Shown: positions 1 through 42,127 of the stretch, piece after piece
Numbering within the stretch: position 1 is the first letter of the stretch
Layout: each line of letters begins with the position of its first letter
Source: Gluconobacter sp. P1C6_b
Lineage (GTDB): Bacteria; Pseudomonadota; Alphaproteobacteria; Acetobacterales; Acetobacteraceae
NCBI RefSeq assembly: GCF_018811945.1
Contig: NZ_JACRVU010000025.1
Coordinates: forward strand, 1-42,127
Length of the DNA stretch: 42,127 nt
Direction of reading: 5' to 3'
Position numbers and translations under genes: made by a program
Notes under the pieces: generated by a model
Seen by the model: the letters and a program-made list of their open reading frames with translations, nothing else
Database searches by the model: none
What the model was told of the DNA's origin: nothing

Positions 1-249
1 ATTTCCGCCAGAACCTGCTGATCCACGGGATCCTGCCGGTTATGCCCTCACGAAAAGACCGCAGTGTTCCACAAAAAAACAGACTGGCGACGTTACAGGG
101 ACCGCAACCGCATCGAGCGGATGTTCAACCACCTCAAGCAGATGCGCCGCAGCGCGACCCGCTACGACAAGACCGCCCTGTCCTTCATGAGTTTCCTCAA
201 TATCGCCGCAGCAAGGCTCTGGATCAACTCTTTTGTCAACGTGACCTAG
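1..249 (+). pseudogene. IS5-family transposase, C-terminal part, frameshifted, cut by the window edge
   Basis: Reading from base 3 gives FRQNLLIHGILPV followed by MPSRKDRSVPQ. The reading then has to move to the next frame to continue as TDWRRYRDRNRIERMF, then HLKQMRRSATRYDKTALSF and a TAG at 247-249. Both halves match the C-terminal end of IS5-type DDE transposases, where the RNRIERMFNHLKQ segment carries the last catalytic Glu. The frame change falls on a run of seven A at 73-79. With six A the whole stretch would be one open frame, so a one-base insertion by slippage is the simplest explanation. Transcriptional slippage on the A run could still make some full-length protein. The 5' part lies outside the window. 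Confidence 0.85.
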
Positions 250-286
250 CGAGTCACTCAAAAATCGATATTACCCCACAACGAAA

Positions 287-303
287 GGGACAGACACAGT
301 CCC
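287..303. repeat. Probable right end of the IS5-family element
   Basis: GGGAC-AGACACA-GTCCC is a short inverted repeat 38 bases after the transposase stop, at the expected place of the IS terminal repeat. The sequence beyond it is much richer in AT and has no transposase similarity. The matching left end is outside the window, so the exact boundary and target duplication cannot be fixed. Confidence 0.45.
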
Positions 304-569
304 ATTAAGGATTCAAGGCGCCACGGACTACGTTTCATCACAATAACAAAACGAGAGTTTTCGATAGAAATTTAAATCAACAACCGATTAGAATCATCTT
401 CAGACTAATGGCTCAATCTCTACAATACGCAATTATTTTACCAAAACATATTGTTAGCAATAAGATTCTATAGTAGCAAAAAAAACACTCCGTGACACCC
501 TGGGTAGAAATTGACACAAAAAGACATACAAATCGTCGGAAAATCAATTTCTGTCTATTTCGAGTTATT
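304..569. other. AT-rich gap between IS end and autotransporter
   Basis: About 270 bases with no credible ORF. It is strongly AT-rich and must contain the autotransporter promoter. TATAGT at 470-475 is a candidate -10 box, but no convincing -35 hexamer stands at 16-18 bases from it. The IS end lies about 270 bases upstream of the gene and could influence its transcription. Confidence 0.4.
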
Positions 570-3500
570 ATGAAAGATAGCCAAATGATTAAGATTAACA
601 AAATTCATCTCAATGGGAAATATTCATCACGAAAAATATATATGTACTACACAATATACATAATGCTGGCTTTCTCGTATCAAAAAGCGTTCGCCAAGAC
701 GGTTTCTCTTCAAGGCTCCAGTACAACGCCCATCTCGATCTCCGGAGATGATGCGCTTTCCTTAACTTCCGGTACTACGCTCTCCACCGGCAATGAAAAA
801 GCGGTTGTCATAAAAAAACCAACCGACATATCCATAAATATCGGTGTGGGTTCTAGCATCATCAGCGAAGATGATGGTGTGCAAGCGAAATCCTACACGG
901 AAGGGTCAGCTGTAATTTCGCTAACAAACAGCGGAACCATTGAAAGCACATCAGGAGGTCAGAGTATTGATTTCGATAATATTTCATCACCATCTTCTTC
1001 AACAACAATAGTAAATACCTCTACAGGGTCTTTGATTTCAGATGATGCTGATGGAGTTCGTCCCGGGAATAACGCTACTGTCATCAATGACGGAAAAATA
1101 TACGCTGACGGCGCAACAGGCGACAGTCATGATGGTATAGATTTTCAGGATTACGCCGGAACCGTAATAAATAATCAGTCCGGCACTATTTCCGGAAAAC
1201 GTCATGGCATTACATCTTCCGTTGATGTGAACGTTGTTAATTACGGAACAATTGTAGGCAGAAACGGTTCTGGCGTTGGCTCGGATGGTGATGGTTCTGT
1301 TATGAATTATGGAACAATCATCGGAGAATATGATGGCTCAGGAACCGGCGATGGCGACGGCGTAGATATCGACAATAAGGCCGTTATTGAAAATTACGGA
1401 CTTATTCAAAGCACCGGAGCAGCTGGATATGACAAAAACGGAGAAGGAAACGCTTCAGAAGCTGTTGCTGTAACAGGCGGCCTCGACCTCACAAATTATG
1501 CATCGGGCGTTATCGATGGACAGTGGGTGGGAGTTACAGCATTAAATAACACCAATAATATTAATAACCTTGGAGAAATAAAAGGTACTGGCTACGGATT
1601 GTACATGGATGGAAATGATAACATCTTGAATAAGGGCGATATTCAAGGTGAAGTCGTAGGCGTCTGGTCAAACGGAAATTTAAATATCACGAATTATGGG
1701 TCCATAGAGAGTAATGGATTCTCCGGTGGCGATGGTCACGCCATTGATACAACCGGCAATGGCTCAGTGAATATATATAATTTTGGGACAATATCATCAA
1801 ACTCATACGCCATCCAATTAGAATACAACGGAACTCAACAGGAAAATAACCTCTACATTGAAAAAGGATCTTCAATTACAGGACTGGTTTCCGCGGACTC
1901 CAGAAACAATAGTAATAATATTTTCCTGGAAGATGGATCCGTATTTTCTTCCGCTGTAGGCTTTCATCTGTTGACAGCATCTGGATCGACTACCGTTACC
2001 GGTGATAGCGTTATAGATAATGTTGTTGTGAACAGTGGATCTTCCATAAATTTTGGTGTCGGCGGCAGCACTGGAATTATATCTGGAAACATACTTGATA
2101 ATGGGGTGGTTGATTTTAACCATTCCAATGATTTGACGTTCTCCAATGCCCTTGAAGGATCAGGCGTCCTTGTTAAAGACGGTTCCAACAACCTGACTCT
2201 TTCCAATGCCAATACTTATACTGGAGGCACAATCCTGAATTCAGGTACCCTGACCGGTACCTCATCCAGTTTTGGTAGTGGTGCCATAACGGATAATGCC
2301 GCCCTGACTATTACACAGGACACGGACGGCACTCTGTCCAACTCCATCAGTGGCACTGGAACCTTGACCAAAGCCGGGAGCGGTAATGTCACACTGACGG
2401 GAATTAATACCTTTGCCGGTGGCACACTGATTTCAACCGGAACCCTGACGGGGGGAACGTCAAGCTTCGGCAGCGGCACCATAACGGATAATGCGACCCT
2501 GGCTATTGCACAGGATACGGACGGCACTCTGTCCAACCCCATCAGCGGCACTGGAACCTTGACCAAAGCCGGGAGCGGCAATGTCACACTGACGGGAACT
2601 AATACCTTTGCAGGCGGCACACTGATTTCAACCGGAACCCTGACGGGGGGAACGTCAAGCTTCGGTAGCGGCACCATAACGGATAATGCAGCACTGGCTA
2701 TTGCGCAGGACACGGACGGCACTCTGTCCAACTCCATCAGCGGCACTGGAACCTTGACCAAAGCCGGGAGCGGTAATGTTACGCTTGATGCTTATACTAC
2801 CTATACGGGTGATACGACGATTGAGAATGGAACGCTGACAGTCTCCGGTTCTATAGGAAACTCGGCGGTTACTGTGGATGATGGTGCAACGCTATCCGGC
2901 ACTGGAACCGTTGGTACTACAAATATTCGTAGCTCCGGTACACTTGATACCTCAGCGAACGGTCTGGATAGCATCCTGCACGTAAATGGTAACCTGACGC
3001 TGGAACAAGGGGCGAATTATCTGGCTGTGGTAGGAGAGAATGGTCACTCAAGCCAGACAGAAGTGAATGGAGAGGTCATCCTCAACGGTAATACCCTGAC
3101 TGTAAACACCGTTGGTAGCCCCATTCTATCCGCCAATAGCCGTTATCAGATTCTAACTGCTTCCAATGGGATTTCTGGCACCTTTGGTACAATTAATGAT
3201 AGCGAACTAGTTAATAATTATTACTTCCTCTCCCCGACCATCGACTACACAGCGGACAGCATTTATCTGGATATGGATCGTAACAGCCGTAGCTTTGCTT
3301 CTGCTGCGGTAACACGTAACCAGTACGCCGTGGGAAGTGCCCTAGACAGCATGGGGGCTGCTGGCGGTGCTGTCACTGGGGCTGTTGAACTCCTGAATGA
3401 GAAGCAGGCTCGTCATGCCTATAATTCCCTGTCGGGTGAAATCCACGCCTCGGCGCGTACAACAATGATTGAAAACAGCTTCTACATCCGGAATGCTGCC

Positions 3501-4436
3501 CTTGATCGGCTGGTCTCATCAGATTGCATCGATGGCGTCAGCCAAAGCACGATCAAGACTGTATCCATCGGCACTGCCAGCAATGCCTCCGCTTGTCGCG
3601 AGCCCGGCCTGACGATGTGGGGCACAGCTTACGGGTCATGGGGTCACAATGGGGGCGGCAGCAATGCCGGCAGCCTCCATCACGAACTGGGCGGCTTTGT
3701 GATGGGAGCTGATACTCAAGCATTCCAGACATGGCGTATTGGTGGCCTCGTGAGCTATGGTCACTCAGCATTCAGCAGCAATGCAGTGCAGTCTTCCGGA
3801 CACAGTAATGATGTCAATGTCGGTGGTTATGCTGGCACTCACTGGGGGCATCTCCATCTCCGGCTTGGAGCTTTTTACAGCTGGGATATTCTGGGTCTGA
3901 ATCGGACCGTGAAAGCTCCAGGTCTCAGCGACCACCTATCGAGCAGCTATCTGGGCGGTACAGCGCAGACATTTGGCGACATCGCATATCAGTTCCGCTT
4001 TGGACGGGCCACACGGATCGAACCCTTTGCCAATGTGGCCTATGTAAATGTGCATACGAACGGCTACCATGAAGATGGCGGAAAGACTGCTGCCCTGAAT
4101 GGGCGCGGCATGGATACAGGCACCACGTATTCCACTTTTGGTGTTCGCGGCTCCACCGTTTTCCATGTAGGGAATATCGTACTGATGCCTAATGGTAGCC
4201 TGGGTTATCGGCATAGTTACGGCGTCATAACACCAACAGCACACCAGAGCTTTGCAACGGGAAGCTCGGATTTTGAGGCGGCCGGCGCTCTTCTGGCTCA
4301 GGATGCGGCTGTCATCAATGCCGGGACAGCAGTACGTCTATCCGATCGTCTGAATGCTAACGTGTCGTATGTTGGTCAGTACGGCGCCAACTATATCGAT
4401 AGTGGTATTCGCGGAAAAATTATCTGGAATTTTTAA
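570..4436 (+). CDS. Type V autotransporter with tandem PATR repeats
   Basis: A 1288-aa outer-membrane autotransporter. The chosen ATG at 570 opens a long N-terminal extension and a hydrophobic stretch (YTIYIMLAFSY) ending in the signal-peptidase-like site AFA at residues 40-42; a GTG at 492 would add 26 unlikely residues. The passenger starts with many short NYGTI/NSGTI-type strands typical of a beta-helix. It continues with autotransporter-associated PATR repeats (NTYTGGT, GSGNVTL, GTLTG), three of them nearly identical. Residues about 1015-1288 form the translocator beta-barrel (MWGTAYGSWGHN onward) and end in the terminal aromatic Phe (GKIIWNF) needed for BAM recognition. Function is probably adhesion or aggregation, inferred from the family. 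The N-terminal half is clearly more AT-rich than the polysaccharide genes downstream, which suggests transfer. Confidence 0.93.
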   Translation: MKDSQMIKINKIHLNGKYSSRKIYMYYTIYIMLAFSYQKAFAKTVSLQGSSTTPISISGDDALSLTSGTTLSTGNEKAVVIKKPTDISINIGVGSSIISEDDGVQAKSYTEGSAVISLTNSGTIESTSGGQSIDFDNISSPSSSTTIVNTSTGSLISDDADGVRPGNNATVINDGKIYADGATGDSHDGIDFQDYAGTVINNQSGTISGKRHGITSSVDVNVVNYGTIVGRNGSGVGSDGDGSVMNYGTIIGEYDGSGTGDGDGVDIDNKAVIENYGLIQSTGAAGYDKNGEGNASEAVAVTGGLDLTNYASGVIDGQWVGVTALNNTNNINNLGEIKGTGYGLYMDGNDNILNKGDIQGEVVGVWSNGNLNITNYGSIESNGFSGGDGHAIDTTGNGSVNIYNFGTISSNSYAIQLEYNGTQQENNLYIEKGSSITGLVSADSRNNSNNIFLEDGSVFSSAVGFHLLTASGSTTVTGDSVIDNVVVNSGSSINFGVGGSTGIISGNILDNGVVDFNHSNDLTFSNALEGSGVLVKDGSNNLTLSNANTYTGGTILNSGTLTGTSSSFGSGAITDNAALTITQDTDGTLSNSISGTGTLTKAGSGNVTLTGINTFAGGTLISTGTLTGGTSSFGSGTITDNATLAIAQDTDGTLSNPISGTGTLTKAGSGNVTLTGTNTFAGGTLISTGTLTGGTSSFGSGTITDNAALAIAQDTDGTLSNSISGTGTLTKAGSGNVTLDAYTTYTGDTTIENGTLTVSGSIGNSAVTVDDGATLSGTGTVGTTNIRSSGTLDTSANGLDSILHVNGNLTLEQGANYLAVVGENGHSSQTEVNGEVILNGNTLTVNTVGSPILSANSRYQILTASNGISGTFGTINDSELVNNYYFLSPTIDYTADSIYLDMDRNSRSFASAAVTRNQYAVGSALDSMGAAGGAVTGAVELLNEKQARHAYNSLSGEIHASARTTMIENSFYIRNAALDRLVSSDCIDGVSQSTIKTVSIGTASNASACREPGLTMWGTAYGSWGHNGGGSNAGSLHHELGGFVMGADTQAFQTWRIGGLVSYGHSAFSSNAVQSSGHSNDVNVGGYAGTHWGHLHLRLGAFYSWDILGLNRTVKAPGLSDHLSSSYLGGTAQTFGDIAYQFRFGRATRIEPFANVAYVNVHTNGYHEDGGKTAALNGRGMDTGTTYSTFGVRGSTVFHVGNIVLMPNGSLGYRHSYGVITPTAHQSFATGSSDFEAAGALLAQDAAVINAGTAVRLSDRLNANVSYVGQYGANYIDSGIRGKIIWNF
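2244..2785 (+). repeat. 195-bp direct tandem repeats (about 2.8 copies) inside the autotransporter
   Basis: Equivalent points recur every 195 bases: the GTLTG codons start at 2244, 2439 and 2634, and GGCACTGGAACC starts at 2352, 2547 and 2742. Each unit encodes 65 residues of PATR repeat. The copies differ at only a few bases, so they arose recently by duplication and can expand or contract without losing frame. Confidence 0.9.
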
Positions 4437-4530
4437 GTCCCTCTGACGCGAAATACGCCTCTTGTTTAGATAACTCCACAGGTTAAAGCGCTATACCCAG
4501 ATGATCTTATACTGGTTTAGCTGTTACTCT

Positions 4531-4560
4531 CCCTGACCCCAGGTTGCCCCTGGGTCAGGG
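4531..4560 (+). terminator. Hairpin after the autotransporter
   Basis: CCCTGACCCCAGG and CCTGGGTCAGGG form a 12-bp stem with one bulged C and a short TTGCC-type loop, 95 bases after the stop. It is not followed by a T run, so it may act as an mRNA-stabilising or weak terminator hairpin rather than a strong intrinsic terminator. Confidence 0.55.
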
Positions 4561-4777
4561 AATACTCTCAAGTTACAAGAGACTTTTGAGCACTGAAACA
4601 AACGTATCCTGCCATAGCTCCCCATAAACGCTCATGAAGACGCTATCGAGCCAGCGTTCTTGGGCACGGATTATGGTATAGCCAATCGTCAAAAAATCGG
4701 GCTCAATCGACCTTCAGACCGACTGGACAAACAGCAATCGACCTTTCACTCTGGACACAGGCGAAGGAAACCAACTC

Positions 4778-4954
4778 ATGTCCTATGATGACAACGACAC
4801 AGATTCGGAAATTCTCGAGCTTCTCGGTGAACTTCAGGCCGATGCGGAACGACTGAATATCACTGCGGACAAATCAGACGTTCCAGAAAATTTAAAACAC
4901 ATGATTGCCGCACTGGCGGACAAGATCGACGGACTGGCTTCACTGATCCGCTAG
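4778..4954 (+). CDS. Small acidic hypothetical protein, 58 aa
   Basis: ATG at 4778 follows an AAGGA ribosome binding site 9 bases upstream. The product begins MSYDDNDTDSEILELLGEL and ends DKIDGLASLIR. It is acidic, soluble and likely mostly alpha-helical (heptad-like Leu/Ile spacing in EILELLGELQADAERL and MIAALADKIDGL), so a small coiled-coil or adaptor is conceivable. I do not recognise the family. Its TAG at 4952-4954 overlaps the stop codon of the convergent LtaS-like gene within one CTAG. The 340 bases upstream hold only the hairpin at 4531-4560 and an 11-bp direct repeat. Confidence 0.6.
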   Translation: MSYDDNDTDSEILELLGELQADAERLNITADKSDVPENLKHMIAALADKIDGLASLIR

Positions 4955-6489
4955 GCTCCATTCTCTTCAAGCGACAGTTTCGCGGCAGTTTCAGGATGCC
5001 GCGCTACAACCAGACTGATGATCCGATGGTGCAGAGCCGCGGGGGTCAGGGATATACCATCGAGCCGTGACATGGCCGACAACGCCCCGAAACCTTTAAC
5101 AACAACCGGCGTATGACGCGCACCCCCCGGCATGACGGCACCGGGAAGCGAGGGGCGATGATCCCCATAAAACACCAAAAGAGCGTCTCGACCGGTCTGC
5201 CCAAGAGCCTGCGTCACACGCCCCAGAAGCTCATCCCCTTGTTGAAGATGCTGAAGATAATCGGCCACTCCTCCTGACCAGGGACCATGATTTTCGATCG
5301 TAACCGTGAAAATGAATGTTCCCGAAGGCTTGGAGACACCCTCATCGATCAGTGCCAGTATCCGGTCTCCCACGGCATGATCTGCAATATGACCTTCCCC
5401 TTGCACCGCAGCAGCGAACCCTTCGGTACCGATCAGCCGGTTAAAGCCTGCGATCGGCATCAGGACGTCCCGCCCATAAAACCTGAGATCGTGGGGATGC
5501 AGAAAGACCCTGTCCCCACAGACCGAGGCCAGCCGCGCCGCAAGCGCGTCGGCAGCCTGCTTTTCTGCCGTGAGATAAGGATCGAAACGACAGAAGCCGA
5601 GCTCACTCTCCTCATGACCGAACAGCACACCGTATTCCGTGCGCATGGTATAGGCACCGAACCCCGAGACCTGGAGTTTTCCAACCTCCCCTTCCCGTTC
5701 TGCACACAGTAGATGAGGCAGCACACAGGCTGACACATCTTCGAGACCGAACTCGCGGGGATCGGCAAACGATTCACACTGGATCACCACAATCAGGGGA
5801 GCCTGATCCAGCTGCCCTGCGGACACCGGTGGCCAGCCAGGTAATTTCCGACGACGGTCGTCCTTCCATCTCAGCCAGCTCAGTACAATGGTTGCCAACA
5901 GACCGTAGCGCTGTTCTCCCATATCCAAATCCGCAGCAGGCAGCAGTCTGCGCGCCAACCCAGCACGCCCTAGGATATCAAGACAGAACCATCCGGTCAC
6001 GAACAGGCATAGCCCCTGCACCCGAACGAAAAGACCAGAGCCGCTCCGAAGCCAGAGCGCATCCTCCAGAAGCAATCCGAAAAAGGATGCCCCCAGAAAC
6101 GCCAGTCCTGCCAGCACCAAAATCCGGGCGAACGGCGGAATGGCCCCGATATAGAATCTGGGATGCCGCACAAAGGCACCAATGACCGCGACATCGCTGA
6201 ACATCAGCGGCTCTCCAAGGACATTCCTTTTCAGACCCGAGCCAAAAACCAGCAGAACTCCAGTCAGAACTGCCAACACCGCAGCCGCCAGAGGATGTCC
6301 CACAAGCGCAACCAGTGCCCCAAAAATCATAAATACCGCAAAGAATCGGAAAATAATTCCCCGACAGAAAACAACCAAAACCCTACCATTCTGAGGATTT
6401 TTTCTTGAAAATTCGACATAACTGGATGTAATCAAGTCCATAAACTCAAAAACAACACAAACCGTAAATAAAAAATATAGCAATATCAC
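4951..6489 (-). CDS. LtaS/sulfatase-type membrane phosphotransferase
   Basis: 512 aa with four or five hydrophobic segments in the first ~175 residues, then a periplasmic alkaline-phosphatase-like domain. Family landmarks are visible: metal ligand E239 in VIQCESF, likely nucleophile T281 in GAYTMRTEYG, H401 in ENHGPW, and D443/H444 in YGDHRPSLP. Such enzymes move phosphoglycerol, phosphoethanolamine or a similar group from a phospholipid to a glycan. Gram-negative members decorate periplasmic or surface glycans. Lying divergent to the capsule genes, it may modify that polymer (inference). The start is uncertain: GTG at 6489 has a weak GGGA site before it, and ATG at 6441 is an alternative that would shorten the first membrane segment. 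Confidence 0.85.
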   Translation of the reverse strand: MILLYFLFTVCVVFEFMDLITSSYVEFSRKNPQNGRVLVVFCRGIIFRFFAVFMIFGALVALVGHPLAAAVLAVLTGVLLVFGSGLKRNVLGEPLMFSDVAVIGAFVRHPRFYIGAIPPFARILVLAGLAFLGASFFGLLLEDALWLRSGSGLFVRVQGLCLFVTGWFCLDILGRAGLARRLLPAADLDMGEQRYGLLATIVLSWLRWKDDRRRKLPGWPPVSAGQLDQAPLIVVIQCESFADPREFGLEDVSACVLPHLLCAEREGEVGKLQVSGFGAYTMRTEYGVLFGHEESELGFCRFDPYLTAEKQAADALAARLASVCGDRVFLHPHDLRFYGRDVLMPIAGFNRLIGTEGFAAAVQGEGHIADHAVGDRILALIDEGVSKPSGTFIFTVTIENHGPWSGGVADYLQHLQQGDELLGRVTQALGQTGRDALLVFYGDHRPSLPGAVMPGGARHTPVVVKGFGALSAMSRLDGISLTPAALHHRIISLVVARHPETAAKLSLEENGA

Positions 6490-6613
6490 ATATTTATCCC
6501 GATTTATTTACTTGTTTATTATATTTAAATAATTTTAAATACTTATGAGAATCCATATTTTTATTTCATTTCATTTTGTAATTAATTTTTTATCTTTCAT
6601 GCATACTCTTTGA
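6490..6613. promoter_or_regulatory. Very AT-rich divergent promoter region
   Basis: 124 bases of mostly A and T separate the LtaS-like gene from the head of the capsule gene run, so both promoters must lie here. The composition contrasts sharply with the GC-rich genes on either side. No exact -35/-10 pair stands out. The AT-richness itself could favour binding of a nucleoid silencer. Confidence 0.5.
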
Positions 6614-8482
6614 ATGTTAGACCATCCGATAAGATTTACACAGCCCCGCAGAAACGACACTGGACGAGGGCAAGAGAAAAGAAGAGTACCGGTCTTGCGT
6701 CCAGGAGCCATTTCGCCCGTCAATTCACTCCCACTCATTCTTTCTGCACCCCCTTTAGGAAATCCGGTCCAGCCACTGACGCAAATCCGATCCGTCATCC
6801 CCCCCCTGACGGCTGAAGACCTGGTTTCGCCCGAGCATATCCGAAACAACCCCGCTGTGCGGATGATTTCGGAAGCACGGGTGGGTGGTCTATTCTGGGA
6901 GCGTCCCGCGGCAACGACAGCCCCAATAGTAGTCTGCGCGCCCCCTCATGCAGAATATGCCCGACAGATGTGGCGGAAAGCAAAAGAGTGGACCAGCCCT
7001 ACCCGACTCCTTCTTGTAACGCCGCATGACGGCGTGCAATGGCGCAGAATGCGGAACGAGGCCCGAGCCGAAGGAGCGCAAGCCCTCTCCGAAAATGTTG
7101 ACGCGCACTCTCTTCTGGATGGAACGCGCACATTTTTCTTGCCCCCCGAAGGCCTGACGACACTGTCAGCACTCGGTGCACTGACCGGACATCCGGTTCT
7201 GCGCCCGGACAGCAACATGGGATGGCGACCGGACCTAAACGCCCCCTCCACCGCATTGCATATCCTTCACTCCGCAACGGAATACCGGTCACCATTTTCG
7301 GGGCTGCCGATCGACATCCTGGATGCGCTCTCTCTCTTAACGGAATGGAAGCACATCCTCACATCCAATCGCACCATCCGCGTGTGTGTCGGCATGTCGT
7401 TCTGGAAACGCGCCCGGATGAAAACATTTTTCGCCACCGCGGAAAAACGTCGTCCATTTCCCCTCTTCCGCCGCACGACAACCGGTGCCCTGACCGCAGC
7501 GCACAATCACAGAGGCCAGAATGGCATTGCTGTCTGGGCGACACGCATACCGCACAAACTGGAACAGGCAGCCCAGAAAAACCATCTTCCCCTTTTCCGC
7601 ATCGAGGATGGTTTCATACGCTCTGTCGGTCTTGGCAGCGGTTTCCTGCCTCCTGCTTCAATCATCGCGGACAGCAGGGGCCCCTATTATGATCCCGCAC
7701 GTCCCAGCGATCTGGAAGTCCTGCTAGCCACCCACCCGCTTGGAGAGACTCTTCAGGAACGCGCGCGCTCGCTGATCGGGCTAATCCGCACACAGAATAT
7801 TTCCAAGTATTCGGCAGGCGGCAGCATTCCCGCACTCGACGCACCAGCAGGTCGACGGATCATCCTCGTCCCCGGCCAGGTGGCGGACGACATGTCCGTC
7901 CGACTGGGCGGTGGAAGCATAAAGGGTAACATGGACCTCCTGCGCCGTGTCCGAGCGACCTGTCCCGATGCTTTCATCGTCTATCGTCCGCATCCCGACG
8001 TGGATGCAGGCCACCGCGCCGGCGCCATTCCTGATGCCGATATCCTGCACGTGGCGGACCGGATTTCCCGCGGAGGAGGCATGGCGCCCCTGCTGGATGC
8101 CGTCGATGAAGTCCATACACTAACGTCGCTGACAGGCTTCGAAGCCATCATGCGCGGCCTGCCTGTCACGACATACGGACAGCCTTTCTACGCTGGCTGG
8201 GGTCTCACCGACGATCTGGCACCTGTCGCACGACGGACCCGGCGTCTGAACATCGCTCAGCTCACGGCTGCCACATTGCTGCTTTATCCACGATATATTG
8301 ATCCCCTGACTGGCCTGTTCTGCGGACCGGAAGTTCTTATCGACCGCTTCAAAACCCCCGAAGTCTGGCGACCTGGTCTTCTCATGCGACTGCGCGGAGC
8401 CCAGGGGGGAATCAGAAGAGCCTTTGTTCAGGGAGTTCATACGGTGTTGCAAACACGCGCGAAAAAGAAGGACTGGTCATGA
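6614..8482 (+). CDS. kpsC: KpsC/LipA-like capsule Kdo transferase, single catalytic module
   Basis: 622 aa. Residues about 255-610 match one module of KpsC (capsule_synth family): CVGMSFWKR at 258-266, RIEDGFIRSVGLGSG at 329-343, a DSRGPYYDPARPSDLE stretch, VPGQV, YRPHPDV, TSLTGFEAIMRGLPV and YGQPFYAGWGL. KpsC with KpsS builds the beta-Kdo linker on lysophosphatidylglycerol that anchors group 2 capsules. E. coli KpsC has two such modules. Here the first ~250 residues are not a recognisable copy of the module, so activity may be split or altered. The ATG at 6614 lacks a clear ribosome binding site. The stop overlaps the next start as ATGA (8479-8482), indicating translational coupling to kpsS. 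Confidence 0.88.
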   Translation: MLDHPIRFTQPRRNDTGRGQEKRRVPVLRPGAISPVNSLPLILSAPPLGNPVQPLTQIRSVIPPLTAEDLVSPEHIRNNPAVRMISEARVGGLFWERPAATTAPIVVCAPPHAEYARQMWRKAKEWTSPTRLLLVTPHDGVQWRRMRNEARAEGAQALSENVDAHSLLDGTRTFFLPPEGLTTLSALGALTGHPVLRPDSNMGWRPDLNAPSTALHILHSATEYRSPFSGLPIDILDALSLLTEWKHILTSNRTIRVCVGMSFWKRARMKTFFATAEKRRPFPLFRRTTTGALTAAHNHRGQNGIAVWATRIPHKLEQAAQKNHLPLFRIEDGFIRSVGLGSGFLPPASIIADSRGPYYDPARPSDLEVLLATHPLGETLQERARSLIGLIRTQNISKYSAGGSIPALDAPAGRRIILVPGQVADDMSVRLGGGSIKGNMDLLRRVRATCPDAFIVYRPHPDVDAGHRAGAIPDADILHVADRISRGGGMAPLLDAVDEVHTLTSLTGFEAIMRGLPVTTYGQPFYAGWGLTDDLAPVARRTRRLNIAQLTAATLLLYPRYIDPLTGLFCGPEVLIDRFKTPEVWRPGLLMRLRGAQGGIRRAFVQGVHTVLQTRAKKKDWS

Positions 8483-9900
8483 CTTCCGTCAGGACATCTC
8501 CTTCCGCGGGAGATCATGCGTCCAATACAACGCACGGCACCGAAGGCGTACAGCGCAACATCCTGCTCCTTCAGGGGCTGATGGGACCATTTTTCCGACT
8601 GATCGGCAGGGAACTGCGTCGCCGGGGATACGGAGTCTGGAAAGTCAATTTCAATGGCGGTGACCGGCTTTTCTGGCGCCTGCCCGGCGGCATTGACTTC
8701 ACTGGCCGCGCCGATGAATGGCCGGACGCCCTGACCCGGATCATCATTGAGCACGACATTACCGATGTTGTGCTGTTCGGAGACTGCCGCCCGCTACACA
8801 GCGCGGCCATCGCCGTCTGCGCACGGCTGCACATTCCGGTACACGTCTTTGAAGAAGGCTATCTCCGCCCCGACTGGGTGACGTTCGAGCTCGGAGGCGT
8901 CAATGGCAACTCCACTCTCTCTCGCGATCCAGCCTACTACGTCGAGCGCGCCAGAACCCTTCCCGCTCTGCCACCGCACCACCCGGTTCCGTCTTCTTTC
9001 CGGACGCGTGCCCTTCAGGGACTGGCGTACAATACCGCCGATCTTCTTTCCCGCTGGCATTATCGCCACTGGAACAATTACCGCCCCTGGCATCCCCTGA
9101 CAGAAGGCATCGGCTGGCTGCGCAAACTGCTCGCCCGTGACGAACGTCGTGCCAGAAGCCAGAAGACACTCGAGGCGCTCCGGGCCTCCGACAGCCCTTA
9201 CATGCTGTTTCCCCTTCAGCTCGACGCCGATGCCCAGGTCCGCCTCCATTCCTCCTTCAGCGGCATGGCAGAAGCCATCCGGGTCGTGATCGCCTCTTTC
9301 ACGTCCCACGCCCCCCACGGCATGCGCCTCGTCATCAAGGAACATCCGCTCGACAACAATATCCGGAACTGGTGTCACGAAGTTGCCATGCAGGCCGCAG
9401 CGTACGGCGTCTCAGACCGTGTGGACTATTTCGAAACGGGCGATATCGCAGATCTGGTTCGCACTGCCACCGGTGTCATTACCATCAACAGCACAACTGG
9501 AACGCTGGCCCTCGCTGAAGGCAAACCCGTCATCACGCTGGGAAATGCCGTCTACGACATTCCAGGCATCACGTTTCAGGGCCCTCTGGAGAAATTCTGG
9601 TCGAATCCGGGACAACCAGACCCGGAAATCTTCGCAGCCTATCGCCGTGTCCTGATCGAACGCTGCCTGATTCCTGGAGGCTTTTTCTCGAATGAAGGCA
9701 TGGCCAAGCTGGTGCGCCACGCAATCGACCGGCTGACACGCCACAGCCCGCGGGACTTTGCCACCGCGTCACGTGCCGAAATGGCCCGCCGCGAAACCCT
9801 GCGCCAGGAACTGGCCTGCCATCCCGATACGCCGGCAGAAATCATCTCTCCGGTTCTGCCTGAAACGGAGGCTGAGGCTCTGGAAAAGGTCTCATCATGA
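8479..9900 (+). CDS. kpsS: KpsS/LipB capsule Kdo transferase
   Basis: 473 aa of the capsule polysaccharide biosynthesis (KpsS/LipB) family. Hallmarks are RNILLLQGLMGPFFRLIG near the N-terminus, KVNFNGGDRLFW, VVLFGDCRPLHSAAI, HVFEEGYLRPDWVTFE, IKEHPLDNN and the late INSTTGTLALAEGKPV segment. In characterised systems KpsS adds the first beta-Kdo to lysophosphatidylglycerol and KpsC extends it. Four-base ATGA overlaps with the genes on both sides place it inside a tightly coupled kpsC-kpsS-GT4 unit. Cytoplasmic, probably membrane-associated. Confidence 0.92.
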   Translation: MTSVRTSPSAGDHASNTTHGTEGVQRNILLLQGLMGPFFRLIGRELRRRGYGVWKVNFNGGDRLFWRLPGGIDFTGRADEWPDALTRIIIEHDITDVVLFGDCRPLHSAAIAVCARLHIPVHVFEEGYLRPDWVTFELGGVNGNSTLSRDPAYYVERARTLPALPPHHPVPSSFRTRALQGLAYNTADLLSRWHYRHWNNYRPWHPLTEGIGWLRKLLARDERRARSQKTLEALRASDSPYMLFPLQLDADAQVRLHSSFSGMAEAIRVVIASFTSHAPHGMRLVIKEHPLDNNIRNWCHEVAMQAAAYGVSDRVDYFETGDIADLVRTATGVITINSTTGTLALAEGKPVITLGNAVYDIPGITFQGPLEKFWSNPGQPDPEIFAAYRRVLIERCLIPGGFFSNEGMAKLVRHAIDRLTRHSPRDFATASRAEMARRETLRQELACHPDTPAEIISPVLPETEAEALEKVSS

Positions 9901-11159
9901 GCCAGTCACGATCTGACAACATGCCATTCTATACACTCGACATCTCGCGGATCCTCACCCGCGCGGGCGCCCGCGTTCCCACAGGAATCGACCGCGTCGA
10001 ACTCGAATATGCGCGCTACCTGCATCAGAACGCGCCCGACCATCTCGAATTCGCAGCAGTCCACCCGATCGGCCGGTTCGCCGCTCTCCCCTATGACAGG
10101 GCTCTCGCCTTTATCAGGGCCATTGGCACCGTCTGGGATAATGGAGTTGATGACGGAGGACGGGCTGCCAGACTGGGCCGGGCCCTTCTGCATGGCCTTC
10201 TCTTCCCCCGCCCCGTCCGTTCTACCGCGCCACACGCGCGAACCGACGGTCGCAATATCTATCTTCTGGTCTCCCATCACCATCTGACGCGACCCGGACT
10301 GATCGCGGCTGCAATCCGGCGGCGCAATGGCCTGTTCGTTCCAATGATCCAGGACCTGATCCCGCTCGAATTCCCTGAATACGCGCGGGAGCGGGAGCCG
10401 GCACGGCACCTGCGCCGTATCGAGACGGTCGTCCAGTATGCCGACGCAGTCCTGGTCCCGTCACAGGCTACCCAACAGTCTCTTCTTCCCTATTTTAAAA
10501 ACGCACACCGAAACGTACCCATATGGCCCGTCCCACTCGGGGTCCATCTGCGTGCCGCCTCGGAAACAGACATCCTTCCTGGCGACGAAGCCGATAGGGT
10601 TACCCGACGCAGCCATCCCTATTTCGTCTGTCTGGGAACCATCGAGGCTCGCAAGAACCATCTTCTGCTTCTCAACCTGTGGCGACGCCTTGTCGATATC
10701 CACGGAAAGGCCGCGCCCCATCTCGTCATCGTGGGCAAACGGGGCTGGGAGAACGAACAGGTCATCGACATGCTGGAGCGATCTCCGGCTCTCAAGGGAA
10801 TGGTGGAAGAACACAACTCCCTGCCCGACACAACGGTCGTTGACCTGCTCCGCAAGGCCAGAGCTCTTCTGTTCCCGTCATTCTCCGAAGGGTTCGGCCT
10901 GCCTCTGGCCGAAGCTCTGGCACTGGGCACACGCGTTCTGTGCTCGGATATTCCGGTCTTTCACGAAATTGGCCGCGCTTGCGCCACATATCTCGACCCG
11001 CTGGATGGTCCGGCATGGATCCGGGCCATAGAGACCCTGTCTGGACTGACACCGGACAGAGCAGAACCTGCTCCAGCAGTGCCCCTGGCCGAAGAGCAGA
11101 TCCTCACCTGGCCTCAGAGCATCGCCCGTGCGCTCGCACATATCCAGACCCTGTCCTAG
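9897..11159 (+). CDS. GT4-family glycosyltransferase
   Basis: 420 aa, GT-B fold. The N-terminal PTGIDRVELEYARYL segment is typical of GT4 enzymes of exopolysaccharide loci. The C-terminal Rossmann half shows FVCLGTIEARKNHLLLLNLW and the E-x7-E donor-binding motif in SFSEGFGLPLAEALALGTRV. It should add one sugar from a nucleotide donor to the growing lipid-linked glycan in the cytoplasm; donor and linkage cannot be read from sequence. Its start overlaps the kpsS stop as ATGA. An internal ATG at 9921 would also give a complete domain. Confidence 0.88.
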   Translation: MSQSRSDNMPFYTLDISRILTRAGARVPTGIDRVELEYARYLHQNAPDHLEFAAVHPIGRFAALPYDRALAFIRAIGTVWDNGVDDGGRAARLGRALLHGLLFPRPVRSTAPHARTDGRNIYLLVSHHHLTRPGLIAAAIRRRNGLFVPMIQDLIPLEFPEYAREREPARHLRRIETVVQYADAVLVPSQATQQSLLPYFKNAHRNVPIWPVPLGVHLRAASETDILPGDEADRVTRRSHPYFVCLGTIEARKNHLLLLNLWRRLVDIHGKAAPHLVIVGKRGWENEQVIDMLERSPALKGMVEEHNSLPDTTVVDLLRKARALLFPSFSEGFGLPLAEALALGTRVLCSDIPVFHEIGRACATYLDPLDGPAWIRAIETLSGLTPDRAEPAPAVPLAEEQILTWPQSIARALAHIQTLS

Positions 11160-11231
11160 CAAGCTGCGGCGTTTGGCATCCGGAAAAACCCTCCCCCGTC
11201 TTCTTCCTCCTTCGGCAGGACATACCCTTTG

Positions 11232-13523
11232 ATGTTTTTCAAGCGGCTCTGGCCTTTCTCCACCCGACAGGCAGATACGGCGCAGCGCACGGACACACGT
11301 GTACATTCACCATCCGTGCCCGTGGAAGAACTGCTGACGTTGTGCCGTCAGGAAGACTGGCCCCGACTTGCCGGCCAGGAAGGTATTTCAGATGTGCGTA
11401 CCCTTTGGGATCTTCGTCCTGCAACCTGCCAGCGGTGGATGACGACCCTGACCCGGGAAGCGGATCAGATGAGGGACAGTGGCAACCCCGCAGACGCCGC
11501 AAATTTCTACAGGGGTGCCTTCGCGCTCGCACCCTGGCGTCTCGATCTCGGCATGCAGCTGGGCAACATGCTCAAGGATAGCGGACAGCTCGAAACCGCC
11601 GAACATATCTACCGCACCATTATCACCCAGGCCCCAGAAGAGGCCGAAACCTATCTTCAACTCGGTCACGTCTACAAGATCCAGGGCCGTCGCATTCTGG
11701 CGCTGAACCATTACCGTGAGGCTCTTGAACGCGATCCCACGTGCGAAGCCGCACATCGGGAACTTTTCCTCGCAGGCGACACAGCCGCGCAGCGGGCCAG
11801 CATGTCACATCGGCATCTGTCCCACGGCACCGAACAAAGCCTTCACCTTGCGGCAACCCTGACCGACATGCGTCGCCGGCTGGACGACATGACCGCCGTG
11901 CTCCCGGACATTTCCGCATTCAACGCTTTCCCGAGCGAAGATTACGCGATCTTCCGAAAACTCTTCCGTATTCCGCCTCCCCCTTCCGCCCCGCCGCTAC
12001 CGCTTACAGTCATCATTGCGCAGGATGATGTCTCAGAAGCCGTTGCCGCAGCCCAGATGACGGCTCTGGGCAGCATGCCATCCCTCACGAGGCTTTATAC
12101 AACCGGCGCTTCCTCCACCCTTCGTGATGCATGGAACACGAGGATGCGACCGGGTCTTTCCCTAACCCATCTGCCTGATGCAGGCGCAATTCCAGCTACC
12201 TTGCCTCACACCGAAGAACAGGTCTCCGGAAACGTCCTGCTCCTCGGCTCTGATTGCATTCCCTCCCCGCTTCTCGCGGACTGGATTGCCTGTGCCGTCC
12301 AGACCGGCACCTGCGACATTGCTTTCTTCGACGCCGAAACCCTGACCCCGTCGATCTCCCGCAGTGCCCTATTCGAAGCCACAGCCCTTCAACCACGCCC
12401 CGGCGCAGACGCTATATGGCTTGAACAGGAAGACACTATTGGAGACGCCATCGCCTTCTCCGCAGAGCTATGGCCGACATATCGCGGCAAAAATCCTGCC
12501 GGGGTCATCCGCGATGGACTGACAACAGGGCAGCGTATCGCTCATATTCCCTACCCGCTCGTCGCCAGTCCCCGGCCGTCGGACCGCCCCCTCTGCAGCG
12601 CCCCCCACCCCCTTCCGGAGCGGTTCGTCATTCACAACCTGCCCGAACCCTGCACGGTCGTCATCTGCACCCGGGACAATGCCGCAGACTGCTGCACAAT
12701 GGTGGACAGCCTGTTCGCAACGGCACGGCACCCCGACCGCATCCACTGCCTGATCGTGGACAACGGCACCAGAATTGCAAAAGACCTCCTTCTTCTTGAA
12801 AAACTCGCCACGCGTCATCCCGGTGTGAACATTCTGCGCGACCCGTCTCCCTTCAACTGGTCCCGCCTGAACAATGAAGCCACCGCCGGGATCAGCACAC
12901 CCAACATCCTGTTCTGTAACGACGACATGCAAATGCTGTCGGAGAACTGGGACATGGTGCTCGCCGGCCTGCTCCGCGCTCCCTCAACAGGAGCGGTGGG
13001 CGCCCGGCTGCTTTATTCGGACAATACCATCCAGCACGCCGGCGTGCTGCTGGGATGGCAGGGCTCCGTCATTCACGACGGCCTTTACGAACCGCGCGAC
13101 AGCAATGCCCATTTCGGCCGCTGGCAATGCACCCGGCAGGTCTCTGCCGTCACCGGAGCATTTCTGGGCATCCGGACCGAGGTCTTCGCCACGGCCGGCG
13201 GTTTTGATGCCGAACGGATGCCCATAAGCTACAGCGATATCGACCTGTGCCTGCGTCTGCAGGAACAGGGCCTGCAAATTCTCTGGACGCCTCTCATCGA
13301 AGCCCGTCACGATGAATCTGCTTCCCGAGGACTGGACCATCTGAATCCCCTTCGGCATTCTCTCGGAACGATGGAGCGCGCGGCGTTCGAAAACATCTGG
13401 GGAGTGAGGAAGCTGAGCATGGATCCTACCGTCAATCCTGTCTGGGTCGATGCGACACTTCCGTTACGCCTGATCCGGCCCGTCTCTCCGGCCGTGGCCC
13501 TGCGCCATATTCAGGCGACGTAA
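11232..13523 (+). CDS. TPR-GT2 fusion glycosyltransferase
   Basis: 763 aa from the ATG at 11232 (a TTG one codon earlier is the only extension). Residues about 75-170 are TPR-like helices (AANFYRGAFALAPW, AEHIYRTIITQAPEEAETYLQLGHVYKIQGR). A middle region of about 280 residues is unassigned. From residue 474 comes a GT2 domain: CTVVICTRDN, LIVDNGT, CNDDMQM as the DXD-like metal site at 562-568, VTGAFLGIRTEVF, and SYSDIDLCLRLQEQG in the acceptor/base region. The domain resembles rhamnosyl- and O-antigen-type GT2s. The TPR part could dock the enzyme onto the neighbouring TPR-bearing proteins. It sits 72 bases after the GT4 with an AGGA site upstream. Confidence 0.87.
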   Translation: MFFKRLWPFSTRQADTAQRTDTRVHSPSVPVEELLTLCRQEDWPRLAGQEGISDVRTLWDLRPATCQRWMTTLTREADQMRDSGNPADAANFYRGAFALAPWRLDLGMQLGNMLKDSGQLETAEHIYRTIITQAPEEAETYLQLGHVYKIQGRRILALNHYREALERDPTCEAAHRELFLAGDTAAQRASMSHRHLSHGTEQSLHLAATLTDMRRRLDDMTAVLPDISAFNAFPSEDYAIFRKLFRIPPPPSAPPLPLTVIIAQDDVSEAVAAAQMTALGSMPSLTRLYTTGASSTLRDAWNTRMRPGLSLTHLPDAGAIPATLPHTEEQVSGNVLLLGSDCIPSPLLADWIACAVQTGTCDIAFFDAETLTPSISRSALFEATALQPRPGADAIWLEQEDTIGDAIAFSAELWPTYRGKNPAGVIRDGLTTGQRIAHIPYPLVASPRPSDRPLCSAPHPLPERFVIHNLPEPCTVVICTRDNAADCCTMVDSLFATARHPDRIHCLIVDNGTRIAKDLLLLEKLATRHPGVNILRDPSPFNWSRLNNEATAGISTPNILFCNDDMQMLSENWDMVLAGLLRAPSTGAVGARLLYSDNTIQHAGVLLGWQGSVIHDGLYEPRDSNAHFGRWQCTRQVSAVTGAFLGIRTEVFATAGGFDAERMPISYSDIDLCLRLQEQGLQILWTPLIEARHDESASRGLDHLNPLRHSLGTMERAAFENIWGVRKLSMDPTVNPVWVDATLPLRLIRPVSPAVALRHIQAT

Positions 13524-13610
13524 ATTTTCTTCCCCACACAGACCAGAAATTCACCTCCCCTCTTCATTCTTCCTGATATTCCGCCGAACGTCCCACCAGG
13601 TATCGTGATC

Positions 13611-13985
13611 ATGATTTTTCCATTCAAAAGTGCTCCCCGCCTTCGCGATCTGGCTCGCAATGCGGACACGGCCAGGGACGCGAAACAATGGCCGGAAGCC
13701 GCCCTGGCTTACAGGAACCTCCTCACCCGATATCCAGATCGCGTGGATATGTGGATCCAGTATGGGCATGCCCTGAAGGAGAGCGGCTATCTCGTGGATG
13801 CCGAACTGGCCTACCGGCAGGCCATTCAACGTAGCCCGACACAGGCGGAAGGATACATTCAGCTTGGACACGCCCTGAAACTCCAGAACAGACGCGAAGA
13901 AGCGGCAGCAGCCTACCGGGAAGCCCTGCGCCATGATCCCGACGCCACAGTCGCAACTGTTGAACTCGCAGCACTTGGTTTCTAA
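13611..13985 (+). CDS. Small stand-alone TPR protein
   Basis: 124 aa from ATG 13611 (a GTG at 13605 adds two residues). It is essentially three TPR units: ARDAKQWPEAALAYRNLLTRYP, VDMWIQYGHALKESGYLVDAELAYRQAI and AEGYIQLGHALKLQNRREEAAAAYREAL. It closely resembles the N-terminal 100 residues of the 1231-aa protein at 19668, including the WIQxGHALKExG phrase. It therefore looks like a freestanding version of the module fused there, probably a protein-protein docking subunit for the giant enzyme encoded immediately downstream. No signal peptide or membrane segment. Confidence 0.8.
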   Translation: MIFPFKSAPRLRDLARNADTARDAKQWPEAALAYRNLLTRYPDRVDMWIQYGHALKESGYLVDAELAYRQAIQRSPTQAEGYIQLGHALKLQNRREEAAAAYREALRHDPDATVATVELAALGF

Positions 13986-14040
13986 TTCCCCAGATTTCTG
14001 AAAACCCTGTCTTTATCTGAAAGCGGATCAGGCCCTCCTA

Positions 14041-17000
14041 ATGCAGAAAATTTTTTCCCTGTCTGAAATCGGCGCCTCCGACGTAAGCCACGATCTCGTT
14101 TCCTTCGATATTTTCGATACGCTCGTCTATCGCCGATATCTGGAGGTCAATGAGGTTCATGATCTTGCCAGCGCCTATGCCCTCAGCCTTCTGGGACAAT
14201 TCGGCAAGGAAAATCCGGGCGCTCTGACCCTGACGCGCTACGACATCACCAATGTGATGAAAGCTGCCGCACATGAACGTATCGAGGAACCAACCCTGGA
14301 AGCTGTCTGGAGCCGTCTTTTCACCGCCCGGATCGGCCATACGGAAAAAGCCCTGACTCTGGGTCGGAAGGTCGCAGCCTTCGAATACGAGATTGACCGC
14401 CAGAACCTGTACGCGGTCGAAGGTGCCGCCGAAATGCTTGCTGCGCTCAAGGCACAGGGCAAGACGGTCATCGCCATCTCGGATATGTATTTTTCCCAGA
14501 CCGAGATTGAGGGCATCCTGCTTCAGACAGGGCTTGCCCGGCATATTGATCGCGTTTTCGTATCCTCGCAGGAAAACCTTACGAAACATTCGGGCAATCT
14601 CTTCACCCATGTGTGGAAGCAGTTCGACATTGCCCCTGCGAAGACGCTGCATCTGGGAGACAATACGCATTCCGACGTCGCCATGCCCACCAGCCTGGGC
14701 GGTAATGCGATCCACGTCGCCCATGCTCCGCTGCTTCGGATCAAGCGCCCCGATTACGGACGCCGTCCCGACATTCACATGGAAATCGGCGATCTTTCCA
14801 AGCTTTTCCTGACGCAGCTGCTGCTTTGCGCACAGAGCGATGGCAGCGACAGACTGTTCTTCCTGAGCCGTGACGGATGCCTGTTGCACAAGGTGCTGGA
14901 AAAGTGGAATTCGCCGCTGTTCCGCAACTTCTTCACTCCCATTCACTCGGAAGACCTGTTCCTCAGCCGCGCCGTCACCTGCTGGCTGAATGTCAATTTC
15001 CAGGACAAATGGCTCCTGCAGTCGATCGGGCACGCGTTCTGGCTGCATCACGGCAAAGCCACGCCCCGCCAGATTTCCGGAATGCTCGGTATCGACGCCA
15101 CTCCAGCCGGTCTGGAGGCGGACAAGGTCTACCACTCCTCGATGGATACCTTCACGGTTCTGGAAGCCTATGAAGCATCCGGTCTGGTCGAGGAGATCCG
15201 CACGGCACTCCTGCACAAGCGTGCCATGGCCGCGTCCTATCTGAAGGATGCTGGCGTTCTGAATCACCAAAGCGTCCATGTCTGCGACGTCGGCTATTCC
15301 GGAACCGTCGTACGGGACCTCAACACCTTCTTCCTTCAGGAAGGCCCGCAGGGACTGGGTGGCTCCATTCCGCAGGTATATTTTCATTGCATCGCCAGCA
15401 ATGCGAATTATTCGGGCAATGCCCGAACGGCGCTGCCCCACGTCATTTTCCAGAAAGACGTCATCCTGAATGACGGCCTTCTTCCGGGCGAACTGAAGGA
15501 CAGCTTCGCCTGGCTGGAGATGTTCTTCAAACATCCGCTGTACGGCCCCCTGCTGGGCTACCGCAAGGATGGAGACCGGACCGTGCCGTCCTATGACGTC
15601 GCAGCGCAGGAAGATCCCCATCATCCCTGCCACCTGATCCTCAACACCATCAAATCCGATCCCTCGGATATCGTTCTGCTATGGATGAGCGCCGTCGGGT
15701 TCTGGTCCCAGTTCACATCTCCCCTGATCGAGCGCTTCCTGAACCCGGATGAGTCCACGATCGAACAGATGTTGAGTGACGTGTACGAAGTGGATGCCGT
15801 AAGCGGGAAGACCCGCAGCGTCGTCCTCGTCGCACCGGAGCTATCAGACGATGAAATCCGTCATCGCGCCCAGCGGGAGGATTACTGGATCCCGGGCTCC
15901 CTCGTCGCATCGCGGCTGGCACGGACAAGGTCAGCCTTCGAAACGGACGCTGAGCAGAAGTCGCTCGTCAACAAGCTGCGTGCCCTCGCGAACGGCGGCA
16001 CGGCCGGAAAAGGTAGCAAACAGGCGGAGAAGAATCAGGATGCTTTCGATCCGGCGTTCTACCGTCGCTTCTATCGCGACCTGAGTGCCCTGCCGAACGA
16101 CCGTGCTCTTGAAGATCACTATTTCACCCATGGCAAACTGGTCGGCCGGTATGGGTCGGAAGCCATGATGAAAAGGGAACAGGCCGCTCTTGAACAGCGC
16201 CTCCCGAGAGATTTTGACGCCGGCGCCTATTTCATGGCCAACCCTGATCTGCCTGTCACCCAGCCCGTTTCGTGGACCGCTACCCGACATTACCTTAACA
16301 TCGGAGCCGCCCAGAACCGTCCGTATCATTACCATTTTCCCGGTCTGGACGAAGCCTTCGAGGCCCTCCTCGCCACGAATGAGATTTCCCTGAGTGACGC
16401 CGAGAGAAAGGATTATCAGGACGGCGTTCCCGCCCGTATCCTGCTCCTGCGTCGTCTGGGTGCGATCAGCGCGCCGTGGTTCAACATGCTGGACCTCCAG
16501 GAATTCAGCGCACTCAACTTCGAATGGTGCGGCAAACCCGCTTCAGCGGCTGAAGCGATCCTGACCTTCCTGAAAGACGGTATCGAGCGTATCGCCCCGC
16601 TCTCGGTTTCCGTGGCATTCGATCCGGACTTCTATCGCCGCCAGTACACCGATACCGCTGATCTGTCCGACGTTGATGCCTACCGCCACTGGCTGGAGGC
16701 TGGCAGCCTCATGCATCGTGCCCCGTCCGAGGAATGGGCCCTGCAGCACATGATCGGCCAGCGAACCTATCCCCCGGCATTCCACTGGGATCGCTTTCAG
16801 GCCACCGACCGGGCACGCTTCGCCCGCTCCACGCGTCTCGACCTGCTGGATGCCTTCCTGTCCACTGCCGTGCCCCCACGCGATGATCTGGTGGGCGGCC
16901 CGGGCGCCGGCGACCTCTGGACCTGGCGTGCAGCACGGGCCCAGGGAGCAGGCGACCAGCATCTCTCCACGGAATGTCTACGCGAAGCCGCCCGTGTTGA

Positions 17001-19671
17001 ACCGCATCGCGGCGTTTTCTGGCATACGCTGGGTGACCGGCTTCAGTCACAGGGAGATCTGCACGGAGCTCTTGAAGCCTATACACGATGCCTGAAGACG
17101 GACACGCCGAACCGTTGGAGCCACATCAACTGCATCCGCCTGTCGGCAGATCTCGGCTTCTACAAAAAAGGCCTGGAGCATCTCCGCGCCGCCCAGGCAG
17201 CCTGGAAAGAAATGCAGCCTTGGCGCGAGGCCCGGACCCATCTGTTCATGCGCTGGTTCGATCACGCCGCACACCACAGCTACGACAGAATCACGCAGGA
17301 CGACATCCGGGCCAGAACCCATCCTGACGCACGCTTCCTCGCGTTCATGAACACCTTTGTTCCAGCCGTGGCGTCGATAGGCATCCCCGCCCCACTGACC
17401 CTTGCCCGGACAGACGGACCGATCCTCATCCTCTCGGGCTCCGGACTATCGGAAAGGACCCGCTGGGAAGCCTCGCTGCGTATCGCACCCGAGGACGCGA
17501 GACAGGTTATCGTCTTCTCCCGTGAGCAGGTCGCCCTGTTTGCGGAAAGCCTGCCCGGCGCCTCAGTAGCCCTGTACCATGAGGTTGAGACCGACGGACT
17601 GATCGTCGATACCCTGCTGCGTGCAAAAGCCCTCGGCGTGCGCAACATCTACTGGGCCGGTCCGCTGGGCCGCGATAGCACAGGCGAAGGCCCGGATCTG
17701 TCCGACCTGGCATGGAGCGACTTCCTCCTGTATCGCGACAGCCGTGAAACCGGACGTACCCTGCGTTCGATCCATGCAGCAACGATGTGTGACGACGTGG
17801 TCCTGACCATGCCTTCCCTCATCACCCGCTTTCACGACCTCGGCCTGCGCCCCCGTCTCGGCGTCTCCGCCCTGATGGAGGCCCTGGCCGACATGCCGCG
17901 CACCACAGAAACGGCGCCGGGAAAAATCCGCATTTTCTGCTCCCTGACGGGCCGACCAGTTCGTGTATCTACGTCGGATGAGGACGCCTATGCCCCACGG
18001 ATCGGGCAAAAGGCTCTCTTGAAGGCGCTCGACACCCTCCTCGAGACCTATCCGGATGTTTCGCTTCTCGTGGAAGGTGTCGATCCTGCTCTGCCACTGT
18101 CGATCCGCAATTCTACGCGTATCGAGCGCCTTGGAAGTGAACTGACATCGGATCAGCGTCTCGCCGCCCTGAGCCGCTCCTCCATCGCCCTCGACCTGCG
18201 CCACGTCCCCCGCGACCAGCGTTCGCTGGCGGATGAAGCAACATGGTCCGGCATTCCGTGCCTCGTGCTCTCGGACAATCCTGCACTGGGCAGCGCATCA
18301 ACGCCGGGCTATGCCAAATGGGCACAGATTTCCGAAATCCTGAAAGCCTGGATCGGCCAGCCCCAGACACTGGAAGACGTCACCCTCGCGGCCCGTACGC
18401 ACTTTGAGGAAGCCGCCTCCCCGACGCCTGTCGTCTGGTCACCCGTCCGGGCGGTCCCGACCACCAAGGCCAGGCCACGTATCCTGTTCGCCAATCTTTT
18501 CGCCCCGCCCCAGACTACCGGTGGTGCAACACGCGTCCTTTCGGACAATGCAGGCTATATGCTGGCTCATGCCGGTGACGATTATGATTTCGCGATCCTG
18601 GCATCTGATGACGAGAACAGTCATCGTGGCGTCACTCGTGTCGACAGCTGGAAAGGCGCACCGGTCTTCCGGATCGCCACGCCTCAGGAAATCGACATGG
18701 ACTGGCGGACCTACAATTCCGAAGTCGATGCCCAGACACGCCGCATCATCACCCTGTTCAAGCCGGATCTGGTCCACATCCACTGTCTGCCGCGTCTTTC
18801 TGTCGCGGTCGCAGAGGCATGTCGCAGACTGGGCATCCCGTATGTCATCACGCTGCATGATGCCTGGTGGCTGTCGGACTTCCCCTTCCTTGTCCAGGAA
18901 GACGGAGAACCGGCCCGTATCAGCATTGACCCGGCAACACAGTCCTATTCGCACCGGATTGGCCTGCCGCGCAGTCTCGAACGGGCCGCTCGGCTGCGCA
19001 GCGCCCTGCATCACGCGCAGGAGCTGCTGTCGGTTTCCGAAGAATTTGCGGAAATCTATCGCAAGGCAGGTTTCCAGGTATCCACGATCGCCAATGGCGT
19101 GTCGGCGCTCGTCGCCCCCGTGCGCACTCCGCGGAAGGGTCGGGTCCGGCTGGGCCATCTGGGCGGACTGGAACATCACAAGGGCGCCTATCTTGTCGAA
19201 GCAGCCCTTCGCAGCCGTCCTTTCCGGAACCTCTCCCTGACCATCCTCGAACATGCTCGGGATCCCGGCTCCCCGCTCGAAACGCGATGGGGGAGTACGC
19301 CTGTCACCATCCGGGGAAAAGTTCCGGCAGACAGGATCGCCACACTCTATGGAGATATGGACATCCTGCTGGCCCCGTCCACCTGGCCCGAAAGTTTCGG
19401 CCTCGTAACCCGCGAAGCCGCCCAGTGCGGCGCATGGGTTATTGGCAGCAATCAGGGCGCCATGGGTACTGATATCGTCGAGGGAGTGAACGGCTTCGTA
19501 GTCGATACGACCTCGCCAGCGGATCTCGTCCGGGTTCTGGAGATGATTGACGCTGATCCGGAGCGCTACCTGACACGTCCCCCTCAGCCGGACACTCCGC
19601 TGCGTCATGCCGATGATCAGGCGCGGGACATCCTGTCCCTTTATCGTACCCTTCTGGCTTCCCGCCCATGA
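14041..19671 (+). CDS. Giant multidomain HAD-TPR-glycosyltransferase protein, 1876 aa
   Basis: Domains in order. A HAD-superfamily phosphatase-like domain (about 15-230) with D23/D26 in FDIFDTLVY, ISDMYFS near 145, K182 in TKHSGN and GDNTHSD at 206-212, so all four HAD motifs are present. A linked region (about 270-430) has LSRDGCLL and CDVGYSGT, as often follows HADs in polysaccharide loci. Two DPxFYRxxY modules start near 668 and 860 (DPAFYRRFYRDL, DPDFYRRQYTDT). A TPR-like stretch lies at about 975-1065. A degenerate GT-B-like region covers about 1125-1435. A complete GT4 domain runs from about 1479 to the end (GGATRV, LVHIHC, ITLHDAWW, STWPESFGLVTREA). No signal peptide. Probably a cytoplasmic assembly enzyme for the capsule repeat. 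The stop overlaps the next gene as ATGA. Confidence 0.87.
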   Translation: MQKIFSLSEIGASDVSHDLVSFDIFDTLVYRRYLEVNEVHDLASAYALSLLGQFGKENPGALTLTRYDITNVMKAAAHERIEEPTLEAVWSRLFTARIGHTEKALTLGRKVAAFEYEIDRQNLYAVEGAAEMLAALKAQGKTVIAISDMYFSQTEIEGILLQTGLARHIDRVFVSSQENLTKHSGNLFTHVWKQFDIAPAKTLHLGDNTHSDVAMPTSLGGNAIHVAHAPLLRIKRPDYGRRPDIHMEIGDLSKLFLTQLLLCAQSDGSDRLFFLSRDGCLLHKVLEKWNSPLFRNFFTPIHSEDLFLSRAVTCWLNVNFQDKWLLQSIGHAFWLHHGKATPRQISGMLGIDATPAGLEADKVYHSSMDTFTVLEAYEASGLVEEIRTALLHKRAMAASYLKDAGVLNHQSVHVCDVGYSGTVVRDLNTFFLQEGPQGLGGSIPQVYFHCIASNANYSGNARTALPHVIFQKDVILNDGLLPGELKDSFAWLEMFFKHPLYGPLLGYRKDGDRTVPSYDVAAQEDPHHPCHLILNTIKSDPSDIVLLWMSAVGFWSQFTSPLIERFLNPDESTIEQMLSDVYEVDAVSGKTRSVVLVAPELSDDEIRHRAQREDYWIPGSLVASRLARTRSAFETDAEQKSLVNKLRALANGGTAGKGSKQAEKNQDAFDPAFYRRFYRDLSALPNDRALEDHYFTHGKLVGRYGSEAMMKREQAALEQRLPRDFDAGAYFMANPDLPVTQPVSWTATRHYLNIGAAQNRPYHYHFPGLDEAFEALLATNEISLSDAERKDYQDGVPARILLLRRLGAISAPWFNMLDLQEFSALNFEWCGKPASAAEAILTFLKDGIERIAPLSVSVAFDPDFYRRQYTDTADLSDVDAYRHWLEAGSLMHRAPSEEWALQHMIGQRTYPPAFHWDRFQATDRARFARSTRLDLLDAFLSTAVPPRDDLVGGPGAGDLWTWRAARAQGAGDQHLSTECLREAARVEPHRGVFWHTLGDRLQSQGDLHGALEAYTRCLKTDTPNRWSHINCIRLSADLGFYKKGLEHLRAAQAAWKEMQPWREARTHLFMRWFDHAAHHSYDRITQDDIRARTHPDARFLAFMNTFVPAVASIGIPAPLTLARTDGPILILSGSGLSERTRWEASLRIAPEDARQVIVFSREQVALFAESLPGASVALYHEVETDGLIVDTLLRAKALGVRNIYWAGPLGRDSTGEGPDLSDLAWSDFLLYRDSRETGRTLRSIHAATMCDDVVLTMPSLITRFHDLGLRPRLGVSALMEALADMPRTTETAPGKIRIFCSLTGRPVRVSTSDEDAYAPRIGQKALLKALDTLLETYPDVSLLVEGVDPALPLSIRNSTRIERLGSELTSDQRLAALSRSSIALDLRHVPRDQRSLADEATWSGIPCLVLSDNPALGSASTPGYAKWAQISEILKAWIGQPQTLEDVTLAARTHFEEAASPTPVVWSPVRAVPTTKARPRILFANLFAPPQTTGGATRVLSDNAGYMLAHAGDDYDFAILASDDENSHRGVTRVDSWKGAPVFRIATPQEIDMDWRTYNSEVDAQTRRIITLFKPDLVHIHCLPRLSVAVAEACRRLGIPYVITLHDAWWLSDFPFLVQEDGEPARISIDPATQSYSHRIGLPRSLERAARLRSALHHAQELLSVSEEFAEIYRKAGFQVSTIANGVSALVAPVRTPRKGRVRLGHLGGLEHHKGAYLVEAALRSRPFRNLSLTILEHARDPGSPLETRWGSTPVTIRGKVPADRIATLYGDMDILLAPSTWPESFGLVTREAAQCGAWVIGSNQGAMGTDIVEGVNGFVVDTTSPADLVRVLEMIDADPERYLTRPPQPDTPLRHADDQARDILSLYRTLLASRP

Positions 19672-22600
19672 AACCATGGCGGATCGGCCGACTGTTCAGG
19701 ACGTCTCTCCCTGCGGATCACCATATCCGTCAGGGAAACGCCCATAACAGCGACCGGAACTGGGCACAGGCCGCGAGAGCCTATCAGGCGGCACTGGCGG
19801 TCGATCCGGGCCTGGCGCATATCTGGATCCAACTCGGCCACGCCCTCAAGGAGCAGGGAGACCTTTCCCAGGCCGAACATGCCTACCGTCAGGCAACCCT
19901 TCTCTCGCCACATGATCCCGATGGCTGGCTTCAGCTCGGTCATCTGCTGTCCCTCGCGGGCAACGTCCGCGACAGTATCACCGCACTGGAAGAAGGCCAG
20001 CGCATTTCCGGCGATCCCCTCTTCGCGGCGCAGGACATCGCTGCCCTGCGCGAGCGCCAGAAGCAGCCCCAGCGTTCATGGCGACAGCCGGAATGGGTGA
20101 CACCCGACATTACCGCGCTCTGGACCAGCGAGGGCTTCTGCCCCGCCGGAATGGAACTGTTCGACCCCTGGGCTTACTGGCAAATCAATCCTGAATTGCT
20201 CCAGACGTTCGACATCCCCGTGGCTCTGGACCTCGTGCGGCATTTCTGCACCTCCGGTGTCTCGAAATGCCTCCCCTTCAGCCTCATCGAGAGTTTTGAT
20301 CCCGATTTTTATCGCAGGTTCTGTCTGAACGGCATCGCCTTCACGGATGCCGGCGCCTACCGACACTGGCTCACCACTGGTATTGCACAGCACGTCCCTG
20401 CGAACGAAAAACGCTGGATCCAGAGCCTTCTGGGCGACCGGATCACTAAGCTCGAAGACGTGGATCCCCTCCTCTCGTCGGCCTTCCGAGACGAAAACGC
20501 CGCCACCCATACCCAACGCACCCTGGTCGAAGGCTTCATCTCCGATCTCCTCACCGATCCCCAGCGCCCCGTCACGCCCACACCGCGCAACGCTCCCCTC
20601 CTGCACGCCATTGCCTGCCGTGGTGAAAAGGGCACTGAGCTCCATCAGGAGGGAGCCAGACGACTACGGGAAAAAATCTATCTTCATGTCCCGACCTATC
20701 GGGAGAATACCCGTGCCCTCACACGGACGATGACGACCCAAGGCCTCGATATCGCAGCACATCCCCTCCTGAAGGATCTGGCCGGACACCCGGATGAGCC
20801 TGCCGAAACCCTGATCGCTCTGGCCAAATGCGAAAACCGCCTAGGGAGCCTCGACGCTGCCGTCACAACCCTGCGGACAGCTACAGGGAAGAAACCGGGA
20901 CGCCCTGATCTGCGGATCTGCCACGATCTTCAGGAAGACCGGAATTATCATCATGCCTGGAATACAGCTCTGGCCTTGGCCCGGACCGGACAGCTGGAAG
21001 CCGGACAGCTTCACTTGCGGGCCTATCTGGACAGCCTACCTTTTATGCTGCCAGACCACAGGCCCCTTCGTCCCCGATCGGGCGCAGTCGCCATTGTGGG
21101 TAAGCTGAATCTTCTTCAGTGCCGTCTCTATCGTGTCGAACAGCGACGGGATCATCTGCTGGCTGCCGGTTACACCGTCGAAATCTTTGACGTCGATACC
21201 GATCTCGATGTCTTCACCGCAAAGATTGCGGCCTTCGAAAGCGTGATCTTCTACCGCCTGCCCGCATGGCCCGCGGTTATCCGCGCCATCCATCTGGCCC
21301 GTTCCCTCGGCCTGACCACGTTCTACGATATCGACGATCCCCTCTTCGACGCCGACCTCTACCCCGAACCCTTCGAGACCTATGGCGGTACCATCAGCCG
21401 GGAAACCTATTACGGCCTTGCTCTGGGCGTTCCGCTGTTCGCAAAGGCCCTGAGCCTGTGCGAATACGCCATAGCCTCCACAGAACCTCTCGCCGAGCGC
21501 ATGCGACGCCATCACATTGGCGAAGTCTTCGTCCAGCCGAACGGCCTTGGAGAGGCGCATGCAATCGCGATGCGGCGTCACGGTAGAAAATCTCCCTCTC
21601 CCGATCAGCCCGTGACGATCTTCTACGGCAGCAACACGAAAGCAAACCGTTCAGAAATCGTTTCCGTGCTCGAACCCGCCCTGATGCGGATTCTTAAAAA
21701 ACATGGCCAGCGGGTCCGGCTCTGCATCGTCGGCGACCTGCCCGAGGACAGCGTTCTCAGAAATCTGAGAGAGAACATCACACTTCTTCCCCCTTTGCCG
21801 GATGTGCAGGCCTACTGGTCCCTTCTCTCTTCGGCCGACATCAATCTCGCCATCCTTGGCCAATCCCCCACAACCGACACAAAAAGCGGCATCAAATGGC
21901 TGGAAGCGGCCATGTTCGGCATCCCCTCCGTCCTTAGCGACACTGCCGGCTACAGAGATGTTGCCAGAGAGAACGAAACCGCTCTTTTCGCCACGGACAC
22001 CGACAGCTGGGTGCGGGCACTGGACCAGCTCGTGACAGATCCTGCACTGCGAACCCGGATCGGTAAAGCCGCCCATACCCATGCCCTCACCACCTACGGC
22101 GCAACCCCGCTCGCCAGCCATGCCAAAGCATTCATGGAACGAACCGCGCCGCCGGACACGACAGCACGGCACCGCATTCTCGGCGTCAATGTCTTCTATC
22201 CTCCCCAGGCCATCGGCGGAGCCACCAGGGTCTTCCACGACAACCTCAGCGACCTTTCCGCTCCGGAAGACAGACGCTTTCTGTTCGAAGTCTTTACGTC
22301 CCAGGTCGAACCCGACAGCGAAAAACTCCGGGTTTACGCGCAGGACGGCATCCTTATCACATCGATTGCCCCTCTGGACGTGGACGACAAGGACCGTATC
22401 GCTGAAGACCCCAACATGGTCGCGCAGTTCCGTAAAGTCGTCGAACGCTTCCGTCCCCACCTCGTGCACTTCCACTGCATCCAGCGCCTGACCGCCGGTA
22501 TCATTGATGTGCTCCTTGAACTGGACATTCCCTACTGCATCACCCTTCACGATGCCTGGTGGATTTCGGACCGACAGTTTGTCATCGACGAACTCGGACA

Positions 22601-23363
22601 GCCGCGTCTCTATAATTACTCTTCGCCTCTTGAAACCCTCGAACGGTGCGGTGCGAAGGCCGTGGCACGCATGGAGAGTCTGCGCGACAGGCTCTTCGGC
22701 GCAAAAGCAGTTCTGGCCGTCTCGGAAGCGTTTGCAGAACTCTATCGTACTGCCGGGGTCCATCAGGTCCAGACCATTGAAAACGGTGTCAGCGTCCTTA
22801 CGCCCCGTCCACGTCTGCGCGAAGAATCCGGGCGTATCCGCCTGGGCTTTATCGGAGGTCTGGCACGTCACAAGGGGTGGGACCTGATCCAGATTGCCCT
22901 TCGGGCAGGGAGTTTCCACAATCTCGAACTTCTGGCCATCGATCATGCGATGAGTCCCGGCGATGAGCGGACAGATGTCTTCGGGCAGACGCCGGTCGTT
23001 TTCCGCGGCAAAATGTCCCAGAATGAAGTGGCCGATCTCTACGCGAGCATCGATGTCCTGCTGGCTCCCTCGATCTGGCCGGAAAGTTTCGGACTCGTCA
23101 CCCGTGAAGCCACGCTTTGCGGATGCTGGGTGGTCGCATCAGATCGTGGCGCCATCGGTGATACCATCAGCGATGATATCAATGGCTTCCGGATCGATGT
23201 TTCCAGCGCAGCAGACCTGCGCCGCGTCCTGACGCTGATCGATGAGTCCCCCGCCTGCTTCAGGCAGCCCGCCCCAGAATTAAAAATATCCCGGACTGCG
23301 CGCGACCAGGCGCAGGATCTGGGCGTTCTGTACGAAAAACTTCTTCAATCTGGAGAGAACTAA
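19668..23363 (+). CDS. Giant TPR-double glycosyltransferase protein, 1231 aa
   Basis: Begins with TPR units (about 20-125), then a DPxFYR module (DPDFYRRFC near 211), a second TPR-like stretch (about 370-460) and two GT-B domains. The first GT-B (about 470-825) has FYDIDDPLFDADLYPEPF, IFYGSNTKANR, SSADINLAILG and KSGIKWLEAAMFGIPSVLS, like GT4 enzymes of O-antigen loci. The second (about 834-1225) is a GT4 strikingly similar to the C-terminus of the upstream 1876-aa protein (GGATRV, LVHFHC, ITLHDAWW, SIWPESFGLVTREA). It probably adds two different sugars or repeats a two-step transfer. It is coupled to the upstream gene by ATGA, and only two bases separate it from the next ATG. Confidence 0.88.
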   Translation: MKPWRIGRLFRTSLPADHHIRQGNAHNSDRNWAQAARAYQAALAVDPGLAHIWIQLGHALKEQGDLSQAEHAYRQATLLSPHDPDGWLQLGHLLSLAGNVRDSITALEEGQRISGDPLFAAQDIAALRERQKQPQRSWRQPEWVTPDITALWTSEGFCPAGMELFDPWAYWQINPELLQTFDIPVALDLVRHFCTSGVSKCLPFSLIESFDPDFYRRFCLNGIAFTDAGAYRHWLTTGIAQHVPANEKRWIQSLLGDRITKLEDVDPLLSSAFRDENAATHTQRTLVEGFISDLLTDPQRPVTPTPRNAPLLHAIACRGEKGTELHQEGARRLREKIYLHVPTYRENTRALTRTMTTQGLDIAAHPLLKDLAGHPDEPAETLIALAKCENRLGSLDAAVTTLRTATGKKPGRPDLRICHDLQEDRNYHHAWNTALALARTGQLEAGQLHLRAYLDSLPFMLPDHRPLRPRSGAVAIVGKLNLLQCRLYRVEQRRDHLLAAGYTVEIFDVDTDLDVFTAKIAAFESVIFYRLPAWPAVIRAIHLARSLGLTTFYDIDDPLFDADLYPEPFETYGGTISRETYYGLALGVPLFAKALSLCEYAIASTEPLAERMRRHHIGEVFVQPNGLGEAHAIAMRRHGRKSPSPDQPVTIFYGSNTKANRSEIVSVLEPALMRILKKHGQRVRLCIVGDLPEDSVLRNLRENITLLPPLPDVQAYWSLLSSADINLAILGQSPTTDTKSGIKWLEAAMFGIPSVLSDTAGYRDVARENETALFATDTDSWVRALDQLVTDPALRTRIGKAAHTHALTTYGATPLASHAKAFMERTAPPDTTARHRILGVNVFYPPQAIGGATRVFHDNLSDLSAPEDRRFLFEVFTSQVEPDSEKLRVYAQDGILITSIAPLDVDDKDRIAEDPNMVAQFRKVVERFRPHLVHFHCIQRLTAGIIDVLLELDIPYCITLHDAWWISDRQFVIDELGQPRLYNYSSPLETLERCGAKAVARMESLRDRLFGAKAVLAVSEAFAELYRTAGVHQVQTIENGVSVLTPRPRLREESGRIRLGFIGGLARHKGWDLIQIALRAGSFHNLELLAIDHAMSPGDERTDVFGQTPVVFRGKMSQNEVADLYASIDVLLAPSIWPESFGLVTREATLCGCWVVASDRGAIGDTISDDINGFRIDVSSAADLRRVLTLIDESPACFRQPAPELKISRTARDQAQDLGVLYEKLLQSGEN

Positions 23364-23365
23364 AC

Positions 23366-24952
23366 ATGTCCCGTCGAGCCGACCGCGTACATCCCGATGT
23401 CAACCGCCGCCGGGCACTGGTCGGCATGGGTCTTGCGGCGCCTTTCCTCGCCGCGACTTCGGCTTCCGCGGAGAAAAGAGTTTCGTCACTGCGAATTGAT
23501 GAAGCCGAACTCCGGCGTCGTGGAGCGGCTCTTGATGGGAAAACGGACGACCTGCACGTCCTGCAGGGATGCATCGACGAAAGCAGCGTCACCACTCCAG
23601 ACATGGCGTGCCCTTCCATCCTGTTTGATCTTCCGGCTGTGACGATCTGTCTTTCGGGACCACTACAGACGAGAGGCCGCAATCTTACCATCCGGGGGGC
23701 CGGACAGGACCTGACGGTCCTGGTGATGGAAACGGGCGGTAAGGGGGTCCTGACACATGGGACCTCCAGTGAGCCAGCAAGAGGTTATCTTCAGCTTCAG
23801 GACATCGGTTTCGATGACGGTAACCCGAAAGGCAGTGGATGCACCGGCATTTCCGTCCATTTCGCTGCAGAAGCCCCACAGGCATGCATGACCTGGCAAG
23901 GCGTCGCTCTGCGGAAATGGAGCCAGGGTGCCACGATCGTGAACTGCCCACGGAACTGGCATTGCGAAAACGTGACGGTATTCGGGCCCGACTTCGCAAT
24001 GCAGGATGCGGCTGGTTTCAAGATCATCAGCGAACCCCATTTCACACAGGGATGCTTCACTTATATCTTCATCAATGTCCTGGTCGCCAATTACAGCTGG
24101 GGATGGGACTATGACATCCGCTCTCCGCTGGAAGGACAGCGCTTCTATTCCTGCACCTGTTACAATGGTTGGGGGATGGTGCGGTCGCGGGTCCATGCTT
24201 CACCGGACCGTCGGAACAGTATTGATGAGACCTATCGCAGCGTCATCTGGTACTTCATGGAATGTGACTGGCAGGGCTTCGGATATGCTCTGGATCTGGT
24301 CCACTGCAGAAACATCATCGTTCGCGGCGGCTTCTACATCGCCAATCGCAACGTGGATCACCTGCCCATTCCCGATGGACGGCCAAGACGGCGTTATATG
24401 AGCTTTGTCGATTGCGGGGATATCCTGCTCGACGGCGTGAAATTTGACGTCTTTGCGGGCAGTGAACCTGACCTGTCCCTCGTTTATGTCGACGGACGCT
24501 CTGACAATTTCCGTGCCCGCGATACCAATGTCCTGTCCTATGCCCCGATCTATTGCGCTTTTGAATTCGCGGATCCGGCACTTCCAAATCCCAAACGTAA
24601 CACGCTCTCCGAGATGGACACCCTCTGGGCCGCCTGGTCCGGCGGAGAAAAGGTCCGCGATGCTGGGGGAAACCAGATCAGCCAGACCTCACTCCGTGAA
24701 ATCGGGGGCGAGATAACATCAGGGGGACAGATCAGCCTTCATGGGAGAACGAAGGCAAAGCAGGGACGCATAGAAATCTTTTTCCCCAAACGGCCTCTGG
24801 GCCATAACTGTTTTTTTGCGGCACCACTCCTGCTTGCACAGGCTCACGGAGAAAATGCAACAGCCACCGTAACAAGTGTTTCTGCTGTCAGCTTTACCAT
24901 CCTGGCGAGCAAAGCAGACTGTGAGATCGTCTGGACGGCAACGGGCCAATAA
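23366..24952 (+). CDS. Tat-exported right-handed beta-helix protein, possible capsule lyase/hydrolase
   Basis: 528 aa. The N-terminus has an arginine-rich Tat-like signal (NRRRALVGMG, hydrophobic LAAPFLAATSASA, cleavage after ASA at residue 35). The mature part looks like a pectate-lyase-type beta-helix: LTIRGAGQDLTVL, LQLQDIGFDDGN and successive rungs with GFYI, DILLDGVKFDVF and FRARDTNVLSY. Proteins of this fold in capsule loci cleave or epimerise the polymer, or bind it; no catalytic residue set can be assigned here. It follows the giant glycosyltransferase gene by two bases, so it belongs to the same operon. It converges on kpsM with only six bases between the stop codons. Confidence 0.75.
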   Translation: MSRRADRVHPDVNRRRALVGMGLAAPFLAATSASAEKRVSSLRIDEAELRRRGAALDGKTDDLHVLQGCIDESSVTTPDMACPSILFDLPAVTICLSGPLQTRGRNLTIRGAGQDLTVLVMETGGKGVLTHGTSSEPARGYLQLQDIGFDDGNPKGSGCTGISVHFAAEAPQACMTWQGVALRKWSQGATIVNCPRNWHCENVTVFGPDFAMQDAAGFKIISEPHFTQGCFTYIFINVLVANYSWGWDYDIRSPLEGQRFYSCTCYNGWGMVRSRVHASPDRRNSIDETYRSVIWYFMECDWQGFGYALDLVHCRNIIVRGGFYIANRNVDHLPIPDGRPRRRYMSFVDCGDILLDGVKFDVFAGSEPDLSLVYVDGRSDNFRARDTNVLSYAPIYCAFEFADPALPNPKRNTLSEMDTLWAAWSGGEKVRDAGGNQISQTSLREIGGEITSGGQISLHGRTKAKQGRIEIFFPKRPLGHNCFFAAPLLLAQAHGENATATVTSVSAVSFTILASKADCEIVWTATGQ

Positions 24953-24958
24953 CGGACT

Positions 24959-25753
24959 TTAGACGACCGATATAAATCGCCGCACCCGCAAGGTCAGGGA
25001 GAGACCAATGATCAAAAGAATGATCGTCGCATAGGCATCATAAACCATGTCGTAGTAGGGATGAATCGTTTCCCCAAACTGCCCTCCCCGGATCATTTCG
25101 ATATTATTGACGGAGGGCGACCACAGTAAAACTTCGCGCGCTTTCTGCGGAAGCCAACTGCAAAATGCGAATGCTCCTGAAAACGGCAGAGAAAGATAGG
25201 AAAATACACTTACGGACTTTTCCACCAGCTCGGAGCGCTGGCTCAGAGCCGCCACAAGCAGGGCAGTCGCGTAAGAGTAGGCCGCCTGATAGATGATCCC
25301 GACATACAACAGGCCAATGTCCTTGGGAGGAGACATGTAACCCAGAAGGATAGCCCCTGTACAAACAATCAGCCCGGCCATAATCGTTCCGCTGATTTCC
25401 AGAACACTTCGAGCGGTAATGATATCCAAGGGCGTGACTTGCCGATGGAAAAGCAGGCTGCCATTTGCTTCGAACGCTCGAATGGAAACCATGAGACAAT
25501 GCCGCCACATGGTCAGTGGCACATAACCCGTAATGACCACTGCCGTTGTCTGCAGACCATGCTCGTGAGCAGGACGAATTGCGGTCCATGCGATCGCAAC
25601 GCCGGCACAGAAAAGAATGGGCTCACCCACAATCCAGAGATATCCGAGATTCTCTCGCCCGAAACGCGTGTGAAGCTCACGCATCATCAGTGCAGCAATG
25701 ACCTTGATCTGAAGTTTTACCAATGACACCAGACTGTTCTGATAATGACGCAT
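24959..25753 (-). CDS. kpsM: ABC-2 capsule export permease KpsM
   Basis: 264 aa with about six hydrophobic segments. It has the cytoplasmic N-terminal LMMRELHTRFGRENLGYLW typical of KpsM/Wzm permeases (the coupling-helix region) and a PFSGAFAFCSWLP stretch before the last helices. With the KpsT ATPase it exports lipid-linked polysaccharide across the inner membrane. The ATG at 25753 follows a GGAGA site. Unusually, its ATPase and KpsE partners lie 3.3 kb away on the same strand, separated by three genes pointing the other way. Confidence 0.92.
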   Translation of the reverse strand: MRHYQNSLVSLVKLQIKVIAALMMRELHTRFGRENLGYLWIVGEPILFCAGVAIAWTAIRPAHEHGLQTTAVVITGYVPLTMWRHCLMVSIRAFEANGSLLFHRQVTPLDIITARSVLEISGTIMAGLIVCTGAILLGYMSPPKDIGLLYVGIIYQAAYSYATALLVAALSQRSELVEKSVSVFSYLSLPFSGAFAFCSWLPQKAREVLLWSPSVNNIEMIRGGQFGETIHPYYDMVYDAYATIILLIIGLSLTLRVRRFISVV

Positions 25754-25962
25754 GTAAATGAAACATCTCCAATGTAGAGAAAAATATTTCTCAGATATGC
25801 ATTCTAACGCACCAATCCGGCATCTTGCCTTTCAGGGGGCGGTCTACCATAGTTAGCCCTCTTCACAAAAGCGAAGAGGGGTCTCGATCCCTTGACGCAC
25901 AGGACAATCGACAGGGAATTGCAGACAGACATGAACCCCACGACCCCTTCAAGGATTTTCTC
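25754..25962. promoter_or_regulatory. Divergent intergenic region with two inverted repeats
   Basis: About 210 bases between kpsM and the GT61 gene, so both start sites lie here. GAGAAA-AATA-TTTCTC (25777-25792) is an inverted repeat just upstream of the kpsM ribosome binding site. CCCTCTTC-acaaaagc-GAAGAGGG (25857-25864 with 25873-25880) is a perfect 8-bp hairpin with no T run, so it is more likely a regulatory leader structure or operator than a terminator. An ORF extension from 25825 covers this stretch, but the better start is at 25963. Confidence 0.45.
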
Positions 25963-26988
25963 ATGATCCTTAGAGATGTTACCACAATCTGGGGAAACGA
26001 TCATCTGGTCCGTTCACGCCCGTCCATAGAAGAGCATTTTGACGTTCTCTTTGTGCCGTTCACTGTGGGGGTACACCTCGACCACGACCGGCAATGGGGA
26101 ATTTTTTCCCGTGACGGACGTCTGATCGATAGTTCGGGATATTTTCGTGGACAACATGCCCTCGTCTGTGGAAACAGCACGACAGATATAAATTTTGATG
26201 ATGTCCCCTATGCGCCGGAACACCATTATATCTACGGTGGCCCGATCATAAACCACTTCGGGCATTTCCTGATCAGTTCCTTGTCACGGCTGTGGTTTTT
26301 GGAGTTTCACGAAAAGACTTCACCTATTCTCTGCCATAGTCACGGGGCAATTCCGGACTGGTTCAATCCTTCTTACAGAGCGGAACTTTGGAAAGGAGCG
26401 AAGCTTGAAGCCCAGGATTTCGCCACGTTCGAAACTCCTGTCCGGATTCGTCATCTCTCCATTCCCAGAACTTCTCTGGAAGAGCAGAATTTCGTACATG
26501 ACGTCTATGGCAGAATGATGCGGAAGATTGGCGACCGTATCGTTGGACAGAAGCCCATTCACTCCAACACAACACCAGCTTATCTCAGCAAACACCAGAT
26601 GCGAAACGGTGTCACCAAAATCGGGAACGAAGAAGAAATCATCGATGTCCTTCGGGACGCAGGCGTGGAAATTTTCTGCCCGGAAACCATGTCTCTCCCA
26701 GACCAAATTTCTTTATTTCGAGAACGCCAGACCATTATTGGCACCTCTTCTTCCGCATTTCACATGAGTATATTTTCCGAGTTGGAGAATGATATTTTTT
26801 GCATTCTCCCTACAAATCTCCTCAACAGCAATTTCAAACTAATAGACAAAGCAGCAAAAAATAAAAGTCGATATTTATTTCCAAAATCCGGAACTGAACA
26901 ACACGAAAATACCCTAGGGTTCAATCTGTACAGTATCGTATCCGATCCCAAAGGCATTGCGCGCGAAATCTTATCAAGAATTTCCTAA
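25963..26988 (+). CDS. GT61-family (DUF563) glycosyltransferase
   Basis: 341 aa. The ATG at 25963 is preceded by AAGGA at nine bases, which is better than the upstream in-frame start at 25825. GT61 landmarks are GGPIINHFGHFLISSLSRLW in the N-terminal half, then AYLSKHQMRNG, a conserved EEEIIDVLRDAGVEIFCPE, and LPDQISLFRERQTIIGTSSSAFH, which is the core of the family's nucleotide-sugar pocket. Bacterial GT61 members occur in capsule and LPS loci. The C-terminal third is more AT-rich than neighbouring genes. The methyltransferase that follows starts 11 bases after the stop, so the two are cotranscribed. Confidence 0.85.
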   Translation: MILRDVTTIWGNDHLVRSRPSIEEHFDVLFVPFTVGVHLDHDRQWGIFSRDGRLIDSSGYFRGQHALVCGNSTTDINFDDVPYAPEHHYIYGGPIINHFGHFLISSLSRLWFLEFHEKTSPILCHSHGAIPDWFNPSYRAELWKGAKLEAQDFATFETPVRIRHLSIPRTSLEEQNFVHDVYGRMMRKIGDRIVGQKPIHSNTTPAYLSKHQMRNGVTKIGNEEEIIDVLRDAGVEIFCPETMSLPDQISLFRERQTIIGTSSSAFHMSIFSELENDIFCILPTNLLNSNFKLIDKAAKNKSRYLFPKSGTEQHENTLGFNLYSIVSDPKGIAREILSRIS

Positions 26989-26998
26989 GGAATACACA

Positions 26999-27631
26999 TT
27001 GTCTCTGTATGATGCATTCACCAGCGTCAAAAGCGGTGAGATTGAGAAAAACGTGCACTTCTTCTCGATTTACGAGCGATACCTTGCATCTTATAAAGAT
27101 CGTCCCTGCGTTCTCTTCCTGATTATTGATGAGCCGCATGCTCAGGCACAGGCAGAAATGTGGGCCCGGTATCTAGGGGCCTTTTCAAAAATTGTCTGCC
27201 TCACCAATGGGTACAAGGATCAAGATCAGATCGCCTTCAGGGCCGGAAACCTGGATAATCCCTTGTTCCGAAAACAGCTTGTCATAGAATTCGGCGCGCC
27301 GGACATCGTGATAGATGACGGATCGCATCTTCCGGAGGATACTATTTCAAGTTTCGAGAACCTGAATTCCATCATCAAGAATAATGGACTCTATTTTATA
27401 GAAGATACTTACACGTCCTACTGGAGAAACTATAAAGGATCATTGGGAGAGTCAGGCACAATCTTGGGATATGCCAAAGATTTGATCGACGAGATGCATG
27501 CCCATCACACGGGACAGGTCATTCCTCCCAACTCTTTCAGCGAAAACGTACAAAGCATGCATATCTACGACGGTTTGCTGGTATTTGAGTATGGGCGATA
27601 TCTTGATCGACGCAGCGTAAAAAATTTCTGA
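26999..27631 (+). CDS. SAM-dependent methyltransferase-like protein
   Basis: 210 aa starting at a TTG (26999) placed eight bases after AAGGA; no ATG exists at the domain start, and a further TTG at 26957 would overlap the upstream gene. The fold resembles class I methyltransferases of the CmcI / sugar O-methyltransferase type: LFLIIDEPHAQAQAEMW, then PDIVIDDGSHLPEDTISSFENL (the acidic motif II region), then NNGLYFIEDTYTSYW. It lacks a textbook GxGxG loop, so the cofactor is inferred. Given its place between a glycosyltransferase and the export lipoprotein, it could methylate a sugar or cap the polymer end. AT-richer than its neighbours. Confidence 0.7.
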   Translation: MSLYDAFTSVKSGEIEKNVHFFSIYERYLASYKDRPCVLFLIIDEPHAQAQAEMWARYLGAFSKIVCLTNGYKDQDQIAFRAGNLDNPLFRKQLVIEFGAPDIVIDDGSHLPEDTISSFENLNSIIKNNGLYFIEDTYTSYWRNYKGSLGESGTILGYAKDLIDEMHAHHTGQVIPPNSFSENVQSMHIYDGLLVFEYGRYLDRRSVKNF

Positions 27632-27743
27632 GGCCTCGTCTGCCGGCATGCTTTCAGTCATAAACCCTTCAATGGGTGGACCTGCTATCCACTCTAAGTC
27701 TACACAACGCGCTGACAAGGATTTTCCCGAGGGTTCAACTTCT

Positions 27744-28979
27744 ATGACCGTTCCGCGTATCAGCCTGTCGTGCCCACGCTGGTCGGCCCGTTTTGCCAAG
27801 CATAGCATAGCATATGCATTCGCCCTTGCTCTTGCTGGATGCAGCGCCATGCCAGACAGCGGTCCCACTGAGAGCGGTGTGCTGCAGGCATCACGGGATA
27901 CAAAACATAATCCTCTGGACTTTGCCGTACTCCCCGTTACTCCGAACGTAGCGGCGATTCTGGCGGCTGAGATTCCTCCGTTCATTTCTTCGCTGGATAC
28001 GGCTGACAATGCCCCAGCCCAGAATGATCGGGTAGGAGCGGGCGACGTCCTGACCATCACGGTCTTCGAATTGGGGAACGGTCTTTTCTCATCGGGCGGC
28101 AGCCTGTCGGCCGTCACCCAGTCCAATGGCATGGGTGCCGCCTCGGGAGGTGCCACTGGCGTCACCGCTGAGACGCTTCCGCCGACTGAAGTCGAAACCG
28201 ACGGGACAATCCTCGTTCCGTATGCAGGACGCCTGCATGTCGCGGGCAAGACCCCGCAGGCTGTTGCCGCAATGATCAGTGCGGGGCTGGCTGGGAAGTC
28301 ACAGAACCCTCAGGTCATGGTCAGGATTGCCAGTGACATTTCCAATACGGTCATTGTTTCTGGTGAAGTCCATCATCCAGGCCGCGTCACACTGAGCACC
28401 GCTCAGGAGCGTCTGTCCGACCTGATCGCCATCGCAGGCGGTGCCATCTATCCTCCCGAAGACACTCATGTGCAGCTTGTGCGCCGGGAACATACGGCAG
28501 CCACCGATCTGGGGACGCTGGAATCCTATCCGGCCCAGGATATCCGTGCCCGGCCTGGAGACCGACTGCATGTCATCTATCAGCCGCGTACCTACACGGT
28601 ATTTGGAGCAGCAGGACGGGAAGCAACAGAAACACCGTTCAAGTCTCCTCATGTCTCCCTCGCAGAAGCTCTGGCGCGGGTCGGTGGCCCATCTGACAGC
28701 CGTGCGGACCCGAACGCAGCTTTCCTGTTCCGTTTTGAAACTCCTGAGACGGCAAGAACGCTGAAAATCACGACACCCGCCACACCGCTTGGTGTCCCGG
28801 TCGTCTATCAACTGGATCTCATGAATCCGACGTCGTATTTCGCCGCTCAGCGAGTTCCTATGAAGAATCACGACGTGCTTGTCATCGCCAATGCAAAAAC
28901 CAACCGTTTCTACAAATTTACGCAGCTTATCAGCACACTGATCAGCCCGGCGATTACAGCGGCCTGGCTTGCCCGCTAA
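27744..28979 (+). CDS. kpsD: Polysaccharide export outer-membrane lipoprotein (KpsD/Wza type)
   Basis: 411 aa from ATG 27744, which follows GAGGG at ten bases; an ATG at 27648 would bury the signal peptide 32 residues further in. The signal peptide ends in lipobox LALAGC with the lipidated Cys at residue 33. Next comes a Poly_export domain (RVGAGDVLTITVFELG, interrupted by a Gly/Ser-rich insert, then TDGTILVPYAGRLHVAGKT). It is followed by SLBB-like repeats (TVIVSGEVHHPGRVTL, RPGDRLHVIY, YTVFGAAG) and a hydrophobic C-terminus. It should form the outer-membrane exit for the capsule. It ends at a bidirectional terminator facing kpsT. Confidence 0.88.
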   Translation: MTVPRISLSCPRWSARFAKHSIAYAFALALAGCSAMPDSGPTESGVLQASRDTKHNPLDFAVLPVTPNVAAILAAEIPPFISSLDTADNAPAQNDRVGAGDVLTITVFELGNGLFSSGGSLSAVTQSNGMGAASGGATGVTAETLPPTEVETDGTILVPYAGRLHVAGKTPQAVAAMISAGLAGKSQNPQVMVRIASDISNTVIVSGEVHHPGRVTLSTAQERLSDLIAIAGGAIYPPEDTHVQLVRREHTAATDLGTLESYPAQDIRARPGDRLHVIYQPRTYTVFGAAGREATETPFKSPHVSLAEALARVGGPSDSRADPNAAFLFRFETPETARTLKITTPATPLGVPVVYQLDLMNPTSYFAAQRVPMKNHDVLVIANAKTNRFYKFTQLISTLISPAITAAWLAR

Positions 28980-28991
28980 GAAGACGCAATT

Positions 28992-29023
28992 CCCTCTCAT
29001 CCTGCTCCGAAAGGATGAGAGGG
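28992..29023. terminator. Bidirectional terminator between kpsD and kpsT
   Basis: CCCTCTCATCCT (28992-29003) pairs perfectly over 12 bp with AGGATGAGAGGG (29012-29023) around an 8-base loop. It lies between two converging genes, 12 bases after kpsD and 13 bases after the kpsT stop. No long T tract on either side, but position and stability support termination in both directions. Confidence 0.75.
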
Positions 29024-29036
29024 TCTATCGCGCGTT

Positions 29037-29684
29037 TCATAGGTTTTCGTAAACAGCGATCGCTTCCTCGAGCGTCTCATAAGGTTTGAGATGGCCTTCA
29101 TCGAGAACACCGACCCTGTCGCAGGTATCGCGCATGAACCCCATATCGTGCGAAACGACGATCATGGCTCGCTCACTGCGTTTATTGAACAATTCGTCCT
29201 GACATCGCTTGTGGAAACGGGCGTCACCAACCATGATCACCTCATCGATCAGATAACAGTCGAATTCGATCACAATGGACAGGGCAAAGGCCAACCGGGC
29301 CCGCATTCCTGAAGAGTAGGTTTTGACCGGCTCAAGAAGCTGCCGCCCCAATTCCGCAAAATCGTCCACGAACGCCCGTGTGTAGGCATAGTCCAGATCA
29401 TAAATCCGCGAAACGAACTTCAGGTTATCCAACCCGGTCAGGCTCCCCTGAAACGCTCCTCCAAATGCCAGCGGCCAGGACACAGTCATGGTGCGTTCGA
29501 TACGCCCGGCCGTCATCGGCTCTACCCCCCCGATCAGACGGATCAGGGTAGATTTTCCTGCGCCGTTACGCCCAAGGATACCAAGCTTTTCCCCTCTGTT
29601 GAGAGTAAAATTCACCTTGTCCAGAACCCGGCGTTGACCGCCATGGACGGGATAATCCTTCGTGACGTCGATACAGCGCAACAT
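29037..29684 (-). CDS. kpsT: Capsule export ABC ATPase KpsT
   Basis: 215 aa, the short form typical of KpsT. Walker A is GRNGAGKST, the signature is YSSGMRARL, Walker B is CYLIDEVI, and the switch His is in VVSHD. The SWPLAFGGAFQGSLTG stretch between Walker A and the signature is characteristic of polysaccharide exporters. It energises KpsM. It begins three bases after the kpsE stop, so kpsE-kpsT form an operon, whereas kpsM is separate. Confidence 0.94.
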   Translation of the reverse strand: MLRCIDVTKDYPVHGGQRRVLDKVNFTLNRGEKLGILGRNGAGKSTLIRLIGGVEPMTAGRIERTMTVSWPLAFGGAFQGSLTGLDNLKFVSRIYDLDYAYTRAFVDDFAELGRQLLEPVKTYSSGMRARLAFALSIVIEFDCYLIDEVIMVGDARFHKRCQDELFNKRSERAMIVVSHDMGFMRDTCDRVGVLDEGHLKPYETLEEAIAVYENL

Positions 29685-29687
29685 ATC

Positions 29688-30857
29688 TCAGACGCTCTTA
29701 TGTTCGCGGGCACCAGACACCAGAAGGGCGCCCATCAGATATAATGCCAGCATGGTGGCAAATACGATTGCTATGTTGGCAAGTGTCCGGGGATAGGCCG
29801 CATAGTCCGGCCGATTGGGTTTTGTGACCTCTTCAAGATAAAGCTGCTGTCTGTCCGCCTGGATCCGCGCTGCATCAAGAGCAGCATCAGCCGCACTCAC
29901 TTCCCGTTCCAGAAGCTGGCGCTGGAACAGAAGGTCTTCATAGCCACTGATCTTGGGAACAAGAGTATCCTTCCCTCCTGTTACACGGGAAGAAGAATGG
30001 GTAATTTCCTGGTCAAAAGCTGCCATTCGACGCTTAAGCACGGGAATGAGCGGGCTATCTGGTGTGGAATGCTGGAGCTGTTCGAGTTGAACGCGCGTGG
30101 CCATTTTCATTGTTTCCAGCCCTGCAATATCTGTCAGGAGAGGCTGGGACTGGCGCTGGGGATCAAGCATCGCGATTTCATTGCGATATGAGTCAATCTG
30201 GCTGTTGACTCCCCTCAGCCTTTCAATTGCAAGATCGCGCTCCTTGCGGGATGCGGAAATCGTGTTTTCCCGCTGCCGTTCATTCATTTCATTGACAAGC
30301 TGCTCGGCCGCAGCAATCAGCGCTTTGGCAATTCTCTGTGAATCGTCAGCCCTGAATGTTCGTACACGCAACGTGGACAAACCAGTGGTCGTGTCCAGTT
30401 CAGCCTTCACGTGCCGCTGGTAATAGGAATAAAAATGCTCGAACGTAAGACCCGAGTAGAAGTTGGGGTAACGCGCCAGAGCGTCCGTTCCCGGCCGGTC
30501 AAAAACGCTAGCCAGATCCTGCGTATGGAGCAGAAGTTGCGCTGCGTCACGTGACGTCACGTATTCCTGAACGACGTAGGTATCTTCTGTCCCACCAGAA
30601 CTCCCGCCGGACAACAATCCAGCCAGCATCCCAGGCGACTGGGACGGCTGCCCCCGGACAACGAATTCTGCCTCTGACTGGTATTGTGGGGAAGCAACCA
30701 GCCCGTAATAGCCCGCCGCAAGAACGGTCGGGAGGACAACAACCCCCAGAAAAACGGACCGGCGCCGTATCCAGGAAATGGTCTGGTGCATTCTGCCAGG
30801 AGATCTATTTTCTCCGGTCATCCTGTCATTCTCGAAACCTACGGACACCCTGTTCAT
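29688..30857 (-). CDS. kpsE: Capsule export inner-membrane/periplasmic protein KpsE
   Basis: 389 aa with one membrane segment near the N-terminus (FLGVVVLPTVLAAGYYGLVAS, about 36-56) and one at the C-terminus (NIAIVFATMLALYLMGALLV), enclosing a long periplasmic coiled coil (ISASRKERDLAIERLRGVNSQ and onward). This is the polysaccharide copolymerase (PCP-3) layout of KpsE, which bridges KpsMT to the outer-membrane KpsD. YQSEAEFVVRG after the first helix is typical. Start ATG 30857 follows a GAGG; internal ATGs at 30821 and nearby are possible. Confidence 0.9.
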   Translation of the reverse strand: MNRVSVGFENDRMTGENRSPGRMHQTISWIRRRSVFLGVVVLPTVLAAGYYGLVASPQYQSEAEFVVRGQPSQSPGMLAGLLSGGSSGGTEDTYVVQEYVTSRDAAQLLLHTQDLASVFDRPGTDALARYPNFYSGLTFEHFYSYYQRHVKAELDTTTGLSTLRVRTFRADDSQRIAKALIAAAEQLVNEMNERQRENTISASRKERDLAIERLRGVNSQIDSYRNEIAMLDPQRQSQPLLTDIAGLETMKMATRVQLEQLQHSTPDSPLIPVLKRRMAAFDQEITHSSSRVTGGKDTLVPKISGYEDLLFQRQLLEREVSAADAALDAARIQADRQQLYLEEVTKPNRPDYAAYPRTLANIAIVFATMLALYLMGALLVSGAREHKSV

Positions 30858-31084
30858 ATGGATCGGTTTGCCTCACACTTCTGATCTTGCCACCATATAT
30901 CAGTCTTGCCGTTCTGAGGACCTCTGTCGGACATTCTCCTGAAAACCTTGTTCGACACTTGGTTGTTCCGTCTGTATGTAACGGTTTGGCAGACATTGAG
31001 ATCTTACCGCGATTTACAGGGAACTGGCTGGATGATAGGACGTAAAGTCACGGGTTGCTTCTGTAAAGACAGGTGAGGTTTGCA
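30858..31084. promoter_or_regulatory. Divergent promoter region kpsE / fatty acid hydroxylase
   Basis: About 225 bases with no ORF of note, holding the start sites of the kpsE-kpsT operon (minus) and of the hydroxylase-GT4-GT4 unit (plus). I see no clear hexamer pair or palindrome. Confidence 0.4.
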
Positions 31085-31696
31085 ATGATGGTCCGCGCTT
31101 TCAGGGCACATCCGACGCGGGTCCGCCTGTTTCGAAACAAATGGCTCGAGTTGACGACGCTGACTCCCTTCCCTTTGTTTTTCAGCGTCTGGTTTCCAAT
31201 CGACATTCTTGCGATCGCGACCGCTTTCCGGTCGGACTCAGGCTGGAAAATGGTGACAGGCTTCCTGACGGGACTGCTCGCCTGGATTCTTTTCGAATAT
31301 GTCGCACACCGCCATATCTTCCATCTCAAACTCAGTTCCGCGATGGGACGTCATCTCATCTTTCTGATCCACGGCAATCATCATGCGGATCCGAAGGACC
31401 CGTTGCGCAGCATCATGCCCCTGACCGTCAGTCTTCCTCTTGGGTTTCTGATATGGCTTGCCTGCCGCCATTCCGGACTTCCTGCCCAAAACTCAGGCTT
31501 TGCCGGATTCGTCACGGGTTATACCGTCTATGATACGGTACACTGGGCCTGCCATCAGACGAATTCTCGCAGACGACTGCCCCGGATTTTGCGCAAGCAT
31601 CATCTGCTGCATCATCATGCGCCTGTCCATGGCAATTACGCCACGACAGTTCCCCTGCTGGATCGCATCTTTCGAACCCATATCCGGCCGCGATAA
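31085..31696 (+). CDS. Membrane fatty acid hydroxylase / sterol desaturase family protein
   Basis: 203 aa from ATG 31085, seven bases after the GGTGAGG site; the GTG at 31073 overlaps that site and is less likely. Two hydrophobic segments (PFPLFFSVWFPIDILAIATAF, TGFLTGLLAWILFEYVAH) are followed by the clustered His motifs of di-iron hydroxylases: HRHIFH, HGNHH, HWACHQ and HHLLHHH. Acetic acid bacteria are known for 2-hydroxylated fatty acids and ceramides. In this setting the substrate may be the lipid anchor of the polysaccharide or an outer-membrane sphingolipid (inference). It lies 12 bases before the next gene, so it is cotranscribed with two GT4s. Confidence 0.85.
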   Translation: MMVRAFRAHPTRVRLFRNKWLELTTLTPFPLFFSVWFPIDILAIATAFRSDSGWKMVTGFLTGLLAWILFEYVAHRHIFHLKLSSAMGRHLIFLIHGNHHADPKDPLRSIMPLTVSLPLGFLIWLACRHSGLPAQNSGFAGFVTGYTVYDTVHWACHQTNSRRRLPRILRKHHLLHHHAPVHGNYATTVPLLDRIFRTHIRPR

Positions 31697-31708
31697 GTCT
31701 ACAACTTC

Positions 31709-32920
31709 ATGCGGATCATTCTAGACGCCCGAAATACCGGCCGCGCCATGGGTACTGGCGTCACGACCTATACGAAAACACTTGCCGAAGCCCTGAAGAA
31801 CCAGCAGGGAATCTCGGTAGGGTGGCTCCATGAAACGTCCGGTTTACAGCCAGCCGCCTCGCAGCATTCACATTCGTTTGCCGCCCGCAGCCTCCGGTTC
31901 GCACGGGCCCTGAGCAGTCGGCAACGCAAAGGTTTCGCTGGTACAGGCCCCCAGACAGGCAACCTGATTGCCGAAGATATCTTCCGGATCGGGCATGTCC
32001 ATTTCAATATCTTTGGAAAACTTCTGGCAGTCGAGCCCACTGAAGAGCCTTCGATCATGCACTGGACCTGTCCACTGCCGCTCTACATGCCCGGCTGTCC
32101 CAACATCGTCACGATCCATGACCTCATCCCCATTCTGCACCCCGAATTCTGCCAGACGGATCCCAGGCGGACCCAGCGGATGCTCGAGCGTGTGATTGAT
32201 CGGGCAGATCTGATCATCACGATTTCGGAAAGCGTCAAAAAAGATATCATGACGCATTTCGCTCTGCCGCCGGAGCGGATCCACGCCATCCATCAGGCGA
32301 CCAACATCCAGGCAGAACTCTCCCGCACTCATTCAATAGGACAGACACCCTGCCCTGATGGAAGCTTCATCCATATCGGCACCATCGAACGCCGCAAAAA
32401 TATCGCACGCCTGATCCGGGCTCACAGCCTCAGCCGTACCAAGCGCATGCTGGTTCTGATTGGTCCGGACGGCTTCGGCGCACAGCAGGAACTCGTGGCC
32501 CTCTCAGAGCATCTCCATCCAGAGCGCGTCATACGGCTCCCCTGGATTAGCCGACCTGATCTTCTTGCAGCCCTCACCAAAGCCCGCGCCATCGTTTTTC
32601 CCTCTTTGGCCGAAGGGTTCGGGCTTCCTATCGTGGAAGGCATGGCTCTGGGTATTCCGGTTCTCACCTCTCAGGGCGGCACCACTGAGGAAATTGCGGG
32701 GGGCGCCGGCTGTCTGGTGGACCCGCTCGATATCGGGTCGATCGCGGAAGGCCTGATCGCGCTGGACCGGAACGAGACCTTATGCCGAAATCTCGTTGCC
32801 CTTGGCCGCGAACGTGTAAAGCATTTCAATCCCCATGATTACGGATTGCGCTTCAGCGCCCTGTATCGTGAGGTCTTGGCCGGAAGACAGCCTTCTTCCT
32901 GCCACAACCCGACGGTCTGA
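31709..32920 (+). CDS. GT4-family glycosyltransferase, first of a tandem pair
   Basis: 403 aa. The N-terminus IILDARNTGRAMGTGVTTYT carries the glycine-rich acceptor loop of GT4 enzymes. HWTCPLPLYMPGCPNIVTIHDLIPILHP, FIHIGTIERRKNIARLI and the E-x7-E motif in SLAEGFGLPIVEGMALGIPV complete the family pattern. It resembles the next gene along its whole length (GTGVxTYxxTLxxALK, MHWTxPLP, TIHDLxP, KKNIARLI/RKNIARLI), so the two arose by duplication and probably add consecutive sugars. Confidence 0.88.
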   Translation: MRIILDARNTGRAMGTGVTTYTKTLAEALKNQQGISVGWLHETSGLQPAASQHSHSFAARSLRFARALSSRQRKGFAGTGPQTGNLIAEDIFRIGHVHFNIFGKLLAVEPTEEPSIMHWTCPLPLYMPGCPNIVTIHDLIPILHPEFCQTDPRRTQRMLERVIDRADLIITISESVKKDIMTHFALPPERIHAIHQATNIQAELSRTHSIGQTPCPDGSFIHIGTIERRKNIARLIRAHSLSRTKRMLVLIGPDGFGAQQELVALSEHLHPERVIRLPWISRPDLLAALTKARAIVFPSLAEGFGLPIVEGMALGIPVLTSQGGTTEEIAGGAGCLVDPLDIGSIAEGLIALDRNETLCRNLVALGRERVKHFNPHDYGLRFSALYREVLAGRQPSSCHNPTV

Positions 32921-32954
32921 TGCCGTATTCCCCGTTTCCGTTCAAGGAGTTCAA

Positions 32955-34259
32955 GTGTCCGTTCAATCTCGCCTTCACGTCGCTCTCGATGGTTTCAATC
33001 TTGCCCTTCCCCGCGGCACGGGAGTAGCGACCTACGCACGGACACTGAGTTATGCCCTCAAGGAAATGTCCTGCGAGGTCGACGTACTGTACGGCCTGAA
33101 CATTCCTTCCAAGGCACCAAGCCTGCTGCGTGAAATCCTGTTTTTCGATCAGGTCTGCGCAGAGGAACCAAGCCGTCGAGCACGCTTTCTGGGCGCCCGA
33201 TGGAAAGAACGGGCTCGTGCCGAGATTCTGGGACACCGAGCTGTCAGCGTTCCGGTAGACCAGCATGTAGATGCCCGTTCTTTCTCAAAACGGCTTCCAG
33301 CTTTTGACAGTATTCTCAATGCAAGAGACCTGTTTATCACAGCATGGGCACATTACCGTCGGACACGACGTTTCCTGAACATTACTCTTCCCAATACCCC
33401 GAATGTCATGCACTGGACCTATCCACTGCCAATCCGGGCTCGGAATACAAAGAACGTCTATACCATTCACGACCTTGTACCCCTCCGCCTCCCTCACACC
33501 ACACTGGACAACAAGACCAACCACCTTCGGTTGATTACGGATATCGTACGGCATGCAGATGCGATCTGTACCGTCTCAGAAGCGTCCCGACGGGATATCA
33601 TAGACTTTGCACCGCAGGCTGCAGCGATCACGCACAACACCTATCAGTCAGTGCGGGAACAGACCGCTGTTCAGAACCTTTCCGCTGACATTATTACCCA
33701 AACACTCAATCGCCTTTATGACCTCAGAACAGATGGATATTTTCTCTACTATGGTTCCATTGAACCCAAGAAGAACATTGCCCGTCTGATTGAGGCTTTT
33801 CTGGCCTCCGAAACTCAGAGACAACTGGTCGTGGTTGGTGCCATGGCCTGGAAATCAGAAGGCGAACAACAGCTTCTGGAGCGTGGCAAGCGTCTGGGAC
33901 GTATTATCCAGATGGAATACCTGCCTGAAAATGACCTCATGATGCTCATCCGTGGGGCGAGGGCCGTTCTATTTCCTTCCCTCACCGAAGGCTTCGGTCT
34001 GCCCGTCGTGGAAGCGATGATGATGGGGACACCTGTTCTGACCTCAGGAGAAGCATCGCTGCCGGAAGTCGTAGGAGAGGCCGGGCTGATGGTGGATGCC
34101 TATGATACGATCAGCATCATGGAAGGTATCCAGGAGCTCGACAGGAACGATAATCTCTGTCAGCAAATGCATCGGGATGGCCCCGTACAGGCCCGAAAAT
34201 TCGACATGGCAAATTATCAAATTGCCCTGAAGAAATTCTATAACGCTGTACTTGTCTGA
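32955..34259 (+). CDS. GT4-family glycosyltransferase, second of a tandem pair
   Basis: 434 aa. A GTG at 32955 is chosen because AAGGAG stands five bases before it and the family N-terminus (LHVALDGFNLALPRGTGVATYA) begins right after; the open frame upstream to 32835 overlaps the previous gene. It has HWTYPLP, YTIHDLVPLRLP, YYGSIEPKKNIARLI and SLTEGFGLPVVEAMMMGTPV (E-x7-E). Compared with its neighbour it has an insert of about 40 residues before HWTYPLP. It ends at a strong intrinsic terminator that closes the polysaccharide locus. Confidence 0.87.
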   Translation: MSVQSRLHVALDGFNLALPRGTGVATYARTLSYALKEMSCEVDVLYGLNIPSKAPSLLREILFFDQVCAEEPSRRARFLGARWKERARAEILGHRAVSVPVDQHVDARSFSKRLPAFDSILNARDLFITAWAHYRRTRRFLNITLPNTPNVMHWTYPLPIRARNTKNVYTIHDLVPLRLPHTTLDNKTNHLRLITDIVRHADAICTVSEASRRDIIDFAPQAAAITHNTYQSVREQTAVQNLSADIITQTLNRLYDLRTDGYFLYYGSIEPKKNIARLIEAFLASETQRQLVVVGAMAWKSEGEQQLLERGKRLGRIIQMEYLPENDLMMLIRGARAVLFPSLTEGFGLPVVEAMMMGTPVLTSGEASLPEVVGEAGLMVDAYDTISIMEGIQELDRNDNLCQQMHRDGPVQARKFDMANYQIALKKFYNAVLV

Positions 34260-34330
34260 AAACGCGGCGAGAAATGTGGCATTTGCATATCAAGACTTTC
34301 TTCTGCCTCAATCCGGACCGCTAGTGACAT

Positions 34331-34369
34331 AAAGGCTCGAAAAACCTTCTGGTTTTGAGGAGCCTTTTT
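34331..34369 (+). terminator. Intrinsic terminator closing the glycosyltransferase unit
   Basis: AAAGGCTC-G-AAAAACC-TTCT-GGTTTT-GAG-GAGCCTTTTT forms a long two-part stem with a tetraloop-sized loop and ends in a run of five T, 72 bases after the GT4 stop. It reads as a good plus-strand terminator. Confidence 0.85.
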
Positions 34370-34395
34370 CATCGTCCTGACGCCAGCAGAACAGG

Positions 34396-35361
34396 TTATT
34401 CGCTTTGGTCACTTCCTGAGACAGGCTGAGTTTGTGCCGAAAAAGAAACCGGATTTTGTGGAACGTCGTTAACGCGCAGACTGAAAATGTCGGGACGGGC
34501 ATAATGACCTGCAACATCCAAGTCATATTTTGCCCGGATAATATCTTCCAGATCGATATCGGCTGCCAAAATCGCTTCACGGTCATAAACCGGTCCTGCG
34601 ATGATCTCTCCCAACGGGCTGACAATAATGCTGCCTCCCCGGATAAAAACCGTTTCGGGATTATTTCCTTGATGACACGCGTAGTTTTCCGGGGCGTCAG
34701 CACGCGTCATGAACTGACAGGCGCTCAAAACGAAAGTTCGACCTTCATAAGCAATATGACGCATGGAAGCCTGCCAGATATCACGCTCGTCCACCGTGGG
34801 CGCGCACCAAAGGTTGATCCCCCGCGCATACATGCTCTGACGGAGATCCGGCATATAGTTTTCCCAGCAAATCGCAGCACCAAGGCGTCCAATCTCGGTA
34901 TTGAAAACCGGAATGGTGGACCCATCTCCCTGTCCCCAGACCAAACGCTCGGTACCCGTCGGCATTAACTTGCGATGCTTGCCCAAAAGCGCTCCATCAG
35001 GCCCAAAAAAAAGTGCCGTGCAGTAGAGGGTTGCACCATCCCGCTCGATCACCCCAACGACTAGGTATGCTGTCATTCTCTGGGCAAAAGACCCGATCCG
35101 CTCTGTTTCAAGGCCCGGAACCACAATGGCTGACTTCCAGTACCGCAGATAATCATCCCGTCCTTCAGGAAAACGGCTTCCCAAAACGGCACCAAAGGCT
35201 AGTCCTTTAGGGTATCCGCCAATATAGGCCTCCGGAAAAACTGCCAAATCAATACCTTGCATGGCAGCAGCCTCGCAGTGCGCTTCCATGCGATCAAGAG
35301 TTGCAGGCGTATCAAACAGGCTACTTCCGGCCTGAATAACGGCAACACGCAGCTTGTTCAT
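34396..35361 (-). CDS. Nitrilase (carbon-nitrogen hydrolase)
   Basis: 321 aa, the usual length for true nitrilases. The ATG at 35361 follows GGGAG at nine bases; a TTG two codons earlier is the alternative. The catalytic triad is visible: E44 in FPEAYIGGYPKG, K131 in KHRKLMPTGTERLVWGQGDG and C165 in AAICWENYMP. The CWENYMP signature points to aliphatic/aryl nitrilases (nitrile to acid plus ammonia) rather than amidases. It stands alone between the polysaccharide locus and the tRNA remnant. It is the last gene before the presumed island and probably belongs to the chromosome backbone. Confidence 0.92.
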   Translation of the reverse strand: MNKLRVAVIQAGSSLFDTPATLDRMEAHCEAAAMQGIDLAVFPEAYIGGYPKGLAFGAVLGSRFPEGRDDYLRYWKSAIVVPGLETERIGSFAQRMTAYLVVGVIERDGATLYCTALFFGPDGALLGKHRKLMPTGTERLVWGQGDGSTIPVFNTEIGRLGAAICWENYMPDLRQSMYARGINLWCAPTVDERDIWQASMRHIAYEGRTFVLSACQFMTRADAPENYACHQGNNPETVFIRGGSIIVSPLGEIIAGPVYDREAILAADIDLEDIIRAKYDLDVAGHYARPDIFSLRVNDVPQNPVSFSAQTQPVSGSDQSE

Positions 35362-35530
35362 ACACAATTCTCCCGGATATTCAGCACGGTTCAGTCCTGA
35401 CGAATAACTTGCTCCCTACAGGAACGAGAGCATACGTAGTGTAATTTTCCTATCCGAACTGTCAGATCCCAAAGCGACGAAGCAAATCCGCTATTCTGCT
35501 TCTTCCCCAGGCGCCCCCAACGCAACAAAA

Positions 35531-35563
35531 AAACCCCGCTAAGCCGTTGACTTAGCGGGGTTT
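35531..35563 (-). terminator. Intrinsic terminator of the former tRNA gene
   Basis: AAACCCCGCTAAG and CTTAGCGGGGTTT form a perfect 13-bp stem with a 7-base loop. On the minus strand it runs into TTTTTTT, the standard form behind tRNA genes, and it lies 13 bases downstream (minus sense) of the tRNA 3' end at 35577. It would also close weakly in the plus direction. Confidence 0.85.
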
Positions 35564-35576
35564 CAGAAACTGCAAG

Positions 35577-35595
35577 TGGTTGCGGGGGCAGGATT
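35577..35595 (-). other. Probable attachment site: 3' end of a tRNA (initiator tRNA-Met type)
   Basis: On the minus strand the bases read AATCCTGCCCCCGCAACCA. This corresponds to the T-loop end, the 3' T-stem (CCTGC), the acceptor strand (CCCCGCA) and CCA of alphaproteobacterial initiator tRNA-Met. The bases on the 5' side (35596 onward) cannot complete any tRNA. A tRNA 3' end alone, with its own terminator still behind it, is the displaced half left when an integrative element enters a tRNA gene. The intact tRNA should lie at the far end of the element, beyond the right edge of the window. Another tRNA with the same 3' end cannot be excluded. Confidence 0.7.
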
Positions 35596-35823
35596 GCTTC
35601 TCAAATTGCGACAATCGCAAGGTGAGAATAAAGCGGGTTTAGATAATTGTTTTGAAAAGATTTTTTCTGCGCTCGCTTGATCTTTCCCCAATCATAGCGC
35701 CTCCTATCTCCTAGGAGTAGGACAACTCCCATTCAACGCCATGACCGTTGTCGCGAACTGATCCCAACGGTTCAGATCGGTTCGTATCCACCACCCTCTC
35801 GTTCGTACGTCCGCTTTAGGCGA
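35596..35823. other. Left edge of the presumed island, no gene seen
   Basis: About 230 bases without a credible ORF. CTCCTA-TCTCC-TAGGAG forms a small hairpin near 35701-35717, and there are repeated GGTTC motifs around 35768-35785. No integrase gene is here, which fits the integrase sitting at the other end of the element next to the rebuilt tRNA. Confidence 0.4.
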
Positions 35824-36210
35824 TCACCAAAGACGATTGACGGCGAAGTTATCAAACAAAGCCTCGTTGGAGATCAGCGTCATACCCTCGGCCTGCGCCT
35901 GGGCAATCAGGAAACGGTCAAACGGGTCTTTATGAGTAATGTTCATCTCGCCCGCGATGCGAGCATGAGTAACGCTGATTGGCAGCTCAATAAACTCCTG
36001 CCCAGCAACAATAGCCTCAAAATCCTGCGCCAGCAGGGCCGCCCCCGGCAGTTTACCGATGCGGAACTTGGTTGCGATCTCCATAGCCGACGCTGCGCTC
36101 ACGGCTATGACATTATCTTCATCCGCTATGGCTTCCTGGGCGCGACGACTTAAATGTTCGTCGCCCGCCAGCCACCAGATCAACGCATGTGTATCAAGCA
36201 GTAGCCTCAA
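35824..36210 (-). CDS. vapC: PIN-domain ribonuclease toxin (VapC family)
   Basis: 128 aa from a TTG at 36210, giving the family-typical start MRLLLDTHALIWWL; a GTG at 36222 would add four residues. Acidic PIN residues are in LLDTHA, SAMEIATK and HKDPFDRFLIAQA, followed by LISNEALFDNF. VapC toxins cleave tRNA or rRNA until neutralised by the antitoxin. The TTG overlaps the antitoxin stop as TTGA, so translation is coupled. Typical cargo of mobile DNA that stabilises the island. Confidence 0.88.
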   Translation of the reverse strand: MRLLLDTHALIWWLAGDEHLSRRAQEAIADEDNVIAVSAASAMEIATKFRIGKLPGAALLAQDFEAIVAGQEFIELPISVTHARIAGEMNITHKDPFDRFLIAQAQAEGMTLISNEALFDNFAVNRLW

Positions 36211-36440
36211 GCGAGATTCCACCCGTCCAGTTCGTCGTCGGGCAGTGTCTCATTGAAGGTCTTATCCAGGGTGATCTTGCCTTTAAGCGCCCCAAACACG
36301 CGACGACCCTGCGGTTCCACCGGCACAAGGCGCACGACGGGTACAGAACCACGCGCAATCACCACATCACCACCCGCAAGCGCTTCGGCAATCAGGCGAG
36401 ACAGGTTGGTTTTGGCATCGTGAACCGAAAACTGGGCCAT
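36207..36440 (-). CDS. Phd/YefM-type antitoxin
   Basis: 77 aa: MAQFSVHDAKTNLSRLIAEAL is the Phd-family DNA-binding N-terminus, GGDVVIARGSVPVVRLVPV completes the domain, and the acidic C-terminus (PDDELDGWNLA) would wrap the toxin. The ATG at 36440 follows AAGGAG at eight bases. It should repress its own promoter through the palindrome at 36451-36472. Confidence 0.9.
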   Translation of the reverse strand: MAQFSVHDAKTNLSRLIAEALAGGDVVIARGSVPVVRLVPVEPQGRRVFGALKGKITLDKTFNETLPDDELDGWNLA

Positions 36441-36450
36441 GAGATATCTC

Positions 36451-36489
36451 CTTAGCTAACTATATAGCTAAGACACCTTCCGTCGGCAA
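36451..36489 (-). promoter_or_regulatory. Promoter and palindromic operator of the toxin-antitoxin operon
   Basis: On the minus strand TTGCCG (36484-36489), 17 bases, TATATA (36461-36466) forms a near-consensus sigma-70 promoter. CTTAGCTA (36451-36458) and TAGCTAAG (36465-36472) are perfect 8-bp inverted arms flanking the -10 box, and the downstream arm runs into the AAGGAG ribosome binding site. Antitoxin bound here would block RNA polymerase directly, the usual autoregulation of such operons. Confidence 0.75.
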
Positions 36490-36646
36490 GAGTCGTCTTC
36501 CATTCTGACCACGTTATTACGCGCCTTCGTCCGTTGGAGACCCGTAATCCAGGCGAATACAATTAAGATAAAGCTACCATCCGAATGCTCCGAATCTCCC
36601 TCTATCCAATTCACCAATTCCCTCCCATAAGTCCTGCGCCGGACAA

Positions 36647-37303
36647 TTATGGCTCCGTATCCGTTGTACTGGCTAAAACATTTCGGAAGGGAGTCAAACG
36701 CTCCGCTAGATAGAGACGGTGCATCCGCCGCAATTCGTCAGGCGCGCCTGGCGTCGTGGGCGCGTCCTTCGCCAGCATGCCGCGCAACACTTTCATAGTG
36801 TTTAGAACGACCGCAGCAATATCTCTCGATAGTGCGTCCTCCAACCCTGGCGCACAGACACGCAACGCTGCAGCAATTCCGACTATGGCATGTCCCCGTG
36901 CACGTTCGCGGATCTCCATGCTGTCAGTCCGTGCCTCCATCAGAGCAGACAGGGATTTCACACGAGGATGAAGCGTGACAAGCAGTTCGATGAGAACGTC
37001 CGCCAGAGCGTCCGGCGAGAGCATGGCTGCACGTTTGGCGAGTGCCGCGTATTCGTCTTCCAGAACAGCGATATGCCGCTTCACCAAAGCGTCCGCCACA
37101 GCCTCCTTGTTCGGAAAGAAGCGATAGAGCGAGCCGATCTTCGCCGCCGCGCGCGCGGCGATCTCCGCCATGGTTGTCGCCTCGTACCCTCGTTCCGCCA
37201 TGAGGTCGGACGCGGCCTCCAGTAACTCCTCGACGCGCTGACGCCCAGCCGCGCGCATCGGCTGAAGAGACGTCCGTTTACCTCTTGACGAACTTGAGTC
37301 CAT
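36647..37303 (-). CDS. TetR/AcrR-family transcriptional regulator
   Basis: 218 aa from ATG 37303 (a TTG at 37309 adds two residues). The N-terminal HTH is clear: RVEELLEAASDLMAERGYEATTMAEIAARAAAKIGSLYRFFPNKEAVADAL split across the usual three helices. The C-terminal part is an all-helical ligand domain with an AARALRVCAPGLEDAL-type helix region. It is divergent from the hydrolase-MFS pair and faces a palindrome at 37323-37338, so it most likely represses both itself and the efflux operon until a ligand binds. Confidence 0.9.
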   Translation of the reverse strand: MDSSSSRGKRTSLQPMRAAGRQRVEELLEAASDLMAERGYEATTMAEIAARAAAKIGSLYRFFPNKEAVADALVKRHIAVLEDEYAALAKRAAMLSPDALADVLIELLVTLHPRVKSLSALMEARTDSMEIRERARGHAIVGIAAALRVCAPGLEDALSRDIAAVVLNTMKVLRGMLAKDAPTTPGAPDELRRMHRLYLAERLTPFRNVLASTTDTEP

Positions 37304-37322
37304 AATCAAATAATGCTCCTGC

Positions 37323-37338
37323 TTGAGTGTATACTCAA
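37323..37338. promoter_or_regulatory. Candidate TetR operator
   Basis: TTGAGT-GTAT-ACTCAA is an inverted repeat with 6-bp arms, 20 bases upstream of the regulator's ATG and 74 bases before the hydrolase ATG. Size, symmetry and position in a divergent region fit a TetR-family operator. Confidence 0.7.
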
Positions 37339-37411
37339 CTTACTAACGTTTCCGCGTGTTCCGGACAACAGTTCGGGATGGCCGTCGAACGTCAACAGGG
37401 AAGGTCTTGCC

Positions 37412-37978
37412 ATGATTTCACTCCCAGCCACCAGGACGGCCCTCGTCCTGATCGATCTCCAGAAGGGCATCACGGGGCTTCCCCTGGCTCCGACACCGGG
37501 GGCTGCGATTGTTGAGCGATCGAAAGAGCTTGCAACGCGTTTTCGGGCTGCCGGCGCACCGGTCATTCTGGTAAACGTTGCGTTCGCGCCAGATTTCGCC
37601 GATGCTGTGCATTCGGTCGTCGATCGCTCCTTTTCGCCGCCTGGCGGCCTCGCGCCGGACTGGGCCGAACTGGTTGACGGACTTGCCGAACCGACCGATC
37701 TGCGCGTCACGAAACGGCAATGGGGTGCCTTCTACGGCACGGATCTCGACCTTCAGTTGCGGCGGCGTGGCATCACCACCATCGTGCTCGGCGGAATCGC
37801 CACCAATCTGGGTGTGGAATCCACCGCCCGGGCGGCGCATGAGCATGGATATAATGTCGTGCTTGCAGACGATCTCATGTCCACCTTCACGGACGAGATG
37901 CAGCGCTTTGCCTGCGAGGAGATTTTTCCTCGCCTCGGCCGTGTGACGACGAGCGAAGCGATCACGCTGGATGCGTAA
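37412..37978 (+). CDS. Isochorismatase-like hydrolase
   Basis: 188 aa from ATG 37412, preceded by GGGAAGG; the longer frame from 37313 runs through the operator and is rejected. Conserved D15 in LVLIDLQKG and K101 in VTKRQWGAFYGT are present. The usual nucleophile position reads GGIATNLGVESTAR, with Gly at 134 where Cys stands in cysteine-hydrolase members. So it may be an isochorismatase-type enzyme that does not use a Cys nucleophile, or non-hydrolytic. Under TetR control with an efflux pump, it may inactivate or process the same compound the pump exports (inference). Confidence 0.85.
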   Translation: MISLPATRTALVLIDLQKGITGLPLAPTPGAAIVERSKELATRFRAAGAPVILVNVAFAPDFADAVHSVVDRSFSPPGGLAPDWAELVDGLAEPTDLRVTKRQWGAFYGTDLDLQLRRRGITTIVLGGIATNLGVESTARAAHEHGYNVVLADDLMSTFTDEMQRFACEEIFPRLGRVTTSEAITLDA

Positions 37979-38026
37979 ACGCATGGCGGATGTCTGCGCG
38001 TCTCGCGGTTCCCGGCGAGATCATTC

Positions 38027-39445
38027 ATGAACGCCGGAACGTCGTCGCCAGCCTCAGGCCCGGATCAACTGCCTTCAGGTACATGGAAAATCGTGAGCGT
38101 CGCGGCGATCGGATCTTTCATGGCGCAACTGGACGCCACGATCGTCAATGTGTCGCTCCCCGATCTCGTCGCGACCCTGCACGCGCCTTTTTCACACATT
38201 CAGTGGGTGGTCAGCGGCTATTTGCTGGCGCTCGCCCTGACGTTGCCGCTGAATGGATGGCTCGTGAGTCGCCTCGGGGGGCGAGCGGTCTATTTATGGT
38301 GCTTCGGTGCCTTCACGCTGACATCAGGCCTGTGCGCGCTGGCGTGGTCTGCGCTGTCCCTAATCGTATTCCGTCTGCTGCAAGGCATGGCGGGCGGCCT
38401 GCTTGCCCCTATGGCGCAGATGACGGTTGCCCGTGTGGCGGGCCGTCAGATGCCGAGGGTCGCGAGCGCGATGACGGCGCCTGTTCTGCTCGCGCCGCTT
38501 CTTGGACCCGTCGTCGCCGGTGCCATTCTCTCCATCGCGTCTTGGCGATGGATCTTTCTTCTCAATGTGCCGGTCGGGCTTGCGGCTTTTGCCCTTGCCG
38601 TTCTGTTTCTCCCTGACGATCGGCATGACGAGCGCCCCCGTCCACTTGACCTGACAGGGCTAGGATTTCTCGCGCCCGCTCTCGTCTCGTTTCTCTACGG
38701 CATGGATCATGTCGCCCGGCCTTATGGACAGGCGACGTTGGGTGCGTCCATCGGGCTGTTCGTCCTGTATGTTCGATCCGCGCGATGCAAGGGCGCTGAC
38801 GCGCTGATCGACCTGCGCCTGCTGCGTGCACCCACCTTTTCGGTGTCGGCGATCATCATGTTTCTGACGAACGGGGTGTCGTTCGCGGGTCAGATGCTTC
38901 TGCCGGTATGGCTGATCCACGCCTGCGGTGTCTCGCCCGAGCGGACAGGCCTGTTCATGGCACCCCTGGGTCTGGGGATGATGTGCGTCTATCCGTTCAT
39001 TGGCCGTCTGAGCGAGCGGTTTGACGCACGCGACTTGACTGGTTGCGGGGCTCTTTTGTCCTTTGTCGGAACAGTGATCTTGATGATGCTCGCCTATAGC
39101 GGCCTAAACGTTGCCCTGCTGACCATAGCATTGTTATTGCGTGGCGGCGGCGGGGGGGCCGTCGGCATTCCGGCAATGAGCGCGGGATACGCTTCGATCG
39201 CCCGCGAGGATATCCCGATGGCGACGACCGCGCTGAACATCATGCAAAGGATTGGCGGGCCGACATTGATTACAGCATGCGCCACATTCCTTGGGTGGCA
39301 GCTTGCGACGGTCGGCCCGTCCCATGCCGGGTCGGAAGCTTATGCCGAAACATTTGCATTGCTCGCGTTATTCCATGGCACTCTGTTGCTCGCCACGCGT
39401 TTTATCAAGCCTTCGGAAAAGAAACGCCGGTTCGGACCGAACTGA
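38027..39445 (+). CDS. MFS drug efflux transporter, DHA2 (EmrB/QacA) type
   Basis: 472 aa with about 13-14 hydrophobic segments. Motif features of the DHA2 family are visible: FMAQLDATIVNVSLPDL in helix 1, WVVSGYLLALALTLPLNGWL, RLGGRAVYLW (motif A), and VLLAPLLGPVVAGAI (motif C). It should export hydrophobic drugs or metabolites using the proton gradient. It follows the hydrolase by 48 bases in the same orientation and is probably cotranscribed under the TetR regulator. Somewhat different in codon texture from the polysaccharide genes, as expected for island cargo. Confidence 0.92.
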   Translation: MNAGTSSPASGPDQLPSGTWKIVSVAAIGSFMAQLDATIVNVSLPDLVATLHAPFSHIQWVVSGYLLALALTLPLNGWLVSRLGGRAVYLWCFGAFTLTSGLCALAWSALSLIVFRLLQGMAGGLLAPMAQMTVARVAGRQMPRVASAMTAPVLLAPLLGPVVAGAILSIASWRWIFLLNVPVGLAAFALAVLFLPDDRHDERPRPLDLTGLGFLAPALVSFLYGMDHVARPYGQATLGASIGLFVLYVRSARCKGADALIDLRLLRAPTFSVSAIIMFLTNGVSFAGQMLLPVWLIHACGVSPERTGLFMAPLGLGMMCVYPFIGRLSERFDARDLTGCGALLSFVGTVILMMLAYSGLNVALLTIALLLRGGGGGAVGIPAMSAGYASIAREDIPMATTALNIMQRIGGPTLITACATFLGWQLATVGPSHAGSEAYAETFALLALFHGTLLLATRFIKPSEKKRRFGPN

Positions 39446-39467
39446 AACTATCGGGCATTGATACTCA

Positions 39468-39492
39468 CCTGAGTGAATAAAAGTCACTCAGG
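39468..39492 (+). terminator. Hairpin after the MFS gene
   Basis: CCTGAGTGA (39468-39476) and TCACTCAGG (39484-39492) form a perfect 9-bp stem with a 7-base ATAAAAG loop, 22 bases after the MFS stop. No T tract follows. It could be a terminator or an IS-end remnant, since transposase debris begins directly after it. Confidence 0.5.
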
Positions 39493-39496
39493 CAAG

Positions 39497-39646
39497 CTTG
39501 AGCGCGTCGGTAATCTGAAAGCAAGGACGCGACGGATTGCCATCATGGCCATGGCGAGAAAGCTCCTGATTGCGTTGTGGCGCTATGTGGAGGCTGGACC
39601 GATGCCGGAGGGTCTCGCATTCGGCACGGGAACGACCGCGGGATAG
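39497..39646 (+). pseudogene. IS110-family transposase, C-terminal fragment
   Basis: The frame LERVGNLKARTRRIAIMAM then ARKLLIALWRYVEAGPMPEG to TAG at 39644-39646 matches the C-terminus of IS110/IS1111-type transposases, where RIAIxAxARKLLIALWRY is a recurrent phrase. Only about 50 residues remain. No start or catalytic DEDD domain is present, so this is a relic. Confidence 0.7.
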
Positions 39647-39744
39647 ATAGACAGAATTGCCGCGGGCCGATCAGTCGCTGGCTGCGATACGGGGAACGCG
39701 ACCGTCTTCTTCTTTGGTTGCGCTGTGCTACCGCGTTTCAGCCA

Positions 39745-39943
39745 TCCCGCGCGCCCGAACTGAACCCGGTTGATAATGGCTGGCAGTTCCTACGCGCCAA
39801 CTGGCTGTTCGATACCGTCTTCGACGGTATCCGGGCATATCATCTATGCTGCCAGACCAGCCTGGAACAATCTCACTGCCGTGCCGGGGACCATCCGATC
39901 CATCCGTCTCACAACGTGGGCTTACATAGGTGCGTCTCTATAA
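39745..39943 (+). pseudogene. IS630-family transposase, C-terminal fragment with frameshift
   Basis: APELNPVDNGWQFLRANWL followed by FDTVFDG matches the conserved SPELNPVENxWxxLR end of IS630-family DDE transposases, in which the Glu (here Asp) is catalytic. The rest of the C-terminus continues in the next frame as IIYAARPAWNNLTAVPGTIR then TTWAYIGASL and TAA at 39941-39943. One base has been lost or gained near 39840. Together with the adjoining IS110 fragment it shows repeated insertion and decay at this spot. Confidence 0.75.
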
Positions 39944-39977
39944 TCTTTGGCATTAACGGCGTCCTACACAAAAGAAT

Positions 39978-40292
39978 TCACCAGCGCCGCCACCAGCCTC
40001 TTCGCCAGATGTAGCCGCGCGGAGTCCAGAACCAGCGGCCCGGCTCCCAGACATAGCCTCGGCGTGGCAAGGGCACCATTTCGTAGGGTGGCACCGATGG
40101 TGGGGGGCGAATGATCGTGATGGGAGGCGGTGTAATCACGACAGGCGGAGGTGGCGGCGCGACCACGACTGGTGGTGGAACGACAACTGGTGGTCCAGCA
40201 TAAATCCACGGCCTGGCCTCCGCCGGAGCCGCACTCAGCATGGTCGCGGCGAAAGCCACGGCCAGAAACTTCCATCTGACGCTATCAGGCAT
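39978..40292 (-). CDS. Secreted proline-rich YXWGXW-type protein
   Basis: 104 aa. Signal peptide MPDSVRWKFLAVAFAATMLS with cleavage after AEA. A central proline/valine-rich stretch (PPVVVPPPVVVAPPPPPVVI) follows, then a tail rich in aromatic and basic residues (RGYVWEPGRWFWTPRGYIW), similar to YXWGXW repeat proteins of the periplasm or cell surface. Function unknown; small proteins of this kind occur near stress genes in Proteobacteria. The ATG at 40292 is preceded by a weak site. It is transcribed away from hsp20. Confidence 0.7.
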   Translation of the reverse strand: MPDSVRWKFLAVAFAATMLSAAPAEARPWIYAGPPVVVPPPVVVAPPPPPVVITPPPITIIRPPPSVPPYEMVPLPRRGYVWEPGRWFWTPRGYIWRRGWWRRW

Positions 40293-40443
40293 TGTTCTGG
40301 TCCACTCTGAACACGCGATGATGCTTTATAGCATGATGCTCGTGAAATGGGCATCGGTCCGTCTCACTCGCGAAGACGCGCAGGCAATGAAGACGCGAAC
40401 GATAGAGGACGCCCAAACCTGCCCTTCTGCATTTTTGATGCCT

Positions 40444-40472
40444 CTTGACACCATGCATGGAGTTCCCAGATT
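40444..40472 (+). promoter_or_regulatory. Heat-shock (RpoH-like) promoter candidate for hsp20
   Basis: CTTGAC at 40444-40449, 15 bases, CCCAGATT at 40465-40472. This resembles the sigma-32 pattern (CTTGAA ... CCCCATNT). The predicted transcript start would fall near 40478, exactly where the first hairpin of the thermometer leader begins. That agreement of two independent signals raises confidence. Confidence 0.55.
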
Positions 40473-40477
40473 GAATT

Positions 40478-40553
40478 TGCCGACCGCCGAAGGGGTCGGC
40501 AGACAGAACTATCAGTTTTGATCTTGTGTCCATGTTGCTCAAAGGAGGATATG
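40478..40553 (+). ncRNA. ROSE-type RNA thermometer in the hsp20 leader
   Basis: Three stem-loops can be drawn. First: TGCCGACC (40478-40485) with GGTCGGCA (40494-40501). Second: GACA (40502-40505) with TGTC (40527-40530), enclosing ATCA/TGAT. Third: 40531-40540 pairs with 40545-40553, hiding the AAGGAGG ribosome binding site. In the third, TTGCT (40535-40539) faces AGGA with G40537 left bulged, which is the defining feature of ROSE elements before alphaproteobacterial small heat-shock genes. Heat would melt this weak stem and free the site. The pairing was drawn by hand, not computed. Confidence 0.75.
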
Positions 40554-40556
40554 GCT

Positions 40557-41039
40557 ATGAGAGCCACCGTTGATTTTGCTCCCCTGTTCCGTTCGAGCGT
40601 GGGCTTTGACAGAATGCTCAATGCCCTTGATCTCGCCGGTCGAATTCCGACGGCCGATAACTGGCCACCTTACGATATCATCAAGACCGGTGAGGATGAT
40701 TACCGCATCGACATGGCGGTTGCCGGACTTGCCGAGAACGACCTAGCGATCACCCAGGAGCGCAATACTCTTGTCGTGACAGGACGAAAGGCACCGGAGC
40801 CGCAAAGCGCCGCCGAATATCTCCATCGGGGTATTGCGGGCAGAGAATTCGAACGCCGCTTCGATCTGGCCGAGCATATGAAAGTCACCGATGCGCACTT
40901 CGAGAACGGACTTCTGTCCATTACCCTGAAACGTGAGATACCCGAAGCGATGAAGCCGCGTCGTATCGCGATTACGTCCTCTACGACACGCGCGGAGGAA
41001 GCCGTGCCCCAGATCGAGGCGCGGAAAGAGGCAGCCTGA
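40557..41039 (+). CDS. Small heat shock protein Hsp20 (IbpA type)
   Basis: 160 aa starting at the second ATG of ATGGCTATG (40557), which is eight bases after AAGGAGG; the first ATG is only two bases from it. MRATVDFAPLFRSSVGFDRML matches the class A IbpA N-terminus. The alpha-crystallin domain follows (YDIIKTGEDDYRIDMAVAGL, LVVTGRK, FERRFDLAEHMKVTDAHFENGLLSITL), and a C-terminal RRIAI stands for the IxI/V motif. It is an ATP-independent holdase that keeps unfolding proteins soluble in heat. It is controlled by a thermometer leader and ends at a very GC-rich hairpin. As island cargo it may be a second, transferred copy. Confidence 0.94.
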   Translation: MRATVDFAPLFRSSVGFDRMLNALDLAGRIPTADNWPPYDIIKTGEDDYRIDMAVAGLAENDLAITQERNTLVVTGRKAPEPQSAAEYLHRGIAGREFERRFDLAEHMKVTDAHFENGLLSITLKREIPEAMKPRRIAITSSTTRAEEAVPQIEARKEAA

Positions 41040-41053
41040 TGGCGTGACGAAAC

Positions 41054-41087
41054 CTCTCCCCCGGCCATTCATCCGGCCGGGGGAGAG
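41054..41087 (+). terminator. GC-rich hairpin after hsp20
   Basis: CTCTCCCCCGGCC (41054-41066) and GGCCGGGGGAGAG (41075-41087) form a perfect 13-bp stem with an 8-base loop, 15 bases after the stop. No T run follows, so the next gene might still receive read-through. Confidence 0.7.
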
Positions 41088-41105
41088 TCTCGAAAGGTCA
41101 TGAGC

Positions 41106-41456
41106 ATGAAGAGGATGAAAATATTTCTGCCGTGCGCTGCTCTGGGCTTGTCTCTACTGGGCCAGTCGGACGCACATGCTGCTGATCTTGCACGGGCGGC
41201 TGCAACATCGTTCGATGCGAGGGCGACTGAGGGAACGTCCACAATCCCCAAAACCGGAGCTCGCGCTCATTACGAAGACGGCACAGGTGATATGCTGGTC
41301 GACAGCTTGAACGCAAGCCAGTTGGATCAGAATTACAAGGGGCCGGTCTATTATCCCGGACAACCCATTCCGCCGTTCCGGCCCATCGACACAGATCATC
41401 TGGCGCCGTCAGGGCCAGAGACGACGAAGAACACGCCCTCATCGCACGGGACGTAA
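41106..41456 (+). CDS. Small secreted protein of unknown function
   Basis: 116 aa from ATG 41106, eight bases after AAAGG (an ATG at 41100 is too close to it). Signal peptide MKRMKIFLPCAALGLSLLG with cleavage after AHA or AA near residue 26. The mature part is hydrophilic, with TGARAHYEDGTGDMLVDSLN, QNYKGPVYYPGQPIPPF and a Ser/Thr-rich tail, and shows no domain I recognise. It lies between hsp20 and a psiE-like gene in the presumed island, so an envelope stress role is possible but unproven. Confidence 0.65.
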   Translation: MKRMKIFLPCAALGLSLLGQSDAHAADLARAAATSFDARATEGTSTIPKTGARAHYEDGTGDMLVDSLNASQLDQNYKGPVYYPGQPIPPFRPIDTDHLAPSGPETTKNTPSSHGT

Positions 41457-41505
41457 TGGGGCTTTGAGTAAAGGCGGCGTTAGAGACCGCCTTTACCTCG
41501 ATTCT

Positions 41506-42063
41506 TCAGGATGAAGACCGTTCAGGCTCACAGCGGGCCGCAGGATTATCTTCGAGAGGCGCCTGTTCCCTGGCGTCGCGCGCGACACGCGCATCCTGCT
41601 CGCGAACCAGCCAGTAGACGATGCCCAGAGCCAGAACAGCCGCCGAGAGAGCGAACAGTTCCACGGCAGTCACATCATGCAGATCCAGCAGGATGAATTT
41701 GCGGGCAATCGCCAGGAGAGCGATCAGGACGATGGTCCGCACCCGGATGACGTTCTCATGCTGGGCAAGAACGACCAGCAGGGAGTGTTTGAACTCAAGA
41801 GCGATGATAACAGTAAAGATCGCGCCGAAAATCGCCTGGAAGATCGTCTGGTTAATCGGATCGATTCCGACATCGACGACCAGATGCCATACCGCGCCGA
41901 TCAGATGAATCGTCGCGATGGCGGTGACCAGCATGATGAGCGCAATCAGGGTCAGAATGATCGCCTGTTCAAAACGCTCGTAGAATGTCAGGCCCCTGAA
42001 CAGCTTGATGAGGCGGGACCAGTCCCTGCTCTGCCAGGAACGTTTCATGGAGCGGTCTTCCAT
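41506..42063 (-). CDS. psiE: PsiE-family membrane protein
   Basis: 185 aa from ATG 42063, with GGGA nine bases upstream; a GTG at 42102 would add 13 residues. Four hydrophobic segments (AIILTLIALIMLVTAIATIHLIG, QTIFQAIFGAIFTVIIALEF, VRTIVLIALLAIARKFILLDL, VELFALSAAVLALGIVYWLV) and the LEFKHSLL and ARKFILLD phrases match phosphate-starvation-inducible PsiE. The biochemical role is unknown. psiE homologues travel on heat-resistance islands together with Hsp20. The charged C-terminal tail (REQDARVARDAREQAPLED) is longer than in E. coli PsiE. Confidence 0.87.
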   Translation of the reverse strand: MEDRSMKRSWQSRDWSRLIKLFRGLTFYERFEQAIILTLIALIMLVTAIATIHLIGAVWHLVVDVGIDPINQTIFQAIFGAIFTVIIALEFKHSLLVVLAQHENVIRVRTIVLIALLAIARKFILLDLHDVTAVELFALSAAVLALGIVYWLVREQDARVARDAREQAPLEDNPAARCEPERSSS

Positions 42064-42127
42064 AGCCGTTTTCCCATCTATTAATTGCGTTATAGTTCCC
42101 ACGTCCTGGGTCTGGTTTTTCTTTTAG

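Follow-up and report, generated by a model that had tools for sequence, protein, structure and literature searches.

How does the 3′ end of an initiator tRNA come to stand on a bacterial chromosome without the tRNA to which it belongs? The question is raised by a window of 42,127 nucleotides (the whole stretch of DNA analysed here), which is the complete contig C18 of a Gluconobacter draft genome; position 42127 is therefore an assembly end.

The tRNA end at 35577-35595 and its flanks

Positions 35577-35595 (minus strand) are exactly the last 19 nt of tRNA-fMet, as the first-pass annotation had recognised, and match the end of the intact tRNA-Met(CAT) gene located on another contig (C15:173-249). 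The 5′ part of the tRNA is absent, again as annotated, and ARAGORN reported no tRNA in the window. The annotated terminator was also found as a hairpin with a T run (about 35531..35564, minus strand), which we regard as an intrinsic terminator that belonged to the target tRNA/rRNA operon and has been separated from its tRNA; a stretch 97% similar to this region is located after an intact tRNA-fMet in genome G004. With at most one mismatch the 19-mer occurs in two places in the genome (3.39 Mb, 78 contigs), the window and C15:231-249. The 12-mer CCCCCGCAACCA gave four matches, and its reversed control none. Two of the four are these same places, and the other two (C15:43910 and the edge of contig C3) comprise 12-14 nt of tRNA end adjoining or near integrase sequence. 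These counts rule out a chance match.

The target tRNA gene is flanked downstream, on the chromosome, by a nitrilase-family gene (34396..35367, minus strand; name read from the sequence). In G. potus R-71646 a gene with 96% amino acid identity to it adjoins an intact tRNA-fMet, and the DNA of positions 34396-35595 is 89% identical there. This is an empty site of the kind that the annotation had proposed to look for in relatives. It was seen in one genome (G013:C36 and L003 appear to be one record of this strain), on a contig that begins 33 bp upstream of the tRNA. A complete tRNA with the same end in our genome and an intact site in a relative bear out the earlier proposal that an element is integrated in an initiator-type tRNA gene, with the fragment as its distal end.

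On the other side of the fragment, positions 35596..35620 (minus strand) carry the far-end half of the element attP (the type a arm), which pairs with type A integrase-side ends. Its motif is common to three junctions, the one in the window and two in G022, with different downstream sequence at each. The arm opens a conserved terminal segment of what we call element A (35596..36518, no strand assigned), which is 92% similar to G022:C80 (923 bp) and, together with the tRNA fragment, 93% similar to G050 over 942 bp. A repeat search within 35500-42127 returned short weak families only.

Cargo, contig joins and the probable tandem layout

The sequence to the right had been described as typical cargo, and for the most part this holds. 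It encodes a PIN-domain (VapC-like) toxin (35824..36222, minus; PF01850) with a Phd/YefM-family antitoxin (36207..36440, minus; PF02604), a TetR-family regulator (36647..37309, minus; PF00440), an isochorismatase-family hydrolase (37313..37978, plus; PF00857), an MFS transporter (38027..39445, plus; PF07690), an Hsp20 small heat-shock protein (40560..41039, plus; PF00011) and a PsiE-family membrane protein (41506..42102, minus; PF06146). Cargo modules occur elsewhere in the genus too.

The last 249 bp of the window (41879..42127, plus strand) overlap the end of contig C10 with full sequence identity, and the element continues there with domains of TraG, TrbE, TrbL, TrbG and TrbI, a TrbB-like ATPase and a relaxase. 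An integrase, a relaxase, a coupling protein and at least part of a T4SS are thus encoded on the element, and element A appears to be a Trb-type ICE terminating in the window. Up to about 33 kb C10 is largely collinear with G062 and G050 at 81-91%; past 33 kb, C10 and most of the window cargo have no counterpart in the compared stretches of these genomes, except for a 194-bp match in G062. The window end segment is absent from the type A element of both, and in G050 it matches only another, smaller stretch (123-143 kb).

A reading of the fragment as the degraded remnant of a duplicated tRNA or rRNA operon, with no integrated element, is barely conceivable. Its shortness and the presence of cargo modules elsewhere in the genus would fit, but one element end borders this tRNA 3′ end at three separate junctions, the site is intact in G. 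potus, and the continuation holds conjugation genes and a split integrase gene.

The complete tRNA-fMet with the same 19 bases, which the first-pass annotation had suggested looking for, is the one on C15, where it starts 53 bp behind a 5S rRNA. A complete tRNA at one end and an identical 3′ fragment at the other are therefore both present in the genome, on two contigs whose connection we infer. The gene beside this tRNA encodes a large serine recombinase (LSR) and reads into the tRNA; the annotation had anticipated a tyrosine recombinase, which is ruled out for this gene. The LSR (LSR1) has Resolvase, Recombinase and zinc-ribbon domains and is assigned to a second element, element B, which looks mobilizable. 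The LSR of element A was assembled in two parts, an N-terminal one with the Resolvase domain and a C-terminal one without a Pfam match. In G062 and in G050 the right edge of C15 and the left edge of C10 both match a single unbroken LSR gene, 1005 bp apart in each genome, so that C15 and C10 are probably neighbours with roughly 1 kb missing between them. The link was drawn from homology and not from reads or scaffolds.

A single island beside the tRNA is ruled out, and a tandem array favoured, because the type A integrase end at the right edge of C15 follows the far end of element B. The contig overlap, the split integrase gene and the two collinear relatives give as the most likely order 5S, tRNA-fMet, the 43.7-kb element B, element A with its length of about 61.5 kb, terminator and nitrilase. 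The island described as running off the right edge does end in the window as proposed, and is most likely part of two tandem elements of about 105 kb, in which it is element B that encodes the integrase next to the rebuilt tRNA.

Alternatively, the element on C18 and C10 and that on C15 could lie in different rRNA operons, the window-side tRNA having been lost in assembly and the right edge of C15 being another type A integrase copy. The rRNA copies are probably collapsed in the draft, since only one 5S-tRNA copy was assembled, and an extra tRNA-fMet end lies at the C3 edge. We nevertheless consider this arrangement improbable: the two contig edges are complementary parts of a type A LSR, the gap between them is identical in both relatives, and the only other LSR matches in the genome are LSR1 and a fragment on C3 (residues 337-458). 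The argument that insertion here would be notable because the initiator tRNA is essential is weakened by its position behind an rRNA operon and by the four near-complete tRNA-fMet copies of the related genome G021 (by sequence match; ARAGORN was run on one of the four), yet this assembly has a single copy.

Serine integrases and the symmetry of the attachment site

In many genomes an LSR gene adjoins tRNA-fMet, with its reading frame entering the tRNA. Among 65 LSRs examined, 36 have a tRNA-antisense ending and another eight run off their contig. A terminator after the tRNA was detected at 16 of 24 integrase ends (hand-chosen, partly related sites) and in 9 of 264 control windows, which rules out a terminator at every integrase end; the same scan in this genome gave none at the LSR1 end and one at the LSR2 end.

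The attP appears to be an imperfect inverted repeat that has as its centre a single GG where T-stem and acceptor meet. Over 17 hand-listed element-end pairs (the next same-oriented site on the contig, with one pair spanning the origin of a genome assembled as one contig, and the window pair) the mean symmetry was 18.6/32 at the proposed centre, as compared with 6.5-11.1 at 16 other offsets, a sharp centre of the form expected for an LSR attP, i.e. inverted half-sites around a 2-bp core. In G050, element starts were resolved where they carry the exact 12-mer. The symmetry centre places the central GG of the recombination at 35587..35588 (plus strand), in our reading tRNA nt 66/65 in standard numbering; 35577-35587 would then be chromosomal, and the sequence from 35588 onward would belong to the element.

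Symmetry follows the type of the ends. Same-type combinations (n=61) gave a mean of 19.1 (range 12-24) and different-type combinations (n=228) one of 12.6 (range 5-19), with types B and D, and C and F, lumped; when the 17 pairs were set aside, all 272 remaining combinations of these ends, some of them of one type, gave a mean of 13.7 and a maximum of 24. The window end scored 14, 14 and 17 with the three type A ends and 5-10 with the other 14, its own attP arms (14/32) being less symmetric than those of 14 of the 17 pairs. The same-contig pair G086 2791600 to 2765122 scored 13 because its two ends differ in type, and was retained among the 17. Types h and d2 had no contiguous pair among them and were assigned by sequence: h ends scored 18-22 against type H integrase ends (n=3) and 10-17 against ends of other types (n=7), and d2 ends scored 18-21 against type D, 17-20 against H and 10-17 against the remainder.

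Insertion by a tyrosine recombinase encoded elsewhere on the element is very unlikely. Most tRNA-targeting integrases are of the tyrosine type (PMC4383910), and our LSR assignment covers the gene beside the tRNA. Against it stand the many LSRs that abut and read into tRNA-fMet, the attP halves inverted about a 2-bp centre, and the correspondence between LSR-side and far-end types.

Very probably, then, the window ends in an ICE, element A, whose LSR recombined the GG of the rRNA-linked tRNA-fMet, with element B likely between it and the tRNA, and whose attP, lying within the 3′ end of the LSR gene, swaps the integrase C-terminus. In the proposed course of events the integrase side of the element would supply the final 11 or so nt of the tRNA, by which the tRNA is rebuilt there, and the old tRNA 3′ end and terminator would be left at the far end, in the window. 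The leftover site would be open to repeat insertion.

The integrase reading frame through the site, and known systems

At 26 of 27 chosen sites the LSR frame stays open across the site, always in the same phase. Since the 3′ end of the LSR gene contains attP, recombination would exchange the C-terminus, which would be read from the tRNA antisense at an intact tRNA, from the element's own tail in the excised circle, and from the neighbour's tail in a tandem array. Integrated at an intact tRNA, the frame ends in ..VAG-AGFEPAAFRL (end GFEPAAFRL). The window carries an orphan coding tail, AGLLLKLRQSQGENKAGLDNCFEKIFSALA followed by a stop (35588..35680, plus strand), an open frame that continues ..VAG and shows codon-position constraint in its group; it would join the integrase in frame only in the predicted excised circle.

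Element-encoded tails are 14-30 residues long in the four tail groups studied. Variable bases at the three codon positions numbered 33/19/64, and the third-position count was reached by 0 of 20000 shuffles, for groups made by eye in gapless alignment. The test omitted the tails of types e, g and x as well as L113, whose sequence diverges after 16 codons; taken by itself, the c tail group was not significant (1267 of 20000 shuffles).

The frame through attP might be an incidental result of a long integrase gene that overlaps its site, and the tails functionless. Any gene entering its own attP gains variable tails, and several tail types have no C-terminal motif in common. On the other hand, the groups keep their tail length, most variation falls at third codon positions, and variation per column is higher past the stop; the stop codons vary in spelling and mostly hold their place (in one group, 3 of 10 tails end two codons earlier). 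We therefore think the by-product reading unlikely. Since the frame runs through the site and the tails are under codon constraint, a state-dependent integrase tail is likely; the tails would have to be expressed, and could act on stability or activity.

One tail lineage showed an ssrA-like ending ([LIVAM][AVT]A) in 16 of 20 far ends. It was found in 0 of 27 ends of types a (7), c (12), e (3), x (3) and g (2), the tail in the window included, and in 0 of 11 further non-tRNA tails (L220, L221, L222, L228, L236, L346, L349, L350, L351, L354, L361), which rules out the idea that every element carries a degron. The LAA- and AA-ending reads of L173 and L301 lend no support, because in both the recombinase is on the far-end side, pointing at the site; they were set aside. 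The 11 negative tails and the loss of these two make the degron reading less probable. As a hypothesis for some element types only, the integrase of the circle could gain a C-terminal degron (e.g. ..RLAA, ..RLVA, ..RIAA) and integration swap in the tRNA antisense, so that protein lifetime would report the integration state, and the inner integrase of a tandem would take its neighbour's tail, coupling the elements; we regard this as possible, if rather doubtful.

Serine integrases are valued tools, and tRNA sites have, to our knowledge, long been held to be tyrosine-integrase territory. An alphaproteobacterial LSR family whose tRNA target is fixed and multi-copy contributes new integrase/site pairs, and it would account for tandem cargo build-up behind rRNA operons in acetic acid bacteria, and the attP-split coding tail poses a testable question: does an element sense its own integration via the integrase C-terminus? 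In a literature search of partial coverage we recognised no report of serine integrases at tRNA-fMet, nor of an integrase tail changed by integration, and priority is not claimed for either.

The element shares TraG, Trb mating-pair genes and a MobA/VirD2-like relaxase with Trb-type ICEs of Proteobacteria, and differs from them in the LSR at the tRNA end. Reports on tyrosine-integrase islands and ICEs in tRNA genes describe insertion at the tRNA 3′ part, a tRNA rebuilt at one end, a fragment at the other, and tandem arrays (PMC4383910, PMC8627217). Islander-class islands and the tRNA-Met ICEs of Mesorhizobium resemble the present elements in these respects, whereas the recombinase here is a large serine recombinase; the Mesorhizobium study lists serine recombinases in 6 of 79 elements. 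Serine recombinases with a tRNA target, called rare, are described for phiRSM1 of Ralstonia (tRNA-Ser) and for Mycobacterium AICEs (tRNA-Leu) (PMC3218068); here the target is tRNA-fMet behind an rRNA operon, in other hosts, with several element types and tandem arrays. A parallel to the split reading frame is the integration-dependent immunity of BPs-type mycobacteriophages, in which attP lies inside a coding gene, integration removes an ssrA-like C-terminal tag, and the site overlaps a tRNA (PMC9262239, PMC9934374). In BPs, attP cuts the repressor gene and the integrase is of the tyrosine type, whereas here attP cuts the LSR gene itself and the integrated tail is tRNA antisense.

A tRNA-fMet fragment and a probable tandem of elements behind it

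Window positions 35577-35595 are the exact last 19 nt of tRNA-fMet on the minus strand, with an intrinsic terminator next and the tRNA body absent, as the first-pass annotation had described. In the draft assembly of which the window is contig C18 (78 contigs, 3.39 Mb), the 19-mer recurs once at <=1 mismatch, at C15:231-249. There it ends a tRNA-Met(CAT) gene (C15:173-249) located 3' of a 5S rRNA gene (C15:5-119), and this is most likely the complete tRNA-fMet that the annotation had expected beyond the window, reached across a contig join, C15-C10, that we infer. The 12-mer CCCCCGCAACCA has four sites in the genome versus none for the reversed control; at the remaining two, C15:43910 and the C3 edge, 12-14 nt from the end of the tRNA adjoin integrase sequence or lie near it. 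At the C3 contig edge (C3:1-531, L214) the last tRNA-fMet bases precede a decayed fragment of a large serine recombinase (LSR), marking another occupied site in the genome.

The annotation had also looked to relatives for an uninterrupted site, and Gluconobacter potus R-71646 provides one (one genome, one flank): its 4698-bp contig has tRNA-Met at 34-110 and a nitrilase gene at 276-1241. The contig starts 33 bp upstream of the tRNA, and only the nitrilase-side flank is visible. The window's nitrilase gene (34396-35367; named by reading of the sequence) is 96% identical to the G. potus gene, a relatedness that places the window's genome in Gluconobacter. In the genus search, contig C36 of G013 was 89% identical to window 34396-35595; this is apparently the same record as R-71646, and the two were tallied as one genome.

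The window's final 249 bp are the end of C10 in reverse, and the element therefore runs on into C10 (53,976 bp). This contig encodes TraG, TrbE, TrbL, TrbG, TrbI, a TrbB-like ATPase, a relaxase with DUF3363, RecD2 and a cytosine methylase, and at the left edge it holds an LSR's N-terminal Resolvase part. C15 reads 5S, tRNA-fMet, LSR1 directed at the tRNA (Resolvase, Recombinase and zinc ribbon domains), followed by a TrwC relaxase, type I restriction genes and genes for Fic and NMT1-family proteins. Its right end holds a 14-nt tRNA fragment, after which comes the C-terminal portion of another LSR. A tyrosine recombinase had been predicted beside the tRNA; the enzyme there, LSR1, is a large serine recombinase instead.

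A single unbroken element in G062 (contig C12) and G050 aligns to the C15 right edge (91% and 89%), continues in both for 1005 bp without counterpart in the window genome's contigs, and then matches C10:1 to ~33 kb in 81-91% blocks. Since the C15 right edge and the C10 left edge lie 1005 bp apart within that unbroken element, we regard them as pieces of one type A LSR gene (LSR2). C10 past 33 kb and the window cargo had no match in the G062 and G050 stretches compared, except 194 bp in G062. By summing the pieces, element B spans 43.7 kb (C15:250-43,909). Element A, which ends in the window, comes to ~61.5 kb (0.25 + ~1.0 + 53.98 + 6.29 kb), and the two would lie in tandem, ~105 kb summed. The insertion is real and well-supported.

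Element B (L083-L085) resembles a mobilizable element, with its TrwC relaxase, type I restriction and Fic genes, and also carries apparent nitrate-assimilation genes (nitrate reductase labeled by ORF reading). Within the window, the Hsp20 - small ORF - PsiE module (40388-42127) is found whole or partial at ~94-96% identity in six other Gluconobacter genomes, and may resemble part of a transmissible stress-tolerance locus. The TetR-isochorismatase-MFS module (36639-39508) has a second copy (89%) at C7:2159-5029, ~2.5 kb from a nitrilase paralog (C7:7512-8434).

Serine integrases at tRNA-fMet and their attachment site

The window insertion is one of a wide family of serine-integrase elements at tRNA-fMet. 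With the window's genome counted throughout, LSR1 relatives occur in 17/26 Gluconobacter genomes. A family sample of 150 genomes had them in 107 at E <= 0.001, many of these relatives being distant, and a class sample of 289 had them in 17 at E <= 1e-100. We examined 65 LSR loci matched over 450 residues or more, drawn from the best loci of the genus, family and class searches: 36 end in tRNA-antisense residues (one, L356, antisense to another tRNA-Met type), 8 run off the contig and 21 end otherwise. Of 55 LSR loci scanned with ARAGORN, 24 gave a tRNA-Met and one a tRNA-Thr; the other 30 gave no tRNA, and several of these are interrupted by a contig end or lie within arrays.

The tRNA-Thr(CGT) lies at the 3' end of the LSR relative L357, and the family may therefore use other tRNAs. 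L345, L352 and L353, LSRs from other alphaproteobacterial families, have a tRNA-antisense tail and no whole tRNA by ARAGORN; their tRNA sequence halts near the anticodon. Two serine recombinases, L173 (G012:C28:11428-13064) and L301 (G050:C1:2457609-2459260), are directed at a tRNA 3' fragment from its far-end side, the reverse of the other elements' layout.

The window's element end (TTGCGATTGTCGCAATTTGAGAAGC, then the tRNA fragment) is present at two further junctions in G022, with different post-CCA sequence each time; contig C156 of that genome holds a fourth motif match, with 2 mismatches.

For attP, we compared 17 hand-listed pairs of integrase-side and far ends, 16 on one contig (one across the origin) plus the window pair. 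Joined as attP, the ends form imperfect inverted repeats. Their centre is single and sharp and falls between G 4 and G 5 of the G run in TGGTTGCGGGGG; we number it as tRNA nt 66/65. Symmetry at this centre averaged 18.6 of 32 positions versus 6.5-11.1 at 16 other offsets, and 13.7 (maximum 24) in the 272 other combinations of the same ends, same-type ones included. By type, the 61 same-type combinations averaged 19.1 (12-24) and the 228 different-type ones 12.6 (5-19); the window far end scored 14, 14 and 17 against the three type A integrase ends, its scores with the other 14 being 5-10. The integrase side contributes the tRNA's final ~11 nt, with the CCA among them. Terminator-like hairpins lay within 95 nt past the CCA on that side at 16/24 chosen sites, against 9/264 control windows within integrase genes; a replacement terminator is often supplied by elements of this kind.

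An integrase tail that probably changes on integration

At 26 of 27 chosen integrase-side sites the LSR frame crosses the site open and always in the same phase, the exception being a fragment; three of the 26 cover <100 residues and some are closely related. At an intact tRNA, in the integrated state, the frame's last residues are AGFEPAAFRL or closely similar. In the excised circle it would pass on into the far end: in the window the predicted tail (35588-35680, open-frame reading) is AGLLLKLRQSQGENKAGLDNCFEKIFSALA, then stop. In this genome LSR2 reads element B's far end, giving AHNQCSLHLVSGFVKKLTA and a stop.

Codon positions were compared for bases >27 nt from the crossover in four tail groups (36 distinct sequences). 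Variable bases at positions 1/2/3 numbered 33/19/64, and none of 20000 shuffles reached 64; by group, the observed count was reached in 36 (h), 1 (b/d/d2), 243 (a) and 1267 (c) of 20000. Per-column variation was greater past the stop in every tail group (alignment without gaps). We read this as selection on a translated tail; group c, taken by itself, lacks the signal. In L168 and L169 (type D LSRs), an internal VAGTCNRRKLRSAGKEQATLVAG stretch resembles an older attP and tail now within coding sequence, as though the end had since gained a new site.

Among the 20 far ends belonging to types b, d, d2 and h, 16 have an [LIVAM][AVT]A ending, compared with 0.96% for random-frame ends (n = 40,484) and 2.3% for long ORFs (n = 435); the host tmRNA tag ends LAVAA. 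Such ssrA-like endings were absent from the 7 far ends of type a, to which the window belongs, from those of types c (12), e (3), x (3) and g (2), and from 11 further non-tRNA tails. We hypothesize a degron for part of the family only, because the 20 sites seem to form a single homologous lineage, integrases were matched to types h and d2 by sequence rather than contiguity, and the other types do not fit.

Comparison with known systems

Most surprising here is the proposed tail exchange, which can be tested. In the literature searched, an incomplete collection, we recognised no report of tRNA-fMet serine integrases with an integration-changed tail. A 2011 paper describes serine recombinases at tRNA genes as rare and names phiRSM1 (tRNA-Ser) and Mycobacterium AICEs (tRNA-Leu) (PMC3218068). 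Mesorhizobium ICEs have tRNA-Met among the sites used and tyrosine recombinases in 73/79 elements (PMC8627217), and elements in Sinorhizobium tRNA genes carry tyrosine integrases, one of mixed similarity (PMC11476347). Mycobacteriophage serine integrases are treated in a 2022 review (PMC9262239), and in mycobacteriophage repressors an ssrA-like tag is lost on integration (PMC9262239, PMC9934374).
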